Shown here piece after piece: positions 1-64,000 of a stretch of DNA of 64,000 nt (positions are counted from its first letter, which is position 1; every line of letters starts with the position of its first letter). This stretch comes from Melioribacter roseus. GTDB lineage: Bacteria; Bacteroidota; Ignavibacteria; Ignavibacteriales; Melioribacteraceae. A program made the translations under genes and the position numbers. The stretch spans positions 1-64,000 of the forward strand of contig DYHH01000006.1 in the NCBI GenBank assembly GCA_020724265.1, read 5' to 3'. The notes beneath the pieces were generated by a model. It saw only the letters and a program-made list of their open reading frames with translations, ran no database searches and was not told where the DNA came from.

Positions 1-49
1 CAACGGTTTCCTAAACCGCAGGTCGCAAGTTCGATTCTTGCCGTGGGTA
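1..49 (+). tRNA. tRNA-Arg (anticodon CCT), 5' part missing
   Basis: Only the 3' part lies in the window. Reading from the anticodon arm, the loop TTCCTAA puts anticodon CCT at bases 10-12, which reads the arginine codon AGG. A five-base variable loop follows, then a T arm with stem GCAAG/CTTGC around the loop TTCGATT (bases 26-41), then the 3' acceptor strand CGTGGGT and discriminator A at base 49. CCA is not encoded (the next bases are CAA), so it would have to be added after transcription. The outermost anticodon-stem pair is an A-C mismatch. The D arm and 5' acceptor strand are outside the window. Confidence 0.85.
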
Positions 50-62
50 CAAAATGTTACAA

Positions 63-83
63 GAAACCATCGGGAAATGGTTC
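63..83. terminator. Small hairpin between tRNA-Arg and the CxxC gene
   Basis: Bases 63-70 (GAAACCAT) pair imperfectly with 77-83 (ATGGTTC). It lies after the tRNA and after the stop codon of the - strand gene ending at 99, so it may end one or both transcripts. No good T-run follows on the + strand, and the - strand has only a short mixed one, so the call is weak. Confidence 0.25.
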
Positions 84-98
84 AGAATTGCATAGTGA

Positions 99-377
99 CT
101 ATTCCTTAATTCTTACGGTTTCTTTTGCTAACTCATGATTGAATAATCTTTCCTTGCCATCAACTGCAGTTTGCATGATAGGGATATTTCCAAATGCGTT
201 ATCTTTTACAATTATTTCTCTTTTGCAGCGCTTGCATTTCAAAGCCCAAACTGTAGGGTTTAGTCGTTCAAGCTTGATTCTGTAATTATGGCATTCGTAA
301 TGAAATAGTGATAATTCCTCAAAGTTCTTAACCGTAGATTGATGAACTTTTTCAACGGAAATTGTAAACTTTTTCAT
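99..377 (-). CDS. Small hypothetical protein with a CxxC pair
   Basis: This is a 92-residue protein with no signal peptide or membrane segment. It carries Cys29-His30 and a Cys48-x2-Cys51 pair in a basic context, which could bind one zinc ion, as in small nucleic-acid or redox proteins. That role is inference from the residues only. Upstream on the - strand there is an AAGG sequence at a usable distance from the ATG, which supports translation. It stands alone, convergent with the tRNA and divergent from the HEAT-repeat gene. I do not recognise the family. Codon use looks like that of its neighbours. Confidence 0.6.
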   Translation of the reverse strand: MKKFTISVEKVHQSTVKNFEELSLFHYECHNYRIKLERLNPTVWALKCKRCKREIIVKDNAFGNIPIMQTAVDGKERLFNHELAKETVRIKE

Positions 378-545
378 AAATCTTACCTTGTAAATTAACG
401 TCTTATTATCGAATAAATGAAATTTTTGTTAATAAGGCAAAGGAAATGATAAGCGGATAAGAGATAAATTTCTACCTATAATATAGTACTAAATATCATG
501 AAACTTTCTCCGATCCTTACCGTCTTAATATTTGAATTAAGGAAG

Positions 546-574
546 TTGAGTACAACAAAAAAGGAGTTTATAAG
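546..574 (+). promoter_or_regulatory. Sigma70-type promoter for the HEAT-repeat gene
   Basis: TTGAGT (546-551) and TATAAG (569-574) are separated by exactly 17 bases. They lie about 46 bases before the ATG at 621, inside an otherwise gene-free AT-rich stretch. This was found by eye only and could be chance in AT-rich DNA. Confidence 0.4.
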
Positions 575-620
575 TCTAATATAGAAACACAAATTCAAAG
601 ATCAATCTCTGGGGGGAGAA

Positions 621-1049
621 ATGAAAAATAAAAAGATGTTCTTTGTTCTTACCTTACTTGTAATTCTTATGACGAGCGTATTCGCCGGTTCAAATGCAAT
701 ACCAACCGACATAATTGAAGAAAATTACTTAGTTGGTGTTGGTTCAACAAACCAGGGACTTAAAGTAAGTTCAGCTTATTTCCTTGGAGAAATCAAATCC
801 TCTAAAGCAGTTATTCCTTTAATGAAAATTTTGCGCGAAGATAAGTGCGATGGTGCCAGGTTGGCAGCTGCTCTCGCTCTTGTAAAAATTGGTGATGCAC
901 GAGGAGTTTATATGGTTAAGCGTACTGTTGATTTTAATGATTGTGATAAAGTACGTAAAATGGCAAAACATCTTTATTCAGCATATTTAATTGGTGACGA
1001 ACAAACCGCTATTAGAGATGTAGATTTTGCGATTGCTGCACTAAATTAA
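621..1049 (+). CDS. Secreted HEAT-repeat protein
   Basis: This is a 142-residue protein with a clear signal peptide (lysine-rich start, hydrophobic core, likely cleavage near residues 22-24 at VFAG). The mature part reads as HEAT-type alpha-helical repeats: an S-A-Y-F-L-G-E-I...A-V-I-P-L-M block at about 50-72 and an A-R-L-A-A-A-L-A-L-V...G-D-A-R block next. Such repeats usually make protein-protein scaffolds; the partner is unknown. The start is fixed by a strong purine-rich site (GGGGGGAG) just upstream of the ATG. The gene has its own likely promoter and a strong terminator, so it is probably a single-gene unit in the periplasm or outside the cell. Confidence 0.75.
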   Translation: MKNKKMFFVLTLLVILMTSVFAGSNAIPTDIIEENYLVGVGSTNQGLKVSSAYFLGEIKSSKAVIPLMKILREDKCDGARLAAALALVKIGDARGVYMVKRTVDFNDCDKVRKMAKHLYSAYLIGDEQTAIRDVDFAIAALN

Positions 1050-1091
1050 AAATTATCCTATAAGACCCCTTCCCAAAACTATAGGTGATAG

Positions 1092-1120
1092 AAAGTCCGG
1101 CTGACCACCGGACTTTTCCT
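1092..1120 (+). terminator. Intrinsic terminator after the HEAT-repeat gene
   Basis: AAAGTCCGG (1092-1100) pairs perfectly with CCGGACTTT (1108-1116) around a seven-base loop and runs into a T-rich tail. It sits 42 bases after the stop codon at 1049. Confidence 0.85.
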
Positions 1121-1231
1121 TTATAATCGATAAATAAACATTTTTAGAAATTGTGCTTTCTATCACATTTAATTGATTAACTTTTATTAAGTTTATTAAG
1201 ATTTTGCTTTATAAAATTAATAGGAGGCGTT

Positions 1232-1333
1232 ATGAACGGATTGTTTATAGTAGCCTTTCTAATCTTGATAATCCTTCTCCTTTCTCGTCCTGCTTCAAAG
1301 ATATTAAAGGAAATCCTAACAAATCACGAATAG
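1232..1333 (+). CDS. 33-residue single-pass membrane peptide
   Basis: This short ORF begins MNGLFIVAFLILIILLL, followed by a short cytoplasmic-type tail SRPASKILKEILTNHE. A near-consensus ribosome binding site (TAGGAGG) lies six to seven bases before the ATG, which is unusually good for this window and is the main support for translation. The peptide is one hydrophobic helix with a mildly basic tail, as seen in small regulatory membrane peptides and type I toxins, but no function can be assigned. It lies between the terminator of the HEAT-repeat gene and the amino-acid operon. Confidence 0.5.
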   Translation: MNGLFIVAFLILIILLLSRPASKILKEILTNHE

Positions 1334-1552
1334 TTTAAGTGGTTTGGAACAAATAAATTCTCTTAAATGACCTAAAAACGCAATAATTTGGGTCTTTCCT
1401 CATTTTATGTTATTTTTGAAGACAAATGATACAAAATCCACATAAATAGAGTCCTTCTTAATTCTAGTCTTAATTGCTAATTGTATTTAATATGGTTGGT
1501 TTCCAGAGTTTTGGAGGAGGGATTGTTTTGTTCAAAAAAATAAGGTTAAAAA
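1334..1552. other. Intergenic leader before the amino-acid operon
   Basis: This AT-rich stretch has no convincing ORF. It must hold the promoter for the GNAT-to-racemase operon, but I could not pick a clear -35/-10 pair. A purine-rich GGAGGAGGG at 1513-1521 looks like a ribosome binding site, yet no ORF starts properly after it; the GNAT frame has a stop at 1547-1549. Confidence 0.5.
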
Positions 1553-1996
1553 ATGTTAGTAATTAAAAAACTGGTTAACGAATCCGATTTTGATGAAAAT
1601 TTAAGCAGAGAAGAATTTGTTGATTTTCTGTTCGATCATTTAGACCAATTCGGTGATTCTAAAGATGCTATTAATAAATGTATTGATTTTGCATTTGGTA
1701 AAGACGGAAAACTCGGCGGATTTCTGCTCGCTGCTTATTATGAAAATAAATTAGTAGGAACTCTTATAATCAATAACACCGGAATGTCGGGCTATATACC
1801 TGAACATATTTTAGTATATGTAGCTGTTGATGCTTCCTACAGAGGAAAAGGTTTCGGAAAACAAATTGTTGAAAGAGCAATTGCAGATTGTCCGGGTGAT
1901 GTTAAACTGCACGTTGAATATGAAAATCCAGCAAAAAGATTGTATGAGCGGATTGGATTCACAACAAAGTATGCCGAAATGCGATTCAAAAAATAG
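1553..1996 (+). CDS. GNAT family N-acetyltransferase
   Basis: This 147-residue GNAT-fold enzyme transfers an acetyl group from acetyl-CoA to an amine. The acetyl-CoA pyrophosphate loop appears as the R-G-K-G-F-G run after the beta-strand that ends in VAVDAS, and the C-terminal E-N-P-A-K-R-L-Y-E-R-I-G-F block is the usual end of the family. The ATG is fixed by an in-frame stop just upstream. It is the first gene of a five-gene operon with two racemase-type enzymes, a Na+ symporter and an M20 amidohydrolase, so its substrate is probably an amino acid or a related amine. That substrate is inference from context. Confidence 0.8.
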   Translation: MLVIKKLVNESDFDENLSREEFVDFLFDHLDQFGDSKDAINKCIDFAFGKDGKLGGFLLAAYYENKLVGTLIINNTGMSGYIPEHILVYVAVDASYRGKGFGKQIVERAIADCPGDVKLHVEYENPAKRLYERIGFTTKYAEMRFKK

Positions 1997-2005
1997 GATA
2001 ACAAA

Positions 2006-3085
2006 ATGGCTACACTGCATATTCATCCGGAACGAATTATTGGCAACATTAAAAAACTCAATGATTTTCTTAAACCGAGAGGAATTGAGTGGACACTTGT
2101 AACAAAAATTTTAAACGGTTACAAACCAATCCTCGAAAAAATTCTCACAGATCCTGTTATTAAACAAGTTCATTCCGTAGGCGATTCGAGAATTTCTAAT
2201 CTGCGTGCAATAAAAGAGATCAAGCCTGATATTGTTACCGTTTACATCAAACCTCCGGCAGTTAACCAAGCAAAAAATGTTATTCAATATGCAGACATTT
2301 CTCTTAACTCATCTTTCGAAACTATTAAGCAGTTAGACATTGAAGCACGCAAACAAGGTAAAATCCATCGTGTAATTGTAATGATTGAAATGGGTGAACT
2401 ACGTGAAGGTGTTGTACGCGATCAGATTTTAGATTTTTATGAAAAGATTTTTGAGATGGAAAACATTAATGTAATCGGTATCGGTACAAATTTAGGATGT
2501 ATGTACGGTGTTGAACCAACTTACGATAAATTGATTCAGTTGAGTTTATATAAGCAGCTTATCGAAACTACATTCAAAGTGAAGTTGGAGATTGTATCAA
2601 GCGGAAGTTCTATTACTTTACCTCTTGTTTCAATGAATAAAATCCCGAAAGGGGTTTCTCATTTTAGAATAGGTGAAGCAGCTTTTCTCGGAATTTCTCC
2701 TTACGATGGAAAAAAATTTAGAAATCTTTCCACAAATGCTTTTACTTTTTCCGCAGATATTGTTGAACTCGAAAAAAAAGAAGTAGTACCAGATGGGAAA
2801 ATTGGCGATGCTGCAATCGGTGAAACGGCTGATTACAATAAGATAGAATACGATGAATCATATCGTGCAATTGCGGATTTTGGCGAACTCGATGTAGATT
2901 ATAGAAATTTAATTCCGAAAGATGATAAAATTAATTTTGTCGGTACTACTTCCGATATGACTGTTTATGATATCGGAATTCGAAACGGTCAATATAAAGT
3001 AGGAGATCAGCTTCATTTTAATCCGAATTATATGGCTGTTGCCAGACTCACAAATTCGAAGTACATGACCAAAAAAGTTCTTTAA
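2006..3085 (+). CDS. PLP-dependent ornithine/alanine racemase family enzyme
   Basis: This 359-residue protein is a fold-type III (alanine-racemase N-terminal barrel) PLP enzyme. The likely Schiff-base lysine is Lys34 in the strand reading LVTKILNG, followed by the family motifs VHSVGDSRISNL, IEMGELREG, SSGSS and FRIGEAAFLG. This pattern fits the ornithine racemase (Orr) and YhfX branch rather than classical Alr. The reaction is presumably interconversion of L and D forms of an amino acid in the cytoplasm. An AGGA site precedes the ATG, nine bases after the GNAT stop. A true alanine racemase relative lies three genes downstream. Confidence 0.8.
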   Translation: MATLHIHPERIIGNIKKLNDFLKPRGIEWTLVTKILNGYKPILEKILTDPVIKQVHSVGDSRISNLRAIKEIKPDIVTVYIKPPAVNQAKNVIQYADISLNSSFETIKQLDIEARKQGKIHRVIVMIEMGELREGVVRDQILDFYEKIFEMENINVIGIGTNLGCMYGVEPTYDKLIQLSLYKQLIETTFKVKLEIVSSGSSITLPLVSMNKIPKGVSHFRIGEAAFLGISPYDGKKFRNLSTNAFTFSADIVELEKKEVVPDGKIGDAAIGETADYNKIEYDESYRAIADFGELDVDYRNLIPKDDKINFVGTTSDMTVYDIGIRNGQYKVGDQLHFNPNYMAVARLTNSKYMTKKVL

Positions 3086-3100
3086 CAAATACTCTTATTC

Positions 3101-4558
3101 ATGCATTGGATTGACCTATCAGTTTTTATTATTTACATGATTGCCGTCCTCGGTATTGGTTTTTATTTTCTTAAGAAAAATAAAAGTGCCGATGATTATT
3201 ACGTCGGCGGTAGAAAAATGGGAAGTCTTCATATCGGACTTTCCGTTGTTGCAACCGATGTAGGAGGGGGATTTTCAATCGGGCTCGGCGGACTCGGTTT
3301 TGTTATGGGTCTTTCAGGAAGTTGGATGTTGTTCACCGGATTAATCGGTGCTTGGCTTAGCGCCGTATTCTTAATACCAAAAGTAAGCAAGTTGGAAAAC
3401 TTCAAAACGCTTTATACATTCCCGCAAATCTTCGAAAGTTTTTACAGTAAAAAAGTTGCAATTGCAGCCGGGTTAATTTCCGGTATCGGTTATATCGGAT
3501 TTACAGCGTCTCAAATTCTTGCCGGTGCTAAACTTGCCTCTGCTTCATTTGTTAATTTAGAAATGAATACTGCTTTAATAATTATGGGAACCATTGTAGT
3601 TGTTTATACAGTTCTCGGAGGAATAAAAGCTGTTATTTATACCGACACAGTGCAGTGGATAATTTTGATGGCGGGATTAGTTTTAATCGGGATTCCTCTC
3701 GGTTATTTTGCAGTTGGAGGGTACGAAGAAATTTCATCAACGGTAAGATCGGAAATGTTAACCCTTACAAATGTTAGCTGGCAGGAGTTGGTTAAATGGG
3801 CAGTAACGATAATTCCAATTTGGTTTGTTGGAATGACATTATACCAAAGAATTTTTTCCTGTCCGGATGAGAAGACAGCAAAGAAAGCATGGTATATTGC
3901 CGGTGTGTTTGAATATCCGTTAATGGCATTTATGGGAGTCATGCTTGGTCTGTTTGCAAGAGTTGCCGCTGATCAAGGTATGTTTGATTATCTCGGTTAT
4001 GAAGCAATCCAAGATCTTGATCCCGAAATGGGATTACCAATGTTGTTAAGAACTATACTACCGGTTGGATTGATGGGATTAATGATGTCGGCTTATTTCT
4101 CGGCAATTATGTCAACAGCAGATAGTTGTTTGATGGCTGCATCAGGTAATTTTGTAACGGATATACTCGATAGATTTTTTAACATTAGCGGAAATCACAA
4201 AAAGTTTTTACGAACATCACAGTTTATGACACTGATTCTTGGAGTATTTGCTTTACTTCTTGCAACGAATATGCAAAACGTGTTGGAGTTAATGTTATAT
4301 TCTTATGCATTCATGGTTTCCGGTTTATTCGTTCCGGTTATCGGCGCGTTTTATTGGAAACGAAGCAGTTCAATCGCGGCATTCTGGGCAATGCTTCTCG
4401 GTGGCGGAACAACAATTACTTTAATTATCACCTCAGTGAAATTACCGTTAGATCTTGATGCTAATATTTTCGGAATAACCGCATCATTAATAGTATTTAT
4501 TCTTCTTTCAATTATCTTTCCGTCAAACAATTTTATTACAAAGGAAAACTCGAAATGA
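3101..4558 (+). CDS. Sodium:solute symporter (SSS family)
   Basis: This 485-residue inner-membrane protein has about 13 hydrophobic segments and belongs to the SSS family (Na+-coupled symporters such as PutP and PanF). Family features are the early S-A-D-D-Y-Y-V-G-G-R segment after the first helix, the ADSCLMAASGNFVTDI region near residue 345, and a glycine-rich second helix. The substrate cannot be read from sequence. Its place between a racemase and an M20 amidohydrolase suggests an amino acid, N-acyl amino acid or small peptide. The stop overlaps the next start (ATGA), so the two are translationally coupled. Confidence 0.85.
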   Translation: MHWIDLSVFIIYMIAVLGIGFYFLKKNKSADDYYVGGRKMGSLHIGLSVVATDVGGGFSIGLGGLGFVMGLSGSWMLFTGLIGAWLSAVFLIPKVSKLENFKTLYTFPQIFESFYSKKVAIAAGLISGIGYIGFTASQILAGAKLASASFVNLEMNTALIIMGTIVVVYTVLGGIKAVIYTDTVQWIILMAGLVLIGIPLGYFAVGGYEEISSTVRSEMLTLTNVSWQELVKWAVTIIPIWFVGMTLYQRIFSCPDEKTAKKAWYIAGVFEYPLMAFMGVMLGLFARVAADQGMFDYLGYEAIQDLDPEMGLPMLLRTILPVGLMGLMMSAYFSAIMSTADSCLMAASGNFVTDILDRFFNISGNHKKFLRTSQFMTLILGVFALLLATNMQNVLELMLYSYAFMVSGLFVPVIGAFYWKRSSSIAAFWAMLLGGGTTITLIITSVKLPLDLDANIFGITASLIVFILLSIIFPSNNFITKENSK

Positions 4559-5700
4559 AATGGGAAGAAATTGAACATGAGTTGATTTCACTTCGTAAAG
4601 AACTTCATAAGTATCCTGAGTTATCTAATAAAGAAAAGAAAACCGCCGAAAGAATTCTAGCGTATGCAGAAAAATATAAACCGGATGAAATTATAACAGA
4701 TATCGGCGGAAATGGCTTGGCTGTTATTTTTAATAGCAATCAAGAAGGTAGTACAGTTTTAATAAGATGCGAATTAGATGCGCTTCCAATCGAAGAAGAA
4801 AATGAATTTGATTACAAATCTCAAGTCGAAGGAGTCTCGCATAAATGCGGTCATGACGGACACATGGCAATTGTCAGCGGATTGATTCCATTATTAAGCG
4901 AAAACAAAATTGATAAAGGTAAAGTTGTTCTTCTTTATCAACCGGCAGAAGAAACCGGTGAAGGTGCAGAGCAAATTTTGAGCGACGAAAAATTTAAGAA
5001 TATAAATCCCGATTATGTTTTTGCACTTCACAACTTACCGGGATTTGAAAAAAATAAAATAATTATTAAAGAAAATGAATTTGCTTCAGCATCGAAAGGA
5101 TTGATAATAAAATTATTCGGTAAAACTTCGCATGCAGCCGAACCGGAAAAAGGAGTTACTCCATCATTAGCAGTTTCCGAATTAATTCAAAGATTAGTTG
5201 AGCTTCCTCAAAAAAATAAGTTTGACGAGTTTACTTTAGTTACCATCATTCATGCAAAAATTGGTGAACGTGCTTTCGGTACAACACCCGGTTATGCCGA
5301 ATTGATGGCTACGCTTCGCTCATATAAAAATGAAGATATGAATGAACTTCAAAAGAAAGCAGAGAAAATTATTGATGAAGTCAGTTTACAAAATAATTTG
5401 AAGTATAAGATTGAATACGTAGAAGAATTTCCATCGACGGTAAATGATAAATTTTGTGTTGAAGTTATTCAAAAATCAGCTGAGGAAAATTATCTACCTA
5501 TTGAAGAAATTAAAAATCCTTTTCGATGGTCGGAAGATTTTGGACACTTCACACAAAAGTATAAAGGTGCGTTATTTGGTTTAGGTTCCGGCGTTGATCA
5601 ACCTCAGCTACATAATCCCGATTATGATTTCCCGGATGAAATAATTTTAACCGGTACAAAAATGTTTTATTCAATAGTTAAAAATGTTTTGGAAGATTAA
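4555..5700 (+). CDS. M20 family amidohydrolase / N-acyl amino acid hydrolase
   Basis: This 381-residue metallohydrolase belongs to the M20D group (hippurate hydrolase, N-acetyl-diaminopimelate deacetylase, IAA-amino acid hydrolase). The metal-binding set is visible: Cys98-Gly-His100-Asp-Gly-His103, Glu132-Glu133 in the PAEETGEG motif, a histidine in ALHNLPG, and a C-terminal HNPDYDFPDE motif. The expected reaction is hydrolysis of an N-acyl or amide bond to free an amino acid. It overlaps the symporter by four bases and abuts the following racemase with no gap. Whether it removes acetyl groups added by the GNAT protein is open. Confidence 0.85.
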   Translation: MKWEEIEHELISLRKELHKYPELSNKEKKTAERILAYAEKYKPDEIITDIGGNGLAVIFNSNQEGSTVLIRCELDALPIEEENEFDYKSQVEGVSHKCGHDGHMAIVSGLIPLLSENKIDKGKVVLLYQPAEETGEGAEQILSDEKFKNINPDYVFALHNLPGFEKNKIIIKENEFASASKGLIIKLFGKTSHAAEPEKGVTPSLAVSELIQRLVELPQKNKFDEFTLVTIIHAKIGERAFGTTPGYAELMATLRSYKNEDMNELQKKAEKIIDEVSLQNNLKYKIEYVEEFPSTVNDKFCVEVIQKSAEENYLPIEEIKNPFRWSEDFGHFTQKYKGALFGLGSGVDQPQLHNPDYDFPDEIILTGTKMFYSIVKNVLED

Positions 5701-6852
5701 ATGTTGGAAACATCGCAAATAGAAATTAGTAAATCTGCGTTAAAACAAAATGTAAAATTCATCAACGAATATCTGAATGACGGCGTTAAATTCTCTTCGG
5801 TTGTTAAGGGAAATGCATACGGACATACGATCGAAAAGTTTGTCCCTATTGCCGAAGAAGCGGGAGTTGATCATTTCTCAGTATTTAGTGCCGATGAAGC
5901 CAACTTAGTTAAGAAAGTCTGCGATGATTGTTCCGACATTATGATAATGGGAAACATTGACAACGAAGACTTGCATTGGGCAATTGAAAATGAAATCGAA
6001 TTCTATGTTTTCGAAATGGACAGGTTGGAATCAGCCTTGATCGCTGCAAAAAAAATTAATAAGAAAGCAAAAATTCATCTTGAAGTTGAAACCGGGATGA
6101 ACAGAACCGGGTTTGATAACAGCGATTTAAAGACAGCGATTAAACTCATAAAAGAAAATCAAGAGCATATTACATTTGAAGGAATGTGTACGCATTATGC
6201 AGGTGCCGAAAGTATTGCCAACTATTTACGAATCCAAAATCAATTAAAAAAGTTTAATCGAATTCGTATCGCAATTGAAAAGGAAGGAATAAGGCCAAAA
6301 CGATATCATTCAGCCGGATCGGCAGCAACAATTACTTATCCCAAAACTCAAATGGATATGGTACGGCTTGGAATTCTTCAATACGGTTATTGGCCTACTC
6401 GTGAAACATATATTCATTACATAAGTAAATATGGTGAGCCGAGACAGCCGTTGAAAAGAATACTATCATGGAAATCCAAAGTAATGAATGTAAAGAAAGT
6501 TAAAACCGGTGAGTTCATTGGTTACGGAACAACATATCTTGCACAACATGAAATGAAAATAGCAAATATACCAATCGGCTATTCACATGGTTTTTCACGC
6601 GGGCTAAGTAATATTGGACGAGTATTAGTTAACGGGCAGCGCGTAAGTGTTATCGGAATGGTCAATATGAATTTAATGACGATTGATGTAACCGGTTGTT
6701 CGAATGTTAAAAAAGGTGATGAAGTTGTAATAATCGGTAAACAAGGCGAACTTGAACTTTCGGTCGCATCTTTTAGCGAATTAAGCGCTCAAGTTAATTA
6801 TGAAACTCTAACAAGATTACCCGTAAACATCCCGAGAAAAATTGTTGATTAG
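5701..6852 (+). CDS. Alanine racemase family protein
   Basis: This 383-residue fold-type III PLP enzyme has the Schiff-base lysine Lys36 in VVKGNAYGH and the second catalytic base Tyr294 in IGYSHGF. Classical Alr usually has GYADGY at that place, so the pocket differs. The block MVRLGILQYGYWPTRET and the ending ETLTRLPVNIPR match a divergent Alr clade that I recall from Bacteroidota. It may make D-alanine for peptidoglycan or racemise another amino acid. It begins on the base after the M20 stop codon, so it is certainly co-transcribed with that gene. Confidence 0.85.
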   Translation: MLETSQIEISKSALKQNVKFINEYLNDGVKFSSVVKGNAYGHTIEKFVPIAEEAGVDHFSVFSADEANLVKKVCDDCSDIMIMGNIDNEDLHWAIENEIEFYVFEMDRLESALIAAKKINKKAKIHLEVETGMNRTGFDNSDLKTAIKLIKENQEHITFEGMCTHYAGAESIANYLRIQNQLKKFNRIRIAIEKEGIRPKRYHSAGSAATITYPKTQMDMVRLGILQYGYWPTRETYIHYISKYGEPRQPLKRILSWKSKVMNVKKVKTGEFIGYGTTYLAQHEMKIANIPIGYSHGFSRGLSNIGRVLVNGQRVSVIGMVNMNLMTIDVTGCSNVKKGDEVVIIGKQGELELSVASFSELSAQVNYETLTRLPVNIPRKIVD

Positions 6853-6892
6853 AGAAACGGATTAACGAATTTAGCGGATAGTGTATTTCCAT

Positions 6893-8023
6893 TCACTCAA
6901 TCATCAAATCAACCAATCGTTCAATCAATTCCAAAGGCTTAAAAGATGAATTACTCTTCTGCCAATTAGTTGTAAAAACAAGAACAAGATCAAACTTGGG
7001 AATTACAAAAATATACTGACCGCCATATCCCGCACCAAAATTTATAATTACATCTCTATAATTTTTTACCCACCATTGATAACCGTAATACTCACTATAC
7101 TTTTCACCGATTCCTGCTGTTTTTATATGAGGGTATAACATTTCATTTATATATGCAGGATCAATAAGTTGTTTATCATACCAGAAGCCATTTTTCAAAA
7201 CAAGTAATCCTATCTTTGCCATATCGAGTGAAGTTAAAAATAATTCGGAGTTACCGAGATTATAACCTTTTCTATCTTTTGTCCACTTATAATTTGTAAT
7301 ACCGAGTGAATCGAATAAATATTTTTCTGCAAATTGTTCTGTCGACATTCCGCTTTTTTTTGTTATTATACCAGAAAGCATGTGCGACAAGCCGGAATTA
7401 TAATTAAATATTTCTCCCGGATTACTTTCTATTACTGTTTGAGTAATCAAATATTCATTTCGATTACCATTGTATAAATCCCAACCGGAACGATACTTTC
7501 CGCCGAAGTTATTCCATTTAAATCCGGCGGACATTGTTAACAAATGCTTGATTGTAATTTTCTCTTTAAGTGAGTCGTTAACATTATCAAAATACTCCGG
7601 AAAGAAATCGGAAATTTTTTGATCAACGGTGTCAATCAATTCAAGTTCAATCGCTTTTGCAATTAATAAAGACGTTATACTTTTTGTAACTGACTTGATA
7701 CTGTGCAATTTATCTTGACTTCCGTTGCCAAAATATTTTTCATAAATCAGATATGTATCTTCAACAATTAAGAAACTTGTAAAATCATTTGTAATTGCTC
7801 GATGTTCGGATAATAATTTAACTAAAGAATCAACTACAACTTTAACCATGCCGGAATCAAGGTTTGACTTGGTTTGCCATCCAACAATAGGATTATAATC
7901 CCAAGTTCGTTCTATATTGCTGTTGACAATCTTTTCGACTGGTATTCTATCATGATCAACTCCATTTCTACATGAAATTAAAAACATAGAAATTATTACA
8001 AGTATTAGCGCTTTCGTTGTCAT
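6893..8023 (-). CDS. Lipoprotein serine hydrolase, class C beta-lactamase fold
   Basis: This 376-residue protein starts with a lipoprotein signal (lipobox FLISC, Cys18). The active-site motifs of the penicillin-binding/beta-lactamase fold are present: Ser111-Val-Thr-Lys114 and Tyr208-Asn-Ser210. The spacing and the GFKW...YNSG context resemble the EstB/6-aminohexanoate-dimer hydrolase group, so it may be an esterase or amidase rather than an antibiotic-inactivating enzyme. It is anchored in the periplasm or outer membrane. It is convergent with the racemase operon (40 bases apart) and divergent from the type IX cargo gene. No strong ribosome binding site is visible. Confidence 0.85.
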   Translation of the reverse strand: MTTKALILVIISMFLISCRNGVDHDRIPVEKIVNSNIERTWDYNPIVGWQTKSNLDSGMVKVVVDSLVKLLSEHRAITNDFTSFLIVEDTYLIYEKYFGNGSQDKLHSIKSVTKSITSLLIAKAIELELIDTVDQKISDFFPEYFDNVNDSLKEKITIKHLLTMSAGFKWNNFGGKYRSGWDLYNGNRNEYLITQTVIESNPGEIFNYNSGLSHMLSGIITKKSGMSTEQFAEKYLFDSLGITNYKWTKDRKGYNLGNSELFLTSLDMAKIGLLVLKNGFWYDKQLIDPAYINEMLYPHIKTAGIGEKYSEYYGYQWWVKNYRDVIINFGAGYGGQYIFVIPKFDLVLVFTTNWQKSNSSFKPLELIERLVDLMIE

Positions 8024-8117
8024 TAGATTGTCAAAATAAGAATTATTTATAAAAATGAAATGGATTTAATGTCCTCTTTTTAAGAAAAGAATGCACAATT
8101 AATTGGATATTTTTCCA

Positions 8118-8146
8118 TTGTTAAACTGAGAAAGTTTCAGTAGTTT
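8118..8146 (+). promoter_or_regulatory. Possible promoter of the type IX cargo gene
   Basis: TTGTTA (8118-8123) and TAGTTT (8141-8146) are 17 bases apart, in the gap between divergent genes. The spacer holds the inverted repeat CTGA-N7-TCAG, which could be an operator. Seen by eye only. Confidence 0.3.
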
Positions 8147-8170
8147 AAATTAATTAATGAGGGGGAATCA

Positions 8171-9673
8171 ATGAAATACTTCTTTTTCATTTTATTATTC
8201 TCACTGCAGATTGCTGCTCAATTAAATCTCACTATTCATACAGATAGTCCGGAGTATTCATACGGTGAAAAGATTCGAATAATCTGCACCCTTGAAAATA
8301 ACTCTGATTCAACCGTTACATTTTATGCAAGTAACTACAAATCTTGTCAAGCAGAATTTATTTTAAACGATATCGATTCTTACGAGTGGGGAACATGCTT
8401 GCCAACTGTCGAAGAATTGATTTTCCCTCCTTATAGCAATATTCAATATTCATGGACAATTGATCCGTACATTTTTGGATTGCCGGATAAAGACGGCATT
8501 CAAACTTTGGTAGGATATTTCAGACCAGGATGGAATTCATTCGATGTTTCACATCTGAAAGATACGACTACCTTTTATGCGCCAATGTTTTTAGGTGGTC
8601 AAATAATAATTAGTTATGATAGTGAGAACAAAGTAGAGATTGATAGCATTAAAATTCAGTACGACATCGAAGTGGTTATAAGTAGTTTATTAAATGATAC
8701 ATACACTGAAACATGGCAATTAAATGGAATGAAATTAGCCGAATACAAAACACTTTTTGAAAACACCGGTCTGTTTAGGTATGTAGATTATAATCGGAAT
8801 ATACTTTATGATAGAATATTCACACAGCAATCACCTGCTCAATTTTATCCGTTACAAATAGGGAATAAATGGTTATATAAAAATTCACTCTATGAAGTTG
8901 GAACAGAGCCGACAATAACTTACTTCAGTAAAGAAGTCATAGGCGATACTTTGATGGAAAACGGTAAGAACTATTTTGTTATTAAAGAGTGGGGCAATAT
9001 TTATTATGAAAGATTTGATTCAACGACAAACGAAATTATCAGATACATGGATTGGCAATGCGGAAAGATAGATAACCCAATATATAATCTGAATTATATA
9101 CCAAATGATACATTAGTATGGTGGTATTGTGATAGTTTAGGAAAACCTTATCAAGTTTTTTATGACGAAAGTCTTGGTCCGGATAGTTCATTTATTGAAT
9201 TAACAAGAGATGATTTACTGTCTGAAGAAATCGGTTTTAGAAAACATCTCGGACTTTTTTATAAATCAATTGGTGAAATCAGTTTAAGTACAACAGTTTT
9301 AATCGGTGCAGAAATTAACGGCAAAGTTTGGGGAACTTTAACTTCGGTTGATGAAAACGAAGAATTACTTTATGAGTTCTCATTACATCAAAATTATCCA
9401 AACCCTTTTAACCCAAGCACAACAATAAAGTTTACAGTGGGAACCCCACCCCGTCCCTCCCCTTACCAAGGGGAGGGAGAGAGGGAGGGGTTAGTCCTTC
9501 TCCGGATTTACGACATCCTCGGTCGTGAAATACAAACATTATTAAACAAACAAATGCAACCCGGCACTCACGAAGTAACATTCGATGCGAGCAATCTGCC
9601 GAGCGGAGTTTATTTCTATAGATTAACGAGCGGAAATTATTCGGCAACTAAAAAAATGCTATTACTCAGATGA
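8171..9673 (+). CDS. Secreted type IX cargo protein with C-terminal sorting domain
   Basis: This is a 500-residue protein with a short signal peptide (to about residue 17, IAAQ). The N-terminal region (LTIHTDSPEYSYGEKI...LENNSDSTV) resembles the BsuPI-type beta-sandwich. The middle is not recognised. Residues 403-500 are a type IX C-terminal sorting domain: QNYPNPFNPSTTIKF, then L-R-I-Y-D-I-L-G-R-E, GVYFYRLTSG and the terminal KKMLLLR. Residues 424-440 (GTPPRPSPYQGEGEREG) interrupt the domain and are encoded by a GC-rich palindrome unlike the rest of the gene. A GAGGGGG site precedes the ATG. The product should be carried across the outer membrane and anchored or released. Confidence 0.85.
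   Translation: MKYFFFILLFSLQIAAQLNLTIHTDSPEYSYGEKIRIICTLENNSDSTVTFYASNYKSCQAEFILNDIDSYEWGTCLPTVEELIFPPYSNIQYSWTIDPYIFGLPDKDGIQTLVGYFRPGWNSFDVSHLKDTTTFYAPMFLGGQIIISYDSENKVEIDSIKIQYDIEVVISSLLNDTYTETWQLNGMKLAEYKTLFENTGLFRYVDYNRNILYDRIFTQQSPAQFYPLQIGNKWLYKNSLYEVGTEPTITYFSKEVIGDTLMENGKNYFVIKEWGNIYYERFDSTTNEIIRYMDWQCGKIDNPIYNLNYIPNDTLVWWYCDSLGKPYQVFYDESLGPDSSFIELTRDDLLSEEIGFRKHLGLFYKSIGEISLSTTVLIGAEINGKVWGTLTSVDENEELLYEFSLHQNYPNPFNPSTTIKFTVGTPPRPSPYQGEGEREGLVLLRIYDILGREIQTLLNKQMQPGTHEVTFDASNLPSGVYFYRLTSGNYSATKKMLLLR
9440..9490 (+). repeat. GC-rich palindromic element inserted in frame in a sorting domain
   Basis: This 51-base stretch is far richer in G and C than the flanking AT-rich gene. Arms CCCTCCCCTT and AAGGGGAGGG pair perfectly around the loop ACC (about 9455-9477), and the outer AACCCC/GGGGTT blocks extend the imperfect hairpin to roughly 9443-9492. 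It keeps the reading frame and adds 17 residues to the sorting domain. The complementary strand is also open over it and would read TPPSLPPLGKGRDGVGF. Confidence 0.7.
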
Positions 9674-10179
9674 AAAAGTTCAAGCGGCTTCTAATAATAC
9701 TTTTCTTCAGCTTGATGGTTTTCAATTACAGCACATCTCCGACCCCGCCTCCATATCACAGGTTTATTGTTTCCGGAGAAATTGTATGTGATTCTTTAAG
9801 CAATAAATCGAATTTTGCAATTACACTTTATGGAAAATCGCAACAAACAAACAATAATTTTATTAGAGCTTTCTGCCATGAAAGTTGGAATAGTAATACT
9901 GCTTTGACCGATTCAATAGGTTTTTATTTGCTTGTTGCCGACAATGATTTTGAATTCGATTCTATAAAAACTGCTATAATTATTGCCGGGCATGAACCAA
10001 TTTTCAGTAATGCGTTTAATATTGATCCAACAAAAAGAAATGAGCGTAGAATTAATTTTACTTATAATGACCACGGTGTTGGATGTTGCGAAAATACGGT
10101 TGAACCACAGAATGTAAAATCAAGAATCGAGAGGTATGAATATCATTTAAGCAATGTTGCAATTGAACTGTGTGATTAA
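9670..10179 (+). CDS. Exported hypothetical protein
   Basis: This 169-residue protein has an N-terminal hydrophobic export segment (KKFKRLLIILFFSLMVF) and no lipobox cysteine near it. The rest is a small soluble domain with several cysteines (FCHESW, GVGCCEN, ELCD at the very end) that could form disulfides outside the cytoplasm. Its ATG overlaps the stop of the type IX cargo gene by four bases (ATGA), so it is translated with it and may be a partner in the same surface structure. I do not recognise the family. Confidence 0.65.
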   Translation: MKKFKRLLIILFFSLMVFNYSTSPTPPPYHRFIVSGEIVCDSLSNKSNFAITLYGKSQQTNNNFIRAFCHESWNSNTALTDSIGFYLLVADNDFEFDSIKTAIIIAGHEPIFSNAFNIDPTKRNERRINFTYNDHGVGCCENTVEPQNVKSRIERYEYHLSNVAIELCD

Positions 10180-10200
10180 TAAATACATATAGGAATAACA

Positions 10201-11457
10201 ATGAAAAATATTATTAAGGTAGTCTTCTTTTCATTTATAATTTTGCTCAACATGAGTTTTGCACAAGGCGAAGCAGCAGTACCGTTTTTAGTTTTACAGC
10301 AATCGCCGCAGTTTACCGGAGCGGCACAAGTCGGTGTTGCAGTTCCTCCGATTGATCCGATGGGATTTTATCTCAATCCCGCAGTGCTTGGAGAAACTTC
10401 TAAAGAATTTAATTTCACAACACTCTTTCTTCCATCAAAAGTTAATTGGCTTGGCTGGGATAATTTGAAATTCAATACTTTCGGAATGAGTTTGGGTTAC
10501 AATTTTGAAAAATCGTTACTCAACATTCCTTTATCAATCGGAATCGGGTATATTAAAAATAGAGCTGATTACGGTACATTTTACAGATCGAGTCCGGAAT
10601 CGCCTGATCCAATTTCTTCTTTCGATAGCTATGATGAATTTTCAAGTTTTAGTATTGGGGTGAGTTATGAATTCTATTTAAAATTCAGTGCAGGAGTAAC
10701 AACCAAATCATTTAAAAGTGTATTAGGCGACTCTCCTGCGGAATCTGAGCCGGGGAGAGGTACTGTCGAGGATAACGCATTCGATTACGGTTTTTTAATC
10801 ACAGCTCCAATTTCTAAATTGTTTTACGATGATGTGATGTTTAATGTAAAAGATAATTGGAGTATAAAACCCAAGACTAATCTTTCACTCGGTTATTCGC
10901 TAACTAATATCGGCGATGAAATAATTTATTTTGATCAAGCACAAAGTGACCCAATTCCAAGAACTGCTCGTCTTGGCTACAACATTAATCTCGGTTTCGA
11001 TTTAGTTAGTGATAATCTAAAATTCAATTTGCTTGATTATTATTTTATTGCCGAGGCTGAAGATATTCTTATAACAAGAGACGAATCAAATAACTATAAA
11101 ACAGAATACCAAGATTGGATGGGTGATATTAGTTTCGGGAAACATGTCATCGGATTAAAAGGTGATGATAAAGTTGTTGTTCGTAAAGCTCATATATTCC
11201 GTATTTTAGAAACTGTTACTTTCTCTATTGGAAGATTTGACGGAAGAGGTTATTATCCTTTAAGAAAAACGAGTGGAGTTACTGTAAGTACAACCGGACT
11301 TTCGAAATACTTAAATGCAAATTTTGACAACGAAATTCTTCAATTCATTTCGGAACATATTTCAATTGAATATTACAATTCAACTCTTTTCAAAGATTGG
11401 CTGTTCGAAACCGATATTGCCGGTATTGGAATTTTTATAAAGAATATTAATTTTTAG
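10201..11457 (+). CDS. PorV/PorQ-like outer-membrane barrel protein
   Basis: This 418-residue protein has a signal peptide ending near SFAQG. The start of the mature protein (EAAVPFLVLQQSP, then GAAQVGVAVPP...YLNPAVLGE) has the layout of the PorV/PorQ (UPF0164) family, whose members shuttle type IX cargo or form part of its attachment complex. The remainder alternates short beta strands as in an outer-membrane barrel. It lies 21 bases after the small exported protein and two genes after a type IX cargo protein, which supports a secretion or surface-attachment role. It could also be a general barrel of the same superfamily. Confidence 0.6.
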   Translation: MKNIIKVVFFSFIILLNMSFAQGEAAVPFLVLQQSPQFTGAAQVGVAVPPIDPMGFYLNPAVLGETSKEFNFTTLFLPSKVNWLGWDNLKFNTFGMSLGYNFEKSLLNIPLSIGIGYIKNRADYGTFYRSSPESPDPISSFDSYDEFSSFSIGVSYEFYLKFSAGVTTKSFKSVLGDSPAESEPGRGTVEDNAFDYGFLITAPISKLFYDDVMFNVKDNWSIKPKTNLSLGYSLTNIGDEIIYFDQAQSDPIPRTARLGYNINLGFDLVSDNLKFNLLDYYFIAEAEDILITRDESNNYKTEYQDWMGDISFGKHVIGLKGDDKVVVRKAHIFRILETVTFSIGRFDGRGYYPLRKTSGVTVSTTGLSKYLNANFDNEILQFISEHISIEYYNSTLFKDWLFETDIAGIGIFIKNINF

Positions 11458-11483
11458 ATTACGCATGTATTAAAATAATTATT

Positions 11484-11861
11484 ATGAGTGGTGAAACAGC
11501 TTTATATATAGGCGGTATCTTCAATTTAGTATTTGCGGTTTTTCATTTATCTTTTTGGCGCATTTTTAATTGGCAGAAAGATTTGAAAGATATTCGATTT
11601 GTCAACCGCGCAATTATGCAGATTCTTAATCTGAGTCTTACGTTTATCTTTTTTATTTTTTCTTTTCTTTCATTTACTCACACTTATGATTTATTAATAA
11701 CAAGAGTAGGTCATACAATTCTTACGAGCATATCATTGTTTTGGTTTTTGAGAGCATTTATGCAGGTTGTCTTTTTTGGTTTTAAGAATAAACTTTCGAT
11801 ACTCTTTTTTGTGTTGTTTATTTTCGGCGGATTTATTTATATGTATCCGCTAATCAGATAA
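11484..11861 (+). CDS. Four-helix integral membrane protein, unknown
   Basis: This 125-residue very hydrophobic protein has about four transmembrane helices (near residues 5-25, 45-65, 75-95 and 105-122). Charged or aromatic residues in the loops (FWRIFNWQKDLKD) point to an inner-membrane protein. I see no catalytic motif and do not recognise the family. It lies 26 bases after the PorV-like gene and 16 bases before a lipoprotein gene, so it is probably part of the same transcript. Confidence 0.65.
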   Translation: MSGETALYIGGIFNLVFAVFHLSFWRIFNWQKDLKDIRFVNRAIMQILNLSLTFIFFIFSFLSFTHTYDLLITRVGHTILTSISLFWFLRAFMQVVFFGFKNKLSILFFVLFIFGGFIYMYPLIR

Positions 11862-11877
11862 ATGTTGAGTTGAGAGA

Positions 11878-12369
11878 ATGAGAATAATTGTAATTTCTTT
11901 TATACTTTCTCTTTTTTTTATTAGTTGTAAAGATGATTCAAATCCGGTTGAGGTGCCGAAAGAAATTCCATTAGAGACATTGCTTGCCGCACCGGAAACA
12001 TTAAGTGTTGCCGGACAAAATATTTTTCTATCTACATATATGTGGCGCGATTTTATGCCAATTAGTCCTCCCGACGGTAAACCGCTTATTGCAATCGCTT
12101 ATATTGGAACAACAGATAGTACGGATATTTCAACAGAAATTGATGCCGACGCAATATATGTTATGAAAGGAAACGAAATCTGGCGTACTTTTCTTCATAA
12201 TGAAGATTATCCTTCTTTCCAAAATCCGCCACGCAGATTAATAAAAGTTGCAAGAGACGGACCGAAATGGCAAACTCAAATTCTTGTTGACGTTGTTGTT
12301 AATGTTACTTACCGAAATAATAATTATCTACTGAAAGCAAAAGATCAATTTATTGGCGAAACTTGGTAG
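11878..12369 (+). CDS. Small lipoprotein, unknown
   Basis: This 163-residue protein has a lipoprotein signal peptide with lipobox FFISC (Cys17), followed by an acidic linker (KDDSNPVEVPKE). The mature part is likely a small beta-rich domain. No catalytic motif is visible and I do not recognise the family. It is the last gene of the run that starts with the type IX cargo protein and is followed by a 252-base gap. Confidence 0.65.
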   Translation: MRIIVISFILSLFFISCKDDSNPVEVPKEIPLETLLAAPETLSVAGQNIFLSTYMWRDFMPISPPDGKPLIAIAYIGTTDSTDISTEIDADAIYVMKGNEIWRTFLHNEDYPSFQNPPRRLIKVARDGPKWQTQILVDVVVNVTYRNNNYLLKAKDQFIGETW

Positions 12370-12621
12370 CTGTTATTTGTAAATGCTCGTATTTATTAAA
12401 TGCAGAAGAGGAGAGAGGGAGAATGGGGGATGAAGAGAACGTGGAGATTTTTCTGCAGATTTTGATGTATAATAAATACCGATTAGTAAAACACACAACC
12501 AACCAGTAATGAATTAACCTTTCTTATTATTATTGTATTGAGAACATTTTAGCTATGTAATAATACAATTTGTCCTATTTCTTTATTAATTTTGTCCCTT
12601 AAATTTTAGGAGGAACACAGA

Positions 12622-13278
12622 ATGTTTATTGGACATTTTGGTGTTGGGCTTGCAGCAAAAAAAGTTGATCAGAAACCTTCACTTGGCACACTCTTTTTTG
12701 CTTCACAATTTATTGATCTATTATGGCCTATTTTTTTATTACTCGGTATTGAACAGGTTATAATTGATCCGGGCAATACTGTTTTTACACCTTTGGATTT
12801 TGTTTATTATCCCTTTACTCACAGTTTAGTTGGTGTTTTGTTTTGGGCTATTGTTGTTGGTGGAGTTTATTATTTAATTAAGAAAAATCTCAAAACCGGA
12901 ATTTTGTTGGGAGCACTTGTTGTTAGTCATTGGGTACTTGATTTTCTTACACATGCTCCGGATTTACCGATTGCCCCGGGACTTGATTTGAAAGTCGGTT
13001 TAGGATTGTGGAATTCGTTGATTTTCACTCTTCTTTTTGAAACAGTAATTTTTGCCGTGGGTATATTTCTTTATCTGAAAATCACACAAGCTAAAAATAA
13101 GAAAGGCGAATACGGGTTTTGGGGATTAATAATTTTTCTAATTTTGATTTACATTATGAATGTATTCGGCTCAACACCACCAAATGAAGAAGTAATTGCT
13201 TGGGCAGGAAATTTACAATGGCTGTTTGTACTTTGGGCTTACTGGGTTGATAAAAATCGAGATGCTAACCAAAAATAG
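12622..13278 (+). CDS. Integral membrane protein, possible YdjM/DUF457-type hydrolase relative
   Basis: This 218-residue protein has about six membrane helices. Conserved-looking polar motifs lie near the membrane: GHFGVG at the start, SQFIDLLWP, FTHSLVG and SHWVLDFLTHAPD. A string of histidines and aspartates of this kind resembles the metal-dependent membrane hydrolases of the YdjM/DUF457 group. That resemblance is from memory and the activity is unproven. A clear AGGAGG ribosome binding site precedes the ATG. It is convergent with the next gene, with a long imperfect inverted repeat between them. Confidence 0.65.
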   Translation: MFIGHFGVGLAAKKVDQKPSLGTLFFASQFIDLLWPIFLLLGIEQVIIDPGNTVFTPLDFVYYPFTHSLVGVLFWAIVVGGVYYLIKKNLKTGILLGALVVSHWVLDFLTHAPDLPIAPGLDLKVGLGLWNSLIFTLLFETVIFAVGIFLYLKITQAKNKKGEYGFWGLIIFLILIYIMNVFGSTPPNEEVIAWAGNLQWLFVLWAYWVDKNRDANQK

Positions 13279-13304
13279 AAATAAATATAATTACTAATAA
13301 AAAA

Positions 13305-13375
13305 AATTGCCGCATGGTTTAATTGTCTAATTGTTTTGTTAAACACTTTAACAACAATTTAGCCATGCAGCAATT
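13305..13375. repeat. Long imperfect inverted repeat between convergent genes
   Basis: The outer arm TTGCCGCATGG (13307-13317) pairs with CCATGCAGCAA (13363-13373), and about 17 of the first 20 bases match. The centre GTTAAA-CAC-TTTAAC (13338-13352) is a perfect hairpin. The whole 71 bases can fold as one structure on either strand. It could be a two-way terminator for the convergent genes or a copy of a dispersed intergenic repeat. Confidence 0.6.
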
Positions 13376-13386
13376 AAACAATATAA

Positions 13387-15087
13387 CTAAGCTTTCATCC
13401 TTTCGCCTTTTTCTTCTTTAATGAAGATCCAGCCGACAACCTTACCGATATCAATTTTCTCAAAGTTATTCCAGTACTTTTTAGTTCTTACATGCATTGA
13501 ACTGGTATCATCCGGATTAATTGATTCGGCTTCTTTAATAATTGCTTTCAAACGTTCTATCCAAACACTCATATTTTTTTCACGAAGATCAACCCATCCA
13601 TCGAATGCCCACTTATCTATGTTTTCATCATTAAGTAGAAGTTCATTCTCACCTCTGAAAGGAGGAATCTTAATATCATTACCTCTTAATAGTGATTTAC
13701 CGTCAGGCAATAAAATTGGAATACCGATAGAAACAATTTCGTTTCTCAGTTTTCTATTTTCAAGTATGTATTGATGACATTTTTCGGATAATTTTTCGGG
13801 AGTATTTTCAATAATAGATTTCATACCGCCGCCGATTTTTCTCAGAAGGTTAATTTCATGTAGTAATTTTGAAAGTCGCGGTGGTCCAAGTAATTCAAAA
13901 GCAACACTATCGGAACCGTATTCTTTTTCGAGTTCGTCAAGTTTATCAACTGCTGCATGCTGCATGAACCCGGCTCTGTAAGTCGGAGCTAAAGTAGCAT
14001 TATCAAGTGCGTTGATAATATCGTGCCCGGTGTTTCCACCACGTATTTCGTATATGGCATCTACTGCAATTTCTTCAGGTGTAACATATTCCATTTGTCC
14101 TTGAGCGGTAATAGTTTCAAATTCACCGCGTGAGAATGTTCCGTTTTCGCCTGTATCTATAAAAACAGATTTTAATATTTCTCCGGTTGATTTGAATTTG
14201 TTATCATGTTTCAATACCAATCTATCTTTAAGCGGGATTGCTTCAGTAGGATCAACTTCAATTATTTCGATTGGTTTTCCTTTCTTTTTGATTTCGCCGT
14301 ATGTTATTCTCTTCCAGGCAATTGCCGCAGTCGGTTTAATTTCTTTCGTGATTGTACCGCCGGGTGTTCTTCCCATTAAAAATAATAATAGAGTATGTGC
14401 ACCGGCAACTGATGATTTACTTAAGAGAACACGAGACGGTTTTTCTTCGCTATGAGTGTAGGGAATATTCAGACCCATACCACCGGTCCCGCTGGTACCT
14501 ATCTTAACGTAAATCTTTGTTCCCATTTCTTGCATTGAGTTGTAAAGTATTTGAATATGCCTAATCAATTGTGGGATGTAAACCGTACACAAAAGTTTTT
14601 CTGTTTCTTCTGCAAGCTGCTCAACAGATGGATTTGAATCAATAACTTTTTTAATGTGATGATAAGTTGTGTAAATATCTTGGTAAGCTATCCCGGTTGC
14701 AGAGTTTATAGAATCAATTATAATTTCGGGTTTGTACTTACTAAGCAATTGGTAAATTGAAGAGCTGTGAAGAACTTCATCTGTTAATTCTTCCATTATA
14801 TCTGCCATCAAAACTCTTCTTTTTTGCTTGTCGGAAAGAATTGCAAATCGGTCTTCATCTTTGAATTCATTTCTTACAAAAATATTTCCCCACCAGGGCT
14901 CAAAATAACCCTTTTTAGCTTCGGGGAATTCTTCATATAGTCTTTTACATTCTTCTTCCGCTTCATGCTTAAACAATGAAGTTACAATAATTTTTTTAGG
15001 TTTTTCAGGATAAATTTTCCTGACGATTGCATTACCAACCAGTCCGTATCCGCCTAATACTAATACGGTTTTGTTTTCAATATCCAT
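13387..15087 (-). CDS. Large Rossmann-fold protein, SDR-like, uncharacterised
   Basis: This 566-residue cytoplasmic protein has the N-terminal nucleotide-binding motif VLGGYGLVGNAIVRKI (Rossmann beta-alpha-beta, glycines G-x2-G-x2-G), typical of NAD(P)-binding epimerase/dehydrogenase proteins. It is about twice the usual size, and the C-terminal half (MKSIIENTPEKL..., IGIPILLPDGKSLLRG) is not recognised. A segment KIGTSGTGGMGLNIPYTHSEE may hold part of the active site. Upstream on the - strand a GAGGATGG site precedes the ATG. The substrate is unknown. It stands alone, divergent from the EIIA-like gene. Confidence 0.75.
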   Translation of the reverse strand: MDIENKTVLVLGGYGLVGNAIVRKIYPEKPKKIIVTSLFKHEAEEECKRLYEEFPEAKKGYFEPWWGNIFVRNEFKDEDRFAILSDKQKRRVLMADIMEELTDEVLHSSSIYQLLSKYKPEIIIDSINSATGIAYQDIYTTYHHIKKVIDSNPSVEQLAEETEKLLCTVYIPQLIRHIQILYNSMQEMGTKIYVKIGTSGTGGMGLNIPYTHSEEKPSRVLLSKSSVAGAHTLLLFLMGRTPGGTITKEIKPTAAIAWKRITYGEIKKKGKPIEIIEVDPTEAIPLKDRLVLKHDNKFKSTGEILKSVFIDTGENGTFSRGEFETITAQGQMEYVTPEEIAVDAIYEIRGGNTGHDIINALDNATLAPTYRAGFMQHAAVDKLDELEKEYGSDSVAFELLGPPRLSKLLHEINLLRKIGGGMKSIIENTPEKLSEKCHQYILENRKLRNEIVSIGIPILLPDGKSLLRGNDIKIPPFRGENELLLNDENIDKWAFDGWVDLREKNMSVWIERLKAIIKEAESINPDDTSSMHVRTKKYWNNFEKIDIGKVVGWIFIKEEKGERMKA

Positions 15088-15267
15088 ATTCCATCCTCGT
15101 TTTCATTAATACAAAAAATTGGTGTCAACCAAATTAAAGGTTATCGATTAGCTAAACAAGTGAAATAGGATAATAGAATGCAATTTTTTATTTTTCATTT
15201 CATAAATTGATATAACAAATGCCGTTTCTTAAATTAACTTCTCAAAAACTAATATTCTGATGATAAA

Positions 15268-15741
15268 ATGAAGATTTGCGAAATACTTACTACTTCCAGA
15301 ATTAAGGTGGAAATCACATCAACCGAGAAAGAAAAAGTGATTGAAGAATTGATCGATCTTTTTGTTGATGATCCTGATATAACAGACATAGAAGAGGTTA
15401 AAAAATCTATTCTCAGCCGGGAAAAAATTATGTCAACAGGCGTTGGTAAAGGTTTTGCAATTCCTCATGCTAAATCCGATGCTGTTAAAGGTATTGTTGC
15501 AGCCTTTGGCAAATCTTCTCATCCAATTGAATATAAGGCTTTAGACGGAGAACCTGTTAATCTTATTTTTGTTTTAGTCGGTCAGCAGAATTTAGTGGGA
15601 GCCCATATCAAATTATTAAGCCGAATTTCGCGTATGATGAATAAAGACTATTTCAGAGAATCATTATTAAAAGCTCAATCTCCGGATGAAGTCTATTCAA
15701 TTTTTCATGAAGAAGAAAAAAAATATTTTGATTTAACATAA
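15268..15741 (+). CDS. PTS EIIA-Ntr-like (PtsN) protein
   Basis: This 157-residue EIIA domain of the fructose/nitrogen-PTS type has its phosphorylatable histidine at His67 in GFAIPHAKSD. Further family motifs are STGVGKG before it and FVLVGQQ...HIKLLSRISR after it. PtsN proteins usually act as regulators of nitrogen, potassium or envelope physiology rather than as sugar importers. No EIIB or EIIC gene is nearby, which fits the regulatory role. It is followed at 33 bases by hisS, probably on the same transcript. Confidence 0.85.
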   Translation: MKICEILTTSRIKVEITSTEKEKVIEELIDLFVDDPDITDIEEVKKSILSREKIMSTGVGKGFAIPHAKSDAVKGIVAAFGKSSHPIEYKALDGEPVNLIFVLVGQQNLVGAHIKLLSRISRMMNKDYFRESLLKAQSPDEVYSIFHEEEKKYFDLT

Positions 15742-15774
15742 ATTCAGTTTTTCACACAATTTTAAAATAATGTT

Positions 15775-17037
15775 ATGATAAAAGCTGTAACAGGTACAAA
15801 AGATATTCTTCCCGCAGATATTTCCAAATGGCGCTATCTCGAAGAATTAGTCCGCACTGAATTTTCAAAGTTTGGTTATAAAGAAATTAGGACTCCTATC
15901 TTTGAAGAAACTACACTTTTTGCAAGAGGTATAGGTGAAGAAACCGATATAGTTAGTAAAGAGATGTACACATTTATCGATAGAAGCGATACGAGTGTTA
16001 CTCTTAAACCGGAAATGACCGCTTGTGTTGTGAGAGCATTTCTCGAACATTCTTTAGGTAAACAACAAGTTCTTAACAAATTATTTTATATCTCCCCGAT
16101 GTTTCGTCAAGAAAGACCGCAAGCCGGAAGATTCAGACAGTTTCATCAATTCGGTGCTGAAGCAATTGGAAGTACCGATCCCGCTTTGGATGCTGAAATG
16201 ATAATTATGTCGTATGATATTCTTCGAAATCTTGGACTGAAAGAATTAACTATAAAAATAAACTCACTTGGTGTTCCGAAGTCAAGAGAAAAGTATAAAA
16301 AGATTTTACGCGAATATTTTTCGGATAAACTTGATCAGCTTTCCGATGAAAGCAAGAAGAGATTTGAAACAAATATTCTAAGAGTTCTTGACAGCAAAGA
16401 TGAACGTGATATCAAAGTAGTCGAAAATGCACCTATGCTTATTGATCATTTGGATGAAGAAAGTCTCGAACATTTTGAAAAAGTAAAACAGATTTTATTG
16501 GCTTCCGGAATATCCTTTGAAATTGAACCGAAGTTGGTAAGAGGTTTAGATTATTATACACATACTACATTTGAAGTAGTAAGCGGAAGTGTCGGTGCGC
16601 AGTCGGCATTACTCGGCGGCGGAAGATATGATAATCTAATTGAAGAACTTGGGGGGAAAGCGACACCCGGAGTCGGTTTTGCCGCCGGTATGGAAAGAAT
16701 TCTCCTTGCGTGTGAAAATGAAAATTGTTTGAATTTATCACCCGAATCCATCGATGCTTATTTTGTTTCACTTGATAAAGAAGTTTCTCAAAAAGTTTAT
16801 GAATTAGCTCTTCTTTTCAGAAGGAAAGGATTAACTATCGAATTGGATTATGCCGGAAGAAGTGTAAAAGCTCAAATGAGAGAAGCAAATAAAATGAATG
16901 CAAAGTATGTTGTATTTATTGGCGGTGAAGAATTTGAAAAAGATTTGATTAGATTAAAAAATATGGAAAACGGAAATGAAGAAACACTTCCGATAACCGG
17001 TATTGAACAAATTATGAATCTTATAAAAGGCAATTGA
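15775..17037 (+). CDS. hisS: Histidyl-tRNA synthetase
   Basis: This 420-residue class II synthetase charges tRNA-His. The class II and HisRS signatures are in place: VTLKPEMTACVVRA, motif 2 around FRQERPQAGRFRQFHQFG, the histidine-binding LVRGLDYYT and GGGRYDNL, and motif 3 GFAAGMERIL, followed by the anticodon-binding domain. Length is normal for a bacterial HisRS. It lies between the EIIA-like gene and a small unknown whose start overlaps its stop codon. Confidence 0.97.
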   Translation: MIKAVTGTKDILPADISKWRYLEELVRTEFSKFGYKEIRTPIFEETTLFARGIGEETDIVSKEMYTFIDRSDTSVTLKPEMTACVVRAFLEHSLGKQQVLNKLFYISPMFRQERPQAGRFRQFHQFGAEAIGSTDPALDAEMIIMSYDILRNLGLKELTIKINSLGVPKSREKYKKILREYFSDKLDQLSDESKKRFETNILRVLDSKDERDIKVVENAPMLIDHLDEESLEHFEKVKQILLASGISFEIEPKLVRGLDYYTHTTFEVVSGSVGAQSALLGGGRYDNLIEELGGKATPGVGFAAGMERILLACENENCLNLSPESIDAYFVSLDKEVSQKVYELALLFRRKGLTIELDYAGRSVKAQMREANKMNAKYVVFIGGEEFEKDLIRLKNMENGNEETLPITGIEQIMNLIKGN

Positions 17038-17546
17038 TGCCACTCAAAAAGCCGAAAGATATTCCCAAAATTCCTAAATCTCGGAAGAAAAAAATTGATA
17101 GTGCACTGAATGCTATTCCTGAAAAGAAACCCGATAAATTAGAATACTATTGCAAAACATTCTTCGGATTTGATGAGATTACAAAAAAACAATATTCCGT
17201 CTTTGCAATTGAAACCGTTGCCGAATTTACAAGTTTTGCATATGAAGTTTCTCTTGAAACCATAAAAGATAAAAGAGAAATTCTAATTATGTTAAAGGGA
17301 TTGAAAGCATTAACAAATAGAGCACCGCAAATTCAGCCGGCAAGAACGGAAATTCCTTTTGAGGATTTAATAGGTGATTATACGGTTAAAGTTGTTAAGC
17401 AAGACGGTGCAATCAATTGTGCTGATTATAATTTCAACATATTTACAAAAGAAATAAAACTTCTTAAAGAGTATAAACCGAAAAAGAAAAACAACAGACT
17501 CTTCTGCAAGTTTGAAGTCGCTGAAGATGAGTTTAGTTTTGGGTAA
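17037..17546 (+). CDS. Hypothetical protein coupled to hisS
   Basis: This 169-residue protein has a lysine/proline-rich start (PLKKPKDIPKIPKSRKKK) followed by a compact alpha/beta region and no export signal. I chose the ATG at 17037, which shares a base with the hisS stop (TGATG), over the upstream TTG. I do not recognise the family. The basic N-terminus could touch RNA, and the hisS coupling would fit that, but this is a guess. Confidence 0.6.
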   Translation: MPLKKPKDIPKIPKSRKKKIDSALNAIPEKKPDKLEYYCKTFFGFDEITKKQYSVFAIETVAEFTSFAYEVSLETIKDKREILIMLKGLKALTNRAPQIQPARTEIPFEDLIGDYTVKVVKQDGAINCADYNFNIFTKEIKLLKEYKPKKKNNRLFCKFEVAEDEFSFG

Positions 17547-17616
17547 TAGAGAAATATTACTTTGTTGCTTCTCGTACTAATCCATAAATTTTTTATGAAT
17601 ATTTATAGGATTGAAC

Positions 17617-17979
17617 ATGATGATCAATAAAAGAGATTTTTGGGATAAATCCTTAATTATTATCCAAGTACTATCATTAATCATTATACCTATTATTCTA
17701 TTTATTATTGGTCACAATATAGAAAAGGCATTAAGCGATAGGGAAGTTAAAGCAAAGTATATTGAAATTGCCGTGTCAGTACTGAATCAAACTCCAAATC
17801 AAAAAACAGAAGCGTTGCGAAATTGGGCTTTGGAAGTTTTACAGACCTACTCGGAAATTAAGTTGTCTGAGGATGCATTAGAAATATTGAAATCAACTTC
17901 ATTATCTCACTCCTACCTCACTGATGAATCTGGAAACTACATTGTCGATGAAAAAGGTAATAGAATAATAATTGAATAA
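17617..17979 (+). CDS. Small single-pass membrane protein, unknown
   Basis: A protein of about 120 residues with one N-terminal membrane helix (SLIIIQVLSLIIIPIILFIIG) and a soluble tail with helix-forming repeats (KYIEIAVSVLNQ...ALRNWALEVLQ), ending with the short repeated motif DESGNYIV/DEKGNRII. I chose the ATG at 17617 because an AGGA lies six bases before it; the TTG at 17611 is too close to that site. It has no recognised family. It precedes the rRNA methyltransferase gene by three bases, so the two are probably co-transcribed. Confidence 0.6.
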   Translation: MMINKRDFWDKSLIIIQVLSLIIIPIILFIIGHNIEKALSDREVKAKYIEIAVSVLNQTPNQKTEALRNWALEVLQTYSEIKLSEDALEILKSTSLSHSYLTDESGNYIVDEKGNRIIIE

Positions 17980-17982
17980 TAG

Positions 17983-18702
17983 ATGAAAAGAATCTACGGA
18001 AGAAAACCGGTTCTCGAAGCAATAAAATCCGGACAAGTAATTGAACAGATATTAATACCATTCGGTGCGAAGGGAAATTTCTTCAGTGAACTTAAGTCCG
18101 AAGCAAAAAAAAATAAAATTAAAATTGCAGAACTACCAACACATAAATTTCAACAGCTAGAAAAAGGGAATAATACACAAGGAGTAATTGCTAATATTCT
18201 CGAATTTAATTTCTCGTCCGTTGAAGAAATCATATCAGTATTAAAACAAAAACAATATCCATTAATACTATTACTAGATTCAATTCAAGATCCGCAGAAT
18301 CTCGGTGCGATTTTAAGAAGCGCAGAATGTTTTGGCGTTGACGGAGTTTTAATAACAACTCACCAAAGTGCACCCATAACAGAAACCGTTGAAAAAACTT
18401 CCGCCGGTGCCATAAACCATTTGAAAATTGCCAAGGTTACAAATCTAGTCCAAGAAATAAAATTTTTGAAAGACAATGGATTTTGGATTATTGGATCTAC
18501 ACTCTCCGATACATCGCAAGATTATACAACCATTGATTACAAAATGCCTGTCGCATTAATAATGGGTAACGAAGAAAAAGGGATTCGAGATCTTGTAGTA
18601 AAAAACTGTGACTTTCTTGTTCACATTCCGATGAAAGGCAAAATCCAATCACTTAATGTTTCGGTTGCTGCGGGGATTTTGTTAGCTGAGATTAGAAAAT
18701 GA
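17983..18702 (+). CDS. rlmB: TrmH-family (RlmB-type) rRNA 2'-O-methyltransferase
   Basis: This 239-residue SPOUT methyltransferase has the three family motifs: LLDSIQDPQNLGAILRSAE, ALIMGNEEKGI, and the C-terminal IQSLNVSVAAGILLAEI that builds the SAM-binding knot. The N-terminal 70 residues form the small substrate-binding domain (YGRKPVLEAI). The best match is RlmB, which methylates the ribose of G2251 in 23S rRNA; another TrmH-family target cannot be excluded. Its stop overlaps the ATG of the orphan sorting-domain fragment. Confidence 0.88.
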   Translation: MKRIYGRKPVLEAIKSGQVIEQILIPFGAKGNFFSELKSEAKKNKIKIAELPTHKFQQLEKGNNTQGVIANILEFNFSSVEEIISVLKQKQYPLILLLDSIQDPQNLGAILRSAECFGVDGVLITTHQSAPITETVEKTSAGAINHLKIAKVTNLVQEIKFLKDNGFWIIGSTLSDTSQDYTTIDYKMPVALIMGNEEKGIRDLVVKNCDFLVHIPMKGKIQSLNVSVAAGILLAEIRK

Positions 18703-18959
18703 TACAACTACTTCAACATTCAAACCAGTTTAATCCGACTACAAGCATCGAACACGAAATTGCCGAAATATGTTTAGTTACTTTGAAAATATTTGATGCA
18801 TTGGGGCGAGTGCTTAAAATATTTGTAAGTGAAATTCAATGTCCGGGTAAGTATAATGTCAATTTTGACGTAAAATCGAGCATTTCATCAGGACTTTATC
18901 CTTATCGATTAGAATGTGGTCTAAGTTCACAAACCCTTAAAATGCTGCTTTTGAAGTAA
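18699..18959 (+). pseudogene. Orphan type IX sorting-domain remnant
   Basis: This 86-residue ORF consists of almost nothing but a type IX C-terminal sorting domain: a degraded QNYPNPFNPTTSI (here SNQFNPTTSIEHEI), then LKIFDALGRVLK, SGLYPYRLE and the terminal LKMLLLK. There is no signal peptide and no cargo domain. Its ATG overlaps the stop of the rRNA methyltransferase gene (ATGA), so it may still be translated. The simplest reading is the tail of a deleted secreted-protein gene. A functional orphan domain is unlikely, since without a signal peptide it cannot reach the periplasm. Confidence 0.65.
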
Positions 18960-18978
18960 TATTTATACTGGAATTACC

Positions 18979-19007
18979 TTGATAATTCCTAATTTTAATG
19001 CTAAATT
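18979..19007 (+). promoter_or_regulatory. Possible promoter of the rimP-nusA-infB operon
   Basis: TTGATA (18979-18984) and TAAATT (19002-19007) are separated by 17 bases. Transcription would start near 19014, so the leader before rimP would be only about 35 bases, nearly all of it the hairpin at 19021-19048. Seen by eye only. Confidence 0.35.
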
Positions 19008-19020
19008 TAATATTCTTAAT

Positions 19021-19048
19021 TCGCCCCTTTGTGGGCGATTTTTGTTTT
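19021..19048 (+). terminator. Intrinsic terminator/attenuator directly before rimP
   Basis: TCGCCC (19021-19026) pairs with GGGCGA (19033-19038) around a six-base loop, followed by TTTTTGTTTT. The T-run ends at the base before the rimP ATG. It may simply end transcripts from the methyltransferase side, or act as an attenuator of the operon. Confidence 0.75.
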
Positions 19049-19501
19049 ATGAGTATTAATAAAAAACACATAGAATCCGAAATAAAGAAAATTGTTGAAT
19101 CCCTCGGGTTTTTCTTCATAGAATTAATAATTCGTGGCGATAAAAGACAATTAGTTTTTGAAATTTTTGTCGATAATGAAGCCGGTGTTACAACAGAAAA
19201 CTGTGCGGAAATAAGCCGGGTAATTCATGAATTTTTCGACACTGTTGATGATGAAATATCGAATTATCGACTTGATGTTTCTTCACCCGGTGTTGATCGT
19301 CCCCTTAAATTTTTAAAACAATACACAAAACATCTAAATAGAGATTTTTTAATTAAATACGAAGTTGATGAAGAAGTGAAACAACAAAAAGGCAAACTTA
19401 TTCAAATAATGGATGAAAATTTGCTGTTCCATTTCGGTAAAGAAGAAATATTAATTCCATTCAATAAAATAATAGAAGCAAAAGTACAAATTAGTTTTTG
19501 A
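19049..19501 (+). CDS. rimP: Ribosome maturation factor RimP
   Basis: A protein of about 150 residues, the usual RimP length, needed for 30S subunit maturation. The family pattern is clear: an early V-E-S-L-G-F-F-F-I-E-L start, the block TTENCAEISR, and SSPGVDRPLK before the C-terminal SH3-like domain. I chose the ATG at 19049. An upstream in-frame start at 18998 would translate straight through the terminator hairpin and add 17 residues unlike the family. No Shine-Dalgarno sequence precedes this ATG, since the terminator T-run fills that space. It is the first gene of the nusA-infB operon. Confidence 0.92.
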   Translation: MSINKKHIESEIKKIVESLGFFFIELIIRGDKRQLVFEIFVDNEAGVTTENCAEISRVIHEFFDTVDDEISNYRLDVSSPGVDRPLKFLKQYTKHLNRDFLIKYEVDEEVKQQKGKLIQIMDENLLFHFGKEEILIPFNKIIEAKVQISF

Positions 19502-19520
19502 TCACGGAGGCAGATAAAAA

Positions 19521-20768
19521 ATGAATACTGAGATAGTTGAATCCTTTGCCGCGATGGCAAGAGAAAAAAGTGTAGATAGAGATGTTCTTGCCGGCATCAT
19601 TGAAGAAATTTTTGGGCTGCTTGTTAAGAAAAAATTCGGGCCCGATGCAAATTATGACGTGGTTGTTAATATGGATAAGGGAGATATAGAAATTTTTCTT
19701 GAAAGAACTATTGTTGACGAAGTTGAAGATCCGAATCTGGAGATTAGTATAGATGAAGTTAACGAAAAAGGAAATGAAGACGATTTAGAAGCCGGTGATG
19801 ATTATGTAGAGAAAATTCCTCTTGCAGCATTTGGAAGAAGGTTAATCAACTTAGCAAGACAAAGTTTGAATCAAAGAATTCGCGAAATTGAAAAAGAATT
19901 GATTCATAACGAATACAGCGAAATGATTGGCGATATTGTTGTTGGCGATATTTACCAAGTAAGACGAAATGATGTTCTTGTTAATCATAATAAAAATGAA
20001 CTTTTACTCCCGCGCTATGAACAAATACCGAGAGAAAAATACCGCAAAGGTGATACAATACGTGCCGTGATCAAAGAAGTTAAGAAAACTCCGAACGGAC
20101 CTGTAATTATTGTTTCAAGAGCAGACAATACTTTCTTGAGAAGATTATTTGAAATTGAAATTCCGGAAATATATGACGGAGTTATTGAGATAAAGGGAAT
20201 CGCACGTGAACCCGGTGAAAGAGCTAAAGTTGCGGTTGAATCTCAAGATCAAAGAATTGATGCCGTTGGTGCTTGTGTTGGTATGAAAGGAGTTCGTATT
20301 CATGCAATCGTTCGTGAATTAAACAACGAAAATATTGACGTAATCAATTATTCCGATGATCCGGTAATTTATATTCAACGAGCACTTTCACCTGCAAAAC
20401 TCAAATCAATTGAATTGGATGAAGAAGAAAATAAATGCGTTGTTACCGCAGATAGCGACCAAGTTTCTCTTATTGTTGGACGCAGTGGTGTAAATATAAG
20501 ACTCGCAATGAAATTAACAGGTTATGATATAGAAGTAATTAGAGAAGAAAAACCGTTTGAAGAATATGAAGGTGATATTGAACTTGTTGAACTTCGTGAA
20601 GAATTAGGGGATACGGTTGTTGACCTATTAATTAACAATAGATATGATACGGCGGTAGAAGTTCTTACAGCCGGAGCCGATAAGCTAAAAGAAATTAAGG
20701 GTATTACCGAAGAAACAGCAAATGCAATTTTAGAAATACTTAAAAATCAATTTGAAGAAGAAGAATAA
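19521..20768 (+). CDS. nusA: Transcription termination/antitermination factor NusA
   Basis: This 415-residue protein binds RNA polymerase and nascent RNA and promotes pausing, termination or antitermination. Domains in order are the N-terminal polymerase-binding domain (to about 130), an S1 domain (VGDIYQVRRND...), two KH domains (VGMKGVRIHAIVRELN and VGRSGVNIRLAMKLTG) and a short C-terminal helix-hairpin-helix unit (LKEIKGITEETANAILE). It has an acidic loop (about 74-95) within the N-terminal domain. A CGGAGG site precedes the ATG. The order rimP-nusA-infB is the conserved bacterial one. Confidence 0.97.
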   Translation: MNTEIVESFAAMAREKSVDRDVLAGIIEEIFGLLVKKKFGPDANYDVVVNMDKGDIEIFLERTIVDEVEDPNLEISIDEVNEKGNEDDLEAGDDYVEKIPLAAFGRRLINLARQSLNQRIREIEKELIHNEYSEMIGDIVVGDIYQVRRNDVLVNHNKNELLLPRYEQIPREKYRKGDTIRAVIKEVKKTPNGPVIIVSRADNTFLRRLFEIEIPEIYDGVIEIKGIAREPGERAKVAVESQDQRIDAVGACVGMKGVRIHAIVRELNNENIDVINYSDDPVIYIQRALSPAKLKSIELDEEENKCVVTADSDQVSLIVGRSGVNIRLAMKLTGYDIEVIREEKPFEEYEGDIELVELREELGDTVVDLLINNRYDTAVEVLTAGADKLKEIKGITEETANAILEILKNQFEEEE

Positions 20769-20802
20769 TTAGTCAATTGGACTAATTCCCGGGTGATCTT
20801 TT

Positions 20803-23460
20803 ATGGCAGAAAAAACTAAGAAACTTAGAATTTACAAATTTGCTTCAGAGTATAATTTAGCAACCGATACGATTGTTGAATTTCTAAAACAGAAGGGATA
20901 TGATGTAAAATCTCATATGTCGCTTCTTACCGATGAAATGATCAGCGATATAAACGATAAATTCCGTAAGGATATTGAATCTGCTGAGAAACATTATAGA
21001 AAAATTTCCGAGTTTCAGAAAAAACGCGGCGAACGTGTTGATGAAAAACAAACTCCAGCCGAAGCTGAACTAAGTGCTAAAGAAAAAACTGAAGATGTTG
21101 AAGCAGAATCAATTAAAGAGGAAGCCACAAAAGAAGAATCTAAAGTTAAAGAATCTGCCGAAGAAGTAATAGAAGTTGAAGAACTTCCAGCATCCGAAGA
21201 AGTTAAAGAAACAGTTCCCGAACCATTTCAAACTGATTCTGAAAAAGAACTCGTAAAAAAGAAAAAGGGTCTAACTGTTGTTGGTAAAATTGAATTAGAA
21301 GATAAGCGCAAAAAGAAAAAGACCGGGAAAAAAGAGAAAGTTGAAGAACCTAAACCAAAACCTGAACCTGTTGAGCAAGTAAAAGAAGAAAAGAAACCTG
21401 AGAAACCAAAAACTCCTGAAGAAATTGCAGGCGAAGAAAAACAAGCCGGTAAACGAAAAAAGAAAAAGTTAAAAGCTAAAAAACGTGAAATTGAAGATGA
21501 ATCTGATGTAGCAAAAAAAGGTAAGAAAAAGAAAAAAGCAAAAAAATTTGATGTTGATGTGGAGGAAGTTGAAGCTGCTATAAAAAGAACTCTCCTTAGT
21601 ATGGATGAAACAGTCGGCGCTTCTCGTGCTAGTTTCAAAAAGAAAAAGAAAAAAGAAAGAGAAGAAGAAGAAGTAAAAAGACTGGAACAACAAGAAATTG
21701 AAAAATCAATTCTTCATGTAACTGAGTACATTTCGGTAAGTGAACTTGCTAATTTAATGAAGGTTCAGGTCAGCGATGTAATCCAAAAATGTATTGAAAT
21801 GGGATTGATGGTTTCTATAAATCAAAGACTTGATGAGGAAACTATTACTCTAGTAGCCGATGAGTTTGATTTTAGCGTTAAGTTCGAAGATGAATATAAA
21901 GCAGAGCATATTGAAGAGGAAGATGACCCGGAAGATTCTTTAGAATTCAGACCGCCTGTAGTTACAATTATGGGACATGTTGACCACGGAAAAACCTCTT
22001 TGCTTGACCACATTAGAAAATCCAATGTTGTTGCCGGAGAATCCGGTGGTATCACTCAGCATATAGGTGCTTATAGAGTGCAATTAGATGATGGAAGATA
22101 TATCAGCTTTCTTGATACACCCGGTCATGAAGCATTTACTGCTATGCGTGCACGAGGTGCAAAAGTTACTGATATAGTTGTTCTTATTGTTGCTGCTGAT
22201 GATGCAGTAATGCCCCAGACAGTTGAAGCAATTAACCATGCGCAAGCTGCCGGAGTACCGATTGTAATTGCAATTAACAAAATTGATAAGCCCGGTGCTA
22301 ATCCCGATAAGATAAAACAGCAATTAGCCGATAGAAATATTTTAGTTGAAGACTGGGGAGGAAAGTATCAATGTGTTCAAATTTCAGCAAAATCAGGCAT
22401 TAATATTGATGAACTTTTAGAGAAAATTCTTCTTGAAGCCGAAGTGCTTGAATTAAAAGCGAATCCAAACAGGAAAGCACGCGGAACGGTTATAGAATCT
22501 CAGCTTGATAAAGGAAGAGGAGTTACCGCTACGGTTCTAATACAAAAAGGAACTATGAAAATCGGTGATCCTTTTGTTGCAGGTAATACTTATGGTCGTG
22601 TTCGTGCCATGTTTGATGAAAGAAATAATAAAATTACTGAAGCCTCTCCTTCAACCCCTGCTCTGGTTCTTGGATTTGACAGTGCGCCGCAAGCCGGTGA
22701 TATATTCGCTGTTGTAAATAGTGAGCGCGATGCAAGAGAAATCGGTTTAAAGAGACAACAGCTTAAACGCGAACAAAGCCATAGACAAATTAAACATCTT
22801 ACACTTGATGAAATTGCTAATCAAATTAGTCAAGGTGGATTTAAGGAGCTTCCTATAGTTGTTAAAGGTGATGTTGACGGTTCGGTTGAAGCTTTAGCTG
22901 ATTCGTTAATGAAACTTTCAAACAAGGAAGTTGCGGTAAGTGTTATTCATAAAGGAGTAGGTGCAATATCTGAAGGCGACGTCTTGCTTGCTGCCGCATC
23001 TAACGCAATTATTGTTGGTTTTCACGTTAGACCGCACATAGCCGCAAGAAAACTTGCTGAACAAGAAAAAGTTGATATAAGATTATACAACGTGATATAT
23101 GATGCAATTAACGAAGTTAAATCCGCACTCGAAGGTATGCTCTCACCGGTTATTTCCGAAGAAAATGTTGCAACCATTGAAGTGAGAGAAATCTTTAAAG
23201 TACCTAAAGTTGGAACAATCGCAGGTTGCTATGTTCAGGACGGGAAGATTACTCGTAATAATAAAATTAGATTGTTCCGTGACGGTGTTGTTATTTACAC
23301 CGGTGAACTTGCTTCGTTAAAAAGATTCAAAGACGATGTTAAAGAGGTTGACGCAGGCTATGAATGCGGATTAAACATAGCAAACTTTAATGACATTAAG
23401 GTTGGCGATATAATTGAAGGTTACAAATTTATAGAGACTAAGAAGAAACTTGAATCATAA
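20803..23460 (+). CDS. infB: Translation initiation factor IF-2
   Basis: This 885-residue GTPase brings initiator tRNA to the 30S subunit. Residues 1-60 form the small IF2-N domain ([19 protein letters not shown]). Residues 75-310 are a low-complexity lysine/glutamate-rich linker, typical and variable in this family. A second IF2-N module follows ([17 protein letters not shown]). The G domain has G1 GHVDHGKT (391-398), G3 DTPGHE and G4 NKID, and the C-terminal part holds the tRNA-binding domain. The lysine-rich stretch produces several spurious ORFs on the other strand. Confidence 0.98.
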
Positions 23461-23816
23461 TGTCCATAAGAAAAGAAAAAATTGAGCATCTAATTAAAGA
23501 AGAACTGAGTTTGATTTTTCTTCATAAACTTCAAGACCCCCAATTTGGTTTGGTAACAATTACTAATGTTGCGGTCTCGCCGGATATTAGAGTCGCAAAA
23601 GTTTATATCTCGGTTTTCGAGAAAGAGAACAGAGAAGCAATTCTTGAAAAAGTTACTGAGTTGAAAGGGTTTATTAGAGGACAGCTTGCTCAAAAAATTA
23701 AATTACGTCATACGCCGGAACTTAATTTTTTTATTGACGATACATTAGACTACGTTGAAAAGATGGAAGATTTATTCAAAAAATTGCACGATGATGATAA
23801 GCAAAGCGACGAATGA
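23460..23816 (+). CDS. rbfA: Ribosome-binding factor A
   Basis: This 118-residue KH-like protein helps mature the 30S subunit and 16S rRNA 5' end. Family features are IRKEKIEHLIKEELSLIF at the start, VTITNVAVSPDIRVAKVYISVF in the middle, and the ending LRHTPELNFFIDDTLDY. Its ATG shares one base with the infB stop (TAATG), so it is translationally coupled to infB. The length is normal. Confidence 0.97.
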   Translation: MSIRKEKIEHLIKEELSLIFLHKLQDPQFGLVTITNVAVSPDIRVAKVYISVFEKENREAILEKVTELKGFIRGQLAQKIKLRHTPELNFFIDDTLDYVEKMEDLFKKLHDDDKQSDE

Positions 23817-24507
23817 TTTATCGACTTTTGATTTTACCAACGGTGAAGTAATACTTATTGATAAAGATGAAGGAATTAGTTCTTTTAGTATTGTACACAA
23901 ACTGAGAAAAATTACCGGGATAAAGAAAATAGGTCATGCCGGAACCTTAGACCCAAAAGCTACCGGGTTACTTATTCTTTGTACGGGTAAGAAGACTAAA
24001 GAGATAAGCAAATTTCAGGATCTAAAGAAAGTTTACTCCGGAATTATTTCACTTGGAAAAACTTCGCCGTCTATGGATTTGGAAACGGAATTATCCGAAG
24101 TGAAGCAAACTGATTTTGTAAATCTTGAAATCTTGAACGAAACCCGTAATTTATTTCTCGGAAAAATTCTGCAGCTTCCGCCAATGTATTCTGCATTGAA
24201 GCATAAAGGTAAAGCACTTTATAAATATGCTCGCAAAGGAATAGAAGTAGAACGCAATCCGCGGGAAGTTGATATTTTTGATTTTACTATTGAAAAATAT
24301 ATTGAACCGGATGTTTACTTTAGAATAACTTGCTCCAAAGGGACATATATAAGAGTTATTGCTGATGATTTTGGGAAAAAATTAGGAACCGGTGGTTATC
24401 TGAAAAAATTAAGAAGAGAAGCAATCGGGCAGTTTGATGTTGAATCTGCATTTACAATTAAAGAATTTGAAAAAGTTTTTAATTCTATTTCGGTTGACGA
24501 GGAATGA
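23791..24507 (+). CDS. truB: tRNA pseudouridine(55) synthase
   Basis: This enzyme of about 238 residues makes pseudouridine 55 in the T loop of tRNAs. The catalytic aspartate is in HAGTLDPKATGLL. Other family blocks are LQLPPMYSALKHKGKALYKYAR and CSKGTYIRVIADDFG. I chose the ATG at 23791 (or the next codon at 23794) because the longer form starting at 23755 would add 12 residues not usual for TruB. The start lies inside the end of rbfA, an overlap of 26 bases, which implies coupling. Confidence 0.96.
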   Translation: MMISKATNDLSTFDFTNGEVILIDKDEGISSFSIVHKLRKITGIKKIGHAGTLDPKATGLLILCTGKKTKEISKFQDLKKVYSGIISLGKTSPSMDLETELSEVKQTDFVNLEILNETRNLFLGKILQLPPMYSALKHKGKALYKYARKGIEVERNPREVDIFDFTIEKYIEPDVYFRITCSKGTYIRVIADDFGKKLGTGGYLKKLRREAIGQFDVESAFTIKEFEKVFNSISVDEE

Positions 24508-25445
24508 AAATTCTTTCTGATAAAAATGATAAACAAAAATTAAAAAACACTTGCGTTACTATCGGTACTTTTGACGGACTTCATATTGGTCATCAAAATA
24601 TTTTAAGTGTTCTTTCAAATATTGCAAAGCAAAAGAACTTACAAAGCACCGTTGTTTCTTTTGATCCGCATCCGAGAAAAGTAATTGCGAAAAACGATGA
24701 TATAAAAATTCTTACTACGCTTGATGAGAAACAAGAAATTTTAAAACAACTCGGTACAGAAAATTTTTATCTAATTAACTTCACGGAGAAATTTTCGGAG
24801 CAGACTTCTGAAGAATTTGTTAAGAATTTCATAGTTGATAGATTTGATGCAAAACATGTTGTAGTTGGGCACGATCATAAATTCGGAAAAGACAGAGGTG
24901 GTAATGCCGATGCACTCCGTAAGCTTGGCGAAAAATATGGTTTTGATGTTACATCAGTCGATGCGGTTAAACTAAACAACGAAATTGTAAGCAGTACAAT
25001 TATCAGGCAAGCTTTGATAGAGGGTGATATCGAACGGGCAAATACTTTTCTTGGTAGAAGTTATACAATGCAGGGTGAGGTGGTTGCCGGGGCAAAAAGA
25101 GGAAGAATTCTTGGGTTTCCAACTGCAAATTTGGGAATGAGAAATTCCGATAAACTTATTCCTCAAACCGGTGTTTATGCAGTCGGTTGTGATTTGAACG
25201 GCGAAGACCTTCATGGTGTTATGAATATTGGTTATCGACCTACATTTGCAGATACTACGGAGCTTGTACCGGAAGTACATCTGTTTAATTTTAATAGAAT
25301 TATTTATGGTGAAATTCTAAAAATAAATTTTATCAAGAAAATTCGACATGAAAAAAAGTTTGCGTCTAAAGATGAATTGATTTCACAAATTGAATTAGAT
25401 AAAAAGGCAGCAGCAAAAATTTTAGCTGTAGAAATAACTAATTGA
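24504..25445 (+). CDS. ribF: Riboflavin kinase / FAD synthetase
   Basis: This 313-residue bifunctional enzyme turns riboflavin into FMN and then FAD. The N-terminal nucleotidyltransferase has GTFDGLHIGHQ (with the HxGH motif) and the later SSTIIRQAL segment. The C-terminal kinase has GAKRGRILGFPTANLGM. Length and order are normal. Its ATG overlaps the truB stop by four bases (ATGA). Its place between truB and rpsO is common in bacteria. Confidence 0.97.
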   Translation: MKILSDKNDKQKLKNTCVTIGTFDGLHIGHQNILSVLSNIAKQKNLQSTVVSFDPHPRKVIAKNDDIKILTTLDEKQEILKQLGTENFYLINFTEKFSEQTSEEFVKNFIVDRFDAKHVVVGHDHKFGKDRGGNADALRKLGEKYGFDVTSVDAVKLNNEIVSSTIIRQALIEGDIERANTFLGRSYTMQGEVVAGAKRGRILGFPTANLGMRNSDKLIPQTGVYAVGCDLNGEDLHGVMNIGYRPTFADTTELVPEVHLFNFNRIIYGEILKINFIKKIRHEKKFASKDELISQIELDKKAAAKILAVEITN

Positions 25446-25520
25446 TCCTGGTTATGAATGAGGAAAAATCGATTTCAAAATACTGGGATTACATTATTAA
25501 TTAATTTATAGGAGTTACAA

Positions 25521-25790
25521 ATGTCTTTAACAAAAGAACAAAAGTTAGAACTAATTAAAAAATTTGGCAAAAGTGAAAACGACAGTGGAACAGCCGAGGT
25601 TCAGGTTGCAATTCTTACCCAAAGAATTAATGAACTTACAGATCACTTCGGAAAACATTCTAAAGACCATTCATCAAGAAGAGGTTTGATGAAAATGGTT
25701 GGTAAAAGAAGAAGATTACTCGATTATCTTGCCAAAAAAGATATTAACAGATATAGAGCAGTCATTAAAGAACTCAATATCAGAAAATAA
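25521..25790 (+). CDS. rpsO: 30S ribosomal protein S15
   Basis: This 89-residue protein binds the central domain of 16S rRNA and the subunit bridge to 23S. The family hallmark is visible: [43 protein letters not shown] and the end [20 protein letters not shown] ribosome binding site precedes the ATG. In many bacteria S15 represses its own mRNA; the 75-base leader could do this, but I see no defined pseudoknot. Confidence 0.98.
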
Positions 25791-25798
25791 GGATTATA

Positions 25799-27901
25799 AT
25801 GGATATTATACGTAAAGAAGTTGAAATTGGGGGGAAGAAACTTATCCTCGAAACCGGTAGATTGGCAAAACAAGCTGACGGCGCTGTAATGGTGCGTTAC
25901 GGTGATACTATGGTATTGGTAACTGCAGTTGCATCAAGTGAAGCTAAAGAAGACATTGATTTTTTCCCTCTTTCGGTTGAATATAGAGAAAAAGCTTTCG
26001 CAGCCGGTAAATTTCCCGGTGGTTTCTTTAAAAGAGAAGGTAGACCTACCGAAAAAGAAGTCTTAAGTTCAAGATTAATTGATAGACCTATCAGACCTCT
26101 TTTCCCGAAAGAATTTAAAAATGAAACACAAATTATAGCAAGTGTTTATTCTTTTGACGGAGAAAATGATTCCGATGTTTTAGCCGCCGTAGGTGCTTCT
26201 GCCGCGCTTCATATATCTAGAATTCCCTTTCTTGAACCTATTGGAGAGGTAAGGGTTGGGCGTATTGACGGTGAATTAATTGTTAACCCGACAATGAAGC
26301 AAGTTGAAGCTAGCGATATCGAACTTACTGTTGCCGGCACTGAAGATTCAATTATGATGGTGGAAGGTGAAGCAAAAGAAATCTCTGAAGAAGATTTTCT
26401 AAAAGCACTGAGATTTGCTCATGAAGAAATCAAAAAAATAGTTCAAGTTCAGAATGAACTAAGAAATGCTTGCGGAATAGAAAAAATGACCGTTGTTGAA
26501 AAATTATACACCGAAGGTTTGGAACAAGATGTAAAAGAACTTGCTTATGATAAATATTCTGAAATTGTAAGTATGTCTCTTGCAAAGGAAGAGAGATCTA
26601 CTAAAAATAAAGAGTTGAACGAATCGGTTCTCCAAGCTCTAGCAGAAAAATATCCCGAACATGAAAAAGATATCAAGCAGATATTACACGACATCGAGAA
26701 AGAGTTGATGCGCAAACGTATTCTTGAAAATCAACCTCGTCTTGATGGAAGAAGTTTAACCGAAATCCGACAAATTTGGATCGATCTCGGATTACTTCCG
26801 CGTACTCACGGATCTGCATTGTTTACTCGCGGCGAAACCCAAAGTTTGATGACATTAACCCTGGGTACCAAAGGTGATGAACAAATTATCGACGGGTTAC
26901 AAGAAGAATACAAAAAAAGATTTTTACTTCATTACAATTTCCCACCGTTTTGTGTGGGCGAAGTCGGACGCTTTGGTGGTGTAGGAAGACGTGAAATTGG
27001 TCATGGAAACCTCGCAGAACGTGCACTCAAATTTATTATTCCTAACGAAGAGGTTTTCCCATATATAATTCGTCTTAATTCGGATATTCTCGAATCAAAC
27101 GGTTCGTCTTCAATGGCTACTGTTTGTTCAGGTACTTTGGCTATGATGGACGGCGGAGTTCCGATTAAAACTATGATTGCGGGTATCGCTATGGGTTTAG
27201 TAAAAGAAGGCGAAAAGTATTCTGTGCTTTCGGATATTTTAGGTAATGAAGATCATTTAGGCGATATGGACTTCAAAGTTGCCGGTTCGAATATAGGTAT
27301 TACCGCTATTCAAATGGATATTAAAATTCAGGGTATATCTTTTGAAATTATGGAAAAAGCTCTTCATCAAGCTAAAGATGGCAGATTGCATATACTTGAT
27401 AAGATGAAGGAAGTAATTTCAGAACCGCGAGCCGGAATTTCTCAATTTGCTCCAACTTTATTGTTTACTAAAATTAAACCTGAAAAAATAGGTTCTGTAA
27501 TTGGACCCGGTGGAAAAGTTATTCAAGCGATACAAAGAGAATATTCAGTTGATATTGCAATTGATGAAGACGGAACTGTTAATATTGCAGGTCAAGATAA
27601 ACAAAAAGCTGAAGAGGCAAGAGAATATATTAAGAAGTTGACTCAAGAACCTGAAATAGGTAAAGTGTATGATGCTAAGGTGATCAAAATACAAGATTAC
27701 GGTGCATTTGTTGAATTTTTGCCTAATATTCAAGGATTATTACACATTTCTCAACTAGATACTAAACGCGTTGACAAAGTTGACTCGGTTATCAAAGAAG
27801 GCGAATTGATCAAAGTTAAGTTGATAAAAGTAGAAAACGGAAAATTCAGTTTATCGCGTAAAGCTTTGTTGACTGAAAAGAACGAAGAAGAGTCTAAATA
27901 A
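25799..27901 (+). CDS. pnp: Polyribonucleotide nucleotidyltransferase (PNPase)
   Basis: This 700-residue 3'-5' phosphorolytic exoribonuclease is of normal length. In order come the first RNase PH core (MVRYGDTMVLVTAV, FPGGFFKREGRPTEKEVL), the all-alpha linker, the second catalytic core (LPRTHGSALFTRGETQSL), a KH domain (IGSVIGPGGKVIQAIQ) and a C-terminal S1 domain (YDAKVIKIQDYGAFVEFLP). It follows rpsO by eight bases and ends the operon, with a strong terminator after it. Confidence 0.98.
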   Translation: MDIIRKEVEIGGKKLILETGRLAKQADGAVMVRYGDTMVLVTAVASSEAKEDIDFFPLSVEYREKAFAAGKFPGGFFKREGRPTEKEVLSSRLIDRPIRPLFPKEFKNETQIIASVYSFDGENDSDVLAAVGASAALHISRIPFLEPIGEVRVGRIDGELIVNPTMKQVEASDIELTVAGTEDSIMMVEGEAKEISEEDFLKALRFAHEEIKKIVQVQNELRNACGIEKMTVVEKLYTEGLEQDVKELAYDKYSEIVSMSLAKEERSTKNKELNESVLQALAEKYPEHEKDIKQILHDIEKELMRKRILENQPRLDGRSLTEIRQIWIDLGLLPRTHGSALFTRGETQSLMTLTLGTKGDEQIIDGLQEEYKKRFLLHYNFPPFCVGEVGRFGGVGRREIGHGNLAERALKFIIPNEEVFPYIIRLNSDILESNGSSSMATVCSGTLAMMDGGVPIKTMIAGIAMGLVKEGEKYSVLSDILGNEDHLGDMDFKVAGSNIGITAIQMDIKIQGISFEIMEKALHQAKDGRLHILDKMKEVISEPRAGISQFAPTLLFTKIKPEKIGSVIGPGGKVIQAIQREYSVDIAIDEDGTVNIAGQDKQKAEEAREYIKKLTQEPEIGKVYDAKVIKIQDYGAFVEFLPNIQGLLHISQLDTKRVDKVDSVIKEGELIKVKLIKVENGKFSLSRKALLTEKNEEESK

Positions 27902-27909
27902 GCAAGTAA

Positions 27910-27942
27910 ATGCTGAATCATGTATTCAGCATTTTTTGTTTT
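27910..27942 (+). terminator. Intrinsic terminator of the rimP-pnp operon
   Basis: ATGCTGAAT (27910-27918) pairs perfectly with ATTCAGCAT (27924-27932) around a five-base loop and is followed by a long T-run (TTTTTTGTTTT). It lies nine bases after the pnp stop. Confidence 0.92.
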
Positions 27943-27963
27943 AATTATACGTAAATTGAAAAG

Positions 27964-29037
27964 ATGCAAATAGGTCAACTTGATTTATCCAAAAGATTGC
28001 TCCTTGCTCCGATGGCTGACGTAACGGACTACTCCTTCCGTGAAATCGCAAAAAAATTTGGAGCCGGTTTAACCTTCACTCAGATGGTTAGCGCTAAAGG
28101 AGTGCTTGAAAATGATTTTGAGACACTTCGATACCTTGCATTCAACAAAAATGAAAAACCCATCGGTGTGCAACTTCTTGGTAGTGATCCGGAACTAATC
28201 GGATCTGCTGTAAAAGAAATTGCTAAATACAATCCTGATGTAATAGATATAAATTGCGGCTGCCCCGTTGAAAATGTTACTAAACATAAAATGGGTGCAT
28301 GTTTATTAGATTCTCCGCAGCTAATCGGTAAAATTATTTCAAGTATGAAAAAAGCAGCAGGAGAAATTCATATCTCGGCTAAACTGAGATTAGGGGGAAG
28401 TGATAAATCAATTAATATTTTTGAAAATGCTAAAGCTGCCGAAGATAACGGTGCATCGTTCATTATTGTTCATGCAAGAACAAAAAAAGATAAGTACGAT
28501 ACGGATGCAGACTGGGAATGGCTGGCAAAAGTAAAAAGTAAAATTAAAATACCGGTTGTCGGTAATGGCTCGGTTTTCACTCCGGAAGACGTGGTTAAAA
28601 TGAAAGAACAAACCGGTGTAGATTCTGTGATGATTGCAAGAGGAGCACTTGGCAATCCTTTTATTTTTTCAAGATACAATTCTATATCAGATAACAACTT
28701 TGATCCGGGACCACCCGGTATTGACCTTATCACAGAAACAGCTATTGAACATTGTAATAAATTGATCAGAGAATACGGTGAATTCAGGGCCTTAAACTTC
28801 ATGAAAAAAAACGTTATTTGGTATTATAGAGATTTTAATGGAATTACAAAGCTTGTTGAAAAATTAATGGCATGTAATTCTGCAAACGGTATAATTGACA
28901 TTATTAATGAACACAACGATAAAATTAAGTTACAAAATTATCCCGATGAGGATCTAAAAATTATTCAACAAAAATTTAAAATGAAGGTGCTCTTTTGGCT
29001 TGTGCAAGAGCCGGTTTTTTCAGAGTCCTTCGGCTGA
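27964..29037 (+). CDS. tRNA-dihydrouridine synthase
   Basis: This 357-residue FMN enzyme reduces uridine to dihydrouridine in the tRNA D loop. Visible motifs are LLLAPMADVTDYSFRE at the start, the catalytic cysteine region INCGCPVENVTKHKMGA, IIVHARTKK, and the FMN-phosphate loops VVGNGSV and VMIARGALGNPFIF. It is DusB-like, but the exact uridine position it modifies is unclear. The last residues (after KMKVLFW) are encoded within a bulged hairpin plus T6, so the terminal extension may be recent. Confidence 0.92.
   Translation: MQIGQLDLSKRLLLAPMADVTDYSFREIAKKFGAGLTFTQMVSAKGVLENDFETLRYLAFNKNEKPIGVQLLGSDPELIGSAVKEIAKYNPDVIDINCGCPVENVTKHKMGACLLDSPQLIGKIISSMKKAAGEIHISAKLRLGGSDKSINIFENAKAAEDNGASFIIVHARTKKDKYDTDADWEWLAKVKSKIKIPVVGNGSVFTPEDVVKMKEQTGVDSVMIARGALGNPFIFSRYNSISDNNFDPGPPGIDLITETAIEHCNKLIREYGEFRALNFMKKNVIWYYRDFNGITKLVEKLMACNSANGIIDIINEHNDKIKLQNYPDEDLKIIQQKFKMKVLFWLVQEPVFSESFG
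28997..29020 (+). terminator. Weak terminator-like hairpin inside the 3' end of dus
   Basis: GGCTTG pairs with CAAGAGCC with a two-base bulge around a TG loop, and is followed by GGTTTTTT. It overlaps the last dus codons, 34 bases before the RNase G start. Bulged and short, so uncertain. Confidence 0.3.
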
Positions 29038-29053
29038 GGTTTAATAAAAATAA

Positions 29054-30613
29054 ATGAGAAAAGAAATTATAATTAACTCCTCTTCTTCTCAAACAAGAGT
29101 TGCTATTACCGAAGACGGTAATTTAGTTGACTTTTTTGTTGAGAACCCGGAAAAGCAGAGGATGGTCGGCAATATTTACCTTGGTAAAATTGCAAGAGTA
29201 CTTCCGGGAATACGAGCTGCCTTTATTGATATCGGACTAAAGCATGATGCTTTTCTTCATTTTTCAGATATTGGAGACAGACTCGAAGCGCTTCAATCTG
29301 TTTTGGATGATGAAGATGATAAAGAAATCGATGATGAAGATGATGATGAATCTCCGCATCAAAAACCGCAAAACAAGCCTGAGCAGTCAACCCATAAGCT
29401 TCATAAAGGGCAAGATATTCTTATTCAAATTATAAAGGAACCTGTTAAGGATAAAGGGGTGAGAGTTTCTTCATCACTAAGTTTGCCGGGACGTTTTTGT
29501 GTATTACTTCCGTTTGATACTAAAATCGGAGTTTCAAAAAAAATAAGTGATTACAAAGAAAGGAAACGGCTTAGAAGAATCGCTCGAGAAATTCTTCCCG
29601 ATAATTGCGGACTGATAATCAGAACTGCCGCAAAAGATCAATCGGAAAAACATCTTGCAAGTGATCTGAAGTATTTAGTAAAAACCTGGAAAACAATTGA
29701 AGATGAAGCAAAGAGCAGTAAACCTCCTAAAATGCTTTACAATGATGTCTCTACTACAAGAAGCGTAATACGGGATCTGTTTACCGAAGATGTTAATAGG
29801 GTTTTCATTGACTCAAAGAAAATATTTAAAGAGATAAGAGATTATGTTCAGTTTATTCAGCCCGAACTTGTTGAAAAAGTTGTTTACTATAAAGAATCGC
29901 AACCAATATTTGAAGTATTTAAAATAGAAGAGCAAATAAAACAGTTGCTCGGAAGAAAAGTTCAGCTTCCAAGCGGCGGTCATATTGTTATTGAACATAC
30001 CGAAGCGATGATTGTTATTGACGTTAACTCGGGAAGGTATGCGGCTAAAAAAGAACAGGAATTAAATTCACTTAAAACAGATCTTGAAGCTGCCCGCGAA
30101 ATTGTTAGACAGCTTAGACTTAGAGATATTGGCGGACTTATAGTTGTGGATTTTATTGATCTTGAAGATGATAAAAATCGAAAAAAAATATACGATGAAC
30201 TTAGAAAGGAATTCAAAAAAGATCGCGCAAGAATTGCTATGCTTCCGATGACGGATTTCGGATTGATGCAAATTACACGTCAAAGAGTCCGTGAAAATAT
30301 TATGCAGTCGGTTAACGAAGTTTGTCCTTATTGTCTTGGTACAGGGTTGTTGACGAAGAAATCTCACATGATTCATGAAATTGAAGATTGGATTAAGAAA
30401 TACAAAAATAGCGGTAAAGAGAAAAAACTGATCTTAAAAGTTCATCCTTCACTTGGCGTAAAACTAAAAGAAGGATTATTCTCAACTCTATTTAAGCTGC
30501 AGTCTAAATATTTTATAAAATTAAAGCTTGTCGAGGATAATAAAATGAGTCCTCAGGAATATCAGTTTATTTCTGCCTTATCAGAAAAAGAAATTACCGA
30601 GAATGTAAAATAA
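29054..30613 (+). CDS. rng: Ribonuclease G/E
   Basis: This 519-residue endoribonuclease cuts single-stranded AU-rich RNA during rRNA maturation and mRNA decay. An N-terminal S1 domain (GNIYLGKIARVLPGIRAAFIDIG) is interrupted at about 78-117 by an acidic low-complexity loop. The catalytic metal-binding aspartates are Asp323 in VIDVNSGR and Asp366 in VVDFIDLED. A CPYCLGTG motif matches the zinc-link cysteines of RNase E. There is no long C-terminal scaffold, so the RNase G type is the best name. Length is normal for RNase G of this phylum apart from the acidic loop. Confidence 0.95.
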   Translation: MRKEIIINSSSSQTRVAITEDGNLVDFFVENPEKQRMVGNIYLGKIARVLPGIRAAFIDIGLKHDAFLHFSDIGDRLEALQSVLDDEDDKEIDDEDDDESPHQKPQNKPEQSTHKLHKGQDILIQIIKEPVKDKGVRVSSSLSLPGRFCVLLPFDTKIGVSKKISDYKERKRLRRIAREILPDNCGLIIRTAAKDQSEKHLASDLKYLVKTWKTIEDEAKSSKPPKMLYNDVSTTRSVIRDLFTEDVNRVFIDSKKIFKEIRDYVQFIQPELVEKVVYYKESQPIFEVFKIEEQIKQLLGRKVQLPSGGHIVIEHTEAMIVIDVNSGRYAAKKEQELNSLKTDLEAAREIVRQLRLRDIGGLIVVDFIDLEDDKNRKKIYDELRKEFKKDRARIAMLPMTDFGLMQITRQRVRENIMQSVNEVCPYCLGTGLLTKKSHMIHEIEDWIKKYKNSGKEKKLILKVHPSLGVKLKEGLFSTLFKLQSKYFIKLKLVEDNKMSPQEYQFISALSEKEITENVK

Positions 30614-30628
30614 AAAAAGGAAAACAAG

Positions 30629-31273
30629 ATGAAATTTTTTATCGATACTGCTAACATCAATGAGATTAGAGAAGCTGCAAGTTTAGGTATTTTAGACGGT
30701 GTTACTACTAATCCTTCTCTTGTTGCAAAAGAGGGAAGAAACTTTATTGAACTTCTTGAAGAGATTGTTAAGATTGTTGATGGTCCAATTAGTGCGGAAG
30801 TTGTTTCGACAGATTATGACGGTATTATTAAAGAAGCAAACGAGCTTTCAAAAATTCATAAGAATATTGTTATAAAAGTACCTTTGATTAGAGAAGGATT
30901 AAAAGCAGTAAAAACTCTTTCCGAAGATGGAATTAAAACAAATGTTACTTTGTGTTTCTCACCTTCACAAGCTTTGTTGGCTGCAAAGGCGGGTGCAACT
31001 TATATTAGTCCCTTTGTAGGAAGACTTGATGATATAAGCCATGAAGGAATGGATCTCATTTATGATATTATTCAGATTTATGAAAATTACGGTTACCCTA
31101 CGCAAGTTTTGGTTGCAAGTATTCGTCATCCTTTACATTTAGTAGAAGCTGCAAGAATGGGAGCGCATGTGGCAACTATGCCTTTTGCCGTAATTGATAA
31201 ATTATTTAATCATCCTTTAACGGATTTAGGTTTGGAAAAATTCTTAAGTGATTGGAAAAAACTTAATCAATAG
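30629..31273 (+). CDS. Transaldolase, small FSA/TalC type
   Basis: This 214-residue enzyme belongs to the short transaldolase/fructose-6-phosphate aldolase group. Family signs are [21 protein letters not shown], the Schiff-base Lys83 in [37 protein letters not shown] and ASIRHPLHL. It transfers dihydroxyacetone units in the non-oxidative pentose phosphate pathway, or acts as an F6P aldolase. The two activities cannot be told apart safely from the sequence. An AAGGAAAAC site precedes the ATG, 16 bases after the RNase G stop. Confidence 0.93.
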
Positions 31274-31311
31274 ATCACGAAAATCAAATTTTGTCAATCA
31301 TGGGTATTGAT

Positions 31312-32397
31312 ATGAAAAAAACAAAGTTTTATGAAGTACACAAAAAATTCGGAGCAAAAATAGTTGACTTTGCCGGTTATCAAATGCCGGTTCAGTATTC
31401 GTCGATTATCGATGAACACAAAACTGTAAGAACTACTGTCGGTGTTTTTGATGTTTCGCATATGGGAGAAGTATTTGTCAGAGGCAAAGAAGCATTACAG
31501 TTTGTTCAACATATTACTACCAACGATGCCGGTAAATTAGTTGACGGTAGAGTTCAATATTCAGCAATGTGTTATGAAGACGGTGGAATTGTTGATGATC
31601 TTTTAGTTTATAAAATATCCGATGAAGAATATTTACTCGTTGTTAATGCGTCCAACAAGGATAAAGATTTTCAGTGGATGAAAAAAAATAATAAGTTCGA
31701 TGTTGAATTGTTTGATGAAAGCGACGAGTATTCCCTGCTTGCGGTTCAAGGTCCACAAGCAATGAAAGTTATTCAAAAAATCACTTCCGAACCAATTGAG
31801 AATCTTGAATATTATCACTTTCTTAAAACTAAAGTAGCAGATGTGGAAATGATACTTTCAAGAACCGGCTATACGGGTGAATTAGGCTACGAGCTTTATT
31901 TCAAAGGTGATGAATCCATTGCGGAAAAAGTTTGGAATACCGTTTTTGAAGCCGGCGAAGAATTCGATATTAAACCAACCGGTTTAGGTGCTCGTGATTC
32001 GCTTCGTTTAGAAATGGGATATTGTCTTTACGGAAACGATATCGATCAATCAACAAATCCGCTTGAGGCAGGTTTGGGTTGGATCACAAAGTTAAAAAAA
32101 GGTGAATTTATTGGTCGTGATGCTCTGCTTAAAGTGAAAGAAGAAGGAATAAAAAGAAAACTCGTTCCTATTACCACTGATGAGAAGGCTTTCCCACGAC
32201 ACGGTTATGAAATAACATTAAACGGAAATAAAATTGGCAATGTAACAAGCGGTACGGTAAGCCCGATTTTAAATAAACCGATTGCTCTTGGTTATGTTCA
32301 AAAGGATTATGCTTTAGAAGGTAATACAGTTAATTTTATGATAAGGGAAAAAGAAATACCGGCTGTAATTGTTAAACTACCATTTGTGGTGAAATAA
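31312..32397 (+). CDS. gcvT: Glycine cleavage system T protein (aminomethyltransferase)
   Basis: This protein of about 361 residues transfers the aminomethyl carbon to tetrahydrofolate and releases ammonia. Family motifs are FYEVHKKFGAKIVDFAGYQMPVQY at the start, VGVFDVSHMGE, RTGYTGELGYELY, GLGARDSLRLEMGYCLYG and the C-terminal IALGYV. I chose the ATG at 31312 because GcvT proteins begin MKKT-x-FYE; in-frame ATG 31300 and TTG 31291 are possible. No gcvH or gcvP is adjacent, so the rest of the system is elsewhere. Confidence 0.93.
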   Translation: MKKTKFYEVHKKFGAKIVDFAGYQMPVQYSSIIDEHKTVRTTVGVFDVSHMGEVFVRGKEALQFVQHITTNDAGKLVDGRVQYSAMCYEDGGIVDDLLVYKISDEEYLLVVNASNKDKDFQWMKKNNKFDVELFDESDEYSLLAVQGPQAMKVIQKITSEPIENLEYYHFLKTKVADVEMILSRTGYTGELGYELYFKGDESIAEKVWNTVFEAGEEFDIKPTGLGARDSLRLEMGYCLYGNDIDQSTNPLEAGLGWITKLKKGEFIGRDALLKVKEEGIKRKLVPITTDEKAFPRHGYEITLNGNKIGNVTSGTVSPILNKPIALGYVQKDYALEGNTVNFMIREKEIPAVIVKLPFVVK

Positions 32398-32399
32398 GT

Positions 32400-33137
32400 A
32401 TGAAAATTAATGTCTTGATTTCCCCGCTGAATGCGGAGGAAATGTACTTTGCAGGTAAAAATACCGTTGTAATCGATGTACTTCGTGCAACTACCGTTAT
32501 TTCTGCCGCTCTTGATAACGGAGCTAAAGAAATAATTCCGGTTGGAACGATTGAATTTGCTATGAAGATCTCCGGCGACGCTTTTGGCGGTCATAGACTT
32601 CTTGGCGGTGAAAGAAATACAAAAAAAATCGATGGCTTTAATCTCGGTAATTCACCCTTAGAATATGTTAAAGATGTTGTTGATGGTAAATCAATAATAC
32701 TTTATACAACTAATGGTTCTAAGGCAATTGTTAGAGCTAAATTCTCAGAGAATTTAATTACATGTTCATTTTATAATTTGAATGCTGTTGCTGATTATAT
32801 CGTTAAGATGAATAAAGATTTTGAAATTCTTTGTGCCGGGGATAACGGTAGATTTAGTTTAGAAGATACTGTTTGTGCCGGTAAACTGATTTCGGAAATT
32901 TTAAAACTTAAAGAAGAAATTGAACTTACCGATTCTGCAAGAGCAAGTATAGCCCTTAATAAATCATTCGGAAAAAGTATTACAAAAATGTTTTCCGAAT
33001 CGGAACACGGAAGAAAATTGATTGATAATGGATTTAAGGAAGATATTTCTTTTTGTGCAAAACTTTCAAAGAGTGATATTATTCCTTCGTACAAAGATGG
33101 TGTCATTAAAAAATTTGTAAACGAGCAGCCGGCTTAA
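32400..33137 (+). CDS. 2-phosphosulfolactate phosphatase family (ComB-like)
   Basis: This 245-residue Mg-dependent phosphatase belongs to the ComB family. Typical blocks are VVIDVLRATTVISAALDNGA, GGERNTKKIDGFNLGNSP, LYTTNGSKA and CAGDNGRFSLEDTVCAG. In methanogens ComB acts in coenzyme M synthesis. Bacterial homologs such as this one have no proven coenzyme M link, and I see no ComA or ComC gene here, so the true substrate may be another phosphoester. It starts two bases after gcvT. Confidence 0.85.
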   Translation: MKINVLISPLNAEEMYFAGKNTVVIDVLRATTVISAALDNGAKEIIPVGTIEFAMKISGDAFGGHRLLGGERNTKKIDGFNLGNSPLEYVKDVVDGKSIILYTTNGSKAIVRAKFSENLITCSFYNLNAVADYIVKMNKDFEILCAGDNGRFSLEDTVCAGKLISEILKLKEEIELTDSARASIALNKSFGKSITKMFSESEHGRKLIDNGFKEDISFCAKLSKSDIIPSYKDGVIKKFVNEQPA

Positions 33138-33144
33138 AAACCAA

Positions 33145-35637
33145 ATGGCAAAACGCAAACCTAAACAGAGTAAAAAGCAAAACGGTAATAATTATTTTAT
33201 TATTTCCGTAGAGAAAAAGAAAAAACTATTTGGATTGGTTCTTTCTGTTTTAGCAATGCTGATATTTTTGAGCATTTTATCTTATTCTTCTAATGACACA
33301 ACTGTGTTATTAGGCAAAGATGATTTAAATCTCTTTAATATTCATGGCGAAAAAGCTAATAGAATAATCTCAATTAATAATTGGATTGGAATAGTAGGTG
33401 CTCATATTTCTTATTTTTTAATTCATTCTACAATCGGTTTTGCTTCCGTTATCTTCCCTGTAATAATGTTTATTTGGGGTTATACAATTCTTAGAAATGA
33501 CGAAGCCAAAACAGCACTTTATCTTTCCAACTTTTTTATTGTTATCGGATTAATCTTTTCGGCTTTCTTTGGTTTAATTCGCAATGTACCTGAATTTAAT
33601 CTGCTTCAAGAGAGCGGAGAATTCTCCGGTAAAATAGGTGATTTCTTCGGTAACTTACTCGGAAATTTATTAGGGGGTTTAGGCGGACTTATATTTTTAA
33701 TTACGGCAACAATTATTACGCTTATTATTTCTTTTGACATTAAGTTCACACCAATTTTTGAATTCTTCAAAAAATTGTGGGATGAAATATTTGAGAAGAA
33801 AGAAATACCCGAAGCTAAAGAAAGCGTACGTATCAATAAACCTTTAGATGAAGTAGAGACTGAGAGTAATTTAGAGAAAATTAAAAAGTTAAGACAAAAG
33901 CCTGATGAGATTGAAGCAGGATTTACACCGGGTAAAATCGAAATGGAAGATGTTGTTGAAACACCGGAAACAAAAATCCGCATCCTTCAAAAAGATGAAC
34001 CGGAAGGAATCATAGAAGAAGAATCAAAGGTAGAAGATCCTTATGTAGTGAAGGAAGACAAGCCCAAATCCGAAATGGAAAAATCAGAGGAGTATGATCC
34101 GGTTATTGATAAGATGGAAGAAGAGAAACTTCCCGAACAATGGGAAGAAGAAATTAACTATGACCCACCGAAATTAAATCATCTTGAAACACCAAAAGAA
34201 ACAGAGGTTCAAATATCCGAAGAAGAATTAAAGCACAATGCCGAATTACTTAAAGAGAAATTAGCTTTGTTCGATATAGCAATTGAAGATATTTCTGTTA
34301 CGCCGGGACCGGTTGTAACTTTATATGAAATTGTTCCTGCACCGGGAGTTAAAATAAGTAGAATTGTAAGTTTAGAGCATGATATTGCATTAGCGCTTGC
34401 AGCAAGAGGTATAAGAATAATTGCACCTATTCCCGGTAAAAGCGCCATCGGTGTTGAAATCCCAAATGCTCAGTCGCAAATTGTTAAAGCTCGTTCTGTA
34501 ATTGCTAAGATCAAAGAAAGCAAAGCAGAACTTCCCCTCGCATTAGGAAAAACAATTTCCGGTGATGTGTATATCACCGATTTAGCAACAATGCCGCATT
34601 TGCTTATTGCCGGCTCAACCGGATCAGGAAAGAGTGTCGGCATCAATATGATATTAACAAGTTTAATTTATGCCAAACATCCATCCGAAATAAAATTTGT
34701 TATTATCGATCCGAAAAAAATTGAACTGTCTTTTTATAAAAGACTTAACAGGCATTACTTAGCCGTTTCACCCGATATTGAAGAAGAAATTATAACCAAT
34801 CCGCAAAATGCTTTACTTGTTCTTAAAGCTGTTGAATTTGAAATGGAGAAACGATATGACAAACTTGCTAAGATAGGAGTTCGAAATATTGTTGATTACA
34901 ACGCAAGAGTAACAGACCCGAAACGCAAACCAAAAGATTCCGATTCTATGAAGCATTATAAAATGCCGTATATAATTGTTGTGATCGACGAGTTAGCAGA
35001 TCTAATGATGACATCGGGTAAAGAGGTTGAAGAACCGATAGCAAGACTTGCCCAGCTTGCAAGAGCAGTCGGTATTCATTTAATTGTTGCTACACAAAGA
35101 CCTTCGGTTAACGTAATTACGGGAGTTATTAAAGCTAACTTTAGTGCTCGTATCGCATATCAAGTTGCTACAAAAATCGATTCAAGAACAATACTTGATA
35201 TGAACGGAGCCGAACAATTGCTCGGAAGAGGTGATATGTTGTTTTTACCCGGAGGAATGCCTAAACCGATTCGTATTCAAAATGCTTTTATTACCTCGGA
35301 TGAAATTGAAGAAATAACCAAATTTATTTATGTGCAGGAAGGCTACAGTAAAAGATTTTTACTGCCTTCAATGTTTGAGAAGAAAAATAAATCCAATGCA
35401 AGTTTTATTACCGACTTAGATGATATGTTTGATGAAGCCGCTCGTTTAATTGTTAGGCATCAGCAGGGTTCCGTTTCTCTACTACAAAGAAGATTAAAAT
35501 TGGGTTATGCACGTGCGGCAAGAATTGTAGATCAACTTGAACAAGTTGGTGTTGTGGGTCCTTCCGAAGGCAGCAAAGCTCGCGAAGTTTTAGTTGAAAA
35601 TGAAGAACAATTGGAAATGATTTTAAGGTCGATATGA
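33145..35637 (+). CDS. ftsK: DNA translocase FtsK/SpoIIIE
   Basis: This 830-residue hexameric motor clears DNA from the division septum and activates XerCD at dif. Residues 25-200 hold four membrane helices. An acidic linker (about 225-365) follows. The motor has Walker A GSTGSGKS (490-497), the Walker B region IIVVIDELADLMM and LARAVGIHLIVATQRPS. The C-terminal gamma winged-helix domain (VSLLQRRLKLGYARAARIVDQLE) reads KOPS-type sequences. The length is typical. A Xer recombinase at 53669 is a likely partner. Confidence 0.97.
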   Translation: MAKRKPKQSKKQNGNNYFIISVEKKKKLFGLVLSVLAMLIFLSILSYSSNDTTVLLGKDDLNLFNIHGEKANRIISINNWIGIVGAHISYFLIHSTIGFASVIFPVIMFIWGYTILRNDEAKTALYLSNFFIVIGLIFSAFFGLIRNVPEFNLLQESGEFSGKIGDFFGNLLGNLLGGLGGLIFLITATIITLIISFDIKFTPIFEFFKKLWDEIFEKKEIPEAKESVRINKPLDEVETESNLEKIKKLRQKPDEIEAGFTPGKIEMEDVVETPETKIRILQKDEPEGIIEEESKVEDPYVVKEDKPKSEMEKSEEYDPVIDKMEEEKLPEQWEEEINYDPPKLNHLETPKETEVQISEEELKHNAELLKEKLALFDIAIEDISVTPGPVVTLYEIVPAPGVKISRIVSLEHDIALALAARGIRIIAPIPGKSAIGVEIPNAQSQIVKARSVIAKIKESKAELPLALGKTISGDVYITDLATMPHLLIAGSTGSGKSVGINMILTSLIYAKHPSEIKFVIIDPKKIELSFYKRLNRHYLAVSPDIEEEIITNPQNALLVLKAVEFEMEKRYDKLAKIGVRNIVDYNARVTDPKRKPKDSDSMKHYKMPYIIVVIDELADLMMTSGKEVEEPIARLAQLARAVGIHLIVATQRPSVNVITGVIKANFSARIAYQVATKIDSRTILDMNGAEQLLGRGDMLFLPGGMPKPIRIQNAFITSDEIEEITKFIYVQEGYSKRFLLPSMFEKKNKSNASFITDLDDMFDEAARLIVRHQQGSVSLLQRRLKLGYARAARIVDQLEQVGVVGPSEGSKAREVLVENEEQLEMILRSI

Positions 35638-36236
35638 TAGTCTCGATAAAACTTTTTGTGCTAATATATATGTTATTGATTTTCCCTCAGACTGATAATA
35701 GTCGAACTCTTCTTTATAAAGTTCAGGAAAAATACAATACAATAAATGATTTTACTTCGGATTTTATTCAAAGTACAGGTGATGGGAACATTAACCGCGG
35801 TAAGTTTTTCTATAAAGCAGATAATAAATTTAGAATTGAAGTCAAATCGAGAATAATTGTTAGTGATGGCGAATCCACCTGGACATTCACCCCACAAAAT
35901 AATCAAGTTGTTATAAGCTCTTCGGATGATGATCTTAATTCATTTTCAATAAGAGATTATCTTTACGAATACCCGAAGCAATGTACTGTAAGCACTTATG
36001 AAAATGAAGATGGTAGTAATACAATAATATTAAAACCCCAAACAACCGATTTAGAGTTCAAAGAAATACGATTAGTTATTAATACGAATAATTTAATTCA
36101 ACAAATTGAATTATATGATTTGATGAATAACAATTACAAAGTTGCTCTCGAAAACACAAAGCTGAATCAAAAAATAGATGACAAACTTTTTACATTTGAA
36201 ATTCCCGAAGGAACACGAGTAATTGACCTCCGTTAA
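35634..36236 (+). CDS. LolA-like outer-membrane lipoprotein carrier
   Basis: This 200-residue periplasmic protein has an N-terminal export segment (VSIKLFVLIYMLLIFPQ). The mature sequence follows the LolA pattern: LLYKVQEKYNTINDFTSDFIQ, GKFFYKADNKFRIE, VSDGESTWTFTPQNNQV, and the late FTFEIPEGTRVIDL. LolA carries lipoproteins from the inner to the outer membrane, which suits a genome with many lipobox proteins. Its ATG overlaps the ftsK stop (ATGA); this ftsK-lolA pairing is common among Gram-negatives. Confidence 0.88.
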   Translation: MIVSIKLFVLIYMLLIFPQTDNSRTLLYKVQEKYNTINDFTSDFIQSTGDGNINRGKFFYKADNKFRIEVKSRIIVSDGESTWTFTPQNNQVVISSSDDDLNSFSIRDYLYEYPKQCTVSTYENEDGSNTIILKPQTTDLEFKEIRLVINTNNLIQQIELYDLMNNNYKVALENTKLNQKIDDKLFTFEIPEGTRVIDLR

Positions 36237-37293
36237 ATCTGACAAACATACCGTTAGAAAAATAACCGGTTATATCATTCCATTTTTGCTGACCGGCTTT
36301 TTTCTATATTTTGCATTTAAAGATGTCGATTTGTCTGAAGCTTTCCATCTTATCTCTGAAGTTTCCATTCCGTATTTAATATTGTTTTTATTTGTGTTTG
36401 CTCTTTCGCATTTTCTACGTGCCGTAAGATGGAAAGTAATGGCAAGATCGGTTAAGGAAGATCTTTCGATTACAAATTCACTTGGTGCAACAATGATCGG
36501 TTATGGGGTCAACTGTGTAGTTCCCCGTCTCGGAGAACTTTACCGTGGACTTTTTCTTGCCAGGTGGGAAGGAATATCAAGAACATCGATGTTAGGCACA
36601 ATTATAGTTGAAAGAATAATTGATATTATCGCTCTTGGCATCGCGGTAATAATCAGTGTTATGATTTATTCGGGAGATTTGTATACTGAAATTACATGGC
36701 TTAGTTCAGCTCTTATTTTTGGAAGTGTCGGAATCATTTTATTAATAATTGTTATTTACTTGACGGTTAAATTAAAACAAAGATTTTATAACGCAATTGT
36801 AAAGTTTGTAGGAAAAATTTCAATAAGTGCTGCCGAGAAAACTGCAAATGCTTTTCATACACTTACCGAAGGTTTTGCTGCTTTAAGGACAACTCAAAGT
36901 TATGTTTATACTTTTTCTCTATCCGTTTTAATAATGCTTGCGTATGGTTATGCATCGTATGTAGCTTTTTATATGCTTCATATGAATGAAATTCAGATTA
37001 CCACATTTGCAATGGCGTGGATTCTTATGACGATAAGTGCATTTGGTATAGTTATACCGACTCCGGGAGGAACCGGTTCATACCATGCAATAAATATTTT
37101 GGTACTTACACAATTATTCGGTTTCAATCAGGAGATTAGTGCGGCTTATGCTATATTGACTCACCTTATTTCATATTTTGTTTTTATTCTTTCAACAATA
37201 TTTTTCTTATACTTTATTAATGCTCAACAAGCAAAGAAAGGTTTAAAGAAAGAAACGTTTATAAGTGTTCTTACTAATTCAAAGGATAACTGA
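36223..37293 (+). CDS. YbhN/UPF0104 flippase-like integral membrane protein
   Basis: This 356-residue protein has about eight membrane helices and belongs to the lysylphosphatidylglycerol-synthase membrane-region family (YbhN, AglD, MprF N-domain). Family signs are HFLRAVRWKVMA, LGATMIGYGVNCVVPRLGELYRG and TPGGTGSYHAI. Such proteins are thought to move lipids or lipid-linked sugars across the membrane. The only fitting start is TTG at 36223, 14 bases inside lolA. Neighbours lolA and uppP also deal with envelope lipids and carriers. Confidence 0.85.
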   Translation: MTSVKSDKHTVRKITGYIIPFLLTGFFLYFAFKDVDLSEAFHLISEVSIPYLILFLFVFALSHFLRAVRWKVMARSVKEDLSITNSLGATMIGYGVNCVVPRLGELYRGLFLARWEGISRTSMLGTIIVERIIDIIALGIAVIISVMIYSGDLYTEITWLSSALIFGSVGIILLIIVIYLTVKLKQRFYNAIVKFVGKISISAAEKTANAFHTLTEGFAALRTTQSYVYTFSLSVLIMLAYGYASYVAFYMLHMNEIQITTFAMAWILMTISAFGIVIPTPGGTGSYHAINILVLTQLFGFNQEISAAYAILTHLISYFVFILSTIFFLYFINAQQAKKGLKKETFISVLTNSKDN

Positions 37294-37943
37294 TGAATAA
37301 GAAAATTTTTATCGTAATATTTTTATTAACAACACTTGCAACATATTCACAATTTGATTTTATGACCGGAATGGGTATTTCATTTCAATCAACTCCGTCA
37401 TTAAAAGATTATATTAACACTTATACTCAAGGGAATGATGGACCAGGTGAATATTCAAGTGCAGTAACATTTTTCTTTGAATCCGATTATTCAATAAACC
37501 CTACTTTTGATATCGGAATTGAATATGAAACTAAAATATATTCTTTCAATACTTCTTTTGGGGGAATAGGGAAATATGATATTTCTTATTTAGCACATAG
37601 TCCAAGCTTGCTTGGTTATTATGTTATACAGGGAGAAGGTTATAAATTTAAATTGGGCGGTGGTGTCGGTTACAGGATTATTTCTGTTGATGAAGAACTT
37701 CCAACCTCAACCGCAGTAACAAATTATACAGCAAATGGTTTCGGGCTTTTGCTTAAAGCACAGGCTCATACATTATTAAGCGGAAACTTTTATGCTTACT
37801 TCGGTGCCGATATCCGCTACGATATTATCGGAGAAGCAACAAATGATAGTGGAAAACTTGAAGCACCGGGGCTCAAAGAAGAAGTGAATTTTAATACTCT
37901 TTCATTCGGAGTTAAAATCGGTGTTTCATATTTAATAAGGTAA
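37293..37943 (+). CDS. Outer-membrane beta-barrel protein
   Basis: This 216-residue protein has a signal peptide (to about residue 19, ATYSQ) and then alternating amphipathic strands ending in an aromatic/hydrophobic strand (GVKIGVSYLIR), typical of a small eight-strand porin-like barrel. No further function can be read. Its ATG shares a base with the stop of the YbhN-type gene, and uppP follows five bases after its end, so it is part of the same operon. Confidence 0.75.
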   Translation: MNKKIFIVIFLLTTLATYSQFDFMTGMGISFQSTPSLKDYINTYTQGNDGPGEYSSAVTFFFESDYSINPTFDIGIEYETKIYSFNTSFGGIGKYDISYLAHSPSLLGYYVIQGEGYKFKLGGGVGYRIISVDEELPTSTAVTNYTANGFGLLLKAQAHTLLSGNFYAYFGADIRYDIIGEATNDSGKLEAPGLKEEVNFNTLSFGVKIGVSYLIR

Positions 37944-37947
37944 AAGA

Positions 37948-38796
37948 ATGTCTATTATAGAAGCAATTTTTCTCGGTATAATTCAAGGACTTACAGAATT
38001 CCTTCCTATCAGCAGTACCGGTCATTTAACAGTTGCCGGTAAATTAATGGGATTAATTTCTGAAGAATATCCTGAACGTTGGACTGCATTTATAGCAGTA
38101 ATTCAAATCGGTACACTCATTGCAATCCTGACATATTTCTGGAAAGATCTTATAAATATCACAAAGGATTTCCTAAAATTTAATCTTATAAAACCACGAA
38201 AATTTTCTGAACAAAGTTTTGATTCCAAACTCGGCTGGTTGATCATAATTGGTTCAATACCGGTTATTGTAATTGGCTTAGGATTCAAAGATTTTATAGA
38301 AGGGGCATTTACAAAAAATTTATATGTAATAGCAATAAGTTTAATTGCACTAGGAATAATACTTGGTTTTGCTGAAAAAATCGGTAAGTTCAAAAAAGAA
38401 TTAAAAGACTTAAAATGGTACGATGGGTTGATTGTCGGTTTTGCACAGGCACTTGCGCTGATTCCGGGTTCATCAAGATCGGGGACAACAATAACCGCCG
38501 GAATTTTTCTCGGATTCAAAAGAGAAACAGCAGCAAGATTTTCGTTTTTATTAAGTGTCCCGGCAATTCTTGGCAGCGGTCTTTTGCAATTATATGAAGC
38601 ACTGAAATATATTGACTCTTCCGGAATGATTGATTTAATCGTCGCAACAATCTTCTCGGCAATTAGCGGCTATCTTACAATAGAATTTTTACTTCGATTT
38701 TTACGAAAGAATTCTACATTAGTTTTTGTTTTTTATAGAATTGTTATCGGTATAATAATTTTATTGTTAATAAATGGTGAAATAATAAATCCATAG
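37948..38796 (+). CDS. uppP: Undecaprenyl-diphosphatase
   Basis: This 282-residue inner-membrane enzyme (BacA/UppP) dephosphorylates undecaprenyl diphosphate to recycle the lipid carrier for peptidoglycan and O-antigen. The two signature motifs are present: [14 protein letters not shown] near the start and [16 protein letters not shown] in the second half. About eight membrane helices are present. It lies directly after the YbhN-type and barrel genes. Confidence 0.96.
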
Positions 38797-38804
38797 GAGG
38801 CAGC

Positions 38805-39452
38805 ATGAAAAAACTAAACTTGGTAATTCTATTTTTTATCATATTTTCAATTACAAGTTGTGCAGAACAAGATGTTCAAGAACAACCTCAATCAAAAATA
38901 AACGAAGAGAATCAAATGAGTGAAGAAAAATATAATTATGTATCAATCTCTCCCGATTCAATGCTTGTTGCAGTTGTTGAAACTAATTTAGGTACATTCG
39001 AATTAGAACTTTACGCGAATGAAACACCAATTACTGTTACAAATTTTGTAACATTAGCAGAAGAAAATTTTTATGACGGTGTTACTTTTCATAGAGTAAT
39101 TGACGGATTTGTAATTCAAGGCGGCGATCCGACAGGTACAGGTTCTGGAGGTAAAAGTATTTATGACGGGAAACCTTATGCTGATGAATTTTTACCGGCA
39201 TTAAGACATAATTCTGCAGGTATTTTATCTATGGCGAATCGTGGTCCTCATACCAACACAAGTCAATTTTTTATTACGCTGGCACCAACCCCGCATCTTG
39301 ATGATAAACATACCGTTTTCGGAAAAGTCATCGAAGGAATGGACGTAGTAGCTAAAATCGGGAAAGTTCCGACAGAACCACCATATAATCGCCCGGTTGA
39401 TCCTGTTGTAATGGAAAAAGTTACAATCGAAAGAAGAGCTAAAACCAACTAG
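38805..39452 (+). CDS. Cyclophilin-type peptidyl-prolyl isomerase lipoprotein
   Basis: This 215-residue protein has a lipobox (SITSC, Cys19), a short hydrophilic linker, then a cyclophilin domain: [79 protein letters not shown]. It catalyses cis-trans isomerisation of proline bonds, here in the periplasm and anchored to a membrane. An AGGAGG site precedes the ATG. Confidence 0.95.
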
Positions 39453-39456
39453 CTGA

Positions 39457-40920
39457 ATGAAACAGCAAGAGTTTTTTACATCTCGCTGGGGATTAATAGT
39501 TGCAACGCTGGGTATTGCCGTAGGTACAGGTAATATCTGGCGTTTCTCACGTATTGTTGCTCAAAATGGAGGGGGATCATTTTTAATTCCATGGGTTGTT
39601 TTTCTTCTATTTTGGTCAATCCCTTTAATTATTGCAGAGTTTGCAATCGGTAAATCTACACGACTAAGTCCCGTTGGTGCAATTTCAAAAACCGCCGGTA
39701 AAAATTTTGGATGGATGGGAGCTTTCATCGCTCTTGTATCAACTGCAATTATGTTTTACTATTCGGTGGTAACCGGTTGGTGTCTTTATTATTTCTCCTC
39801 TGCAATTACCGGCAATCTTTTTGAAACACAAAATCATCTTGAATACTGGAATCAATTTTCAGCAAGCAACCTGCCGATATTATTTCATGCAGTTGCAATC
39901 GGTATCGGTTCATTAGTGATTTATAGAGGTATTGTAAACGGAGTTGAAAAAGTTAATAAAGTATTAGTCTCCTCGCTTGTGATAATACTATTTGTTTTGT
40001 TTTTCAGAGCAGTAACGCTTCCAAATGCAATTGAAGGAATTAAGTATTTCTTTACTCCGCAAATGGAATTTTTGTTAGACTACAAAGTTTGGTTGAATGC
40101 ACTTACTCAAAATGCTTGGGATACTGGAGCAGGATGGGGTCTTATTCTTGTTTATGCAACATATATGAAGAAGCGGGAAGATATTCCATTAAATGCCGCA
40201 TTAATTGGATTCGGTAACAATTCAATTTCTCTTATTGCAGGCGTTACAATATTTTCTACTGTTTTTGCACTTAGTTCAGTTGATGCTATGAATCAAATTT
40301 CCGAATCGGGACCGGCAAATACCGGGCTTACATTTATTTATCTTCCTTTATTATTTTCAAAAATATCCGGGAGTGTTGGCGTTAATACAACATTTGCAGT
40401 AATGTTTTTCTTAGCTTTATCATTTGCTGCACTTTCTTCTTTAATTTCACTAATTGAATTGACAACCCGAGTATTAATCGATTATGGAATTGCAAGAAAA
40501 AAAGCTGTTAAACTAGTTGCCGGAGCCGGGTTTTTACTGGGAATTCCGTCTGCGATGGATACTGATTTCTTTATTAATCAAGATTGGGTATGGGGTGTCG
40601 GACTAATTATTAGCGGAGCATTTATTGCCTTTTCGATTAACAAATATGGTGTAGATAAGTTCAGAACGGAAATAATTAATGCAGCAGGAAGCGATATTAA
40701 AATCGGGAAGTGGTTTAATTTTTCAATAAAATATTTAATTCCGCTACAGGCTATTGTGTTATTATTTTGGTGGCTGATATCATCGGTAACATGGGACCCG
40801 GAATGGTGGAATCCGTTTCATGCTGAAAATGCCGGTACCTGTTTACTTCAATGGGGGCTGTTTTTAGCCGTATTTTATATTTTTAATAAACGAATTGTTC
40901 TTCAAAAGTGGTTAGATTAA
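39457..40920 (+). CDS. Neurotransmitter:sodium symporter (NSS) family transporter
   Basis: This 487-residue inner-membrane protein has about 12 helices. The family hallmark GTGNIWRF (first Na+ site, unwound helix 1) is near residue 22, with NGGGSFLIPW just after. Bacterial members such as LeuT, MhsT and MetP carry amino acids with Na+. It is directly followed, and overlapped, by a 38-residue single-helix ORF that looks like the MetS small subunit of MetPS, which favours a methionine/alanine-type transporter. Confidence 0.9.
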   Translation: MKQQEFFTSRWGLIVATLGIAVGTGNIWRFSRIVAQNGGGSFLIPWVVFLLFWSIPLIIAEFAIGKSTRLSPVGAISKTAGKNFGWMGAFIALVSTAIMFYYSVVTGWCLYYFSSAITGNLFETQNHLEYWNQFSASNLPILFHAVAIGIGSLVIYRGIVNGVEKVNKVLVSSLVIILFVLFFRAVTLPNAIEGIKYFFTPQMEFLLDYKVWLNALTQNAWDTGAGWGLILVYATYMKKREDIPLNAALIGFGNNSISLIAGVTIFSTVFALSSVDAMNQISESGPANTGLTFIYLPLLFSKISGSVGVNTTFAVMFFLALSFAALSSLISLIELTTRVLIDYGIARKKAVKLVAGAGFLLGIPSAMDTDFFINQDWVWGVGLIISGAFIAFSINKYGVDKFRTEIINAAGSDIKIGKWFNFSIKYLIPLQAIVLLFWWLISSVTWDPEWWNPFHAENAGTCLLQWGLFLAVFYIFNKRIVLQKWLD

Positions 40921-41036
40921 TGGATCTAATTTCTATTATTACTATGTTATTCATTACAACTTTAGTTTGGGGCGGCTTTTTGTTTTTTCTATCAATAGCT
41001 ATAAGAAAAGAAAATCAAAAGAGAAAAAATGGCTAA
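40920..41036 (+). CDS. MetS-like small subunit of the NSS transporter
   Basis: This 38-residue ORF starts on the last base of the upstream transporter stop (TAATG) and ends eight bases inside the holA start. It reads as one membrane helix (IITMLFITTLVWGGFLFFLSIAI, written here only as the 16-residue core MLFITTLVWGGFLFFL) and a basic tail KENQKRKNG. The core with W-G-G after a hydrophobic run matches the pattern I recall for MetS, the small partner of MetP in Corynebacterium. The role would be to complete or stabilise the transporter. Confidence 0.7.
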   Translation: MDLISIITMLFITTLVWGGFLFFLSIAIRKENQKRKNG

Positions 41037-42042
41037 GGTTAAGCACAGATCTTTATATGAATTACCAGAGCTAATAAAGGGAGAAAAACTTCCGCCTGTT
41101 ATATTTATGTGCGGTGAAGATACATATGCAATTGACGGTGCAGTAAAATTATTAATTGAAGCAATTGAGCCTATGATTGGTTCAGATTTCGATAAAGAGA
41201 TTATTTCTGCCGAGAAAAAAACCTCGGCTCAACAAATTATTGATCTTTTACTTTCTTTTCCTTTGGGGGGAAGTAAAAAACTCGTTGTATTAAAAGACTT
41301 TTCTAATATAGACGATAAGAAAAAATTTACTGAAATTATTAACTCGCCCCCGGAATATCTTTATTTAATTATAACACAACCCGGAAAGGTTAATGCTACT
41401 AAAATAGAACCATATGCCTCTCTTCATAATAAAAAATATATGTTTGAGGCAGTCAAATTAAAGCAACATGAGCTTGCCGATTGGTTGGTAAAGCATGCAA
41501 AAAAGAATAAAACTAATCTTTCCTACGAAAATGCATTAGCTTTAACTGAAATTGTTGGTGAAGAAAAATCTCTCCTTGAGATGCAGATGCAGAAATTTTA
41601 TGATAATTTAGGTGAAGGAAAAGAAATAACTTTTGATATTATAACTGATTTGGCATCAAGTACTCGGAAATTTACAACGTTTAATCTACTTGATGCAATC
41701 GGCAGTGGAAATAAATCAAAAGCACTTGAAATAGCTTATAATTTGATTGAAAACGGCACCGAAATTGGACAGTTAATTTCGATGTTGAACAATTACTGTT
41801 TATTTAACGCACAATGGATGGAATTATCAAAAAAAGGTATTGATTTAGCCGAAGCGGCTAAGAGGGCTGACGTAAATTATTTTTATTTTAAGAATTCTGT
41901 AAGTAAGAATATCTTTAAAAATGAAAATAGATTATTAAAAGCCTCCGGAGCTCTTCTGAATGCCGATATTACTATAAAAACTACTTCCACTGATCATAAA
42001 ACCGTCTTATCAATTTTAATTAGTGAGATGATTTCTGACTAA
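41029..42042 (+). CDS. holA: DNA polymerase III delta subunit
   Basis: This 337-residue clamp-loader subunit opens the beta sliding clamp. It begins with the delta-type block PPVIFMCGEDTYAIDGAVKLL, continues with SFPLGGSKKLVVLKDF and a helical C-terminal collar domain (DLASSTRKFTTFNLLDAIGSG). Length is normal. The ATG lies within the end of the MetS-like ORF. No further replication genes are next to it. Confidence 0.92.
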   Translation: MAKVKHRSLYELPELIKGEKLPPVIFMCGEDTYAIDGAVKLLIEAIEPMIGSDFDKEIISAEKKTSAQQIIDLLLSFPLGGSKKLVVLKDFSNIDDKKKFTEIINSPPEYLYLIITQPGKVNATKIEPYASLHNKKYMFEAVKLKQHELADWLVKHAKKNKTNLSYENALALTEIVGEEKSLLEMQMQKFYDNLGEGKEITFDIITDLASSTRKFTTFNLLDAIGSGNKSKALEIAYNLIENGTEIGQLISMLNNYCLFNAQWMELSKKGIDLAEAAKRADVNYFYFKNSVSKNIFKNENRLLKASGALLNADITIKTTSTDHKTVLSILISEMISD

Positions 42043-42130
42043 ATTTTTTTCTTAAACAAAAATTGAAAAGAGAAGGAAATTAGACTAATTTATTTGAAAC
42101 ATTTATTCATGGATTAAGGTATAAAAACCG

Positions 42131-42724
42131 TTGACTAAAAAGCTTACTGAATTAACTGACGAAGAATTAATTAAAGAGTTCCAGGATAACGAAACTCTTG
42201 AAGCTTATGAAATTTTGGTGAAGAGGTTCAAAGACCCGCTTACCAATTTTGTTTTTAGGTTTGTTGGTGACCGCGATTCTAGCACTGATATTGTTCAAGA
42301 CACGATGATTAAATTTTATTTGAACAAAGACTCTTATAAGTCTTTTGCCAAATTTTCGACATGGATATACACAATTGCCGGTAACCTGGCAAAAAATGAG
42401 TTGAAGCGAAGAAAACGAAGAAAAATATTTTCGCTGGATAACAATATTGATGATGACGAAAGCAAGAAAATTCAAATTGAAGATAAATCGTTTTTTGAAC
42501 CAGATAGACTTGCTGACAGCAATATAAAAAGCCACATTATTCAAAACGCTCTTTTAAGGGTGAAACCGGTCTACCGTGAAGTAGTTATTTTACGAGACAT
42601 TGAAGAATTTACTTACGAAGAAATTGCCGATATAACTGGTCTTTCAATAGGGACAGTTAAATCAAGAATAAACAGGGGAAGAACTCAACTTCAAAAACTA
42701 TTAAAAAATATCTATAAAGAGTAA
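42131..42724 (+). CDS. ECF-type RNA polymerase sigma factor
   Basis: This 197-residue sigma factor has region 2 (EILVKRFKDPLTNFVFRFVGD...DIVQDTMIKFY...FSTWIYTIAGNLAKNELKRRKRR) and region 4 (REVVILRDIEEFTYEEIADITGLSIGTVKSRINRGRTQL). It lacks regions 1 and 3, as expected for an extracytoplasmic-function sigma factor. The start is TTG at 42131; no ATG fits. The gene directly after it, four bases away, encodes a single-pass membrane protein that is probably its anti-sigma factor. Confidence 0.92.
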   Translation: MTKKLTELTDEELIKEFQDNETLEAYEILVKRFKDPLTNFVFRFVGDRDSSTDIVQDTMIKFYLNKDSYKSFAKFSTWIYTIAGNLAKNELKRRKRRKIFSLDNNIDDDESKKIQIEDKSFFEPDRLADSNIKSHIIQNALLRVKPVYREVVILRDIEEFTYEEIADITGLSIGTVKSRINRGRTQLQKLLKNIYKE

Positions 42725-42728
42725 GCCT

Positions 42729-43412
42729 ATGGGAATTAACAGTTACCATTCTAACGAAGAACAAAAATTTGCTCACATAATATCCGATCTCAAAAATTTA
42801 CCTAAGGTTAAAGCCGAAGATAACTTTGAATTTAACTTAATGGTAAAAATCCGAAACAGGAATTTTGAATTATCGGTACCTGAGCGAAAATTTAATTTTA
42901 ACCGTGCCTTAGCACCGGCTGCCGCGGTTACGTTTTCTATAATGATTTTCTTTTTCTTTTTTACCGAATCTAATGTCAACCTGGAAAATCCTTTTTTAAC
43001 TCCGCCTGAAATTAGAACGAATTATTCTGCTGCAAAAACAGATACAATAGTTCTTTCGCAGCCTGAAATGCTTACAAGTTATTCTGCAGAAAAAGTTCTT
43101 ACTCAACCTGATATTGCCGAAGTACCTCCGTCTAATATAGTTCGTGTTGTTGTTGAACCTTCTGATGCAGTAACGGTTGAGACAGTAGATCTTCCTTTTG
43201 ATGATAATAGTGCAGTAGACCTCGATTCGTATGTTACCGGAAATAGAGTTCAGCAAAACAGAGTTCAACGCGGTCAGTTAGTTAGCGGGGACTCACATCC
43301 TACAAATTTTGATGGATTTTTTATTAAAGAACGGGCAAGCAAAGAATCTATAGAATTACACAAAACAAAGCTGGATTCTTTGAAAAAAGCTCAAAAAACA
43401 GAGAAAGATTAG
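42729..43412 (+). CDS. Probable membrane anti-sigma factor
   Basis: This 227-residue protein has a cytoplasmic N-terminal part (1-58), one membrane helix (about 60-79) and an exported region with two related segments (NYSAAKTDTIVLSQPEM and SYSAEKVLTQPDIAE). The order sigma factor then membrane protein, four bases apart, suggests it binds and holds the ECF sigma factor and senses an envelope signal. The sequence has no clear zinc-binding anti-sigma motif (no HxxxCxxC), so the function rests on context. Confidence 0.6.
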   Translation: MGINSYHSNEEQKFAHIISDLKNLPKVKAEDNFEFNLMVKIRNRNFELSVPERKFNFNRALAPAAAVTFSIMIFFFFFTESNVNLENPFLTPPEIRTNYSAAKTDTIVLSQPEMLTSYSAEKVLTQPDIAEVPPSNIVRVVVEPSDAVTVETVDLPFDDNSAVDLDSYVTGNRVQQNRVQRGQLVSGDSHPTNFDGFFIKERASKESIELHKTKLDSLKKAQKTEKD

Positions 43413-43472
43413 TTGTATTTATATCACTGATTGAATATATTTACAGTTCTTAAAATTTAGTCTAGGGAAAAA

Positions 43473-43724
43473 ATGAAAAAAGGAATTCATCCTAATTACA
43501 GACCGGTTGTTTTTAAAGATATGTCGGTGGACTATGCATTTCTAACAAAATCAACCGTTGATACAAAAGATACGATTGTATGGGAAGACGGGAAAGAATA
43601 TCCGTTAGTTAAGATGGAAATTTCAAGTGCTTCACATCCTTTCTTTACCGGTAAACAAAAAATTCTTGATTCTGCCGGTAGAGTTGAGAAATTCAATAGA
43701 AAATACGGTCGAAAAAAAGAATAA
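43473..43724 (+). CDS. rpmE2: 50S ribosomal protein L31 type B
   Basis: This 83-residue L31 begins [17 protein letters not shown] and contains [30 protein letters not shown]. It has no cysteines, so it is the zinc-independent type. In many bacteria this form replaces the zinc-binding L31 under zinc shortage, but here no zinc-type partner is in view, so it may be the only L31. It has its own strong terminator. Confidence 0.95.
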
Positions 43725-43742
43725 TGTTTTAAACTACTAACT

Positions 43743-43780
43743 AAGGGTTGTAACTTCTGTTACAGCCCTTTTTTTGTTTT
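43743..43780 (+). terminator. Intrinsic terminator after rpmE2
   Basis: AAGGGTTGTAAC (43743-43754) pairs with GTTACAGCCCTT (43759-43770) around a four-base loop with one G-T pair, followed by TTTTTTTGTTTT. It is one of the strongest terminators in the window. Confidence 0.93.
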
Positions 43781-43877
43781 AAATATATTTTGATTATTAC
43801 TTCACCCGATATTAATCTATTATTTTTACTATTTTAAAAAAACTGTATTCCATTCTTAAGAGGAATCATTATCGCCT

Positions 43878-45245
43878 ATGGAACAAGAAATTGTATATAA
43901 AGGACCAGAAATTTATTCAGGTGTTAGAGGATTAGCTGTAAAAATTCTTAATCGTGTTGATAGAACAGACGCATATTTAGATAAATTACTCGATATAGAA
44001 ATTAAGAATTCCGAACTATCCGGTGTTGATAAAGCTTTACTTTTTGAAATTGTTCACGGCGTTATCCGTTGGCTTGGCAGAATTGACTGGATTCTAAACG
44101 GATTTTATAAAGGTCAATTTTCCAAATGTATACCTAACGTTAAAAATGCAATGCGGGTTGCTCTTTATCAAATTTTATTTCTTGAGAAAATTCCCGAATA
44201 TGCCGCTGTTAATGAAGCAGTTGAATTTGTAAAAAAAATTCAAGGACAAAAACCGGCAGATCTTACTAATGCAGTGCTGCGAAACATAATTAGAAGTAAA
44301 AATAATATTAGATATCCTGATCCGACCGAAGAAGAAACTAATTACCTATCGGCTTTTTATTCTCATCCGTCCTGGCTAATAAAACGTTGGCTTAAATCAT
44401 TTGGAAGAGAGTTCACGGAAGAATTATTGATTGCGAATAATAATAAACCGGATTTAACCTTACGTGTTAATAATCTCGTTACAACGAAGGAACAGTTAAA
44501 AAAGTTATTAGATAGTGTGAGTCTTGAATACTCGGATACAACCTATCTTCCTAATTTCATTCGCTTAGCAAATTTGACAAATATTACTGCGTGGGAATAC
44601 TTTGCAAAAGGATATTTCAGTGTTCAAGATGAAAGCACAGGTTTTCCTCCTATATTACTTGATCCCAAACCGGGAATGAGGGTTTTAGATTTTTGTGCAG
44701 CACCGGGTGGTAAGACTGCTCATCTAGCCGAATTGATGAATAACGAAGGTGAAATTGTTGCAATTGACCAATTTGAAAGTCGGTTGAACATTCTCGAAAA
44801 GAATTTAGAAAGAATGAAAGTTAAAAATGTAAAATTAGTGGTTGCGGATTCAAGAGAATTTAATGACGAACAAAAATTTGACCGAATATTAATTGACGCA
44901 CCATGTACGGGTTTAGGTACATTGCGAAAGAAACCGGATATAAAATGGAAGCGAGATATTGGTGATATTCGTAAATTAAATGTAACTCAAAAAGAATTAT
45001 TGGAAAACGGTGCAAAGCAAGTTAAAGTCGGGGGTTTTATTGTTTACAGTACATGCTCAATTGAACCGGAAGAGAACCTTGAAATTATAAATGAATTCTT
45101 AATGAAAAATCCCGATTTTGAACTTGTTCCCGCGAATACTATGTTTAGTAATGATGTATGCCACGAAAAAGGTTTTGTTCAAACCTATACAAATCTGCAT
45201 CTTATCGATGGGTCATTTGCTGCAAAAATTAAAAGAGTAAAATAG
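43878..45245 (+). CDS. rsmB: 16S rRNA (cytosine-5-)-methyltransferase RsmB
   Basis: This 455-residue enzyme methylates C967 of 16S rRNA using SAM. Residues 15-150 form the NusB-like RNA-binding domain (AVKILNRVDRTDAYLDKLL, AVNEAVEFVKK). The methyltransferase part has VLDFCAAPGGKTAHLAE (SAM loop) and the two catalytic cysteines in DAPCTGLGTLRKKPDIKW and YSTCSIEPEEN. Length is normal. The next gene starts right after the stop codon. Confidence 0.93.
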   Translation: MEQEIVYKGPEIYSGVRGLAVKILNRVDRTDAYLDKLLDIEIKNSELSGVDKALLFEIVHGVIRWLGRIDWILNGFYKGQFSKCIPNVKNAMRVALYQILFLEKIPEYAAVNEAVEFVKKIQGQKPADLTNAVLRNIIRSKNNIRYPDPTEEETNYLSAFYSHPSWLIKRWLKSFGREFTEELLIANNNKPDLTLRVNNLVTTKEQLKKLLDSVSLEYSDTTYLPNFIRLANLTNITAWEYFAKGYFSVQDESTGFPPILLDPKPGMRVLDFCAAPGGKTAHLAELMNNEGEIVAIDQFESRLNILEKNLERMKVKNVKLVVADSREFNDEQKFDRILIDAPCTGLGTLRKKPDIKWKRDIGDIRKLNVTQKELLENGAKQVKVGGFIVYSTCSIEPEENLEIINEFLMKNPDFELVPANTMFSNDVCHEKGFVQTYTNLHLIDGSFAAKIKRVK

Positions 45246-48101
<2,856 letters not shown>

Positions 48102-48102
<1 letters not shown>

Positions 48103-48629
48103 TGAGCTCACTTAAAAACAAATTAACTCTGTTTATTGCCAAGAGAAAATATTTCGGTAATAAATCGATCTCTCAAAATTTTAAAGGTGTTATAACAGAA
48201 GCAAAAACTATTCTTATAGTGCTTCCCCAAACTGCTGAAGACATTCTTAAATCCATGGATATTCCTGCATACTTTAGACTAAACGAAAAAAAAGTTATTC
48301 TTTTAGTTCATGATAGATTACAGCATGTTGCCCGTGAAGAATTTCCTTATGATGTTATTGTTTTCAACGATGAATCTAAGACAAAACTCGGTTTGCCGAG
48401 AAAAGAGTTCGCCAAAGAATTGTCGAATATGAAATTCGATGCTGTATTTGATTTATGCAGAGAAAATAATTTATTTCTAGGGATTCTGGCTAATATTCCC
48501 GCAAGCAAAATTACGGTAGGATTCAAAAAATCAAAAGCAGACGATTTGTACAACTTACAGATAGCAAATAATCAAAATAATGCTGAAATTTCTTATAGAA
48601 ATTTCTTAAATTCTGTTCAAATGTTCTAA
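48102..48629 (+). CDS. Small conserved protein, distant GT9/DUF6913-like
   Basis: This 175-residue cytoplasmic protein has an alternating strand/helix layout (TILIVLPQTAEDILKSM, KKVILLVHD, DAVFDLCRENNLFLGILANI, ASKITVGFKK). The pattern recalls one half of a GT-B fold (glycosyltransferase family 9) and the small Bacteroidota family DUF6913, recalled from memory. A full glycosyltransferase would need twice the length, so it is more likely a degenerate or specialised relative. It overlaps the ligA stop by one base. Confidence 0.55.
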
Positions 48630-48667
48630 TTATTTACACATATCATTTATTAGGAAAATAAGCAGCT

Positions 48668-49027
48668 ATGAGCGAAAATTTTAACTTCGAATTAAAAAGA
48701 ATTGACGACGTATCCATCTTCAAACTAAATGAAAAAAGATTTGATGCACAGATTGCCGGTCTTGTTAAAGGTGAATTAACTATTCTTCTTCATACAGATG
48801 AAATTAGTAAACTGATTTTCGACTTATCCGAGGTTGATTATTGCGACAGCTCGGGTTTAAGTGCAATTTTACTTGCCTACCGAATTCTGCAATCGAACGA
48901 AGGGAGTATAAGGATCGCTTCTCCTACCAAAAATGTGAAAAGTCTTATTGAGATTTCTCAATTAGATAGAATCCTTCCAATTTTTGAAACTGTTGATCAA
49001 GCAATTGAAGATCTCAAAAGCGAATAG
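48668..49027 (+). CDS. STAS-domain protein (anti-sigma antagonist type)
   Basis: This 119-residue protein matches the SpoIIAA/RsbV-like STAS domain: a beta-strand start with ISIFKL-type sequence (DDVSIFKLNEKRFD), LIFDLSEVDYCDSSGLSAIL with the phosphorylatable serine in D-S-S-G-L, and a final helical segment. Such proteins bind anti-sigma factors or kinases and are switched by serine phosphorylation. No RsbW-type kinase gene is adjacent. It may be co-transcribed with the following symporter. Confidence 0.85.
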   Translation: MSENFNFELKRIDDVSIFKLNEKRFDAQIAGLVKGELTILLHTDEISKLIFDLSEVDYCDSSGLSAILLAYRILQSNEGSIRIASPTKNVKSLIEISQLDRILPIFETVDQAIEDLKSE

Positions 49028-49036
49028 GTAGCTTTA

Positions 49037-50473
49037 TTGAATCGAACTGTCGATTTTATAATTATTTGTATTTATCTGATTGTCATTGCATTAATAGGTT
49101 ACTTTTCAGGCGGTAAACAAAAATCTACTAAAGATTACTTTCTCGGTGCCGACAAGGTCCCTTGGTGGGCTGTAACCTTTTCCATTGTTGCTGCCGAGAC
49201 AAGTACACTTACATTTATCTCAATTCCCGGGTTGGCATACATTACTAATTTAAACTTTCTTCAGTTAGCATTTGGATTTATTGTGGGAAGAATAATTGTT
49301 GCTGTTGTTTTACTTCCGCAATATTTTAAAGGTGAACTCTCAACAGCTTATGCATTCCTAGGTAAAAGATTCGGTACAGAAACACGTTCATTTGCTTCGG
49401 TTGTTTTCTTGTTTACAAGATTGCTTGCTGACGGGGTAAGACTTTTCGCGACAGCTATTCCGCTAAAAATATTATTGGGAATTGATTACCCTGTAGCAAT
49501 ATTGATTATTGCAGTCATTACTCTTTTGTACACCGTTACTGGTGGTGTAAAGGGTGTAATTTGGGTTGATGTTGCACAGATGAGTGTATACATTGGCGGT
49601 GCGATCATTTCACTTTGGTTTTTAATTGATGTTTTCATTCCCGGTGGATTCAGTACAATTTTCAACGGTGATTTCACTCATAAATTTAATTTCCTCAATA
49701 TTGATTTTTTACAAGATCCGAAATTGCTTTTTAGTGAACCGTATTCTTTAATCGGTGGAATAATAGGTGGAACTTTTTTATCTATGGCTTCTCACGGAAC
49801 AGATCAATTAATAGTGCAAAGATTACTTGTTACAAAAAATCTTAAAGCAGCTCGCAAAGCAGTAATTGCAAGCGGTATTGCCGTCTTTATTCAGTTTGCT
49901 TTGTTTTTATTTATTGGTATTGCTCTTTTTGTTTACTACGGTCAAATGGAAATCCGATCCGATGAATTATTTCCCAAATTTATTATAGAAAATTTACCGG
50001 TTGGAGTGACCGGGATAATAATTGCCGGTTTATTTGCAGCGGCAATGTCTACACTTGCGGGATCAATCAGCTCTCTTTCATCTTCTGTTGTGTTTGATTT
50101 ATTGCCAAAGTATTTCTCCGGTGTGGATGAAAAAAAGAATTTATTTTCCTCGAGATTGATGACCATACTTTGGTCAATTTTATTGATTGGAGCGGCAATG
50201 TTTTTTATGAACACGTCTCAATCGGTTGTTGAACTTGCATTATCTATTGCGTCTTTTACTTACGGCGGATTACTTGGAACCTTTTTGCTTGGAATTATCA
50301 ATAAAAAAGTAAATCAGAGATTCGCAATTATTTCCTTTATAGTAGGAATTCTTGGAATGATTTTGGTCATTACATTTGATTTGGTTGCATGGACATGGTT
50401 TACATTTATCGGAGTTACCATTACTATTTCAACAGGATATTTTTTATCGTTTTTTGTTAGAAATAAAAGCTAA
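49037..50473 (+). CDS. Sodium:solute symporter (SSS family), second copy
   Basis: This 478-residue inner-membrane protein has about 13 helices. SSS signs are KSTKDYFLGADKVPWWAVTFSIVAAETS near the start, TGGVKGVIWVDVAQM, SHGTDQLIVQRLL and GLFAAAMSTLAGSISSLSS. It resembles the SGLT/PanF/NIS side of the family more than the gene at 3101. The substrate is unknown. The start is TTG at 49037, ten bases after the STAS gene. Confidence 0.88.
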   Translation: MNRTVDFIIICIYLIVIALIGYFSGGKQKSTKDYFLGADKVPWWAVTFSIVAAETSTLTFISIPGLAYITNLNFLQLAFGFIVGRIIVAVVLLPQYFKGELSTAYAFLGKRFGTETRSFASVVFLFTRLLADGVRLFATAIPLKILLGIDYPVAILIIAVITLLYTVTGGVKGVIWVDVAQMSVYIGGAIISLWFLIDVFIPGGFSTIFNGDFTHKFNFLNIDFLQDPKLLFSEPYSLIGGIIGGTFLSMASHGTDQLIVQRLLVTKNLKAARKAVIASGIAVFIQFALFLFIGIALFVYYGQMEIRSDELFPKFIIENLPVGVTGIIIAGLFAAAMSTLAGSISSLSSSVVFDLLPKYFSGVDEKKNLFSSRLMTILWSILLIGAAMFFMNTSQSVVELALSIASFTYGGLLGTFLLGIINKKVNQRFAIISFIVGILGMILVITFDLVAWTWFTFIGVTITISTGYFLSFFVRNKS

Positions 50474-50619
50474 TATAACACCAGAACTTGTTGTAAAATC
50501 TTCGTATTCTTTCATATTTAATATGACAATTCTTCATTTAACTATTTCATTTATTTACAGTATTTTAGTTTACATAAATATGTTGATTATGGAACATACA
50601 TTAAATTTTAGGTATAATT

Positions 50620-51468
50620 TTGATTGATAAAAATCTTCTTAAAAAACTAAAATTGATTGTTTTTGATGTTGACGGGACGTTAGTAAATCAAAATGATCAA
50701 ATCGGCGAAGAAACGATTAAGTATGTAAAAGAATTAAAAAAGCAGGGTATGAGATTCTCTTTTGCTTCCGGAAGGCAACACAGTGCACTTATACATCATG
50801 CCGAAACTCTTGATTTGAAAACCCCTATTATTTCATTAGATGGGACGCTGATAAAAAGTCATCCCGAAGAAAAAATAATAGACGAATCTCCACTTCCGGG
50901 AAAATATGTCCGAAAGGCAATTGAACTTGCAGATAATTATTTGCTGAAAGTTGCTCTTTGCCATGACCGGGCTATTTATTATGATGAACAAAATTCCGGG
51001 GTTCACACATTGCTCGATAAATATGGTGCAAAGTATCAGGAAGTTAATTCATACGAAAATTATATTGATAATACTTTGGAGATTGTTATTGCCGGAGATT
51101 ACAAAGATTCCATGAAACATGTTAACAGGAAACTCCAATTCCCTTATAGTTTTGGTTTAATGACATCATTTTATAAATCACATTCACACGGCGGAGTTTA
51201 TTATCTTGAAGTTAGAAAAAGCGGTGGCAGTAAGGGTAAGGGATTGAAGAAACTAACGAAATATTTAAAAGTAAAAATGACTGAAACAGCTGTCATCGGT
51301 GATTGGTTTAATGATCGTAGTCTTTTTGAAACCAAAGCGCTTAAAATTGCAATGGGTAATGCTGTCCCGGAGATTAAAAGGTTAGCCGATCATATTTTAT
51401 CAAGAACCTTTCATGATGACGGTACTGCTGAGTTTTTGGAAATGGTATTAAGAGCAAAGAGAAATTAG
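50620..51468 (+). CDS. HAD-superfamily phosphatase, Cof type
   Basis: This 282-residue Cof-type (IIB) hydrolase has motif I LIVFDVDGTLVN, motif II region FSFASGRQ, motif III lysine near KGKGLKKL, and motif IV AVIGDWFNDRSLF. Such enzymes dephosphorylate small sugar phosphates, FMN or related molecules; the substrate is not evident. The start is TTG at 50620, preceded by TTTTAGG. It is followed two bases after its stop by the PgpH-type gene. Confidence 0.88.
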   Translation: MIDKNLLKKLKLIVFDVDGTLVNQNDQIGEETIKYVKELKKQGMRFSFASGRQHSALIHHAETLDLKTPIISLDGTLIKSHPEEKIIDESPLPGKYVRKAIELADNYLLKVALCHDRAIYYDEQNSGVHTLLDKYGAKYQEVNSYENYIDNTLEIVIAGDYKDSMKHVNRKLQFPYSFGLMTSFYKSHSHGGVYYLEVRKSGGSKGKGLKKLTKYLKVKMTETAVIGDWFNDRSLFETKALKIAMGNAVPEIKRLADHILSRTFHDDGTAEFLEMVLRAKRN

Positions 51469-51469
51469 A

Positions 51470-53665
51470 ATGATTGAAGAAAAAACCAAAACAAAAATAA
51501 GGCACAGCCTACGGATTAGAATTCTTATCGTGCTTATCTCTATTATTTTAATAGTAATGATGTTCCCAAGAGGGGAGTCGTTAGAATTTGAAGTCTCGGT
51601 TGGTTCAATTTGGATTCAAGACGATCTAATTGCTTCAACAACTTTTGAAGTGTTGAAAGACCCGGAGGTTTATAGAAGAGAAGTTCAACAAGCAGTGGAT
51701 AAAGTTTATCCGATCTTCGTATTAGAAAAAACTACCGAAACAAAGCAGTTAGATTCCATTAAATCGTATAGTTCCTATTTAGAAGTACTTTTCGAAAATA
51801 TTTTAAAAGAAGAAAGTCCGCAGTTTTATAACCCAACATTTCTATCAGACGATGGCTTTAGACGTTTGCTTAATTTAAAAAGACAAGAAAATTTAATTGG
51901 AAGTCAAAACAGAATTAGGTTACAGACTATTTTTAGAACCTCTGAGCAAATCGTTGAACGGGTTTATAGAAGAGGGTTTGTAAGTGAACCATTAATTGAT
52001 ATTAAAAAAGATACGATCACAATAAGAGACGGTAAATTTGAAAGGGATGTACCTAAAAGAAATTACCTCGATGATGAATCTGCGAAAAACTTTTTACAAT
52101 TATTCATTCGAAACAATTTGACAGTTACAAACGAATTAGCCCAGGCTGTAGAAGAATATACATATCATTTTTTAAAACCTAATATTATCTATAGCCAGTC
52201 TATTACCGAAGAAGCAGTGGAAAGAGCAAAAAACAAAGTCTCTCGTAATGTAGGCATTGTAAATGAAAACGAAAGAATAGTTGCAAAACACGATAGGGTG
52301 ACGGCAGATACAAAATTAAAAATCGATTCTTATAAAATTGCCAAAGGTGAATCAACCGGATTTTGGGGGAACTTGACTCAAAACATCGGAAAGTTTTTGC
52401 ATATAGTAATCATTTTGCTTTTGTTTTCTATTTATATCTATTTATTCAGAAAGAAGATTTATCACGATAATGTAAAAGTTCTATTAATTGCGATTATAAT
52501 TCTAATAATAAGCAGCTTTGCATATTTGGTTCAACAAATTGTAGTTCAAGTACCTATAGAATATCTAATTTTAGTTCCTGTTGGCTCGATGCTGCTTACC
52601 ATTATTTTCGATTCAAGAGTTGGCTTCTATGGTACTGTGGTGATTGCGCTTATTGCCGGTGGTTTAAGAGGAAATGATTATGCTTTTGCAGTTATGAATA
52701 TTGTTGCCGGAGGTTTAGCCGCATATACTGTTCGTGATATTAAAAATCGCTCTCAAATCTTCAGATCTTTTCTATTTATTTTAACAGGTTATGTAATTTC
52801 CATATTGGCATTTGGATTAGAAAGATTTTCACCGATTGATCAAATACTTATTCATTCAGGTTTTGCTGCTTCAAATGCATTAATAAGTCCGGTATTAACT
52901 TACGGATTAATAATTTTCTTTGAGAGAATATTCAAAATTACCACCGATTTGACTTTATTAGAATTAACCGATTTCAATTCACCGTTATTAAAACAACTTG
53001 CTACAAAAGCTCCGGGAACTTTTACTCATTCGATGACAATCGGTTCTCTTGTGGAAACCGCAGCAATAGAGATTGGTGCAAACCCGATTTTATCAAGAGT
53101 CGGAGCTTATTATCACGATATTGGTAAATCTTTTGACCCGGCTTCTTTTGTAGAGAACCAATTGGATGATAGAAGTGTTCATGAAAAATTAAATCCTCAG
53201 AAAAGTGCACAACTTATAATTGATCATGTGAAGAAGGGTATTGAACTTGCTAAAGAAAATAACATACCGCAAGATATAATAAACTTTATTCCAATGCACC
53301 ATGGTACAATGTTGGTTTCTTTCTTTTATGAAAAAGCTAAAAAAGAAATCGGTGAAGAAAATGTCAAAGAAGAAGACTTCAGATATCCAGGTCCCAAGCC
53401 CAATTCAAAAGAAACAGCTTTATTAATGCTGGCTGATGCTTGCGAATCGGCAATAAGATCTATGACCGAATCCGACCCGAAAAAAATTGAAAATATAATT
53501 AATAATCTAATTAAACAGCGGATTGAAGACGGTCAGTTAGACGAAGCTCCTATAACTTTAAAAGATATTAAGAAAATAAAAGAAGCATTTGCTTCCATTT
53601 TAGTTGGTCAGCATCATAAACGAATTCGATATCCGAAGCAAGATGAAATGGAAGAGAATGAATAA
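51470..53665 (+). CDS. 7TM-HD family phosphohydrolase (PgpH type, c-di-AMP phosphodiesterase)
   Basis: This 731-residue membrane protein has an N-terminal helix (about 17-33), a large extracytoplasmic 7TMR-HDED domain, seven membrane helices (about 305-490) and a C-terminal cytoplasmic HD domain with THSMTIGSLVE (H of the HD motif), GAYYHDIGKS (HD pair) and a later HHG (PMHHGT). PgpH proteins split cyclic di-AMP into pApA. A cytoplasmic diadenylate cyclase (DisA/CdaA) gene is not in the window. Domain order and length are typical. Confidence 0.92.
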   Translation: MIEEKTKTKIRHSLRIRILIVLISIILIVMMFPRGESLEFEVSVGSIWIQDDLIASTTFEVLKDPEVYRREVQQAVDKVYPIFVLEKTTETKQLDSIKSYSSYLEVLFENILKEESPQFYNPTFLSDDGFRRLLNLKRQENLIGSQNRIRLQTIFRTSEQIVERVYRRGFVSEPLIDIKKDTITIRDGKFERDVPKRNYLDDESAKNFLQLFIRNNLTVTNELAQAVEEYTYHFLKPNIIYSQSITEEAVERAKNKVSRNVGIVNENERIVAKHDRVTADTKLKIDSYKIAKGESTGFWGNLTQNIGKFLHIVIILLLFSIYIYLFRKKIYHDNVKVLLIAIIILIISSFAYLVQQIVVQVPIEYLILVPVGSMLLTIIFDSRVGFYGTVVIALIAGGLRGNDYAFAVMNIVAGGLAAYTVRDIKNRSQIFRSFLFILTGYVISILAFGLERFSPIDQILIHSGFAASNALISPVLTYGLIIFFERIFKITTDLTLLELTDFNSPLLKQLATKAPGTFTHSMTIGSLVETAAIEIGANPILSRVGAYYHDIGKSFDPASFVENQLDDRSVHEKLNPQKSAQLIIDHVKKGIELAKENNIPQDIINFIPMHHGTMLVSFFYEKAKKEIGEENVKEEDFRYPGPKPNSKETALLMLADACESAIRSMTESDPKKIENIINNLIKQRIEDGQLDEAPITLKDIKKIKEAFASILVGQHHKRIRYPKQDEMEENE

Positions 53666-53668
53666 CAA

Positions 53669-54559
53669 ATGCGAGAATTTATTGATGAATATTTAACACT
53701 TCTTTTGCTAGAAAAAAATCTTTCGGAGAATTCCGTCAAATCATATAAATCGGATCTTTTTCGTTTCCTTAACTTCTTGGAAGAAAAAAAAGTAACGGAT
53801 TTATCGGAAGCCGATCATAAAATCATCAGTCAATTTATGCAGCAATTAAAAAGTGAAGGACTTACTGCAAGTTCTGCATCAAGATATTTATCAACACTGC
53901 GCGGTTTTTTTTCTTTTTTATCGGTAAACAATTATATTGAAAAAGATCCAACCGATCGTGTTAGTTCCGCAAAAATTGTTCGTAAATTACCTGCCGTACT
54001 CTCTTTTAATGAAATCGAAATGATTTTAGATAAACCGAACGTCGATGAAAAATTGGGTCTGCGTGATAAATCTATTTTGGAATTATTATATTCATCCGGA
54101 CTTCGAGTTTCGGAATTAATTGATTTAAAAATTTCCGATCTATTTCTTGGTGATGAAGTTATTCGAGTTTTCGGGAAGGGTTCGAAACAGAGAATTGTAC
54201 CGGTTGGTTCAAGCGCAATATATTGGTTAAATGAATATATGATTCGATCAAGACCCCTTTTGGAAAGGAAAATTCATAGTAAAAACCATATATACTTGAA
54301 TACAAGAGGCTCCAAGCTTTCAAGAATGGGTGTTTGGAAAATTGTGGACAGGTACACAAATGAAGCCGGTATTGATAAAGAGGTACATCCGCATACATTT
54401 AGGCATTCGTTTGCTACTCATTTGCTGGAAGGGGGAGCAAATCTCCGATCGGTTCAAGAAATGCTTGGGCATTCGGATATTTCTACTACCCAAATTTATA
54501 CTCACATAGATCGTGAATATATAAAACAAATTCATAGGGACTTTCACCCAAGAGGATGA
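53669..54559 (+). CDS. Tyrosine recombinase, XerC/XerD type
   Basis: This 296-residue recombinase resolves chromosome dimers at dif. The N-terminal SAM-like domain (YLTLLLLEKNLSENSVKSYKSDLFRFLNFL) is followed by the catalytic residues: Arg in YSSGLRVSEL, Lys in the VFGKGSKQR loop, the HTFRHSFATHLLEGG block, a further His in LGHSDISTTQIYTH and the final Tyr there. XerD is the better match. No att sites or mobility genes flank it, and it sits among housekeeping genes, so it is not a phage or integron integrase. Confidence 0.93.
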   Translation: MREFIDEYLTLLLLEKNLSENSVKSYKSDLFRFLNFLEEKKVTDLSEADHKIISQFMQQLKSEGLTASSASRYLSTLRGFFSFLSVNNYIEKDPTDRVSSAKIVRKLPAVLSFNEIEMILDKPNVDEKLGLRDKSILELLYSSGLRVSELIDLKISDLFLGDEVIRVFGKGSKQRIVPVGSSAIYWLNEYMIRSRPLLERKIHSKNHIYLNTRGSKLSRMGVWKIVDRYTNEAGIDKEVHPHTFRHSFATHLLEGGANLRSVQEMLGHSDISTTQIYTHIDREYIKQIHRDFHPRG

Positions 54560-55749
54560 GAAATTTTATTTCCATATTACTTGTGATTGCTTTATTCACT
54601 TCATGTTCGCTCTTCCGTTCAAAAAAAACGATTGATAATAAATTCTCCGTTATAACTAACTATATAAGTGAAGAAGAACGTGATTACAAATTTGAAATAC
54701 TTTCCTCTAGTATTACGGATACTTTAATAAGTTATGAAGATAAGTCCATAATTATCGGGATGTTCCAAAATTTTAGAACTGCTTCCGACAGAGGGTTTGA
54801 ATTATTTGCCGATGCAATTATAGATAACTTCGAAGTTATTTATGAAGATACAATTTTTACTCACGATTATTATGACCTGTACTTTATCGGTGAGGATTTA
54901 GAAAGAGCTGCACTTTTTAAAACAGAATTGCTATTACCAAAACCGCAGTTAGTATGGAGTAAATGGGGGCATGGCATTTTAGAATTATTCCGCTCAGAAG
55001 ACAGAAATAAATTCTTTTTCACAACAGCGCTTCACAAAGGCATTAGAGGAAGTTTCCCGTTAATAATGGATACAAAACTATTCTTCTTTATTCGTGAGCA
55101 AGAACATATAAAGAATATCAATTCTTTCGGCAACATTATGAATATTACAGGAAACTGGGAAGATTCAACTTTTATTACACTATATTCAACATTAGATTCG
55201 ATGCTGACATCAACCATTTATCAAAGGCAATTTAACTATAATGTGGAAGGAGATTTGATTAATACATCCGAAAGAATTTTTGAACTTGTAAAAGATGGTA
55301 TTCCGGTTCCAAAATTTTCCAATATCAATCCGGTATCTTATGATCTCCGGTATAAATTATCTCCCTTTAAAACGGATAGTTCTTTAGTCTTAAATATTAT
55401 TGATGAACTAAACGGAACTAAAATTTTTATCTCGGAACTTTATGGCGAAATAAAGGAGAATGATTGGAATTCGACAAATGATTTTTTATTTATTGTTGTT
55501 CATTCAAACTTAGATTCCACAGATTTATTGGTTGTTAATTTACGCGAAATGAAGTTGGTAAGACAATTTTCCGGTCCGGGTGAAAAGAATTTCATTATAG
55601 TGGGTAATTTATTAATCTTTGACGATGGATATAAAGAAAATTCCCGTATAATTATCTACCGATACAGAAAAGATAAGATCTATTCGGAAATTAAAGTTGC
55701 CGGCGGTTGCGGTATAAATAATATTCCACAAGCAAATAAGATTTTTTAA
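54556..55749 (+). CDS. Lipoprotein, unknown
   Basis: This 397-residue protein has a lipoprotein signal with lipobox FTSCS (Cys17). The mature part seems beta-rich with repeated strands (e.g. HGILELFRSEDRNKFFFTTALHK, DFLFIVVHSNLDSTDLLVV), possibly propeller-like, but I recognise no family. Its ATG overlaps the XerD stop by four bases (ATGA), and its stop is shared with the MsbA start, so it belongs to the same transcript. Confidence 0.65.
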   Translation: MRNFISILLVIALFTSCSLFRSKKTIDNKFSVITNYISEEERDYKFEILSSSITDTLISYEDKSIIIGMFQNFRTASDRGFELFADAIIDNFEVIYEDTIFTHDYYDLYFIGEDLERAALFKTELLLPKPQLVWSKWGHGILELFRSEDRNKFFFTTALHKGIRGSFPLIMDTKLFFFIREQEHIKNINSFGNIMNITGNWEDSTFITLYSTLDSMLTSTIYQRQFNYNVEGDLINTSERIFELVKDGIPVPKFSNINPVSYDLRYKLSPFKTDSSLVLNIIDELNGTKIFISELYGEIKENDWNSTNDFLFIVVHSNLDSTDLLVVNLREMKLVRQFSGPGEKNFIIVGNLLIFDDGYKENSRIIIYRYRKDKIYSEIKVAGGCGINNIPQANKIF

Positions 55750-57599
55750 TGAGAACATATTTAAGAATATTAAGTTATGTTAAATCTTACTGGCATCATT
55801 TGTTGTTGTCTGTAGGTGCTACAATTTTATATGCCTTGTTGAATGGAGCATCAATTTACCTTGCAATTCCTTTGCTTGATACATTGTTTCAAGATTCTGC
55901 CGGAGGAAAGGTTGAACAAACAACAACAGACCCGGTCTCGGCTGAAATCCTACCCGGATGGTTTTCGCAGTTAATTAACGATGTGTCGGTTGCATTTCAA
56001 GATTTTATTTTCAGCGGTTCGTATGTTGACTCATTATTAAGAATTTGCGGACTTTTACTTTTTGCTTTTATGGGGAAAAATTTATTCGGTTATCTGCAGG
56101 CATATTTCCTTGCTTATGTTGAGCAAGGTGTAATTAAAGATATGCGTAATCAAGCCTATGAGCATCTCCATAAATTGCCGATGAGCTTTTTCAAGAATGA
56201 AAAAACCGGTAATCTCATTTCCAAAATAACAAATGATGTAAATATAGTTCAATCAAGTGTTTCTGCCGTATTCTTGAATCTTGTTCGTGAACCGTTGACA
56301 ATTCTTGTTTTTTTAGGAATTGCAATGTCGATTAGTTTTCATCTAACTCTTTTCTCTTTGGTTGTTTTACCGATTTCATTAGGAATCATTTCCTGGATAG
56401 GATTGAAATTAAGAAAACAAAGCGGCATACTTCAAAGCAAGATGGCGGATATTACAAACTTACTTCAAGAAACCATATCCGGTGTAAAGATTGTTAAAGC
56501 ATTCGGAATGGAGAATTACGAGAATAAAAAATTCAGAAAGGAAACAAAGAATTTTTTCAAGTTGAGTTTAAGAATGGTTCGTGTAAGAAACGCTGCTGCT
56601 CCAATTACGGAATTCTTGAGTGTAATAGTCGGTGTTGCAATTATATTCTATGGTGGACAGCTTGTTCTTGTTGATCAATCATTACGAGCAAGTGAGTTTC
56701 TTACTTTTCTTTTTGCAATTTTTCAATTAATGCCGCCGGTTAAAGAATTAAGCAGTGTAAACAACAGAATACAAGAATCAAGTGCCGCTGCAGATCGAGT
56801 TTTTGATATTCTGGATACAGAACCGAACATTAGAAATGCTCCCGATGCTGCGAGCAAACCCGATTTTAATCAATCAATCGAATTCGTCAACGTTAGTTAT
56901 CGTTATGAAGATTCCGATGAAGAGGTTGTTAGAGATATAAACTTTAAAGTGAATAAAGGAGAAATCATTGCACTTATAGGCAGCAGTGGTTCAGGCAAGA
57001 CAACTTTGGTTGATTTGATCCCACGTTTCTACGATCCCATTTGGGGTGAAATTAGAATTGACGGAATTGACATTAGAAAAATTAAATTAGAAGATCTCCG
57101 AAAATTAATGGGTATTGTTACACAAGAAACTGTTCTTTTTAATGAATCGGTAGTTAGTAATATTGCTTATGGGTTGGAAGAATACAACTTAGACGATGTG
57201 ATAGAAGCAGCAAAAGCCGCCAATGCTCATGATTTTATTCTGCATCTTCCGAAATCTTATAATACAATTATAGGTGAACGCGGAACAAAACTTTCTGGCG
57301 GGCAGCGGCAGAGAATTTCGATTGCAAGGGCATTACTAAAAAACCCACCGATTATGATTTTTGACGAAGCTACTTCTGCTTTAGATAACGAATCGGAAAT
57401 CCTTGTTCAAGAAGCAATTGATAGATTAATGTACCAGCGTACAACTTTTGTAATTGCACACAGATTAAGTACAATAAGAAACGCTAATAGAATTCTTGTT
57501 CTGGACAATGGTAAGATTGTTCAAGATGGGAAGCATGACGAGCTAATTGCAGATACTAAAGGTATATATAAAAAATTATATGAACTGCAGTTTAGATAG
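55749..57599 (+). CDS. MsbA-type lipid/polysaccharide ABC exporter
   Basis: This 616-residue half-transporter has six N-terminal helices (about 17-330) and a C-terminal ABC ATPase. Walker A is GSSGSGKT (411-418), the signature is LSGGQRQRISIARAL, Walker B is MIFDEATSAL and the H-loop is VIAHRLSTIR. The closest role is MsbA (flipping lipid A-core) or a similar lipid-linked glycan. Its place before a ligase, glycosyltransferases and a flippase supports surface polysaccharide export. It starts one base after the stop of the lipoprotein. Confidence 0.92.
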   Translation: MRTYLRILSYVKSYWHHLLLSVGATILYALLNGASIYLAIPLLDTLFQDSAGGKVEQTTTDPVSAEILPGWFSQLINDVSVAFQDFIFSGSYVDSLLRICGLLLFAFMGKNLFGYLQAYFLAYVEQGVIKDMRNQAYEHLHKLPMSFFKNEKTGNLISKITNDVNIVQSSVSAVFLNLVREPLTILVFLGIAMSISFHLTLFSLVVLPISLGIISWIGLKLRKQSGILQSKMADITNLLQETISGVKIVKAFGMENYENKKFRKETKNFFKLSLRMVRVRNAAAPITEFLSVIVGVAIIFYGGQLVLVDQSLRASEFLTFLFAIFQLMPPVKELSSVNNRIQESSAAADRVFDILDTEPNIRNAPDAASKPDFNQSIEFVNVSYRYEDSDEEVVRDINFKVNKGEIIALIGSSGSGKTTLVDLIPRFYDPIWGEIRIDGIDIRKIKLEDLRKLMGIVTQETVLFNESVVSNIAYGLEEYNLDDVIEAAKAANAHDFILHLPKSYNTIIGERGTKLSGGQRQRISIARALLKNPPIMIFDEATSALDNESEILVQEAIDRLMYQRTTFVIAHRLSTIRNANRILVLDNGKIVQDGKHDELIADTKGIYKKLYELQFR

Positions 57600-57610
57600 A
57601 GAATTACAGT

Positions 57611-58771
57611 ATGGATATTATTCAGTCCCGTTTTAATCAAAAATATATTTTTTTTATTGCCGCCGGATTTGTTGCGACATTTCTTATATCGCTAGCCTTG
57701 CTACAGCTTTTTGCAGCTTTATTATTCTTTGGTTGGTTATTCGAAAAGAATAAATCAAAAGGAATCAATATTCCGGTATTAATAGTTTTAGCATTCGGTT
57801 TTGTTCGAATTATCTCAATAATATTTTCAAAGCATTTTGATTCAAGTATAGTTGCTGTTCAAAAAGAATTACTTTTCTACACAACTTTGGTAGCACTATC
57901 ATTTTATATAAAAACATTTTCCCGCAATTATATAATTCGTTTAATTGAAATATTTATTCACAGCGGTGCGATAGTTGCATTAATTGGCATTATACTTTTT
58001 TCATTAGGAAAAGTTCATCGTGCACAATCGTTCGGTTCCGGCTATGCTACCTTCTCTACATATTTGGTTGTTGTGCTGATGTTTATACTTTCGTTTCATT
58101 CATATTTCAAATCACGTGAGAAATTAATTTTATGGATAGCAGAAACTAGTCTAATTATTTCCGGTATAATTTTAGCGATGGGAAGAGCGGATATTGCAAT
58201 AGCAATATTACTCGGATTAATTATTATTTTCTTCAGAAAAGTTACTATCGGAAAGTTAAGTATAACATTTTTTGTCGCTTTTGTAATTACTTTTGCCGCT
58301 CTTCAGTTAAATAGTGAAGAATCACAAAAGCGAGTTGCAGACCCAACAACCCTTTCAGACAGAGATATTTTATATGAAGGATTTTTTGATCTAGCTTTGG
58401 AGCATCCATTATTTGGTTTTGGACCAAGAACATTTCACGATATTTTCCCTCATAAAGAGAAATTAGCCGATAAAAAAGTTGGAAGCTGGCATAACGATTT
58501 TGTTCAAACATATTTGGAAAGCGGAATTTTTGCTCTAATTCTATTATTATTTTTAATTTATACTGTTTTTGCTAAGGCTAACTGGGTAATTTTCAAACCC
58601 AAAAGAATGATAACAATAGAACCGGAAAAATTTGCCGCCATATTTGGCTTTATTGCTGTTTTGCTTTCAGGATTAACCGGTGTATTTCTTTATTCACCGA
58701 TCATTTCGCTGTTATTTGCATTTCTTATTTCTTTATTTTCGTATTTTTTCTATCTTAATGAGGTTTTTTAA
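57611..58771 (+). CDS. O-antigen ligase/polymerase family protein
   Basis: This 386-residue membrane protein has about ten to twelve helices with the Wzy_C-type block: DRDILYEGFFDLALEHPLFGFGPRTFHDIF and, after it, GSWHNDFVQTYLESGIFALI. These belong to WaaL/Wzy enzymes that join or polymerise undecaprenyl-linked glycans on the periplasmic side. Ligase and polymerase cannot be told apart from sequence alone. It starts 11 bases after the ABC exporter. Confidence 0.85.
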   Translation: MDIIQSRFNQKYIFFIAAGFVATFLISLALLQLFAALLFFGWLFEKNKSKGINIPVLIVLAFGFVRIISIIFSKHFDSSIVAVQKELLFYTTLVALSFYIKTFSRNYIIRLIEIFIHSGAIVALIGIILFSLGKVHRAQSFGSGYATFSTYLVVVLMFILSFHSYFKSREKLILWIAETSLIISGIILAMGRADIAIAILLGLIIIFFRKVTIGKLSITFFVAFVITFAALQLNSEESQKRVADPTTLSDRDILYEGFFDLALEHPLFGFGPRTFHDIFPHKEKLADKKVGSWHNDFVQTYLESGIFALILLLFLIYTVFAKANWVIFKPKRMITIEPEKFAAIFGFIAVLLSGLTGVFLYSPIISLLFAFLISLFSYFFYLNEVF

Positions 58772-58804
58772 GCAGAACTAAAATCACAATTCTCTTGTGT
58801 TGAT

Positions 58805-58832
58805 TTGACATTTGAATTTTTCAAAGTATATT
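58805..58832 (+). promoter_or_regulatory. Sigma70-type promoter of the lectin-like gene
   Basis: A perfect TTGACA (58805-58810) and TATATT (58827-58832) are 16 bases apart, about 50 bases before the ATG at 58882. It is the best promoter match I found in the window and fits the isolated gene after it. Confidence 0.5.
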
Positions 58833-58881
58833 AAGGCATAAAGAAAATTTATTTTACTACCATCATTAAAGGAGGATACAC

Positions 58882-59229
58882 ATGAAAAAAACATTATTTG
58901 CAGCTCTGTTTTTGATACTTTCATTGGGCTTATTTGCTCAACAAATTGAAAGCGGTGTTTTTGATGTTAATACCAACACAAAAGGTTATTCTTTAGATAA
59001 GAATAGCGGTGACAGAATCTTCACTTTGGAAGTAAGATTCAACAAACCTTTTGAAACTATTCCTAATGTAACTGTTGGTTTAAATAAGATGGAGTTTGAT
59101 AAAAACACAAATGCAAGAGTGGATGTGCAGGCAACAGCAGTTTCACGCGATGGATTTGTACTTAGAATAAAAACTTGGGGCGATTCCAGAGTTCTTGTTC
59201 TTGGAGGAAGTTGGGTAGCACATAACTAA
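58882..59229 (+). CDS. Secreted H-type lectin-like protein
   Basis: This 115-residue protein has a signal peptide (cleavage near residue 19, LFAQ) and a single small beta domain. The pattern LEVRFNKPFETIPNVTVGLN followed by the RIKTWGDSRV stretch and a terminal SWVAHN matches what I recall of the H-type lectin fold, which binds GalNAc-like sugars in snails and Dictyostelium. A strong AAAGGAGG site precedes the ATG, a consensus-like promoter lies upstream and a long terminator downstream. Sugar binding and a role with the surrounding glycan genes are inference. Confidence 0.7.
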   Translation: MKKTLFAALFLILSLGLFAQQIESGVFDVNTNTKGYSLDKNSGDRIFTLEVRFNKPFETIPNVTVGLNKMEFDKNTNARVDVQATAVSRDGFVLRIKTWGDSRVLVLGGSWVAHN

Positions 59230-59241
59230 TTTCTTTTTTTG

Positions 59242-59295
59242 AGGCTGATTAATTAATTGACATTAATTGTCTTCAATTGTTAATCAGCCTTTTCA
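59242..59295 (+). terminator. Intrinsic terminator after the lectin-like gene
   Basis: AGGCTGATTAA (59242-59252) pairs perfectly with TTAATCAGCCT (59280-59290). The inner part adds AATTGA/TCAATT and GACA/TGTC stems, and TTTT follows. It isolates the lectin-like gene from the glycosyltransferase genes after it. Confidence 0.85.
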
Positions 59296-59357
59296 TTTAT
59301 TACCTTTCTCACCAATAAAACTTATATTTACCTGTCAAAACATTCCGCACTGGTTAT

Positions 59358-60557
59358 ATGAAGAAAATTCTTGTTATTACCACATTTAATAATCATTTTC
59401 ATTTTTTCCGAAGGCTTCAAAATGTATTGAAGCAATTCCAATATGAGATGCATTTTCTTACAAATAAATACTCAATTATTAGAGAAGCCGGAGAAGATGA
59501 TCTCATAATTGAACCGTTTGAAAAAGATGTAGCAACTTCAAATGAGATTGAAGTTGAAAACTCATTTGAGGTTGCCGCTAATTTTATAGATAAAAAATTA
59601 GCTGTTAATATTGCTAATGTAGTTTGGAAGAAATTGGAAACTTGCTATGCAAAGTTCGATTATGATTATATCTTTATGTGGGGCGGTGTTCGTTTGATTG
59701 AAAATACGGCATCTGAATTTGCAAGTAGGAATAATATTAAGACGCTGTTTTTTGAATTAGGTAATTTCCCTAATAAAATTTTTGTTGATCCCAAGGGGAC
59801 GAATGCACGTTCTTTTTTAGCTGTTGATTCAACAGTTTTGCTTTCTCTTCCGTATGATTTATCTTCATTTAATAACTGGAAGAATAATTACATCCAAGAA
59901 AGTCTAAAACAACATTCCGTTCCTCAAAGTAAATCTGCCGTTAATGTAGAGTATTCAAAAAACGTTTTTGATCTTATAGGGTTCTCAATTAAAAATTTCT
60001 TGAAAACGGAACCTATATTAACTAAAGAAAAATTAATCGGGAAATACTTAAGAGATTTTATAAAACTAAATTTCGATGAAATTGATATACTTAAAACCAA
60101 TTATGTATTTTTCCCGATGCAGGTTAATAAAGATGCACAACTGATTTTAAATAGTAAAGTTGGTAATCTTGAAGCGCTTGAAACAGCTAATCAATTGGCT
60201 AATGAGAAAGGTCTAAAATTACTTGTAAAGCCTCACCCCGGAGAAGTTGAGTTTGGTTTTATAAAAAAAGTAAATAAATTAAAAGAAAAACTTGGTTTTG
60301 CTTTTGTTAATAACAATACAATTGAATTGATTCAAAACGCTAAGGAGGTAATAACAATTAATTCTACAGTCGGGTTACAAGCAAAAATATTGAATAAGAA
60401 AATTACTTGTCTCGGTAAATCTTTTTATCAAAATTTCGATGAACAGATGCTGGCTGCTTATATTCAAAGTTATTTAATTGATGCTGATTTCTGGAATGAT
60501 AAACCTATTTCTATGGAAACTGTTGAACAGATTTTTGAACGAGCAAAATTAAATTAA
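59358..60557 (+). CDS. Capsule-polysaccharide-type glycosyltransferase
   Basis: This 399-residue protein has GT-B type features of the Capsule_synth/KpsS family: an N-terminal Rossmann-like start (KKILVITTFNNHFHFFRRL), a mid-protein block FMWGGVRLIENTASEFAS, and a C-terminal domain with LLVKPHPGEVEFG and ITINSTVGLQAKILNKK. Such enzymes add linker Kdo or related sugars in capsule or LPS synthesis. The donor is not evident. It opens the glycosyltransferase-flippase run after the lectin terminator. Confidence 0.75.
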   Translation: MKKILVITTFNNHFHFFRRLQNVLKQFQYEMHFLTNKYSIIREAGEDDLIIEPFEKDVATSNEIEVENSFEVAANFIDKKLAVNIANVVWKKLETCYAKFDYDYIFMWGGVRLIENTASEFASRNNIKTLFFELGNFPNKIFVDPKGTNARSFLAVDSTVLLSLPYDLSSFNNWKNNYIQESLKQHSVPQSKSAVNVEYSKNVFDLIGFSIKNFLKTEPILTKEKLIGKYLRDFIKLNFDEIDILKTNYVFFPMQVNKDAQLILNSKVGNLEALETANQLANEKGLKLLVKPHPGEVEFGFIKKVNKLKEKLGFAFVNNNTIELIQNAKEVITINSTVGLQAKILNKKITCLGKSFYQNFDEQMLAAYIQSYLIDADFWNDKPISMETVEQIFERAKLN

Positions 60558-60565
60558 GTACAATC

Positions 60566-61954
60566 GTGACTAAAGAATTTTTTAAAAAAGGTTTGCTCTT
60601 TTATTTTTTCGGTAATCTAAGCTCAAAGATTATTACACTTCTGCTCTTACCTTTGTTTACGTTTTATCTCTCACAAGAAGAATACGGATTGTTTGATATT
60701 CTTAATACTATTGTAATGTTATTTGTGCCGATTGTTGCGGTTCAATTGTTTGAAGGTGTTCTAAGATTTTTGTTGGATACAGATGATAAAGAAGAGCGCA
60801 ACCAGGTTATATCTACTTCATTTTATTTCTTGTCAATTAATTTGATTTTCCTGAATATCTTCTTTGCTGCAATAACAAGATTTGTTAGTATTCCTCACTC
60901 TACTTGGTTGATTTTATACTTTAATTTTTACTTTGTTAATTTCTTTTTACAGAGAATAGCGAGAGGAATACAACTGCAAAAGGTATTTGCTCTTTCCGGG
61001 ATAGTAAATACATTAACAATTGCTGCACTCAGCTTAGTTTTGTTGGTTATCTTTGATTTTAAAACAGATGGATTATTAATAGCATATTTCGGAGGCAGTC
61101 TTGTTTCTTCTTTTTATTTATTATTTCAAACAAAAGTATATTCATATATCTATCGCAAATCATTTAGTAGCTCGCTACTAAGCAAGCTGCTTGTTTATTC
61201 TTATCCACTTTTATTTGACGCAATGTTATGGTGGATAATGAACTTATCCGATAGGTTAATACTCGGTTATCTTCAAAGTCCGGCTGATGTAGGAATTTAC
61301 AGTGTAGCGAACAAATTTGCCGCCTTGTTAACTTTCATAAATCATATCTTTTATTTGGTTTGGCAGGAATTTGCAATTCTTCAGTCGAAGCAAACCGGAA
61401 GTAGTAAAGAATATAGAAAGATATTTTCCGAATATATGAAAGTACAGTTTACCGGTGTAATTCTTTTAATGCCTGTTTCTAAAATTGCAATTGAACTTTT
61501 CATCGATGAAAAATTTATTTCATCTTATTTATTTGTGCCGCCATTATTAATTGGTGCAATGTTCTCCGCGTTCGCAGCTTTTTACGGGCTATTTTATCAA
61601 ATTGAGAAAAATACATTAGGTGCTCTATTTACCTCGTTAATTGCAGGAATTATTAACGTTACTGCAAACTTATTGTTAATTCCCATTTACGGAATCTGGG
61701 CTGCTGCAATAACAACATTGTGTTCTTTTTTAATTCTTTGGTTTATTCGTGTAGTAATTTTGAAACGATTTATTGCCTATGAAACAATATTTTCGCTTCA
61801 ACTATTTATTGCAATAATCTTCTTGGCAATGGGTCTATTTTTATATTACACTGAGGGAATATTGTATCAAACTATAAATTTATTTGGTGCTGTTACACTT
61901 TTTGTATATCTAAATAAGAAATTGATTAAGGGAATTGTAACTCGTAATCTTTAA
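60566..61954 (+). CDS. Wzx-type polysaccharide flippase
   Basis: This 462-residue inner-membrane protein has about 14 helices and belongs to the MATE/MOP-type polysaccharide flippases: KGLLFYFFGNLSSKIITLLLLPLFTFYLSQEEYGLFDILNT at the start is typical, given here as the short motif YLSQEEYGLFD. It moves undecaprenyl-linked oligosaccharide units to the periplasm, where the Wzy/WaaL-type enzyme at 57611 could use them. The start is GTG at 60566, nine bases after the previous stop. Confidence 0.88.
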   Translation: MTKEFFKKGLLFYFFGNLSSKIITLLLLPLFTFYLSQEEYGLFDILNTIVMLFVPIVAVQLFEGVLRFLLDTDDKEERNQVISTSFYFLSINLIFLNIFFAAITRFVSIPHSTWLILYFNFYFVNFFLQRIARGIQLQKVFALSGIVNTLTIAALSLVLLVIFDFKTDGLLIAYFGGSLVSSFYLLFQTKVYSYIYRKSFSSSLLSKLLVYSYPLLFDAMLWWIMNLSDRLILGYLQSPADVGIYSVANKFAALLTFINHIFYLVWQEFAILQSKQTGSSKEYRKIFSEYMKVQFTGVILLMPVSKIAIELFIDEKFISSYLFVPPLLIGAMFSAFAAFYGLFYQIEKNTLGALFTSLIAGIINVTANLLLIPIYGIWAAAITTLCSFLILWFIRVVILKRFIAYETIFSLQLFIAIIFLAMGLFLYYTEGILYQTINLFGAVTLFVYLNKKLIKGIVTRNL

Positions 61955-61959
61955 GACTC

Positions 61960-63054
61960 ATGATAAATAAAACAAACGTATTACATATTACTGTCCGCGC
62001 TGATATTGGTGGTGGACCCGAACACGTTTTTAGATTAATTACTGGTGATTTTGAAAGCGTTAAACACTTTATCGCCGCTCCAAATAATAAACCATATTTT
62101 TTGAAATTCAAAAATGCCGTAGGAGAATCAAACTGTTTAGAGATACCTTTCCGAAAGTTTGAGATCAAGGCATTGTTCAAATTGTTTCATTTCGTTAGAA
62201 GTAATAATGTTTCGATTATCCACTCACACGGAAAGGGAGCAGGAATTTATGGGAGACTTCTATCTTTATTAACCGGCAGAAAAGCTATTCACACACTTCA
62301 CGGATTCCATATTGGTAATTACAATAAAATTCAAAAATATCTTTATATAAGTTTAGAAAGAGTTTTATCAATTTTCACTTATAAAATTATTGCAGTTTCG
62401 GTAGGTGAAAAGAATAAAATTGTTCAAGCAGGTTTTTGCCAAGAACAGAAAATAGTTGTAATTCCAAACGGGGTAATTATTCCAAAAGAAAAAGTAATTC
62501 AGCTCAACTTTTTACAGAAACCTAAAAAAGTTATTTCGTTCACCCGCTTTAATTATCAAAAAAATACCGAGATGATTGTTGATATATGTAAACTGCTAAA
62601 AAACCTTTCGATCGTCGATGATTTTGAATTTCAAATTTACGGAGATGGCGAAGATTTCAGTAAAATTAAAAAGTTAATTTCTGAAGAAAACTTCGACAAA
62701 ATAATTAATCTTGCCGGACCCGATCCTGATGCACGAAATAAATTAGTCGATGGCTTTTGTTATATTTCAACTTCAAGATGGGAAGGTCTTCCTATTAGCC
62801 TTTTGGAAGCAATGGCAGTTGGATTACCGGTAATTGCAACAAATGTTGTAGGGAACAGAGACATTATTGAAAATTATAAAGATGGATTTTTGTTTGACTC
62901 AGATAATCTAAGTGAAGCAGCAAAAATATTATCCGAGCTTGCAGTCAGTAAAGACTTGTGGGAAAAAGTATCATCAGGCGCTATTAAAAAAGTAGAAGAA
63001 AATTTTAGTATAAAAAAAATGATAACTCAAATTGAGGAATTATATCTAAGTTGA
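61960..63054 (+). CDS. GT4-family glycosyltransferase
   Basis: This 364-residue GT-B enzyme has an N-terminal acceptor domain (VLHITVRADIGGGPEHV, IHSHGKGAGIYGRLL, IHTLHGFH) and a C-terminal nucleotide-sugar domain with VISFTRFNYQKN and the E-x7-E type motif in WEGLPISLLEAMAVGLP. It adds one sugar, type unknown, to the growing glycan on the cytoplasmic side. It begins six bases after the flippase. Confidence 0.87.
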   Translation: MINKTNVLHITVRADIGGGPEHVFRLITGDFESVKHFIAAPNNKPYFLKFKNAVGESNCLEIPFRKFEIKALFKLFHFVRSNNVSIIHSHGKGAGIYGRLLSLLTGRKAIHTLHGFHIGNYNKIQKYLYISLERVLSIFTYKIIAVSVGEKNKIVQAGFCQEQKIVVIPNGVIIPKEKVIQLNFLQKPKKVISFTRFNYQKNTEMIVDICKLLKNLSIVDDFEFQIYGDGEDFSKIKKLISEENFDKIINLAGPDPDARNKLVDGFCYISTSRWEGLPISLLEAMAVGLPVIATNVVGNRDIIENYKDGFLFDSDNLSEAAKILSELAVSKDLWEKVSSGAIKKVEENFSIKKMITQIEELYLS

Positions 63055-64000
63055 GAACAGCTATTGTACATGAATGGTTTGTAGATTTTATGGGCTCTGA
63101 AAAATGTGTTGAATCTTTCAATAATATTTATCCTGAAAGTGATGTATTTGCCTTAATTGATTTTTTAGATGAATCGGATAGGCAAAAAATCTTAAAAGGT
63201 AAAAAAGCTAAAACAAGCTTTATACAAAGATTACCGAAATCAAGAACATCTTATAGAACTTACCTGCCGTTATTTCCTTTAGCTATCGAACAACTGGATA
63301 TTTCCAAGTATGATGTTGTTATTTCAAGTTCGCATTCGGTTGCAAAAGGTGTTTTGACAAATAGTAAGCAACTTCATATTTGTTACTGTCATACACCTAT
63401 GCGGTATGCGTGGGATTTGTATCATCAATATATTTATGAAAGCGGTCTTCATAAGGGAATAAAAGGAGCCGTTGCCAAGTATTTTCTTCATAAAATTAGA
63501 ATGTGGGATTACATTTCATCTCAAAGAGTTGATCATTTTATAGCCAACTCAAACTACATAGCGAAGCGAATTAATAAAGTTTACAGTAGAGACGCAGATG
63601 TAATTTATCCCCCGGTTGATGTGGATAAATTTCAACTGAATAAACAAAAGGATGATTATTATTTAATTGTTGCACGGTTTGTTCCATATAAAAAAGTAGA
63701 TGTAGTTGTTGAAGCGTTTACAAAAATGCCGGATAAAAAGCTAATTGTTATCGGAAGCGGTCCGGACGAGGAAAAGATTAAAAAACTTGCAGAGAAGAAT
63801 ATTGAATTATTAGGATTTCAGAGTGATGATGAATTGAAGAAATATATGCAGAATGCTAAAGCATTTATCTATGCTGCCGAAGAAGATTTCGGTATTACAA
63901 TAGTTGAGGCTCAAGCTGCGGGTACTCCGGTTATTGCTTATGGTTTAGGAGGTGCAAATGAGACTGTTATTCAAGGTAAAACCGGAATATTATTTCCTGA
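63051..64000 (+). CDS. GT4-family glycosyltransferase, cut by window end
   Basis: An ORF of at least 316 residues that is open at the right edge. It starts with TTG at 63051, overlapping the stop of the previous gene by four bases (TTGA). The sequence resembles WbaZ-like mannosyltransferases: AIVHEWFVDFMGSEKC, VISSSHSVAKGVLT, CYCHTPMRYAWD, ANSNYIAKRI, VIYPPVDVDKF, LIVARFVPYKKVD, and EEDFGITIVEAQAAGTPVIAYG with the E-x7-E motif. It probably adds mannose or a similar sugar to the same glycan. Confidence 0.85.
   Translation, partial: MRTAIVHEWFVDFMGSEKCVESFNNIYPESDVFALIDFLDESDRQKILKGKKAKTSFIQRLPKSRTSYRTYLPLFPLAIEQLDISKYDVVISSSHSVAKGVLTNSKQLHICYCHTPMRYAWDLYHQYIYESGLHKGIKGAVAKYFLHKIRMWDYISSQRVDHFIANSNYIAKRINKVYSRDADVIYPPVDVDKFQLNKQKDDYYLIVARFVPYKKVDVVVEAFTKMPDKKLIVIGSGPDEEKIKKLAEKNIELLGFQSDDELKKYMQNAKAFIYAAEEDFGITIVEAQAAGTPVIAYGLGGANETVIQGKTGILFP

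Follow-up and report, generated by a model that had tools for sequence, protein, structure and literature searches.

A recurrent GC-rich palindrome in one loop of type IX sorting domains, probably a small mobile element of the Ignavibacteriales

A gene for a predicted secreted protein of Melioribacter roseus carries a GC-rich palindrome in frame inside its type IX sorting domain, raising the question of how such DNA came to lie within a coding sequence and whether it moves. The gene lies in a 64,000-nt stretch of contig DYHH01000006.1 (positions 1 to 64,000), here called the window. A preliminary description had proposed a dispersed palindromic element, conceptually similar to those of Rickettsia, using the sorting-domain loop as a landing site. 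Its reading of the locus itself holds: the element occupies 9441-9493, has a GC content of 66% against 34% for the window, and falls within a match to TIGR04183. The features of the locus are the following.

8171-9673, + strand: host gene of the element, coding for a 500-aa protein predicted to be secreted by the type IX system; open reading frame with TIGR04183 (E 2.3e-11) and PF18962 (E 2.3e-11) at the C-terminus
9395-9661, + strand: type IX sorting domain (Por_Secre_tail), 267 nt long where the modal length is 228, from alignment with 26 domains of the same genome
9441-9493, + strand: palindromic element, 53 nt, in frame, encoding TPPRPSPYQGEGEREG; inverted repeat and covariance-model match G000:C39:9441-9493 (76.8 bits, E 1.4e-17, the window sequence being itself part of the model)
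9454-9478, either strand: perfect core stem TCCCTCCCCTT / AAGGGGAGGGA with loop ACC, from sequence, fold and core search
9442-9447, either strand: outer left arm AACCCC, from fold and inverted-repeat analysis
9487-9492, either strand: outer right arm GGGGTT, from fold and inverted-repeat analysis

The C-terminus of the window protein matches the TIGR04183 profile over residues 409-497 and PF18962 over residues 409-496. Within this region, the DNA forms an imperfect inverted repeat (9442-9492) with arms at 9442-9462 and 9472-9492 that are 71% complementary, built around a perfect 11-bp core stem, TCCCTCCCCTT-ACC-AAGGGGAGGGA. The single-strand fold of the palindrome was calculated at -20.4 kcal/mol, compared with -12.6 ± 2.1 kcal/mol for dinucleotide shuffles (z = -3.7; none of 200 shuffles was as stable). 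The window contains the core once, where 0.09 occurrences are expected by chance with three mismatches allowed. By DNA span, the window sorting domain is the longest of the 121 in its genome, and the peptide read from the insert is GTPPRPSPYQGEGEREG. When the domain is modelled with AlphaFold2 (mean pLDDT 81), residues 16-32 form a low-confidence coil between strands 8-15 and 33-40, which would place the element in the turn connecting predicted strands one and two. A sequence search of the PDB returned weak matches only, among them a sorting-domain chain (8glj, E 0.7). The element had also been described as open on both strands, and an antisense frame, one of three over the element, does read through as TPPSLPPLGKGRDGVGF. 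Four of the six frames are open in all; however, shuffles of the element's own bases reach at least four open frames in about 72% of trials. Because these shuffles are equally open, the two-strand openness is no more than base composition yields and is not significant, and we rejected it as a sign of function.

By pattern and covariance-model searches, the 3.77-Mb genome of the window (G000) contains no second copy of the element; the window copy, in 1 of 121 sorting domains, is the only one, and the expectation of further copies in the same genome was thus disappointed. Copies at the same loop were found in related genomes. Our set comprised 146 genomes of the order, the window genome included (145 others). 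A search with the bare core CTCCCCTTNNNAAGGGGAG, allowing up to one mismatch and not trained on loop context, gave matches in 20 of the 146 genomes, counting that of the window; 46 copies lie outside the latter, in 19 of the 145 relatives. Of the core-pattern copies, 25, or 26 with the window copy, lie in sorting domains anchored on a PNPF motif upstream, including 6/6 in genome G032, 9/9 in G047 and 4/5 in G005, where the fifth copy (L082) follows an apparent frame-broken sorting-domain start.

A covariance model, R1, detected the window family in 65 of the 146 genomes, where hits to either strand of a palindrome were counted. We then placed 84 copies from five copy-rich genomes automatically, using an HMM built from the domains of the window genome: 60 (71%) fall in sorting domains, one in the 3' part of a type IX gene and 23 elsewhere, in a census that leans towards loop copies, on which R1 was trained. 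The core-pattern search, which is free of this training bias, still places more than half of the copies in the loop. The position is nearly invariant, with 48 of the 60 domain copies starting exactly 46 nt and seven starting 40 nt after the start of the domain; the other five belong to truncated domain matches. In G032, the covariance-model census puts 18 of 19 copies in sorting domains. Each copy-rich genome has 108 to at least 150 sorting domains, and since these amount to less than 1% of the genome DNA, the concentration of copies in their loop is extreme. Many of the relatives' genomes are fragmented assemblies, and copies L059, L087, L091, L094 and L277 lie at contig ends, as expected for repeats.

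Outside the loop, the family was seen in several other settings. Copies L245, L252, L255, L287, L288, L291 and L292 are found no more than about 45 nt past the stop codons of type IX genes, a position commoner than intergenic chance would suggest. Two in-frame copies occur in one long restriction-methylation-like (methyltransferase-like) gene with an NPPY motif (L253:1501-1555 and 2367-2419), and the core palindrome stands in frame within a sugar-nucleotide dehydrogenase-like gene (SPLIKGREEAQGKGREKADVK; L063:1001-1019). At L291:804-877, L480 and L482, the hairpin loop of the element copy itself harbours, nested within it, different palindromes (TCCGCCAGAGGCGGA, CCTGCCAGACAGGCAGG).

The recurring unit is 53-56 nt long, with the ends RACCYC...GRGGTY. 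Subfamily copies within one genome are 91-99% identical, whereas identity drops to 50-81% over the 9 nt adjoining each end, and flanks farther away are like those of any two sorting domains. This sharp drop beside the copies argues that the element reached domains that had already diverged, apparently spreading as a unit of its own. Close to loaded loops in G047, the third positions of codons agree at 0.47-0.49 among loaded genes versus 0.39-0.41 between loaded and empty ones; being hardly more alike, they argue that the domain was not copied whole. We rejected domain duplication and ordinary gene conversion as means of spread, the flanks being too diverged.

The insert had been taken to add residues to the domain, which is true of the net gain of 39 nt over the modal domain of the genome, but the native four-residue turn is replaced and not just added to. 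In G047, the two strands are separated by five codons where the loop is empty; where it is loaded, the first of these is retained and the other four are replaced. Replacement extends somewhat further in G005 and G087. The element thus takes the place of about 14-15 nt of native turn, with 12-23 nt missing across insertions, a loss that is unexplained by ordinary transposition. The left boundary of one and the same 56-nt element differs between copies in G005 (L263-L265 versus L266). No target-site duplication is evident in the flanks of loop copies.

Both orientations of the element, as had been suggested, are found in the relatives, even within single genomes: they occur at the same nucleotide in G047, where L069 and L073 are inverted, and in G109, where the SSPLLKGR copies L293-L297 are inverted and L243 and L497 are window-like. 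Copies in sorting domains use several reading frames, and their peptides vary (PSPYQGEG, PPLSKGR, LPLVRGG, TPLLSKERGRGEV, SSPLLKGR). These peptides are unrelated because frame and orientation vary, which argues that the peptide is not the conserved thing. One pair of the core stem changes on both sides, being T-A in 32 copies, C-G in 17 and T-G in one. Loop copies keep the palindrome, and the same insert encoded by non-palindromic DNA did not occur. The DNA hairpin, and not the peptide, is what is conserved.

The window copy is 92% identical to copies of another genus, and it represents a single arrival, most likely by transfer. The nearest relatives of the window gene share 36-47% of its protein, and no closer ortholog with an empty site was found. 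By eye, loop copies within one genome resemble each other more than they do the listed intergenic copies, a likeness that fits loop-to-loop copying as well as transposition.

The same loop also accommodates other repeats. The strongest inverted repeats in the 121 sorting domains of the window genome lie in it, and an unrelated GTAG-tagged palindrome family, GTAGTGGACGAAAATTTTCGTCCACTAC, has six of its seven copies in this genome (loci L165-L171) there:

G000:C41:101919-101946, C40:26790, C5:239649, C15:13046, C41:92863 and C3:54400: loop copies of the GTAG-tagged family, in six genes
C39:154977: seventh copy, 36 nt after a sorting domain

Among relatives, 6 of 16 sampled copies of this family are in the loop and three in the 3' region of type IX genes. 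A same-genus pair comprises gene L516 of G003, which has the insert, and its partner in the window genome, which is 77% identical over the first 399 residues, is without the insert and carries another loop sequence. A third palindrome, AGAGACACAACATGTTGTGTCTCT, perfect over 24 nt, fills the loop of a domain of normal length (L044, G000:C34:7107-7334). The same loop in 12 of the 121 domains contains a non-palindromic 18-nt stretch, CAAGTAGCAAGTATC... (DNA CAAGTAGCAAGTATCRAGA, peptide QVASI), which on contigs C7, C43, C3 and C33 shows an identity of 0.98-1.0 between contigs, falling to 0.70 on its right. At C52:14507, C28:3675 and C14:7522 of the window genome, the loop contains yet another type of repeat, resembling AAACGTCAGACGTGAAG (SDVKSQTSDVKL). 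In G047, repeat-like inserts (QHQPRQGEGLTGAA, SHSEPSRG) are present in a second loop of the sorting domains, before PSGIYFY, at L066, L070 and L074.

Among known systems, the Rickettsia palindromic elements (RPEs) come closest in concept. Reviews describe them as short palindromes that interrupt functional genes without breaking the frame, and report a CGTC end for RPE-4 and RPE-6 (PMC3733652, PMC10969869); they occur in many unrelated genes and are about 150 bp long (PMC10969869). The window element is likewise a palindrome in frame in an otherwise intact open reading frame. It is set apart from published RPE descriptions by its length of 53-56 nt and its RACCYC/GRGGTY ends, without CGTC; by the placing of 60 of 84 copies in one domain type, with single cases elsewhere (L253, L063); and by its occurrence in a different group of bacteria. 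GTAG-tagged REPs are 20-40-bp palindromes with several families per genome and intragenic copies, often near RAYT genes, and a review stresses replication and repair genes as their hosts, the portions consulted not naming sorting domains (PMC3733652). The second palindrome family of the loop (GTAGTGGACGAA...), with its GTAG tag, fits the REPs, unlike the window element, which has neither a GTAG nor a CGTC end and, at 30 of 31 loci, is not found beside a Y1 gene. Y1/RAYT genes are present in 133 of the 146 genomes, whether or not the element is, and with the element near 1 of the 31 inspected Y1 loci (30 with 1.5-kb flanks and the one in the window genome), a RAYT as neighbouring mobiliser has little support.

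MITEs resemble the element in small size, inverted-repeat ends, want of a transposase gene of its own and multiple dispersed copies; it differs from them in being GC-rich rather than AT-rich and in its recurrent coding target, and its loop-copy flanks show no evident target-site duplication. The core CCCTCCCCTTNNNAAGGGGAGGG also turns up frequently in genomes of cyanobacteria and some proteobacteria (L332-L411), and is identical in palindromes of Nostoc, Chamaesiphon, Tychonema and others, in a comparison of the core sequence. In searches of the openly accessible literature, no report of a palindrome or inverted repeat within a type IX sorting domain was found. We judge the element to be a variant of the Rickettsia type of protein-coding palindrome for which no earlier report was found.

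Taken with the relatives, whose sequences support the earlier idea of a mobile palindrome, these data lead us to regard the window palindrome as a copy of a small non-autonomous mobile element that prefers one site in sorting domains, a reading to which we assign a probability of about 0.7. The hairpin-forming 53-56-nt element would spread as a discrete unit, its preferred site being the turn that links strands one and two of the type IX sorting domain, and insertion would replace about 14-15 nt of the native turn while keeping the frame. If the turn is an exposed coil, as the model hints, any peptide may be tolerated there, and sorting domains, at 100-150 copies per genome, could act as a renewable harbour. 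We speculate that movement proceeds via a single-stranded hairpin intermediate, as for REP elements. The copy positions show the site preference. The notion of a safe landing site stands in that the loop is used repeatedly, but tolerance alone does not explain the concentration, and some targeting or loop-to-loop copying is needed. A more tentative extension, which we rate as possible but somewhat doubtful, is that palindromes home to this one domain loop in a sequence-targeted manner, with conserved sorting-domain DNA guiding insertion and 100-150 paralogs harbouring several unrelated palindrome families.

The main rival is short-patch recombination between loops, by which one ancestral insertion would have been copied between paralogous domains through short-patch gene conversion, or uptake of short DNA, without transposition. 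The shared boundaries in most genomes and families (offset 46), the homogeneous subfamilies within a genome and the exact loss of native turn codons, which resembles replacement, would all suit it, as would the QVASI stretch, also nearly identical between contigs and less so on its right side. Yet both flanks diverge from the first nucleotides, so that tracts would need to end within a few nucleotides each time, and both orientations at one site and the two left boundaries of a nearly identical element in G005 also speak against it; we consider this account unlikely.

Much less probable still is indiscriminate insertion across the genome, after which copies would persist only where they are tolerated, the loop being the coding site that tolerates them best. 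The predicted coil, the intergenic copies, several of them just after stop codons of type IX genes, and the two copies in the methyltransferase-like gene would be expected under it; however, about 100-150 single positions per genome are a far smaller target than intergenic DNA, yet 18 of 19 copies in G032 are in domains, and 48 of 60 domain copies share one nucleotide offset. The counts inside and outside domains already contradict this explanation. We give equally little credence to a functional insert, in which a peptide or mRNA hairpin is selected for secretion or expression of type IX proteins. Such selection could account for the recurrent exact position and the covarying core pair, but not readily for peptides that vary by frame and orientation, for its absence from most domains of each genome (all but one of 121 in the window genome) or for members of the same family between genes.

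Selfish DNA dwelling in genes has been regarded as rare and dispersed. In the present case, a single precise loop in a single family of domains houses the majority of an element's copies in several genomes, and is used by an unrelated palindrome family as well. With dozens of natural replicates, the spread of palindromes into coding DNA becomes testable. Where annotated sorting domains show stretches resembling PSPYQGEG or KGR, these are insertions at the DNA level rather than conserved motifs of the protein, and a secretion tag can gain a foreign peptide without apparent loss of the gene.
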